Made by a program: the position numbers and the translations under genes. The notes under the pieces were generated by a model, which was given only the letters and a program-made list of their open reading frames with translations, did not search any database and was not told the origin of the DNA. This document shows positions 1 through 20,247 of a DNA stretch of 20,247 bases, one piece after another. The DNA is from a virus. The stretch spans positions 1-20,247 of the IMG/VR virus record IMGVR_UViG_3300043448_000123; one strand, 5' to 3'. Positions within the stretch are counted from its first letter, which is position 1. The number at the start of each line of letters is the position of its first letter.

Positions 1-28
1 GGTATGTCTGCCTAACTTTTTCTTAGGC

Positions 29-289
29 TTACCACTTGCGACTATTTTTAATTGCTTTGCGTTTTGCGTTTCCATATTTAGCCCCTCTTGAATAGTTACA
101 ACTTGCACATGCTGGTTTCAATGACCCAACCCAAAGTTCCGGTGACGGAAAGGAATCAATGGGTGGGTCATGGTCTAGCGTGGTTGCAACAGCCTTTTTA
201 CAATAAAAACATAGTGGCTTTTGTGCCAAAACCATTTCTCTTATTTTTTTGTAATTACCGTTGTATTTTCTACTTTTTAATGTTTTCAT
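29..289 (-). CDS. HNH endonuclease
   Basis: An 86-residue HNH nuclease. A first CxxC pair (C27, C30) is followed by the catalytic D39-H40, a second CxxC pair (C61, C64) and N65 in LKPACASCNYSRG. This is the zinc-stabilised beta-beta-alpha-metal fold. The N-terminus is strongly basic, as expected for DNA binding. In HK97-type phages a small HNH protein next to the terminase genes nicks DNA and helps cos cleavage and packaging. Here it is the last gene in the direction of transcription before the left edge, consistent with terminase genes lying just beyond it. The ATG has no clear SD: the 20 bases upstream are almost pure A/T. Family assignment is firm; the packaging role is inferred from what is known of the family. 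Confidence 0.88.
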   Translation of the reverse strand: MKTLKSRKYNGNYKKIREMVLAQKPLCFYCKKAVATTLDHDPPIDSFPSPELWVGSLKPACASCNYSRGAKYGNAKRKAIKNSRKW

Positions 290-399
290 AAAAAATATTT
301 ATTTTTTTCCAAATGTTTTTGGCTTCGCCGGGGAGAGAGAAACGCAGAACGGCGGCGTATTACGCAAGCGCAATTTATTAGGAAAAAACCGCATATTAT
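290..399. other. Non-coding region with GC-rich core between HNH and beta-rich protein
   Basis: This 110-bp stretch has no ORF with a usable start. It is A/T homopolymer-rich next to the HNH start (about 290-315). It then turns abruptly GC-rich from about 321 to 371, including GGCTTCGCC, a purine run GGGGAGAGAGAAA and the near-palindrome GCGTA-T-TACGC at 355-365. It is A/T-rich again beside the upstream gene. I see no stem followed by a T-run on either strand. A cos or packaging site is one possibility given the neighbouring HNH gene; a promoter or processing region is another. Confidence 0.4.
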
Positions 400-657
400 T
401 TAATCTACTTTGCTAATCAGCACATGCAATGTACCAGTGCCACCGGCAGTAACAGCCCAAAGATCTTCACCATCTACTAATGACAACCTAACTTCATCAC
501 CATTATCCATAATGTAGCCATTAGTTGATGTAACTCCACTGTTACCAATAAACACTTCATGCTTAGCGTGCAACAGCACATCCCTTGTTACATTATCAAC
601 GCTAATGATTGATTGACTTGTACCTGTTACTGTTACCTGGCTAGTTATTATTGCCAT
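400..657 (-). CDS. Small beta-rich protein, possible virion decoration-like protein
   Basis: I do not recognise a named family. The 85-residue product begins MAIITSQVTVTGTSQSII and continues as alternating short hydrophobic strands with Gly, Asn and Asp turns, ending GTGTLHVLISKVD. There is no signal peptide or membrane segment. The pattern suggests a compact beta-sandwich, like many small phage head-decoration or attachment proteins, but this is inference from sequence texture. A longer frame with an upstream start exists, but the ATG at 657 is preceded by AGGA eight bases away, so I chose it. It overlaps the end of the glycosyltransferase gene by 17 bases, which suggests translational coupling and possibly a functional link such as being its substrate. 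Confidence 0.6.
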   Translation of the reverse strand: MAIITSQVTVTGTSQSIISVDNVTRDVLLHAKHEVFIGNSGVTSTNGYIMDNGDEVRLSLVDGEDLWAVTAGGTGTLHVLISKVD

Positions 658-1375
658 TGATCTGTTCCTCACTTTGTAATCTAGCACGCCTGAACCGCGC
701 AAAATCTGTATGTTGCTTCTTACCTATCCACATCTTGCGTTGATGTTCCATCTGCACACCAGTATGAGCATACAGTTTATACCCAAAACTCTTAGCCCTA
801 ATGCACCACAACAGATCTTCACCAACCCATTCATGGTGCAGTGGCATATCCTGATAGAAGCACCACTTATCTCCCTGATGTGTTTGATCCGCTTCTTTTA
901 CAAACCTTTCAAACACTGACCTATGCACAATGATTGCACCTGTACCAGCCGCATCTACTTCAATCACACTATCTTCTTCATAATCATGTACTGCATATAA
1001 CCCATTGTCTGTACCCAACTTAAATATGCAAGGCACTGGTTCTAGGTATAACTCACCCACTTCCCAACCACCATGCACTACACCTGACACAATAGGCCGC
1101 TCATCCTTATCGGCGGCCGCTACTAACTTCTTAAAATGATCAATAGTAAATCTTTGATCTGTATCTATCTGCAATAGCCAATCATCAGTTGTTTTGTTTA
1201 AGAAGGTTGCAACTATCTGATTACGCAATCTGCTAATAACACCTGATCCTTGTAGGCTAATAAACTGCCCTAATTGCTTTTGTGATCTAGCCACATCTAA
1301 AATGCTTGTCATGAAATCAGTGACCACATAACCAGGTGATGTTATGCCTATTGTAATTTTCTCTGTATCTTTCAA
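641..1375 (-). CDS. Glycosyltransferase, GT-A fold (family 2-like)
   Basis: The protein of about 244 residues looks like a GT-A-fold glycosyltransferase of the kind found in phage accessory regions. A first beta strand (ITIGITSPGYV) is followed by a conserved RLRNQIVATFL helix and the metal/nucleotide-sugar motif QIDTDQRF (DTD near residue 72). A later catalytic-loop segment EWVGEDLLWCIRAKSFGYKL (GED near 186) leads to a metal-ligand-type His in MEHQR. The probable start is TTG at 1375, six bases after AAGAAGGG. An in-frame TTG at 1381 has the SD almost touching it. The gene overlaps the end of the upstream transglycosylase-like gene by 4 bases. It may modify virion proteins, host surface glycans or DNA; the donor and acceptor cannot be read from sequence. 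Confidence 0.75.
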   Translation of the reverse strand: MKDTEKITIGITSPGYVVTDFMTSILDVARSQKQLGQFISLQGSGVISRLRNQIVATFLNKTTDDWLLQIDTDQRFTIDHFKKLVAAADKDERPIVSGVVHGGWEVGELYLEPVPCIFKLGTDNGLYAVHDYEEDSVIEVDAAGTGAIIVHRSVFERFVKEADQTHQGDKWCFYQDMPLHHEWVGEDLLWCIRAKSFGYKLYAHTGVQMEHQRKMWIGKKQHTDFARFRRARLQSEEQINGNNN

Positions 1376-1875
1376 TGCCAACCCTTCTTCTTAAAATGAT
1401 CTAATGCTTTACAGGCGTTAATTACACCATCATCAGTATAGCCATAGCGATTGCCAATATATTTGAAGCCCCACTGCAATTGCTTAATTCCTGATGCAGT
1501 TTTCAGATATGTAGATCTACCTTGTGGAATCCCATAATGGCTACCGTTTTTAGCCTTTGGGTCAAACCGGCTTTCATGGTGATATAAATCAATTAAACAA
1601 TAAGTTTGATCCACATCATTTAATTCAATTGCTATGTACTGTTTGTAATGTTTTGGTTTATAGTGTGGAAGCCCAAAAGCGGGTTTTATATTTATCAATA
1701 ATATTATTAAAACTAATAAAACTGTTTTTAGTTTTTTATTTGATACCTGGGTAACTTGGTTTTTAGGAAAGCCCCCCCTACCCCCCCAAATTAAATTTAG
1801 GTAGGTAAGGAAGTCTGACACCTGGTATAACCGGCCTTCAGTGTAAGCCCCCACAAAGCGGCGTAAAGATAACAT
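1372..1875 (-). CDS. Secreted lytic transglycosylase-like protein
   Basis: The C-terminal ~95 residues resemble the compact SLT/lysozyme-like domain of actinobacterial secreted proteins. Features are YCLIDLYHHESRFDP with candidate catalytic E101, then HYGIPQGR, SGIKQLQWGFKYIGNRYG and ACKALDHFKKKGWH. Such enzymes cleave the glycan strands of peptidoglycan. Residues 47-68 (KKLKTVLLVLIILLINIKPAFG) form a strong signal peptide or membrane anchor. It is preceded by 46 unusual residues encoded across two runs of seven G. The ATG at 1875 has GGGG five bases upstream, and no better in-frame start lies nearer the signal peptide. The N-terminal extension may be atypical, may be bypassed by internal initiation, or may mark slippage in the G tracts. 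It lies far from the main lysis cassette, so a role in superinfection, entry or auxiliary lysis is open. Confidence 0.68.
   Translation of the reverse strand: MLSLRRFVGAYTEGRLYQVSDFLTYLNLIWGGRGGFPKNQVTQVSNKKLKTVLLVLIILLINIKPAFGLPHYKPKHYKQYIAIELNDVDQTYCLIDLYHHESRFDPKAKNGSHYGIPQGRSTYLKTASGIKQLQWGFKYIGNRYGYTDDGVINACKALDHFKKKGWH
1772..1787 (-). repeat. G7-TA-G7 tract on the mRNA strand (G-quadruplex candidate)
   Basis: The plus strand reads seven C, TA, seven C; the transcript therefore carries GGGGGGG-UA-GGGGGGG. Each G7 can supply two GGG tracts with a one-base loop, so this element alone meets the usual G-quadruplex pattern. Further G5 runs lie just upstream in the same transcript (complements of 1850-1854 and 1881-1885). 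Such tracts are striking in an AT-rich genome. The site lies between the start codon and the signal-peptide codons of the transglycosylase-like gene. Confidence 0.6.
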
Positions 1876-1898
1876 ACAATCCCCCTAAGATGTAACTC

Positions 1899-2003
1899 TT
1901 AAAATGCGGCGTGTTTGGCTTTATCTAAAATTTGGCAGGTAAGGCACGGATCATCTCTCATAATCCATGCCCCACACTTATTGCATCTGATTGGTTCGCT
2001 CAT
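1899..2003 (-). CDS. 34-residue zinc-ribbon protein
   Basis: This tiny ORF begins MSEPIRCNKCGAWIMRDDPC and ends CQILDKAKHAAF. It contains CxxC (C7, C10) and CxxC (C20, C23) pairs, the four cysteines of a minimal zinc ribbon. The start ATG at 2003 has a GGAAAGAG purine SD a few bases upstream. It overlaps the last 26 bases of the nuclease gene in another frame, matching the compact overlaps used elsewhere in this block. The function is unknown; it may act as an adapter for protein or nucleic-acid binding. The regular cysteine spacing and SD make it likely real despite its length. Confidence 0.62.
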   Translation of the reverse strand: MSEPIRCNKCGAWIMRDDPCLTCQILDKAKHAAF

Positions 2004-2484
2004 GCGCTCTTTCCAATAGGACATCAACCATCTCTAAGAATGGCCTACACTCACGCTTTTGAACCATATAGAACCTATCTTCATGATCCCTTTGTGCATC
2101 ATAATAGGTTCTTATTGTCCATTTAGGCTTTGTGCTAACTGGTATAGCAAACAGGTGATGGGTTGTCTGACTAATTATCACATAGGCAAAAGGTTTGACC
2201 ATCTTGCTATCAAAGCCGCTAACCGTATCCACAATCAGTGGATTGTGTGGAAAGTCATCAACATCCCTAAAACTTCTGCTACTACTTTTAACTTCTAATA
2301 CAAGCCCATCAACTATGACATCCTTTTCATTTTTGGTCTTATCTTGTATTTCCATTAAATTGCTAGCCATTGTAAATTCAGGTACTTCTACCCCTGGTAT
2401 TCCAAAACTGGTTAAAAGATCGGCCACATAAAGATTATAGCCATGACCTTCTAACATTGCTTTGTGATAATTAAATTTACCCAT
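1978..2484 (-). CDS. PD-(D/E)xK-type nuclease (predicted recombination exonuclease)
   Basis: The 168-residue protein opens FNYHKAMLEGHGYNLYVADLL, a helix resembling the N-terminal element of small Holliday-resolvase/restriction-fold nucleases. It then shows KDVIVDGLVLEVKSSSRSF. D55, E64 and K66 form the D-(x)n-ExK catalytic signature. A later beta-rich half (AYVIISQTTHHLFAIPVST) completes a restriction-endonuclease-like core. It sits two genes downstream of the predicted single-strand annealing protein, separated only by a 55-codon zinc-ribbon ORF. This matches the common phage pairing of an exonuclease with an annealing protein for homologous recombination. Whether it is an exonuclease, a resolvase or another endonuclease cannot be decided from sequence. 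The start ATG overlaps the preceding stop by 8 bases. Confidence 0.68.
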   Translation of the reverse strand: MGKFNYHKAMLEGHGYNLYVADLLTSFGIPGVEVPEFTMASNLMEIQDKTKNEKDVIVDGLVLEVKSSSRSFRDVDDFPHNPLIVDTVSGFDSKMVKPFAYVIISQTTHHLFAIPVSTKPKWTIRTYYDAQRDHEDRFYMVQKRECRPFLEMVDVLLERAHERTNQMQ

Positions 2485-2644
2485 TGGTTATAGCCATACA
2501 TCTAGGACATGTGCCATCTGACAAGATCCTGGGATCATCACACCACACGCAACGCAAGTGATCAGGTACAAACTCATTGACCACACCACTATCAGTAAAT
2601 GTAGATTTAAGACCATCAGGTCTAATAATTTCTAACTCACCCAT
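2477..2644 (-). CDS. 55-residue zinc-ribbon protein
   Basis: This small ORF encodes an N-terminal segment MGELEIIRPDG, then HLRCVWCDDPRILSDGTCPR and C49. The CxxC pairs (C32/C35 and C46/C49) form a zinc ribbon near the C-terminus. Its ATG overlaps the stop of the annealing-protein gene (AATGGGTGA) and its own stop overlaps the ATG of the nuclease gene (AATGGGTAA), so it is wedged between a recombination pair. Both junctions share the AATGGGT string. It may be a cofactor of the two neighbours; this is inferred from position only. Confidence 0.66.
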   Translation of the reverse strand: MGELEIIRPDGLKSTFTDSGVVNEFVPDHLRCVWCDDPRILSDGTCPRCMAITNG

Positions 2645-3374
2645 TAGTTACCTGCTCTTTGAAATACCACTTTCCATCTTTGCTTAGAGTTGCCCATCTA
2701 GCCTGGCAACCTTTAGGGCAGGTGTAACCGTAGTACGGTGTGCCACGACCCTTTGCAATGCCCTGTTTAAGAATCATTTGGCCATGATCGCAATATTGAA
2801 CTGCCGGTATATCTGATGCAACTGCATCAACTACCTGATCCAAACTCATTGGTGTTGGATCTACATCAGGCTTTTTTTCTTCTTCAAATTGATGGCGCAT
2901 AATTCTTTCCATCAATGCTGACTTACTGCCGGGTTGCCCATAGATAGCCTTTGGCATAGGCGTGCTTTCAGGTGTCCTAGATAGCAATTCAGAATTTAAT
3001 TCTTCAGTAGGTGTAACTGCCCAGGTCTGCCTGTTCTTAGCCGCAATCACTTCTTGCTTTGATGCAATCCTTTTTGTGGATGTTTTCATTGCCGCGATTA
3101 TTGCGCGACCCCATGCAGAAGTTTCACACACCATAAGTTCAGAACCAACTGTCATGCCTTTACCTGGGATTTGTTCCCAGGCACATGCAACACCAGGCCT
3201 TACATCATGTGGATCACGGTAACAAGCGGCTGTATAAACAATGTAAGTTTTATCTGCTACTTGTACGATCTCATAAGGTTTATTTGGGTTATACGGTTGC
3301 AGTGATGCTTCCGGATATAACTCTTTAAGTTGAGCAATACGCTCAGCCACATCAACATAATCATTCATGTTCAT
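2637..3374 (-). CDS. Predicted single-strand annealing / recombination protein with C-terminal zinc ribbon
   Basis: The N-terminal ~110 residues (VAERIAQLKELYPEASLQPY, YIVYTAACYRDP, AWEQIPGKG) lead to the motif CETSAWGRAIIAA at 83-95. ETSAxGRA is a hallmark of a widespread set of phage proteins related to the ERF/Sak-type annealing proteins, often encoded beside recombination nucleases. Residues 110-190 are low-complexity and probably disordered. The last 50 residues hold a zinc-ribbon candidate with C195, H197, C219 and C223, followed by aromatic strands (KWYFKEQ). The product likely coats and anneals single-stranded DNA during replication and recombination. The nuclease gene two ORFs downstream supports this. 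The family call rests on motif recall, not on a profile search. The start ATG overlaps the upstream stop (TAATG). Confidence 0.6.
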   Translation of the reverse strand: MNMNDYVDVAERIAQLKELYPEASLQPYNPNKPYEIVQVADKTYIVYTAACYRDPHDVRPGVACAWEQIPGKGMTVGSELMVCETSAWGRAIIAAMKTSTKRIASKQEVIAAKNRQTWAVTPTEELNSELLSRTPESTPMPKAIYGQPGSKSALMERIMRHQFEEEKKPDVDPTPMSLDQVVDAVASDIPAVQYCDHGQMILKQGIAKGRGTPYYGYTCPKGCQARWATLSKDGKWYFKEQVTNG

Positions 3375-3667
3375 TAGTTATTTTCCCTGTCCCAAAGGCT
3401 GACAACCTTTTCCATTAAGTAATCATTATCTTCCTGCAATTGCTTTGTACGCAATGTTGGATGATTAGTTGTTGGATAATTACTTACTGTATATTTTTGT
3501 ACCTTCACACTTGCTTGTCTTGTATCGGCACTGCCGCGTTTGTAGCCACTCTTGAAACCTTTATCGTAGCCATTTTCAACTGCAATAATCCAGGTTGCAA
3601 CTAATAACAGTGCAACTAAGGTAAATAGGATTATTACCATTAACCAACCGTATATTTCATAGTTCAT
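3374..3667 (-). CDS. Small single-pass membrane protein
   Basis: The 97-residue protein has one clear membrane helix (WLMVIILFTLVALLLVATW, about residues 8-27) right at the N-terminus. A positively charged juxtamembrane segment (YDKGFKSGYKRG) follows, then a polar tail that ends in a short charged helix (KQLQEDNDYLMEKVV). The likely topology is N-out, C-in. I recognise no family; similar small anchors are frequent in actinobacteriophage early regions. It overlaps the upstream gene by 11 bases and uses an AGGAAG sequence as SD. Function unknown; superinfection exclusion or membrane attachment of replication proteins are guesses. Confidence 0.7.
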   Translation of the reverse strand: MNYEIYGWLMVIILFTLVALLLVATWIIAVENGYDKGFKSGYKRGSADTRQASVKVQKYTVSNYPTTNHPTLRTKQLQEDNDYLMEKVVSLWDRENN

Positions 3668-3857
3668 ATTTCACCGCTTCCTTGAACTTGTCTAACCAAT
3701 AGGCTTCAACCATTTTGGCTGATAACCTTCCTCTAACCTGATGTGCGCCAATAGCCTTCTTAGCGTGTTGTCTGATTAGAGAAGCCTTAACAAAATGCTT
3801 ACGCTTTTCATCAACATAAGCACCTGATTGTTTATCGTATTTAACTAATTCCAACAC
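3657..3857 (-). CDS. Hypothetical 66-residue basic protein
   Basis: A small Lys/Arg-rich protein (RKHFVKASLIRQHAKKAIGA) predicted to be mainly helical, with no membrane segment and no cysteine. It begins with GTG at 3857, preceded by AAAGG a few bases upstream, and overlaps the end of the Prim-Pol gene by 13 bases. The strong basic helices and the position between a primase-like gene and the annealing protein suggest nucleic-acid binding, but no family is recognised. Confidence 0.6.
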   Translation of the reverse strand: MLELVKYDKQSGAYVDEKRKHFVKASLIRQHAKKAIGAHQVRGRLSAKMVEAYWLDKFKEAVKYEL

Positions 3858-4330
3858 ATCACCTTTTCTAATTCAGCCGGTAATTCCACCGGATCAACAT
3901 TATTTATTACCTGATAGATAGAACCATTTGGGTGTATAGATGGTGGAAGCACTACATAGCCTTTGTGCTTAATATCTATACCAGGTATTACCTTGCCTTT
4001 GAATTGCTTACTCTTATCTGCAAGATAATAAAAGTGATAGCCATTGTCTGTTTTAACTGTATGGGTATTACTGGTTACACATAACCGCCTATAAGATTCC
4101 CATAAAGTTCTTGATGCAATATTGCGTATATCAAAATCCAACACAACTAGATTTGATTGTGCAATTGCTAGGCCAATATTTAGATCAGGTTTGCTGAACC
4201 ATCTTTCAATCTGTTTAATGTCCAAGGTTGCATCTAGGTAGCCATGTCGTAAGCATGGTGCAGGTTCTTTGGATTGTGGTTTTAATGGCATCACAAACCA
4301 ACCCTTTTCTGCATACGCTACGGCGTTCAT
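3845..4330 (-). CDS. Stand-alone Prim-Pol domain (bifunctional DNA primase/polymerase N-terminal type)
   Basis: The 161 residues cover just the primase-polymerase domain of the archaeo-eukaryotic primase superfamily. Motifs in order: GWFVMPLKPQSKEPAP near the start, HGYLDATLD, NIGLAIAQSNLVVLDFD with catalytic D65 and D67, DNGYHFYY with H99, then PGIDIKHKGYVVLPPSIHPN with D119 and H133. The family usually fuses this domain to a helicase or other C-terminal region; here the frame stops right after it. It may prime or extend DNA for phage replication with a host helicase or a phage helicase outside the window. The ATG overlaps the upstream stop (ATGA). Confidence 0.82.
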   Translation of the reverse strand: MNAVAYAEKGWFVMPLKPQSKEPAPCLRHGYLDATLDIKQIERWFSKPDLNIGLAIAQSNLVVLDFDIRNIASRTLWESYRRLCVTSNTHTVKTDNGYHFYYLADKSKQFKGKVIPGIDIKHKGYVVLPPSIHPNGSIYQVINNVDPVELPAELEKVMCWN

Positions 4331-4602
4331 AAAGCACCACCAAATACACTATCTGCCCACTCACTAATATCTATATCTCTAAAATAAGTAGTTTGTGTTT
4401 CTTCATCATGTATTTCAATTTTTTCAGGTATTACTATTGTTAATTCAGAATTGATTAAATTACCCAAATCAGCAGTTTTTAATTTAGTAATATCTACTAT
4501 TTCACTACACACTTCATTTACTAGATCATCACCATTACTGTCTGATTCTATTTCGGCCACAATTTTTACTTTTGCCCACACACTAATTCTTTGAGTATTC
4601 AT
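4327..4602 (-). CDS. Hypothetical acidic protein, 91 residues
   Basis: No family recognised. The protein begins with a beta strand (ISVWAKVKIVAEIE) and continues with an acidic segment (SDSNGDDLVNEVCSEI), a Lys/Leu segment and an acidic C-terminal part (EKIEIHDEETQTTYFRDIDI). No membrane segment or cysteine pair is visible. It sits in the same overlapping gene string as the HicB-like gene and the Prim-Pol gene: its ATG overlaps the upstream stop in TAATG and its stop overlaps the downstream ATG. Confidence 0.62.
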   Translation of the reverse strand: MNTQRISVWAKVKIVAEIESDSNGDDLVNEVCSEIVDITKLKTADLGNLINSELTIVIPEKIEIHDEETQTTYFRDIDISEWADSVFGGAL

Positions 4603-4808
4603 TAGTGGTTCACCTTTTGATTCTGTACATACTCAGCCAATAAACCAAACAATTTAGATTTTAATCTACGCACCGCATCATCAGGTGTTTTACCATAAGA
4701 TGAAAAATGACCCAATACATTTGATGTTGATGCAACATAATTATCTTGTTCTTTTGCGTAATGAAAATCAATCTTAGTTTGCAATACGCTTTCAATTGTT
4801 GTTAGCAT
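4602..4808 (-). CDS. HicB-like small protein (orphan)
   Basis: The 68-residue sequence has the pattern of the HicB partial RNase-H-like fold: a strand IDFHYAKEQDNYVASTSNV, the loop LGHFSSYGKTPDDAVRRL, then a C-terminal helix. The GxTxxdAxxxL signature is typical of HicB antitoxins. No HicA-like toxin (a small double-stranded-RNA-binding-like protein with a catalytic His) is adjacent, and no helix-turn-helix or ribbon-helix-helix extension follows, so this is a solo domain. Solo HicB-like proteins are common in phages and may neutralise host toxins or bind RNA. The start is supported by GGAAGG seven bases upstream. It overlaps the zinc-ribbon ORF by 17 bases. Confidence 0.55.
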   Translation of the reverse strand: MLTTIESVLQTKIDFHYAKEQDNYVASTSNVLGHFSSYGKTPDDAVRRLKSKLFGLLAEYVQNQKVNH

Positions 4809-4953
4809 TGTTTATCCTTCCCTTCATTCTTGAACATCTGTCACAACGCCATTCACTAATCATTGGTCTAATTGATATTGCGCAATTTAACCAACATGTT
4901 TCCATATTACATTTATCGCACCAACGCATATCAGTTGCCATAAGTACTTTCAT
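4792..4953 (-). CDS. 53-residue zinc-ribbon protein
   Basis: This ORF encodes MKVLMATDMRWCDKCNMETC followed by a short linker and WRCDRCSRMKGR. The CxxC pairs are C12/C15 and C37/C40, with extra cysteines C20 and C24 between them. It starts at an ATG overlapping the upstream stop (TAATG) and ends 17 bases inside the HicB-like gene. The C-terminal part is basic. The four-cysteine arrangement marks a zinc ribbon; the partner and function are unknown. Confidence 0.62.
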   Translation of the reverse strand: MKVLMATDMRWCDKCNMETCWLNCAISIRPMISEWRCDRCSRMKGRINNANNN

Positions 4954-5165
4954 TATTTGGCCATCCAAACCCTAGGATCAGTACCGGCACAACCTTCACA
5001 CCAATCAATGACTTCAGAAGCAAATTTCCATAATCTTGTTTTATTATCACTTTGAATTAAAAAACCATGATTGTTACAAATTAAAGCGTACTTGCCGCCA
5101 TCTGTAACACAATCAGCATAATCAAGAATTACTGTTGTATTGCTTACATTTTTTGCTTTTAACAT
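4953..5165 (-). CDS. Small metal-binding-type protein, 70 residues
   Basis: The protein shows GGKYALICNNHGFLIQSDNK (C30 and H33, spaced CxxH), then a helix containing RLWKFASEVIDWCEGC with C56 and C59. Together these form a plausible C-x2-H / C-x2-C zinc site. Proteins with this G-K-W/Y-x3-C-x2-H ... WCExC pattern recur as uncharacterised ORFs in actinobacteria and their phages. It is the first gene of the early-type string after the 96-bp intergenic region and has a very strong SD (GGAAGGGG, five bases from the ATG), suggesting high expression. Confidence 0.68.
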   Translation of the reverse strand: MLKAKNVSNTTVILDYADCVTDGGKYALICNNHGFLIQSDNKTRLWKFASEVIDWCEGCAGTDPRVWMAK

Positions 5166-5192
5166 TTTAACCCCTTCCGGTTAATTGCTTTT

Positions 5193-5232
5193 ACAAATGC
5201 AATTAAACACCATAGGGCTGACAAATGCAATT
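5193..5232. repeat. 12-bp direct repeat ACAAATGCAATT in an intergenic region
   Basis: Two perfect copies lie at 5193-5204 and 5221-5232, starts 28 bases apart. The 96-bp gap around them (5166-5261) separates the phosphoesterase gene from the first gene of the small-gene string. On the minus strand each copy reads AATTGCATTTGT. Two equal sites on roughly the same helical face, upstream of a string of genes with a strong first SD, look like an operator, but no regulator is identified. Confidence 0.45.
5202..5230 (-). promoter_or_regulatory. Candidate promoter for the small-gene string
   Basis: On the minus strand TTGCAT (5230-5225) is followed, after exactly 17 bases, by TTTAAT (5207-5202), which matches five of six positions of the -10 consensus; the -35 matches only about three of six. 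It sits about 40 bases upstream of the ATG at 5165 and overlaps the direct repeats. A housekeeping-type promoter under repeat-bound control is plausible, but the -35 box is weak. Confidence 0.28.
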
Positions 5233-5261
5233 GCCAGGCACGGCGTGTTGTGTGATCTACC

Positions 5262-6029
5262 TCACCCAAAGGCCTTACCCATAGCAGTGAACGACCCATC
5301 AGCGTTAAATGGAATCATCTCTACGCTTACATTGCCACGCTTAACATGTATGATCACTGCCCCGGCTTGCCAGTTTGCGTAGCCTTTAATGCCCAAATAA
5401 GACATCTTTTTCATGTCACAGGTATGACCACACTCAACTGCCACTAAAACCCGCTCTAAACGGCCGTTAAAGGCTTCTGAATGGCATTGGTAACCCATCC
5501 TATGAGTATGCCCAGTAATGGTTGAGCGACCCCACCTTTTAGCGATATTTAACGCCGTACCGCCGCCTGCCCTGGATATTGTGCCTTCATCCCCATGACA
5601 CATAACAAAGTTAGTTCCTGGGATTGCAAAAGGTTGTTTGGCGTAATGAATTCCTAAATCATCAAATGCCATAAATTTTGCATACTGCAACTCAGGTAAT
5701 CCCATAAGCCCTGGGATGCGTTGTAAGGATTTATACAATCTATCGGAATGATTAGATCTTGATACCACATCAGTTTTTAGATCATACAAAATATTTTGGC
5801 AGGTAATCCGATCATCATCTAGTGTTTGCATAAATGATTCAGCACGGCCTTCACTAAATCTTGAAATAGTGTTAAAGTCCATTTCATCACCAACATTCAA
5901 AACTAAATCAAACTTAAAAGCATTGACCAGTTTTTTTAGATTGATGATCGCTTCATTAAATTGAAATGGAACTTGCAAATCTGACACCACTAAATACCTT
6001 GCATTGAAGGTTTTATCGCGTTTAGTCAT
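5262..6029 (-). CDS. Calcineurin-like metallophosphoesterase
   Basis: The 255-residue protein carries the full set of metallophosphoesterase motifs. They are YLVVSDLQVPF (D17), LVLNVGDEMDF (G47-D48, D51), SNHSD (N93-H94, in place of the common GNHD), FVMCHGDEG (H145) and ITGHTHR (H174, H176). It should bind two metal ions and hydrolyse phosphoester bonds; substrates in phages range from nucleic-acid ends to nucleotides and proteins. DLQ replaces the usual DxH in the first motif, a variant I associate with phage members. An in-frame frame continues to 6113, but family sequences start close to the first strand, so ATG 6029 (or the adjacent ATG 6032) is preferred. It overlaps the upstream gene by 8 bases. 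Confidence 0.85.
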   Translation of the reverse strand: MTKRDKTFNARYLVVSDLQVPFQFNEAIINLKKLVNAFKFDLVLNVGDEMDFNTISRFSEGRAESFMQTLDDDRITCQNILYDLKTDVVSRSNHSDRLYKSLQRIPGLMGLPELQYAKFMAFDDLGIHYAKQPFAIPGTNFVMCHGDEGTISRAGGGTALNIAKRWGRSTITGHTHRMGYQCHSEAFNGRLERVLVAVECGHTCDMKKMSYLGIKGYANWQAGAVIIHVKRGNVSVEMIPFNADGSFTAMGKAFG

Positions 6030-6285
6030 CATCCTCATCTTCTGTTGGATCAATTCGCGGAATGATCTCATTGGGTTTAGTTGTTGGATTGATCCAATCA
6101 GGCATTGATGCACCGGGTTCTGTTATTAACCAAAATGCAACATCAGAACTAAAGCCTGCCGCTTTTGCGGCACGGTACATCTCATTGAGTGTTACATAAT
6201 GTGTTTCAAGCCGGTTTAATTGTTCGGCTTTGCGTGGTGTGCGCCGCTTTCGCTTTGGCACTTTTCGGGGTTTTTTAGTAGCCAT
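6022..6285 (-). CDS. Hypothetical 87-residue protein with basic head and acidic tail
   Basis: The protein opens with a dense basic stretch (MATKKPRKVPKRKRRTPRK). A helical middle follows (THYVTLNEMYRAAKAAGF, then SDVAFWLITEPGASMPDWI), and the end is strongly acidic (IDPTEDEDDD). I know no function. The polarised charge suggests nucleic-acid or partner binding with a self-masking tail. A longer frame reaching a TTG inside the epimerase gene exists, but the ATG at 6285 lies 16 bases after the epimerase stop and is the simpler start, although its SD (GGTG) is weak. It shares 8 bases with the phosphoesterase gene, so the two are likely co-translated. Confidence 0.62.
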   Translation of the reverse strand: MATKKPRKVPKRKRRTPRKAEQLNRLETHYVTLNEMYRAAKAAGFSSDVAFWLITEPGASMPDWINPTTKPNEIIPRIDPTEDEDDD

Positions 6286-6301
6286 AGACACCAATTTTAG
6301 A

Positions 6302-7180
6302 TCATATGATTCCGCGAATGGCACGCTCAACGCCTTCTTCCAGGCTAATTTTTGGCGTGTAGTAATCGCTCATCATGGTTGAATCACCGACCCGATAGGC
6401 CACACCTGCCGGCTTATCGGTTAGTATCTTGAATCTATTAGCAGATGTCTTTTCATATCCCAGGGTTGCCATTGCTATTTTTGCTAACTCTAAAAATGTT
6501 GTAGGCCGACCAGTACAAAGATTAACTGTTTGATTGCAGTTACTTTTAACCATCTCAATTGTTGCATCCACAACATCATCAATGTGTATAAAATCCCTAG
6601 TAGTAGTTGCCTTACCCCAAATGTTAAATGGATTGGCGTTCATAATTGCACGCTGAATAATTGATGGGAATGGGTAATCTAAATCCTGATCAGTGCCATA
6701 ACCGCTAAATGGTCTAAGAGTTAATACCTTTGTGCCTTCTTCACGCAAGTAATTCATCAGCATTTCACCTGTTAGTTTTGTCCAGCCATAAGTCATATCA
6801 GGCTTACCGATTTTATTGAAGTTAATGTCCTTCTCTTTTAACTTACGCTTTTTAGTCAATGTTTGTAACTCAACAGGGTATGCGGCAGATGAAGAAAAAT
6901 AAACTACATAAGGTTGTTCTGTACGCATTGCCCAGGTAGCAAACTCAGCATCAATGGCTAGATCTACCGCTAAAGCCAATGGTTCATTTTCTATCATCAT
7001 GCGGCCACCAACTAACGCCGCTAAATGTATTACTAGATCATATTGTTTTGTTTCCAACTGAAAGAATTTACGACAATCAACACCAGCCTTTAGATCTACT
7101 AAAGTTAAATTGGCATTAGGTAATGCACGCCTGAAAGCCCTACCAACAAAGCCATGTGATCCAGTAATTAAAATATTCAT
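6302..7180 (-). CDS. NAD-dependent epimerase/dehydratase (nucleotide-sugar, extended SDR)
   Basis: A 292-residue extended short-chain dehydrogenase/reductase. The Rossmann glycine motif TGSHGFVG (G7, G10, G13) is at the N-terminus, followed by VDLKAGVD, IHLAALVGG, the active-site Ser segment YFSSSAAYP and the catalytic YGWTK (Y131, K135). A typical SDR substrate region follows (LTLRPFSGYG, TTTRDFIHIDDVVDA, VNLCTGRPT). This is the fold of GDP-fucose synthases and UDP-hexose 4-epimerases; the exact sugar is not readable. It directly follows a glycosyltransferase gene with an ATGA overlap, so the pair probably makes and transfers a modified sugar onto virion or host-surface components. Confidence 0.87.
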   Translation of the reverse strand: MNILITGSHGFVGRAFRRALPNANLTLVDLKAGVDCRKFFQLETKQYDLVIHLAALVGGRMMIENEPLALAVDLAIDAEFATWAMRTEQPYVVYFSSSAAYPVELQTLTKKRKLKEKDINFNKIGKPDMTYGWTKLTGEMLMNYLREEGTKVLTLRPFSGYGTDQDLDYPFPSIIQRAIMNANPFNIWGKATTTRDFIHIDDVVDATIEMVKSNCNQTVNLCTGRPTTFLELAKIAMATLGYEKTSANRFKILTDKPAGVAYRVGDSTMMSDYYTPKISLEEGVERAIRGII

Positions 7181-7860
7181 TTGAACTTAGTTACCAAATC
7201 TGCATACTCTTGTGATCTTAAATATTTTTGTAATGCCAATAGATCTTCTTCATACCATTTAGGTTGATTTACCCTGGCATAACCTTCATCCATCTCAGCC
7301 TTACCTGCTACTGGGTGTAGATGCTCAATAATTACATCAGGCAAATATTTAAGATAGTTCAGATCTATACCCAATTGCTTTACAAAATTATCAAAGAATA
7401 AATGGATACATCCTGGGAATGTCATGCCCTGTAATTCCATAACTAGATCTCTACTCATTCCAAAGGCTGTTGGTAAGTTTTCACCCTGCAATAAATCATT
7501 GCCATAAACTATGCCAGTATTTTGACCTAACGCTTGAATAAAGGCCTTATCCCAGTTTTGGGTTCTAGGTAGGTGATCATCACCCATGAAAACAAAATAG
7601 TTGTATAAAGGAAACTTAGCAAAATCCAAAAGATAAACCGCACCGGTATTAAGAGAAGCGGCACAACCACCTGTTTTATTATCTGCCGGCAAACATTTAA
7701 TGTTTTCATTTTTTGCGTACTCATTCCATTTTGGATCATCATTATCAATAATAAAATAAAGATCCGCTTCGGTTTGTGTATCTATAAAAGCCTGTGCCAA
7801 TCTTGCGGCGTTTTCAGGCCTGCCCCTACTGGGTACAACCACGCACATCTTCATGGCCAT
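7177..7860 (-). CDS. Glycosyltransferase-like protein, GT-A fold
   Basis: The 227-residue protein starts MKMCVVVPSRGRPENAARL, the first strand and helix of a family-2-like GT-A domain. The next conserved piece is LYFIIDNDDPKW, then KTGGCAASLNTGA and the metal-binding-type acidic loop YFVFMGDDHLPRT (D94-D95). A C-terminal half with FPGCIHLFFDNFVKQLG and IIEHLHPVAGK follows. Proteins of this type recur in phage late regions. Partner genes (epimerase immediately downstream, a second glycosyltransferase near 1 kb) support a phage glycosylation function. There is no obvious SD ahead of the ATG at 7860. The acceptor is unknown. Confidence 0.74.
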   Translation of the reverse strand: MAMKMCVVVPSRGRPENAARLAQAFIDTQTEADLYFIIDNDDPKWNEYAKNENIKCLPADNKTGGCAASLNTGAVYLLDFAKFPLYNYFVFMGDDHLPRTQNWDKAFIQALGQNTGIVYGNDLLQGENLPTAFGMSRDLVMELQGMTFPGCIHLFFDNFVKQLGIDLNYLKYLPDVIIEHLHPVAGKAEMDEGYARVNQPKWYEEDLLALQKYLRSQEYADLVTKFK

Positions 7861-7881
7861 AGGGTAGGGGATAAGGCTGAC

Positions 7882-8085
7882 TTACTTCTTAGATATAAGG
7901 ATTTCGTATAGCGTGTCTAATTTTTGTTCTATGCGGGCAACTCTACCTTCTAAATTATGACCACCATTACCATCAGGCTTTAACTCAGATAGATAATGCT
8001 TAGTTAGCCAACGCACGGATGCAACAAGTGAACCAATAATTGTTACGCTAGATACTGCTAACGCCATCCAATCGTTCATGGTCAT
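7882..8085 (-). CDS. Holin-like small membrane protein (one TM plus coiled coil)
   Basis: The 67-residue product has a single N-terminal membrane helix (WMALAVSSVTIIGSLVASV, about residues 6-24) and a short charged loop. It ends with a heptad-like helix (LEGRVARIEQKLDTLYEIL) of the kind that oligomerises. This architecture is common in the second membrane protein of actinobacteriophage lysis cassettes, thought to assist or regulate the holin. It follows the first holin-like gene with a 4-base overlap. Holin, antiholin or spanin-substitute roles cannot be distinguished from sequence. Confidence 0.7.
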   Translation of the reverse strand: MTMNDWMALAVSSVTIIGSLVASVRWLTKHYLSELKPDGNGGHNLEGRVARIEQKLDTLYEILISKK

Positions 8086-8276
8086 TTGCTATTGATGCCA
8101 AACTTGTCATCTTGTGGATCAAAATAGCGTGCTAAAGGTGCAACAATAGCCCCGGCCAAAATTGCGTACTCAGCGTTCCAATCTGCAATTAAAGCCAATG
8201 CAGTTGTTATAGATGCGGCGGCAACGCTTCTTAGATATGACTTTAGAATTTCTTTTTTCTTCTTATCTAATTTCAT
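8082..8276 (-). CDS. Holin
   Basis: The 64-residue protein has a very basic N-terminus (MKLDKKKKEILKSYLRS) followed by two hydrophobic stretches (VAAASITTALALIADW and AEYAILAGAIVAPLARYF) and a short polar tail. Size, charge and two potential helices fit a phage holin, which permeabilises the inner membrane so that the endolysin reaches the wall. It directly follows the endolysin gene with an ATGA-type overlap and an AGGA SD six bases upstream. Similar SYLRS-containing holins occur in actinobacteriophages. Confidence 0.75.
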   Translation of the reverse strand: MKLDKKKKEILKSYLRSVAAASITTALALIADWNAEYAILAGAIVAPLARYFDPQDDKFGINSK

Positions 8277-8746
8277 TTTAATCCTAACTGTTCTATTTTT
8301 TGTTTAACTTCATCACGATCTAACGCAATCTCAAAGTGCATGTCATCTTTACGCCTTTTGTAATTGCCACCCCAGGTTAAACCATATTTAGTTATTAGTA
8401 GGTTAATTGTATTACGCTGTTCCTTATTAAATGTATTTGACTTGCCCAATGGATGTTTAATTGCATTTAAATCTATTGCCGTGCCTGATGCGTGATTACT
8501 TAAAATTCTATCTGATCCTCTAGTTTGCCTAAAGGCATAACCCCAATCATCTAATTGGCCTTCATCAATTGATTCAACTAATTCATGAAAATCTTTAGCA
8601 AAACTTACTAAGATTGGTGCAACCACTTTCGCACATGCAAACCTAATCTTTGTGCCTGGTACTGTAAAAGTTTCAATGCCTATTGCTTTGCGATCTTCAC
8701 TAGCCGGCCAACCATTAGGGCTAGTTAATTCTCTAATTTTTGCCAT
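8273..8746 (-). CDS. Endolysin, M15 family zinc peptidase (VanY/Peptidase_M15_4-like)
   Basis: The 157-residue enzyme shows the zinc site of M15 L-alanyl-D-glutamate or D-Ala-D-Ala peptidases. SNHASGTAIDLNA supplies H85 and D92, and WGGNYKRRKDDMHFEI supplies H137 after the conserved WGG. It should cut peptidoglycan stem peptides. There is no separate cell-wall-binding domain: the N-terminal 40 residues (LTSPNGWPASEDRKAIGI) belong to the peptidase itself, as in related single-domain phage endolysins. It has no signal peptide, so release depends on the two holin-like proteins encoded immediately downstream. The SD ahead of ATG 8746 is poor. Confidence 0.86.
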   Translation of the reverse strand: MAKIRELTSPNGWPASEDRKAIGIETFTVPGTKIRFACAKVVAPILVSFAKDFHELVESIDEGQLDDWGYAFRQTRGSDRILSNHASGTAIDLNAIKHPLGKSNTFNKEQRNTINLLITKYGLTWGGNYKRRKDDMHFEIALDRDEVKQKIEQLGLK

Positions 8747-8753
8747 CCAGCAA

Positions 8754-8769
8754 GTTTAACAATTTAAAC
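8754..8769. promoter_or_regulatory. Small AT-rich inverted repeat ahead of the endolysin gene
   Basis: GTTTAA-CAAT-TTAAAC forms a perfect 6-bp stem with a 4-base loop, ending 8 bases before the endolysin ATG, in the 59-bp gap between tail and lysis modules. It could be an operator palindrome or an mRNA hairpin that limits endolysin translation. With only A/T-rich pairs it would be weak, and chance occurrence is possible. Confidence 0.3.
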
Positions 8770-8805
8770 GCTAATTGCTTTTAGGCTCAGCACAATCCCT
8801 TAAGA

Positions 8806-9024
8806 TTATGCTAAAAGTAATCTAGCCTCATCTTGGGTGATTCCAAGCCGTTGCAATAGTTTAGCCTTATCCTGAGCCTTTGCTTCGGCTTCGGCTTTAG
8901 CAATTTCTTGCGCTGTCTGTTCTGCATTATACTGAGCAAATTCAGCGTCGTTCATTTCACGATCAATAATTTCATCAGTTTCAATGTTATGAATGCGCAC
9001 TATTGGTCTTGTTGATTTACTCAT
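8806..9024 (-). CDS. Short tail-region accessory protein, 72 residues
   Basis: The sequence has an N-terminal strand-rich part (RPIVRIHNIETDEIIDREMN) and a long Ala/Glu/Lys helix (EIAKAEAEAKAQDKAKLLQR). It ends with LGITQDEARLLLA. Proteins with this ending (K-LGIT-xxE-xxLLL) are very common directly after tail-fibre genes in siphoviruses and myoviruses and are presumed fibre-associated or assembly factors. The gene starts immediately at the fibre gene stop (TAATG-type junction). Confidence 0.7.
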   Translation of the reverse strand: MSKSTRPIVRIHNIETDEIIDREMNDAEFAQYNAEQTAQEIAKAEAEAKAQDKAKLLQRLGITQDEARLLLA

Positions 9025-9872
9025 TATTTAACTCCGTAAAGTAAAACTGTGCCTGTTGATAAATTGCCACCAGTATTTGCGAACACTAATGATGTAACGG
9101 CTGTGTTTGCATAATAACCACCAATTGAGATAGCAGGTTGCGCACCGCTATTATATGTTCCATAACTAGAGATGGCTTTGTAATTAGCAGAACTTGCATA
9201 ATTATCAATTGTAAAAGTCCAAACATTATTTGCATCAGTTCTTGATACGTTTGCAACGCTACTACTCATCAAAAACCATAAATTTCCAGTTATTGTTTGA
9301 ATTGCAGTTCCGTTACTTCGTGTGTAAGCATGTTCTGTTGTACTACCATTAACTCTAATGTTCATGCTACCATCGGCAGTTGCATTTGTTACTCCATAAA
9401 TAACACCATAGAGTTTATTATATGAACCACTAATTCCTGAAATGGTTGAAGTTGCACCGCTTAATGTGTGGGTTGTCAATAAAGTCATACCACCACTTGC
9501 AGCAGCAGCCCCAGCACCTTTGATAAATATAGCGGCTGATGAACTAGTAAAATATAATGTGCCGCTTTCATATTGTGCTAAAGCCAATGATGCAGATGTA
9601 TTAACTGTGGCTGTGCCAGCAGTAATTGTACAAACTCCTGATCCTAGATTTGTAATTAAAACTGTATCTCCTGATGCAAACAATCCTGTATTAACTGTAA
9701 TTGTGGTAGCACTGGTAGATGTCATTGATATTGCAGTTCCAGCATCAGCCGCTACTAAAGTATAATTTGCAGTTTTAGCAGATGCCGCGCCACCTAGCAT
9801 TGCAGTTTGTTGTAATGATGTCATTTGTGCGGCTGTAAGAACTTGCCCTACGCTAAATGATTGTTTTGCCAT
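9024..9872 (-). CDS. Tail-tip / fibre-like protein
   Basis: The 282-residue protein starts with SFSVGQVLTAAQMTSLQQTA, a short N-terminal module typical of actinobacteriophage tail-fibre or minor tail proteins. Gly/Ser/Thr/Ala-rich beta repeats follow (TTITVNTGLFASGDTVLITN, then VCTITAGTATVNTSA). An Ala/Gly-rich linker near residues 119-128 (GAGAAAASGG) separates a C-terminal jelly-roll-like domain that ends STGTVLLYGVK. The C-terminal domain is the likely receptor-binding part. It has a perfect AGGAG SD eight bases before the ATG. Location after the large minor tail protein supports a host-recognition role; the ligand is unknown. Confidence 0.72.
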   Translation of the reverse strand: MAKQSFSVGQVLTAAQMTSLQQTAMLGGAASAKTANYTLVAADAGTAISMTSTSATTITVNTGLFASGDTVLITNLGSGVCTITAGTATVNTSASLALAQYESGTLYFTSSSAAIFIKGAGAAAASGGMTLLTTHTLSGATSTISGISGSYNKLYGVIYGVTNATADGSMNIRVNGSTTEHAYTRSNGTAIQTITGNLWFLMSSSVANVSRTDANNVWTFTIDNYASSANYKAISSYGTYNSGAQPAISIGGYYANTAVTSLVFANTGGNLSTGTVLLYGVK

Positions 9873-9882
9873 TTACACACTC

Positions 9883-11133
9883 CTAATAAGCCAAAGAATC
9901 TTCATCAAGTAGTCCATCTACGGATGAGTTTAACACAATGCCAACTGCAAAGGGTTGAGCGCATGTAAAGGTTACCAGGAAAGATTTAGGGGTAATCTGA
10001 TAGGTAAGACCTGTTATTACGCTATCTGTAACCACATTGCCAGCCGGTAAAGTCTGAGTTACTTCAATTGGATCAAACATATCTAAGTTCAAAGCGGCAA
10101 CTACTCGGCTTGAATCATCCTCACCAAAGGCATCAACAGTTAATGAATTAAGTTGGATATCAACGCCTTGTTCTTTTCGGGATGCAATAATCATTTGTGC
10201 TTGATTCAAGGCATCCGTTTCGGTTTGCATAATGCCGGTTCTAATTCGGCTATGTTGGAAGTAATCCTCAATGCTTGTTAGATCGCTTGCGGTCTGACCA
10301 CTCAACCCTGTTGGCGTAACTGTAACTTTATTAATCATCTGATAATCTGAAATATCAAATTCAACCGCTTGATAGGTTACATCACCTGATCCCGGCACAT
10401 CACTAAAGGCTGTAACCGTGCCACCTTCTGCAACTATGATGTCATTGCGTGACATGAATTTAGCGTATCCGCGTTCATCCATATAGAAGGCACCTAGATC
10501 GGTGGCTTCTACAACCTGACATGCGGCTAATAAAGATCTTGAATTACCATCATCTGCCTGCACTGTCGTAGTTGCAGTAGTTGAAATATCTCTCATACCA
10601 CCTGGCCATTCACCGGCATCAAGCAAACTGGATATTCTTTGTGCAGTAGTTTGTCCGGCTGTACCACCACTAACTGTTGTGATAGTGGTTAGGTTTAATA
10701 ATTGAAATCCATCTACACATGCCAAAGTTACATAAGCCGGATCAAATCCAGTAGGGCTTTGGTAATTCCATTCTTGTACATACATAGAACCTAAGTTGTA
10801 TGTAACACCTAAGTATTCTGCCGTAAAGCGAATCTTGCGCATTGGCTTGATTTTGCCATACAAACTAGATCCAGTATTGGCAGGATTAAATTCACCTGTT
10901 TCATCAACAAAGGTAATGCGTGCAGTACCGCCGGTAAAAGAATCTGATGATCTATTAAATGCACGGCGTATATAACATTGAGTTACAAGTTGAGTTATAT
11001 CAACTACATCTGCGGCGGCAGTACCTAGTACAGAAAAATCCAATGGGGTTGCAGGATCATCCAACACTAATGCCGGATCAAATGTGGCCGAACTTGCAAA
11101 ATCAATTTCTGCCTTAAATATTGCGGCCGGCAT
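9883..11133 (-). CDS. Minor tail protein (baseplate/tail-hub-like)
   Basis: This 416-residue protein follows the tape measure with a one-base stop/start overlap, where siphoviruses encode distal tail and tail-associated proteins. The N-terminal segment DVVDITQLVTQCYIRRAFNR, then TARITFVDETGEFNPANTG and the segment from SSLYGKIKPMRKIRF, are typical of the large actinobacteriophage minor tail proteins that build the tail-tip hub. A central region has AQRISSLLDAGEWP, DISTTATTTVQADDGNSRS and a 'YMDERGYAKFMSR' turn, also common to that group. There is no protease or lysozyme motif. It probably links the tail tube to the fibre-like protein downstream. Confidence 0.76.
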   Translation of the reverse strand: MPAAIFKAEIDFASSATFDPALVLDDPATPLDFSVLGTAAADVVDITQLVTQCYIRRAFNRSSDSFTGGTARITFVDETGEFNPANTGSSLYGKIKPMRKIRFTAEYLGVTYNLGSMYVQEWNYQSPTGFDPAYVTLACVDGFQLLNLTTITTVSGGTAGQTTAQRISSLLDAGEWPGGMRDISTTATTTVQADDGNSRSLLAACQVVEATDLGAFYMDERGYAKFMSRNDIIVAEGGTVTAFSDVPGSGDVTYQAVEFDISDYQMINKVTVTPTGLSGQTASDLTSIEDYFQHSRIRTGIMQTETDALNQAQMIIASRKEQGVDIQLNSLTVDAFGEDDSSRVVAALNLDMFDPIEVTQTLPAGNVVTDSVITGLTYQITPKSFLVTFTCAQPFAVGIVLNSSVDGLLDEDSLAY

Positions 11134-12938
11134 TATCTTCCTAAGTTAGTTAATTGAGTTACTGCACCTGATCGGTTTAAGTTATACAAAGCATCCTGGA
11201 TTACAGATTGCAATTGCCCTTCTGATATAACTGATCCGGCTACATTGACTACTACACTTGTACCCATCCCACCCATTTTGTCTAATGGTATAACCGCTTC
11301 TGATCCGGCCTCACCAATTAACGCAAGAGTAGGCTGATTTACAATACCACCATCTGCCATTTTAGGCACACCGCCTATTAACTCATTTAATCCTTTTAAA
11401 ACAGGTGATATTTTATCTAATCCCCCCCTTACATTTTCACGCAATATTATTGTTTGTAATTCTTTTAAAGTAGGTTGGATTTCTTCAATACTTTCACGCA
11501 CTTGGATTCTTAATAATTCTAATTGTTTCTTTTTTAATTCATCCATTAACTCCAACATTTTGCGTAATTCATCATTTGATTTTAACAATTGTTCTAAATA
11601 CAATTTTACCGCTGATGTACTAATGCCCCATTTTTCAGATAACATTTCAATTTCACCAGTAGTAATTTGGCCATCTTCAATAACTTTTAATACATCTGCG
11701 TATCGTTGTGCTTCATCTACTGCGGATTTAGTTCCATCTGCTAACTTTTGCAATATCTTTACACGCAACTCATCTTCGGCAGATAATTGACGACTCAACG
11801 CGGCTTGTAAATTTATGCGATCAAGATCAAACATGGCTGATAGTTCAGCCTTCTTTTTTTCTAATGCTTGTTGTGCGGCTTTTTCTTTAGTTACGGCCTT
11901 TTCTCTAGCCAAAATATCTTTTTGTATTTTAGCCAAAATCTGCTCAGTGGTAAGTTCTTTTTTACCATAAAGTCTTTGTTTTTCTAAAGCATCAATAGTT
12001 AATTGTGATAACCCTAAATAACCGCGTTCTTGTAAAATTCTTTTATTTCTTATATCAATACCGCGTTTTTCTAATTCTTGCAGTGTTGTACTTTCACCTA
12101 CTAAAGTTTCTAAAAAGATTAAAACTGAATCTATGGCGGCTTGTCCAAGCCCCTTTGAAAAGAAGCCAACATTTATATCAGCCAATTGTGTTGCGGCAGT
12201 ATCCAATTTGGCAGAGAAAACATCTAAATTATCTGATCCAACTGCTATGTAAGATGCGGCAGTTAAAAATCCTTGTCCTAAAGTTTCAGTTGCTTCACCG
12301 GCAGTAATTCTAAATCTTTGTAATTGACCTGCAAAAGTTTTAGTTTGCGCTTCGGCTGATCCACCATATTTATCTAAATTTTGCATCAATTCAACAAAGC
12401 CCATTGCTTTGGCTTCTGCGGCAGTAAATCCAACACCTAACTTACCAATTGCGGTGTATTGCCCTATTGCGGCTTTATTTATTGCATTAAGAACTGTATC
12501 TAAACTTTGACCTGTTCCGGCTGATATATCCAAAGCCTTGCTTAATAAATATTGCGCTGATTGTAAATCGCCTGTTTGTGCAATTAACTTTTGTAATGAT
12601 GGCACTAATTCATCTTCAGTAACATTTGTAGCGCGTTGTAAATCTGCTATAAATGTTTTAACTTCAGGTAATGAAAAATCTTGACCTATACTTTTCAGCG
12701 TAAGTTGCAATTGCTTGTCTAATCTTTCCTGCGCCAATGCCGCTTGTATAGAGTTTTTGGTAAATAAAGTTAAACCTGCGGCGGCGGCTATTGCACCTGT
12801 TTTAGCAAAAGCCTTTAATCTATATGTGCCAGTTGCAACAAACTTATCAAAACCTTTTAATTCTTTTGTGGCACGCTCTAAGCCCTTTTTATCAAACTTC
12901 GTTAGGAAGTTAATCGCTACATATTGACTTAATGCCAT
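11133..12938 (-). CDS. Tape measure protein
   Basis: The 601-residue protein is the longest gene in the window. Its N-terminus (YVAINFLTKFDKKGLERATK) runs into a hydrophobic segment (AIAAAAGLTLF). A long helical region follows with TMP-typical sentences such as LSKALDISAGTGQSLDTVLN and GQLQRFRITAGEATETLGQG, and a Glu/Lys/Leu coiled-coil part covers about 340-510. The C-terminal MADGGIVNQPTLALIGEAG is a signature of phage tape measures. It sets tail length; at roughly 1.5 angstrom per residue it predicts a short tail near 90 nm. The SD AGAGG is six bases upstream. There is no embedded lysozyme or peptidase domain. Confidence 0.9.
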   Translation of the reverse strand: MALSQYVAINFLTKFDKKGLERATKELKGFDKFVATGTYRLKAFAKTGAIAAAAGLTLFTKNSIQAALAQERLDKQLQLTLKSIGQDFSLPEVKTFIADLQRATNVTEDELVPSLQKLIAQTGDLQSAQYLLSKALDISAGTGQSLDTVLNAINKAAIGQYTAIGKLGVGFTAAEAKAMGFVELMQNLDKYGGSAEAQTKTFAGQLQRFRITAGEATETLGQGFLTAASYIAVGSDNLDVFSAKLDTAATQLADINVGFFSKGLGQAAIDSVLIFLETLVGESTTLQELEKRGIDIRNKRILQERGYLGLSQLTIDALEKQRLYGKKELTTEQILAKIQKDILAREKAVTKEKAAQQALEKKKAELSAMFDLDRINLQAALSRQLSAEDELRVKILQKLADGTKSAVDEAQRYADVLKVIEDGQITTGEIEMLSEKWGISTSAVKLYLEQLLKSNDELRKMLELMDELKKKQLELLRIQVRESIEEIQPTLKELQTIILRENVRGGLDKISPVLKGLNELIGGVPKMADGGIVNQPTLALIGEAGSEAVIPLDKMGGMGTSVVVNVAGSVISEGQLQSVIQDALYNLNRSGAVTQLTNLGR

Positions 12939-12940
12939 GA

Positions 12941-13615
12941 TTAACCTCTAAATTCTTTGCCTAGATATTTTTTAAGTACAGTAATCATATTATCATTTAC
13001 CTGGCCACCTAATTGTTGTGATGCCCTGTAAATCAATCTTTTTTCTTTGTAGTTTGAACTATTGGCAGTGCCTTGTAATTTACCGATAAATGCTTCACTG
13101 GCATTTGGGTTACGGCTTGTGCGCCTTGTTCTGCCCTTAGATTTTGATGTACCAAAACCTGCTAATTCATAAATAATACCTGGCACGGATTTATTGATTA
13201 CTGCTATTGCGGTTACGCCAAAGGTTACACCTTTAATTCTTTGTATTTTACTTTTAGCAGTGCTTATTCTTATGCCGCGTATAACTTCTGTTTGTGACCA
13301 CTTCCATCTACTTCTTTTACTCTCACCATAAGTTCTACCCCTATGCACTTGATCATTAGCCCAACCCCATGCAGGTGGGTAAGAAGGTTCAACATCACGC
13401 CATCCTGGGAATGGCTCATGTGGTACAAAACTTTGTGCTAATTTTGCAACAGGCTTTACAGCCTTGCTCAATTCCCTTCTAAATTCTTTTTGTAAATCAG
13501 GATCCATCTTCTTCATTTTTTCTAATATTTCATCTAAATTTTCAACATAGATTGAAGAAGGTAAAGCCGCCAATGATCTTTGGCGGCCAGGCAATCCTGC
13601 ATAAAAAGGTTTCAT
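12941..13615 (-). CDS. HK97 gp10-like head-tail/tail protein
   Basis: The 224-residue protein contains the segment NLDEILEKMKKMDPDLQKEF followed by KAVKPVAKLAQSFVP, the core of HK97-gp10-type proteins that act at the neck or tail completion. Aromatic GWRDVEPSYPPAWGWAND, a basic loop (SKRSRWKWSQ) and the tail end YRASQQLGG complete it. The family normally lies before the tail terminator and tail tube; here it sits after the chaperone genes and just before the tape measure. Its ATG overlaps the stop of the frameshifted chaperone (ATGA) and has AGG five bases upstream. The N-terminal 20 residues look extra to the domain. Confidence 0.62.
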   Translation of the reverse strand: MKPFYAGLPGRQRSLAALPSSIYVENLDEILEKMKKMDPDLQKEFRRELSKAVKPVAKLAQSFVPHEPFPGWRDVEPSYPPAWGWANDQVHRGRTYGESKRSRWKWSQTEVIRGIRISTAKSKIQRIKGVTFGVTAIAVINKSVPGIIYELAGFGTSKSKGRTRRTSRNPNASEAFIGKLQGTANSSNYKEKRLIYRASQQLGGQVNDNMITVLKKYLGKEFRG

Positions 13616-14030
13616 TTTCGCCTAACTGTTGCCTTCTTGTTGTTGTAATACTTTTCTTGCAAGATGGCTTTGATCGCTGAGTAAATCGCTGGATCAACCT
13701 CTAATAAATCTTTAGGGCTAATACCTGTTGCCACCGACACGGTAGCGACTTCATAAATTGATCCGTGTCGGTCTATCCATTTTTTGAATCATAAATCAAA
13801 TCAACATCTGAGTATTGATTAATGTAATCATCACCAAAGGCTAGATCTGTTTTACCTGCATCTTTTTCTAATCTCCAGGCAAACCACCACAAATCAGATT
13901 CCATTTGTAGTTCGCCTAATCTCTTACGCCAGCCGGTCTTAAATTCGGCTTCAAATGCCACCTTAGCGGACGGCGTAAGATCATAGGTTACTTTCTTACC
14001 ATCTTTTTTAACAATTTCAATTTTGTGCAT
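13612..14030 (-). CDS. Tail assembly chaperone G-T fusion made by -1 ribosomal frameshift
   Basis: This is the frameshifted product of the chaperone gene. The zero frame (14030 to 13779) slips back one base on A AAA AAT and continues from 13779 to a TGA at 13612, adding 55 residues to 84. The extension begins WIDRHGSIYEVATVSVATGI, goes on SPKDLLEVDPAIYSAIKAIL and ends basic (NNKKATVRRK). 'SPxDLLExDPxIYxAI' is a recurrent motif of gpT-like C-terminal parts, which recruit the tape measure. The -1 frame has a TGA at 13789-13791 and the zero frame a TAG at 13773-13775, so the shift must occur in that 13-base window, exactly where the heptamer lies. The stop overlaps the next ATG. Confidence 0.85.
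13773..14030 (-). CDS. Tail assembly chaperone, short form (gpG-like)
   Basis: This is the unshifted 85-residue chaperone. It opens MHKIEIVKKDGKKVTYDLTP, then has FKTGWRKRLGELQMESDLWW and ends SDVDLIYDSKNG. Proteins of this type bind the tape measure and organise tail-tube polymerisation without entering the virion. It sits between tail tube and tape measure, as usual, and has an AAGGTGG SD. The last codons contain the slippery site used for the longer fusion form. Confidence 0.86.
   Translation of the reverse strand: MHKIEIVKKDGKKVTYDLTPSAKVAFEAEFKTGWRKRLGELQMESDLWWFAWRLEKDAGKTDLAFGDDYINQYSDVDLIYDSKNG
13779..13785 (-). promoter_or_regulatory. Slippery heptamer A AAA AAT (-1 frameshift signal)
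   Basis: On the minus strand the zero-frame codons are TCA AAA AAT GGA TAG. A-AAA-AAT fits the X-XXY-YYZ rule, so both tRNAs can re-pair after slipping back one base. It occurs two codons before the zero-frame stop and immediately after a stop in the -1 frame, the expected placement. I did not see an obvious strong stem just downstream; related GACCGACACGG (about 13772-13762) and GTGTCGGT (13740-13733) could pair through CCGACAC/GTGTCGG to stimulate the shift. Confidence 0.82.
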
Positions 14031-14048
14031 TGTCCCACCTTTTCTTTA

Positions 14049-14456
14049 TTACGCGCTTGTTGATTTTGTTAATGCTGTTACTGGTAGCGACACTGACACG
14101 CTTGCTACTGCATCAACAGCACCGTTAATTGGTGTCCATGATGAGATTAAGCATGACATTGTGTAACTAGGATTTGTTGCACTTACTGTTCCTGATACTG
14201 GTATTAACTTTATATTAAGTTTTGTACCTAGTGCATCTTCAAACAGTGCGTTTACTGATGCGGCGGCAAAGTCATTGAACAGTTCCAAATTTAATGTCGG
14301 CCTTTCAATTCCACCGATCATATTCTGGACGGTATCGGTCATTGTAGAAATTTCTACCTGATCAACTTCGCGTGCAAGGCTGACGGTGCTGACATGATCG
14401 CTGATAGTTGTAGTACCTACAATCACGGCAACTTTGTTACCCATAAATATGGCCAT
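14049..14456 (-). CDS. Major tail tube protein
   Basis: The 135-residue protein begins MAIFMGNKVAVIVGTTTISD, followed by STVSLAREVDQVEISTMTDT, VQNMIGGIERPTLNLELFND and a beta-rich C-terminus. This two-strand-plus-helix pattern (short immunoglobulin-like tail tube fold with a SWTPxNG-like loop near the end) is typical of actinobacteriophage tail tube proteins. Hexamers stack into the tube around the tape measure. Neighbours (terminator upstream, chaperone downstream) fit exactly. The SD AGAGG is six bases ahead of the ATG, and the gene is likely among the most highly expressed. Confidence 0.82.
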   Translation of the reverse strand: MAIFMGNKVAVIVGTTTISDHVSTVSLAREVDQVEISTMTDTVQNMIGGIERPTLNLELFNDFAAASVNALFEDALGTKLNIKLIPVSGTVSATNPSYTMSCLISSWTPINGAVDAVASVSVSLPVTALTKSTSA

Positions 14457-14471
14457 ATTTTTCCTCTCTTA

Positions 14472-14882
14472 CTAACCTATCAACTCTACTGAATATTGAT
14501 AACTTAGGTAATCAATATTAGCGGATGTTATTGTTCCAGGGGATGCAGACACAACCCTCAGAGTTTGTACAGCACCGCTTAAAGTTTTATCAGCCTCAAT
14601 CGCGGATTTAATTGAAGTTGAACCGGATGAAGCAAGTAGCCCATCCAATCTTTCTTGCCCATTTCTTTCACTCATTCTGCCAACTACAACAATTACCTGA
14701 CATGTTGCAGAATCAAATCCTCTATTTAATGTAAAGTCATAATTCATTGATAACTGGCCAACTATTGCAAAAGCATTGTTGGTAGGTATGTTTGTAGAGT
14801 CAGGCACATAATCAAAAACACGCAATCCGGAGATAGTCTGTAATGCGGTTTTTAGATTATCTCTAACGGTGCTAGGAATCAT
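14472..14882 (-). CDS. Tail terminator / head-tail completion-like protein
   Basis: The 136-residue protein lies between the connector and the tail tube gene, where siphoviruses encode the tail terminator. It starts STVRDNLKTALQTISGLRVF, has a central YDFTLNRGFDSATCQVIVVV segment and ends SANIDYLSYQYSVELIG. The alternation of helix, strands and a final strand matches the lambda gpU / HK97 gp10-terminator type of fold, but sequence signatures in this family are weak. The ATG overlaps the stop of the connector gene (ATGA). Confidence 0.62.
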   Translation of the reverse strand: MIPSTVRDNLKTALQTISGLRVFDYVPDSTNIPTNNAFAIVGQLSMNYDFTLNRGFDSATCQVIVVVGRMSERNGQERLDGLLASSGSTSIKSAIEADKTLSGAVQTLRVVSASPGTITSANIDYLSYQYSVELIG

Positions 14883-15502
14883 GCAATTACTTCTTTTTTG
14901 TACGCTCTGACCATAGCAGTTATATCTCTGCCCACTGGTGACATTCTTACAACGCCTAGATCACCTAATCCTAGTATTCCACCTGGCGCATCTTTACGCT
15001 TGTATAAATCGGCGGTCAATATTAAGCAAGCCATATTTATATCACTAGGCACTGACGGCCAACCCCATTTTGCAGTTACCTGAACACCTGGTCTTAATCC
15101 ATTTTGTGTAATACCTGGAAATATTGGCCAGGTTTCAGTATTAGATACCATTGTTAATTGTGTATATGGTCTGCCTAAAGATGGTGCAGTTAATGGATCT
15201 AAAATATAATCTGTATTCAAAGTTAAACTTTTTGTGTATGTACCATTACCGTTTTCATCTACTGCAACGGCTAAGTTTGTTGTAGATCCAATGTCATCTA
15301 CATAAACAAAAATATCTGAGTAGGCACGGTAAAGCCGCGCTGATGCATTGGTATCTAAATAAAATCTACGGTTAGCAATCCGATCAATAGATCTTGATGC
15401 TGATTCAACTAAATCTTCTAACAGGTCATTATCAGTATTATCTGATATAGACATGTAATTCTTAATCTCAGTTAATGTTGCATATCCATTTGTTATAGCC
15501 AT
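14879..15502 (-). CDS. Head-tail connector protein (gp6-like)
   Basis: The 207-residue protein opens MAITNGYATLTEIKNYMSIS, followed by DNDLLEDLVESASRSIDRIA and NRRFYLD, the hallmark of gp6-type head-tail adaptors that bind below the portal. A later CLILTADLYKRKDAPGGILG segment is also typical. A frame extending to a TTG at 15544 exists, but that TTG is one base after GGAG, and relatives start with MAITNGY, so ATG 15502 is chosen. This ATG and its weak GGA SD are buried in a 16-bp RNA stem, and a 14-codon leader ORF ends just inside the gene, suggesting that its translation depends on upstream ribosomes. Confidence 0.82.
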   Translation of the reverse strand: MAITNGYATLTEIKNYMSISDNTDNDLLEDLVESASRSIDRIANRRFYLDTNASARLYRAYSDIFVYVDDIGSTTNLAVAVDENGNGTYTKSLTLNTDYILDPLTAPSLGRPYTQLTMVSNTETWPIFPGITQNGLRPGVQVTAKWGWPSVPSDINMACLILTADLYKRKDAPGGILGLGDLGVVRMSPVGRDITAMVRAYKKEVIA

Positions 15503-15537
15503 GATCGGTATCCAAATTCTGTATTGCCCTGGGACAT
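15493..15537 (-). CDS. 14-residue leader peptide ORF ahead of the connector gene
   Basis: An ATG at 15537, eight bases after a good GGAG SD, opens MSQGNTEFGYRSWL and stops at TAA (15495-15493), seven bases beyond the start of the connector ATG in a different frame. Its ribosome would pass through the 3' arm of the hairpin and unfold it. The peptide itself may be irrelevant. The SD strength relative to the connector start is the main evidence that it is translated. Confidence 0.45.
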   Translation of the reverse strand: MSQGNTEFGYRSWL

Positions 15538-15569
15538 TAGACAAACTCCATTCTTTAGATACCGATCAT
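15501..15569 (-). promoter_or_regulatory. 16-bp RNA hairpin sequestering the connector start codon
   Basis: On the transcript, 15569-15554 (AUGAUCGGUAUCUAAA) pairs with 15516-15501 (UUUGGAUACCGAUCAU): 15 Watson-Crick pairs and one U-G pair, enclosing a 37-base loop. The 3' arm includes the GGA SD and the A and U of the connector ATG (15502). The loop exposes GGAG and the leader ATG. Such a long near-perfect stem across a start codon is unlikely by chance and fits translation-coupled control of the capsid-to-connector ratio. Confidence 0.62.
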
Positions 15570-15577
15570 AGTTAGAA

Positions 15578-15606
15578 TCCAGGCGGCGGAAGGGTGGCCG
15601 CCTGGA
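15578..15606. terminator. GC-rich hairpin just after the major capsid gene
   Basis: TCCAGGCGGC and GCCGCCTGGA form a perfect 10-bp stem with a 9-base loop, 11 bases beyond the capsid stop at 15618. No clear T-run follows on the minus strand (next bases TTCTAACTATG), so it is not a standard intrinsic terminator. It could be a leaky terminator or a 3'-end barrier that protects the abundant capsid message from exonucleases. Confidence 0.5.
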
Positions 15607-15617
15607 AACTTATTTCA

Positions 15618-16976
15618 TTAGAAGGATGGCGCGGCCAAACCTGTTCCGTTAATTTGTGCAATTGCACCTGGATAACGCTCACCTGTAAAGGCTGACATTC
15701 CAAACAAAACGATATTCAGCGCGACCTTTCCGCTTGGTTCTTCAAAAGTCACGTATGTTGGCGCGGCGGCTTCTTCCCATAGGTGACATTCATTTAGATC
15801 CACAACAAAGATTGTGTCTTGATTTGTACTTGCACCTTTGTTGGTAGCAATGTTGGCATCAACAATGATAGGCAATCCTAGAATTGAGTAACCTGAGTTA
15901 CCGTATGTAGGTGTGCCATTACCTGTACCCATTGAGTTCATAGGGTTGTATGCCTGTGGCACAATCAACGGCCTATTTGAACTATCAACGCCTGCTAATA
16001 GGAATCCTAAGCGGCGTGGGTGCATGATCACTGCATTTGGGTTAGCAAAAACAGTTGATTGGATCTGTTGAATTGCATCTGCAATCTTTGGATATAGACC
16101 TGCAACTGTTCCGGTTGTCGCTGTATAAGTAACAAGGATTCCAGTTGTCATGTTCACAAGTCCTAATGGTTGTCCATTTGAACCTGATCCATTAAGTAGT
16201 GAGTTATCCAACTTAGTGTGATAATCACGGATCAAATCACCTAACACAATGTTTTCAATGTTGTATCCGCGTAGTAATGCTTGCTTAGATACTGATTGCT
16301 GACCAGCAATGGTATTTACATTGACGGTTAGTGTTGTGTCTGCAATATCTTGTGATACTGCGGCGGTGTTTTGTGATGTTTGGTAAGCGGTAATAGTTCC
16401 AGTGTTAATTTTAGAAATTACTACTGACATACCTTGTGTAGGTAATTGATGCTTGCGTGCGGCATCCGCGAATGGGCGGCCGGCGCGTGCTAATGGTGCA
16501 TATAGATCAACTAGGTATTGTGGCACTACTAAGCCTGCAAAGTTAGATGTTCCAACTGCACGCTTCTCAATTGCCATTTCCTGTTGGTGTCTTGCTATGC
16601 GTTGTGCGGCATCTGCATCAGTTTTGAAGTTTGCCTTTAACGCATCAGTTAAGAAATCATTTCCTGATCTCTCAGAATAAGTTAGTTCTTCGCGTGTAAC
16701 AGTAAAGCCACCTGCACGAACTTCCTTCTTTGGTTCAACATTCGCATCAACTTTAGCGGCTAAATCAGCGGCCTTTTGATTGCGGATCTCAATATCGGAC
16801 ATCTGCTCAATTCTTTCATCCAACTTTTTGATCTCTAGGTTTAGGGCTTCTACATTAGCCAACTCAACCTCTGATAGATCGCGTGCTTCTTCTGCGGCAC
16901 GATCTAAAGTTGCCTGAATAAGAGATGTCTTTGATTCGCGCTTCTCACGGAGAGAAGCAAGAAAAGTATTAGACAT
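15618..16976 (-). CDS. Major capsid protein, HK97 fold
   Basis: The 452-residue protein has the two-part design of HK97-type capsid proteins. A charged coiled-coil delta domain (about residues 1-75, EVELANVEALNLEIKKLDER) acts as internal scaffold and is removed by the prohead protease. The mature part starts somewhere after the linker near residue 85-110. The capsid domain shows FAGLVVPQYLVDLYAPLARA, AGRPFADAARKH, NSLLNGSGSNGQPLGLVN (E-loop/A-domain signature), VIMHPRRLGFLL and a C-terminal YVTFEEPSGKVALNIVLFG. The SD GGAG is five bases upstream. It lies after protease and portal, as in the canonical head module. No separate scaffold gene is seen, consistent with the fused delta domain. Confidence 0.94.
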   Translation of the reverse strand: MSNTFLASLREKRESKTSLIQATLDRAAEEARDLSEVELANVEALNLEIKKLDERIEQMSDIEIRNQKAADLAAKVDANVEPKKEVRAGGFTVTREELTYSERSGNDFLTDALKANFKTDADAAQRIARHQQEMAIEKRAVGTSNFAGLVVPQYLVDLYAPLARAGRPFADAARKHQLPTQGMSVVISKINTGTITAYQTSQNTAAVSQDIADTTLTVNVNTIAGQQSVSKQALLRGYNIENIVLGDLIRDYHTKLDNSLLNGSGSNGQPLGLVNMTTGILVTYTATTGTVAGLYPKIADAIQQIQSTVFANPNAVIMHPRRLGFLLAGVDSSNRPLIVPQAYNPMNSMGTGNGTPTYGNSGYSILGLPIIVDANIATNKGASTNQDTIFVVDLNECHLWEEAAAPTYVTFEEPSGKVALNIVLFGMSAFTGERYPGAIAQINGTGLAAPSF

Positions 16977-17057
16977 TTTTCTCCAATTTGTTAGTTGTTT
17001 AGTGAGAAGGTGTAACGCGCCGGTAATCGGGGTTAGGTGTTCTACGACTTGTCAAAA

Positions 17058-17588
17058 TTATATCTCTTTTTTCAAATCTTTTAGTATTTGTAAGGCAGTG
17101 TTAAATCTTGTTTTATCATCAGATCTATTTTGGTTTGCAATTTTCTCTGACCATGATTTACCAGCATCTCCACCCCACAATGCCCAGGCAATGCGACCAT
17201 TAGAAGGATAACCATCTTCACCTGGGCTAAAGCCTTCAGCCTTTTTATCTACTTCATGGCGTGCAAAAAAAGATACCATTCGGTTCACTGTATCTAAAGA
17301 TAAACTTTTACCATTGACAATATCTCTAGCCCTGGCAATGCCAACCTCTGTACCACCGCGACCAAATTCACTGCGCCAATCTAAACCTTTTTGCGCTTCT
17401 GATTTCATGCCGGCAGTAGGTTCATAACCTTCTGCTCTACTCTCACCATATTCTGCAATGTTAATGGCAGTTAGTTGATCTTCTGCCTGCGCCTGAGTTT
17501 TATGGCAACCAATTAACTCATTAGTATCAGATTTAACTACTGCATACCCTTCACACTCAGGATGATTACTTACTACGCTGTATGGCAT
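17058..17588 (-). CDS. Head-module protein of unknown function, two conserved segments
   Basis: The 176 residues fall into two parts. The first, YSVVSNHPECEGYAVVKSDT through KTQAQAEDQLTAINIAEYGE, is a short alpha/beta unit often seen as an add-on in phage head proteins. The second begins GLDWRSEFGRGGTEVGIARA, continues VNRMVSFFARHEVDKKAEGF and ends GRIAWALWGGDAGKSWSEKI. That signature recurs in phage head regions, alone or fused to protease or portal-linked proteins, with no function I can name. It starts inside the protease gene with a 23-base overlap and an AAGGAAG SD, so it is likely made together with the protease. It may aid capsid assembly or maturation. Confidence 0.7.
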   Translation of the reverse strand: MPYSVVSNHPECEGYAVVKSDTNELIGCHKTQAQAEDQLTAINIAEYGESRAEGYEPTAGMKSEAQKGLDWRSEFGRGGTEVGIARARDIVNGKSLSLDTVNRMVSFFARHEVDKKAEGFSPGEDGYPSNGRIAWALWGGDAGKSWSEKIANQNRSDDKTRFNTALQILKDLKKEI

Positions 17589-18123
17589 CTAAGATCTTCC
17601 TTGCTTCATCTAATCTAGGTGTTAATTGTGGTTGGCCTTCACGCATACCTGTAACACTAGCCATTTCACCATAAGCACCAAAAGTAACTAAAGATACTTC
17701 TGCCAAATGTGCCTTAATTCTTTCCATAACACCATCAGGCCTTTTACGATTTTTAATTGGCATAAATCCAACTGATAATTGATCTAATGCGCCATCTTTA
17801 ACTAACTCTAATGCTTCATCACCTTCGCGGGTTTTTGAAATCTTAAATTCAGCGTAAAGGCCTTCATCAGTTTCCCTTAGCAATGTGGCACGGCCTAATA
17901 CATTGTTTTCACCATGACCCCTAAGAAGTTTTACCCGGTGTGGTGCTTTAATAACTTCTGCAAAAACACCTTTTCTAAATACTTCAATCATTGTGCTAGT
18001 GATGCGTTGTTCCTTGTTGTAAGGCACGGCAATACCAAAGATGGTGCGACCATCACCATTGGCACGCAACTCCAAATCAACTGAGTAACTTCTATTTTCT
18101 ATTTTTTCTTCAGACATAGTCAT
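17566..18123 (-). CDS. Prohead protease, HK97 family (S78-type)
   Basis: The 185-residue protease begins RSYSVDLELRANGDGRTIFG and FGIAVPYN, has VKLLRGHGENNVLGRA with catalytic-type H70, then DGALDQLSVGFMPI with S117 and HLAEVSLVTFGAYGEM. These are the conserved strands and the His/Ser pair of the herpesvirus-like prohead proteases that cut the capsid delta domain and themselves. It sits between portal and capsid as in HK97. It overlaps the portal gene by 14 bases. Two in-frame ATGs (18123 and 18117) share the GAGG SD; either could start it. Confidence 0.9.
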   Translation of the reverse strand: MTMSEEKIENRSYSVDLELRANGDGRTIFGIAVPYNKEQRITSTMIEVFRKGVFAEVIKAPHRVKLLRGHGENNVLGRATLLRETDEGLYAEFKISKTREGDEALELVKDGALDQLSVGFMPIKNRKRPDGVMERIKAHLAEVSLVTFGAYGEMASVTGMREGQPQLTPRLDEARKILDAIQRSK

Positions 18124-19300
18124 TATCCTCTACTGTATCAACCACATCACTTTGTAATGATTCATCTTCGGCTTCTTCACCAATTTCATCATCTTCGTGA
18201 TCCATAGGATCAAGATTTTCATAATCTCTTACTTCATCCACTGTTAAGAAGCCATTAGATAATGCAACTGCATAAGCATCATATCTACTTGCAGTATCGG
18301 TCTTTAACAATGAATCATACTTAAATGCGGCTGTTTGACCCCGGACAAGTAAATCAGAAAATGCCGCTTCTATTCTTTCTGCGATTGGTTGTATTGACCA
18401 TTTAATCAATTGTAAATTTTCTTGTTCAACATTTGAATAGGTACGGCTAGAATTTGGTGATCCTAAGAAGTATGGTGGCAATCCTAAAATGTTTGCCGCT
18501 TCTGTAAGTCCGGCTGTTTGCGCTTCTACTAATTGAGATTCTGCCGCATTGCTACTTAACACTTCAAAATCTGTTGATGCGTTCATAACAACAGGGGATC
18601 TATTGCGTGATGAGTACATTGCCATCCATGCAGTTTTTAGCGCATCCGCTTCTTCCTGAGTTAGATCCGGATTAGCAGATTTAATTACTGCGGTTGGATT
18701 AACACCGCCATCAAAGTATCTTGATGCGTACTCATTGATTGCAATCTCTTTACCCAATGCTTGTTTAGCAACTGCCAAAATACCTTTACCAACTAAATCA
18801 CCTGGCATTGTAAAATTTTTAATGTGCATAATTTCTGATTGATCATATACACGCTCATCAATGCGATAAATGATTCTGCCTTTTTCTCTTGTAACTTGTA
18901 CGCGATCAGGCGCAACAGGATAGATGCTGTCAGGTAATCCATTAGCACCTGGTTCACCTAATACTGCAACATAGTTACCGTGAATAATTAACGCGGCCGC
19001 CATTGCACTAATTGTTTCCATTCGGGTTTCAGTAGGAACTGGCCGCATTAAAATTTGTGGTGTTGGTATTACTTCACGCTTGTTACGATATGCACACAAA
19101 GGCAATGCACCAATAGCATCACTAATTAAAGTGATACCGCGATAGATTGCAGGTATGCCTAAAGCGGTGTTTTGATCTACATAAGCACCTGCCCAATTAC
19201 CTTCAAAGAATCTACCAACACGGCCTAAAGAATCTACATAGCCTTGTGATGTATAAACTAAAGATGGCTGGATCTGTCTTTTCAGTAATCGGCCTAGCAT
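18110..19300 (-). CDS. Portal protein, HK97 family
   Basis: This 396-residue protein forms the dodecameric DNA channel at one capsid vertex. Family signatures are ALGIPAIYRGITLISDAIGA near the start, LIIHGNYVAVLGEP, SEIMHIKNFTMPG, GVNPTAVIKS and the clip/stem region LTEAANILGLPPYFLGSPNS followed by YSNVEQENLQLIKWSIQPIA. The C-terminus is an unusual run of acidic residues (DPMDHEDDEIGEEAEDE), likely disordered inside the capsid. It starts at the stop codon of the 48-residue membrane protein (TAATG) with AGAGG six bases upstream. Length and gene order are normal for the family. Confidence 0.93.
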   Translation of the reverse strand: MLGRLLKRQIQPSLVYTSQGYVDSLGRVGRFFEGNWAGAYVDQNTALGIPAIYRGITLISDAIGALPLCAYRNKREVIPTPQILMRPVPTETRMETISAMAAALIIHGNYVAVLGEPGANGLPDSIYPVAPDRVQVTREKGRIIYRIDERVYDQSEIMHIKNFTMPGDLVGKGILAVAKQALGKEIAINEYASRYFDGGVNPTAVIKSANPDLTQEEADALKTAWMAMYSSRNRSPVVMNASTDFEVLSSNAAESQLVEAQTAGLTEAANILGLPPYFLGSPNSSRTYSNVEQENLQLIKWSIQPIAERIEAAFSDLLVRGQTAAFKYDSLLKTDTASRYDAYAVALSNGFLTVDEVRDYENLDPMDHEDDEIGEEAEDESLQSDVVDTVEDNDYV

Positions 19301-19446
19301 TATTTACCTCTGTTTTCCAAAGCAATTCCAAATAAAACTAAAAATGCACCCGATAATATTACCGCTACTAGTGGGTTAATTGTTGCGACACCTGCAACTA
19401 TCAATAAAGAACCTGACACCTGCAAAATAGATGATAAGTATTTCAT
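19300..19446 (-). CDS. 48-residue membrane protein between terminase and portal genes
   Basis: A compact ORF encodes MKYLSSILQVSGSLLIVAGV followed by ATINPLVAVILSGAFLVLFG and a charged end ALENRGK. Two hydrophobic stretches (about 5-22 and 26-42) suggest a hairpin of two membrane helices. Its ATG overlaps the terminase stop and its stop overlaps the portal ATG, both as TAATG, so the reading frame is fixed by the neighbours. I know no function. Small membrane proteins at this spot are unusual but not unknown. Confidence 0.72.
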   Translation of the reverse strand: MKYLSSILQVSGSLLIVAGVATINPLVAVILSGAFLVLFGIALENRGK

Positions 19447-20247
19447 TAGTAAATCTTACTCCTTGCCACTGGCTGATCTTCTATTTTTGTTACCACTCCA
19501 TACCGTGCCAGTGTAGCCGCTACCAGTGGTGTTATGTTAGTTGTGCTTTGACGATTCCATGCCCAGGAATCACCCAATGGCCGTTTAGTAGATCCCATAA
19601 TTGCAGTTCTTAAATTAGGATCATCTAAGTGGCTTATAGTTTTTGCTTGTACTGCATCATAAAAAGAACCACATGCCCTGGCGTAATCACGCAAGTGAAT
19701 AGACATAACGCCAATGTTTTGTTTTTCTAACTCAACTATTAAAGAAGCCGCCGGTGATCCTGTATCAATAACCACCTTTGTGTTGTACTTTTTGCATAGT
19801 TCTACTAATCGTGGCAAAACCCAGGATGTACCCTCTTTACACTCAATCAATTCAATAGGCGTAAAATCTCTAACTAAACCGGATGCGGCTATTGAAGCAC
19901 GGTCACGCTCACGCGATATATCTACACCAAATACAATCTTATTGCCAACTGTAATATCTGTTCTAGCCAAAGAATCCCAAAGTTCAGTATTGATAACTTG
20001 CACTGCATCCCTAGATGGCCAAACATTCAGCCATTCCTTTGTAAAAATATCCGGGCTATTAGTTGCCGCCGCTTCACGCACTGCATCTATCAACACGCCT
20101 TTTTCTTCATGCAATGATGGTATAGCCTGATACCAAACTTGTTCATCTAAATAATCAAATTCATCTAATGATGGACACCATTCAAACCAGGCTAGTTTGT
20201 TTTGTGGTTCTGCAATCTCTCTATGGCCAATCTCTCTGTAATGCTCT
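19446..20247 (-). CDS. terL: Terminase large subunit, C-terminal part (cut by window edge)
   Basis: The open frame runs off the right edge; 266 residues are visible. The early visible part (LAWFEWCPSLDEFDYLDEQV and WYQAIPSL) is the end of the ATPase half or the linker. The nuclease domain follows: FGVDISRERDRASIAASG supplies the first acidic residue of the RNase-H-like site, TKVVIDTGSPAASLIVELEK the second, and the segment RPLGDSWAWNRQSTTNITPL then VAATLARYG is the typical end of the domain. The enzyme cuts concatemeric DNA and pumps it into proheads through the portal encoded two genes downstream. The ATPase Walker motifs lie outside the window. Confidence 0.92.
   Translation of the reverse strand, partial: EHYREIGHREIAEPQNKLAWFEWCPSLDEFDYLDEQVWYQAIPSLHEEKGVLIDAVREAAATNSPDIFTKEWLNVWPSRDAVQVINTELWDSLARTDITVGNKIVFGVDISRERDRASIAASGLVRDFTPIELIECKEGTSWVLPRLVELCKKYNTKVVIDTGSPAASLIVELEKQNIGVMSIHLRDYARACGSFYDAVQAKTISHLDDPNLRTAIMGSTKRPLGDSWAWNRQSTTNITPLVAATLARYGVVTKIEDQPVARSKIY

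Follow-up and report, generated by a model that had tools for sequence, protein, structure and literature searches.

The start of the head-tail connector gene in an uncultured tailed phage is enclosed in a long RNA hairpin, whose loop offers a ribosome entry site for a short leader ORF that ends just inside the connector gene. The stretch analysed, hereafter called the window, comprises 20,247 nucleotides of DNA (positions 1 to 20,247 of IMG/VR virus record IMGVR_UViG_3300043448_000123). Comparison with related phage sequences makes it quite likely that translation of this disposable leader cistron opens the hairpin, which we call the lock, and brings a ribosome to the start of the connector gene, a form of translational coupling. 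In tailed phages, adjacent genes yield hundreds of capsid subunits but only about a dozen connector subunits, a difference usually ascribed to promoter or RBS strength. Here, a specific RNA device is present at the capsid-connector boundary and is maintained by selection in phages whose leaders have little sequence in common.

Late operon and hairpins at the capsid-connector boundary

The late operon of the window is on the minus strand and contains, in this order, genes for the portal (18110-19300), the protease (17566-18123), a protein of unknown function (17058-17588, between the protease and capsid genes), the HK97-type major capsid protein (15618..16976; phrog_2263 major head protein, E=2e-44), the head-tail connector or adaptor (14879..15502; phrog_442 head-tail adaptor, E=1e-14), the tail terminator (14472..14882; phrog_17840, E=1.6e-22) and the major tail protein (14049-14456). 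The portal, protease and major tail protein were likewise assigned by PHROG matches, and the capsid protein is ~33-35% identical to mycobacteriophage capsid proteins. The connector gene, which is the locked cistron, starts at ATG 15502-15500, from which its homologues align. Because its stop codon overlaps the start of the tail terminator gene (ATGA), the two genes are possibly controlled together, which suggests that the lock may gate both of these low-copy neck genes. A perfect 10-bp hairpin (ACCGACACGG/CCGTGTCGGT; window 13733-13772, minus strand) is also present directly 3' of the ORF ending at 13773 and is possibly a terminator or another intergenic element.

Two hairpins, H1 and then H2, lie between the capsid stop and the connector ATG. 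H1 (15578..15606, minus strand) directly follows the capsid stop and has a covarying stem and an 8-base loop with ACCCTTCC in all 86 contexts checked; the loop carries ACCCUUCC. Similar CCTTCC or CCTTTCC loops are found in several distant clades and are absent in L540-L545. Elsewhere in the window, the complement of the H1 loop occurs once, as GGAAGGG ahead of the gene that starts at 5165, which is no more than expected by chance.

H2, the lock, extends over 15499-15571. Its 5' arm (CTATGATCGGTATCTAA; 15571-15555, minus strand) and 3' arm (TTGGATACCGATCATGG; 15515-15499, minus strand), both identified from the fold, the covariation and the inverted-repeat listing, give 17 pairs, two of which are U-G; the predicted fold has 18 pairs. 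The original prediction had placed the stem correctly but had described it as 16 bp with one U-G pair. It had also proposed that the stem hides the GGA SD and part of the connector ATG; the 3' arm does contain this SD (15513-15511), and it contains the entire ATG (15502-15500) rather than a part of it. The same arm encodes the C-terminal half of the leader.

The minimum-energy fold of 15480-15620, a stretch that takes in H1 as well as H2, has the two as separate hairpins and an energy of -55.8 kcal/mol (z = -6.4); none of 200 shuffles was as good in this comparison, which had been suggested together with the prediction. The 24-nt inverted repeat of H2 is the longest among the matches listed for the 6.7 kb examined, and in a search for locks in the 230 nt upstream of the connector start, the score of the window was reached by 0 of 200 shuffles. 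When accessibility was calculated by single-molecule folding at 37 C without ribosomes, the connector start region had a mean unpaired probability of 0.117, the lowest of the 29 window starts tested, and the leader start region had one of 0.608, among the five highest. No match to Rfam families was found in window 14000-17700 up to E = 5. We considered the possibility that H2 is a MIRU-like mobile repeat with a coupled ORF and rejected it, because the element is present in a single copy in the record of the window (itself a fragment) and because pattern matches outside connectors look like chance.

Covariation of the lock stem

Several hundred connector relatives were found in metagenomic phage contigs; because they were sampled by similarity and by patterns, the frequencies given here are not population estimates. 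Among 53 distinct sequences, 99.3% of the cells in the H2 stem are standard pairs, and 6 of the 17 pairs have changed on both sides. Double-change cells number 43 in this set, compared with 12.5 in shuffles, so that the compensatory changes for which the original prediction had proposed a search are indeed present. Sliding the arms by 1-3 bases reduces pairing to 23-47%. Either 16 or 17 of the 17 pairs are formed in every one of 89 distinct contexts, and the arms of L297 and L248 are quite different yet still paired. The central pair (pair 8) is C-G in some sequences and U-A in others, and mismatched intermediates were not seen; 11 changes of this pair were inferred on the connector-gene tree, which ignores recombination, a process that could inflate the count. 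U-G pairs are held at three stem positions in most sequences, which argues that the selected object is the RNA and disfavours a DNA palindrome serving as a protein target.

Mean accessibility over the 89 contexts is 0.12 for the connector start region and 0.57 for the leader, and the unpaired probability of the connector start codon is 0.00-0.01 in all lock-bearing representatives. At the level of sequence, these comparisons establish that selection maintains the pairing of this stem, in which an upstream arm is base-paired to the connector start codon and SD.

The leader ORF

The leader, read in the window and conserved in relatives, consists of 14 codons and a stop (MSQGNTEFGYRSWL*; 15493..15537, minus strand). 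It starts with ATG at 15537 and ends with TAA at 15495-15493, inside the connector gene, at bases 8-10 of that gene when the A of its ATG is base 1. Its SD, GGAG (15546..15549, minus strand), is located in the H2 loop 8 nt before the leader ATG. The sequence thus bears out the original description of a loop with GGAG and a 14-codon ORF whose stop lies just past the connector ATG, and the expected conservation of the leader start and stop was also found: start, SD and stop are all kept in 88 of the 89 distinct leader-bearing contexts. GGAG is present in all contexts except L248, which has GGAT, a GTG leader start and a leader shorter by exactly one codon. The stop occupies these same bases, 8-10 of the connector gene, in 88 of 89 contexts, and L146 alone has no leader stop at the usual place. 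The distance from the leader to the connector ATG is constant in all sequences but one, which differs by one codon. The segment before the leader start differs by one to three bases among relatives, and length is therefore fixed only from the leader start onward. The third codon of the connector gene is ATA in all 89 contexts and forms the leader stop in 88 of them; ATA accounts for 29% of the Ile codons of the window.

The leader peptide changes freely, and the residues encoded by the 3' arm follow the changes in the stem (R/Q/W, S/P/L, Y/D), although the pattern FG(Y/D)..W(L/R) recurs in main-clade leaders. The 41-codon leaders of L526 and L532 differ by 31 changes, of which 26 are non-synonymous (pN 0.27, pS 0.19); the leader frame has no stop or indel, and neither of the two other frames is free of stops in both leaders. 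Although the numbers are small, this pattern would be the signature expected if the act of translation, and not its product, matters. Together, these data demonstrate, as read from aligned sequences, that selection has kept the arms paired and the leader frame open and in its correct place. They also suggest that ORFs far under annotation cut-offs can be functional by being translated, without a conserved peptide.

Two further candidates in this region were rejected. A mini-ORF in the 5' arm (ATG ATC GGT ATC TAA) keeps neither its frame nor its stop among relatives. As for a programmed frameshift from the leader into the connector gene, the latter is in the -1 frame and no slippery heptamer was seen by eye.

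Recurrence of the layout in distant relatives

More distant phages were reached by pattern searches that excluded common codons and by a search with a relative of 69% identity. At 64-78% connector identity, the same layout is found with different arms and unrelated leaders of 16-41 codons, a recurrence that goes beyond what had been noticed originally. Distant-clade arms form 12-18 pairs, and the leader stop in other clades lies at -2 to +13 relative to the connector start. L536, L537 and L539 have CCATCAGCAGCTCT/AGAGCTGCTGATGG arms and a 23-codon leader ending in TGATG; L526, L530, L532 and L535 have CCATGATCAATCTTTTCG/CGAAAGGATTGATCATGG arms and a 41-codon leader; and L546 and L548 have CCATGATCGGCT/AGTCGATCATGG arms and a 16-codon leader. 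The arms are CCATCCAGGATCT/GGCTCCTGGATGG in L540-L542 (28-codon leader), TCATGAGCAGTC/GACTGCTCATGG in L543 (27-codon leader) and CCACAGATGACTTTTT/AAAGGGTCATCTGTGG in L545 (26-codon leader). In L545, the connector start is GTG and is paired with CCAC in the 5' arm; that is, the 5' arm has changed to match. The observed lock score was reached by 0 or 1 of 200 shuffles for most representatives and by 3 or 4 of 200 for L541 and L543. L557 and L560 have a clear lock and an ORF through the 3' arm without a clear SD, the start of which is uncertain (read by eye). Overall, leader lengths range from 13 to 41 codons across clades.

Proposed mechanism and alternative explanations

Two features expected of coupling by unfolding are present: the downstream start is hidden in RNA structure, and the upstream ORF traverses this structure and ends near the start. 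We infer that the connector start would be closed in the free mRNA and that the leader is translated. A ribosome would enter at the accessible GGAG in the H2 loop, unwind the 3' arm as it translates the leader and terminate on top of the connector start. Either reinitiation would then take place at the connector start, or the arm would be held open for another ribosome, and the leader peptide would be a probable by-product. The purpose may be one of stoichiometry: synthesis of the connector, and perhaps also of the tail terminator, would be a set fraction of leader translation, so that both low-copy neck proteins would stay far less abundant than the product of the preceding capsid gene. This link to the capsid protein is presumptive. 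The class of mechanism is established by the uORF-dependent expression of PPE2 (PMC11260477), by examples in a review (PMC12548453) and by designed elements (PMC11602170). Ribosome-recycling data in Escherichia coli argue against reinitiation as a general route (PMC7538156). Clades differ in the strength of the stem, in leader length (13-41 codons) and in where the stop lies, so that the lock-bearing phages provide a natural test of unfolding versus reinitiation.

The original prediction left two readings, coupling or attenuation, in both of which a leader ribosome opens the 3' arm. Coupling is supported by the present data, and stalling attenuation is disfavoured because the leader peptide is not conserved. 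Stalling leaders that open an RBS hairpin are a known class, exemplified by the ermB and ermC leaders, and the recurrent main-clade pattern could hint at a peptide that acts by itself, through signal-dependent stalling or as a functional microprotein. However, conserved stalling codons or a conserved peptide of the erm type were not found among these leaders; C-terminal residues follow the stem, the leaders of other clades are unrelated and differ widely in length, and in the longest leader pair non-synonymous change per site is at least as high as synonymous change. We therefore regard an active leader peptide as quite improbable. A processing switch also appears quite unlikely; here the leader would be secondary, and cleavage of the stem or loop by RNase III or a similar nuclease would detach the 5' arm and so expose the connector start. 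A nuclease could plausibly attack a stem of 17-18 bp placed directly behind the abundant capsid mRNA, and processing is what activates type I toxin mRNAs (PMC11228461). Cleavage leaves unexplained, however, why the GGAG, the initiation codon and the frame and stop of the leader are conserved, why an ATA codon forms this stop, and why leaders are present within unrelated arm sequences.

It is very unlikely that the leader ORF is incidental and the hairpin only a brake that lowers connector initiation. No other start tested in the window is less accessible than that of the connector, and a weak start would suit a low-copy protein; however, none of the 89 main-clade lock contexts lacks a reading frame through the lock, losses take both, and the upkeep of the leader signals would need another reason. 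The probability that the connector instead starts at TTG 15544, with the hairpin inside its coding sequence, is practically negligible. The frame from this TTG is open in the window, but the sequences of L022/L103, L034/L256 and L164 have an in-frame TAA, the lengths of indels preceding the leader start are not divisible by three, and homologues, including distant ones, align from the ATG or from a GTG at the same place. A conserved extension through TTG 15544, which the original prediction had named as evidence against itself, was thus not found.

Relation to known systems and probable hosts

The closest parallels to leader-dependent coupling come from bacterial, phage and engineered systems. 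Expression of PPE2 of Mycobacterium tuberculosis, also actinobacterial, needs a translated short upstream ORF that has its own SD and overlaps the downstream start, and it proceeds mainly by termination-reinitiation (PMC11260477). PPE2 is, however, a cellular gene with a riboswitch-controlled 5' leader and a 4-nt AUGA overlap (PMC11260477), whereas the present element is located between two phage late-operon genes and no known ligand domain was found in it. The intergenic small ORF mgtQ, between mgtC and mgtB of Salmonella, is similar in that its translation governs a stem-loop hiding the next RBS; it differs in using alternative stems and specific acidic codons (PMC8092293), while here there is one stem and the peptide sequence is seemingly irrelevant by comparison. 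In the phage f1 VII/IX and MS2/fr coat-lysis pairs, a start is likewise opened or reached by ribosomes from the preceding gene, but that upstream ORF is a functional phage gene (reviewed in PMC12548453) and not a dedicated leader of 13-41 codons without a conserved peptide. Bicistronic designs and synTCE share a short leader with its own SD, a second RBS inside the leader, a hairpin and a stop/start overlap; these are engineered (PMC11602170), whereas the present arrangement is natural and maintained by compensatory evolution. The erm-type translational attenuators also combine a leader peptide with a hairpin hiding the downstream RBS and depend on drug-induced stalling at specific codons, for which there is no such conservation here. 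No covarying lock with a dedicated leader at a phage capsid-connector boundary was found in the open-access literature, which is weak evidence of absence. The coupling principle itself is known; in that literature, no account of such an arrangement in a phage head-neck operon was found.

The window has no nucleotide match to isolated phages, and no connector relatives were found in cellular genomes. Connector relatives do include phages of Pontimonas and Rhodococcus, and the record holding relative L238 encodes a WhiB-family protein (G005 19828-20010). These relatives, the WhiB gene and the mycobacteriophage relatives of the capsid protein indicate that the hosts are probably actinobacteria. 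The lock-bearing phages form a large group of tailed phages that are uncultured and probably infect actinobacteria.

Relatives without the lock

Both the leader and the 3' arm are gone in L240 and L244 (near 1501 in each), whose connectors are 81-82% identical to that of the window. Their connector starts are more accessible, and the H1 loop is kept despite the lost lock. Remnants resembling the 5' arm remain, which suggests secondary loss, and the two are apparently natural unlocked variants. Since they do without the lock and leader, these are not essential.

At connector identities of ~62% and below, nearly all relatives are without the lock, as are L393 (66%) and the inspected relatives at 52-62%. 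In most of the inspected lockless relatives, the connector start is preceded at a few bases, or overlapped (TAATG), by the end of a gene of 62-100 codons, which is an ordinary coupling layout. This gene between capsid and connector encodes a lysine/arginine-rich C-terminus in L489, L499, L354, L458, L478, L480 and others. Relatives below ~50% mostly have their own open start, and the Pontimonas phage also has an open connector start of its own (read by eye). A tentative and rather doubtful scenario is that, in place of the 62-100 codon gene, which in more distant relatives would feed ribosomes to the connector start, the lock-bearing group has the key (the 13-41 codon leader) and lock, either through shrinkage of this gene or through its replacement, and that the nearly invariant H1 loop could let a phage protein tune the switch, for example through feedback of the capsid protein on neck synthesis. 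If true, the element would be widespread among phages, an RNA device in which a disposable key, kept only for translation, stands in for an entire former gene. In L363, perfect 15-bp arms surround a small gene upstream of the connector, with the ATG in the 5' arm and the stop in the 3' arm, and this arrangement may be an intermediate between the gene-coupled and leader-coupled forms.
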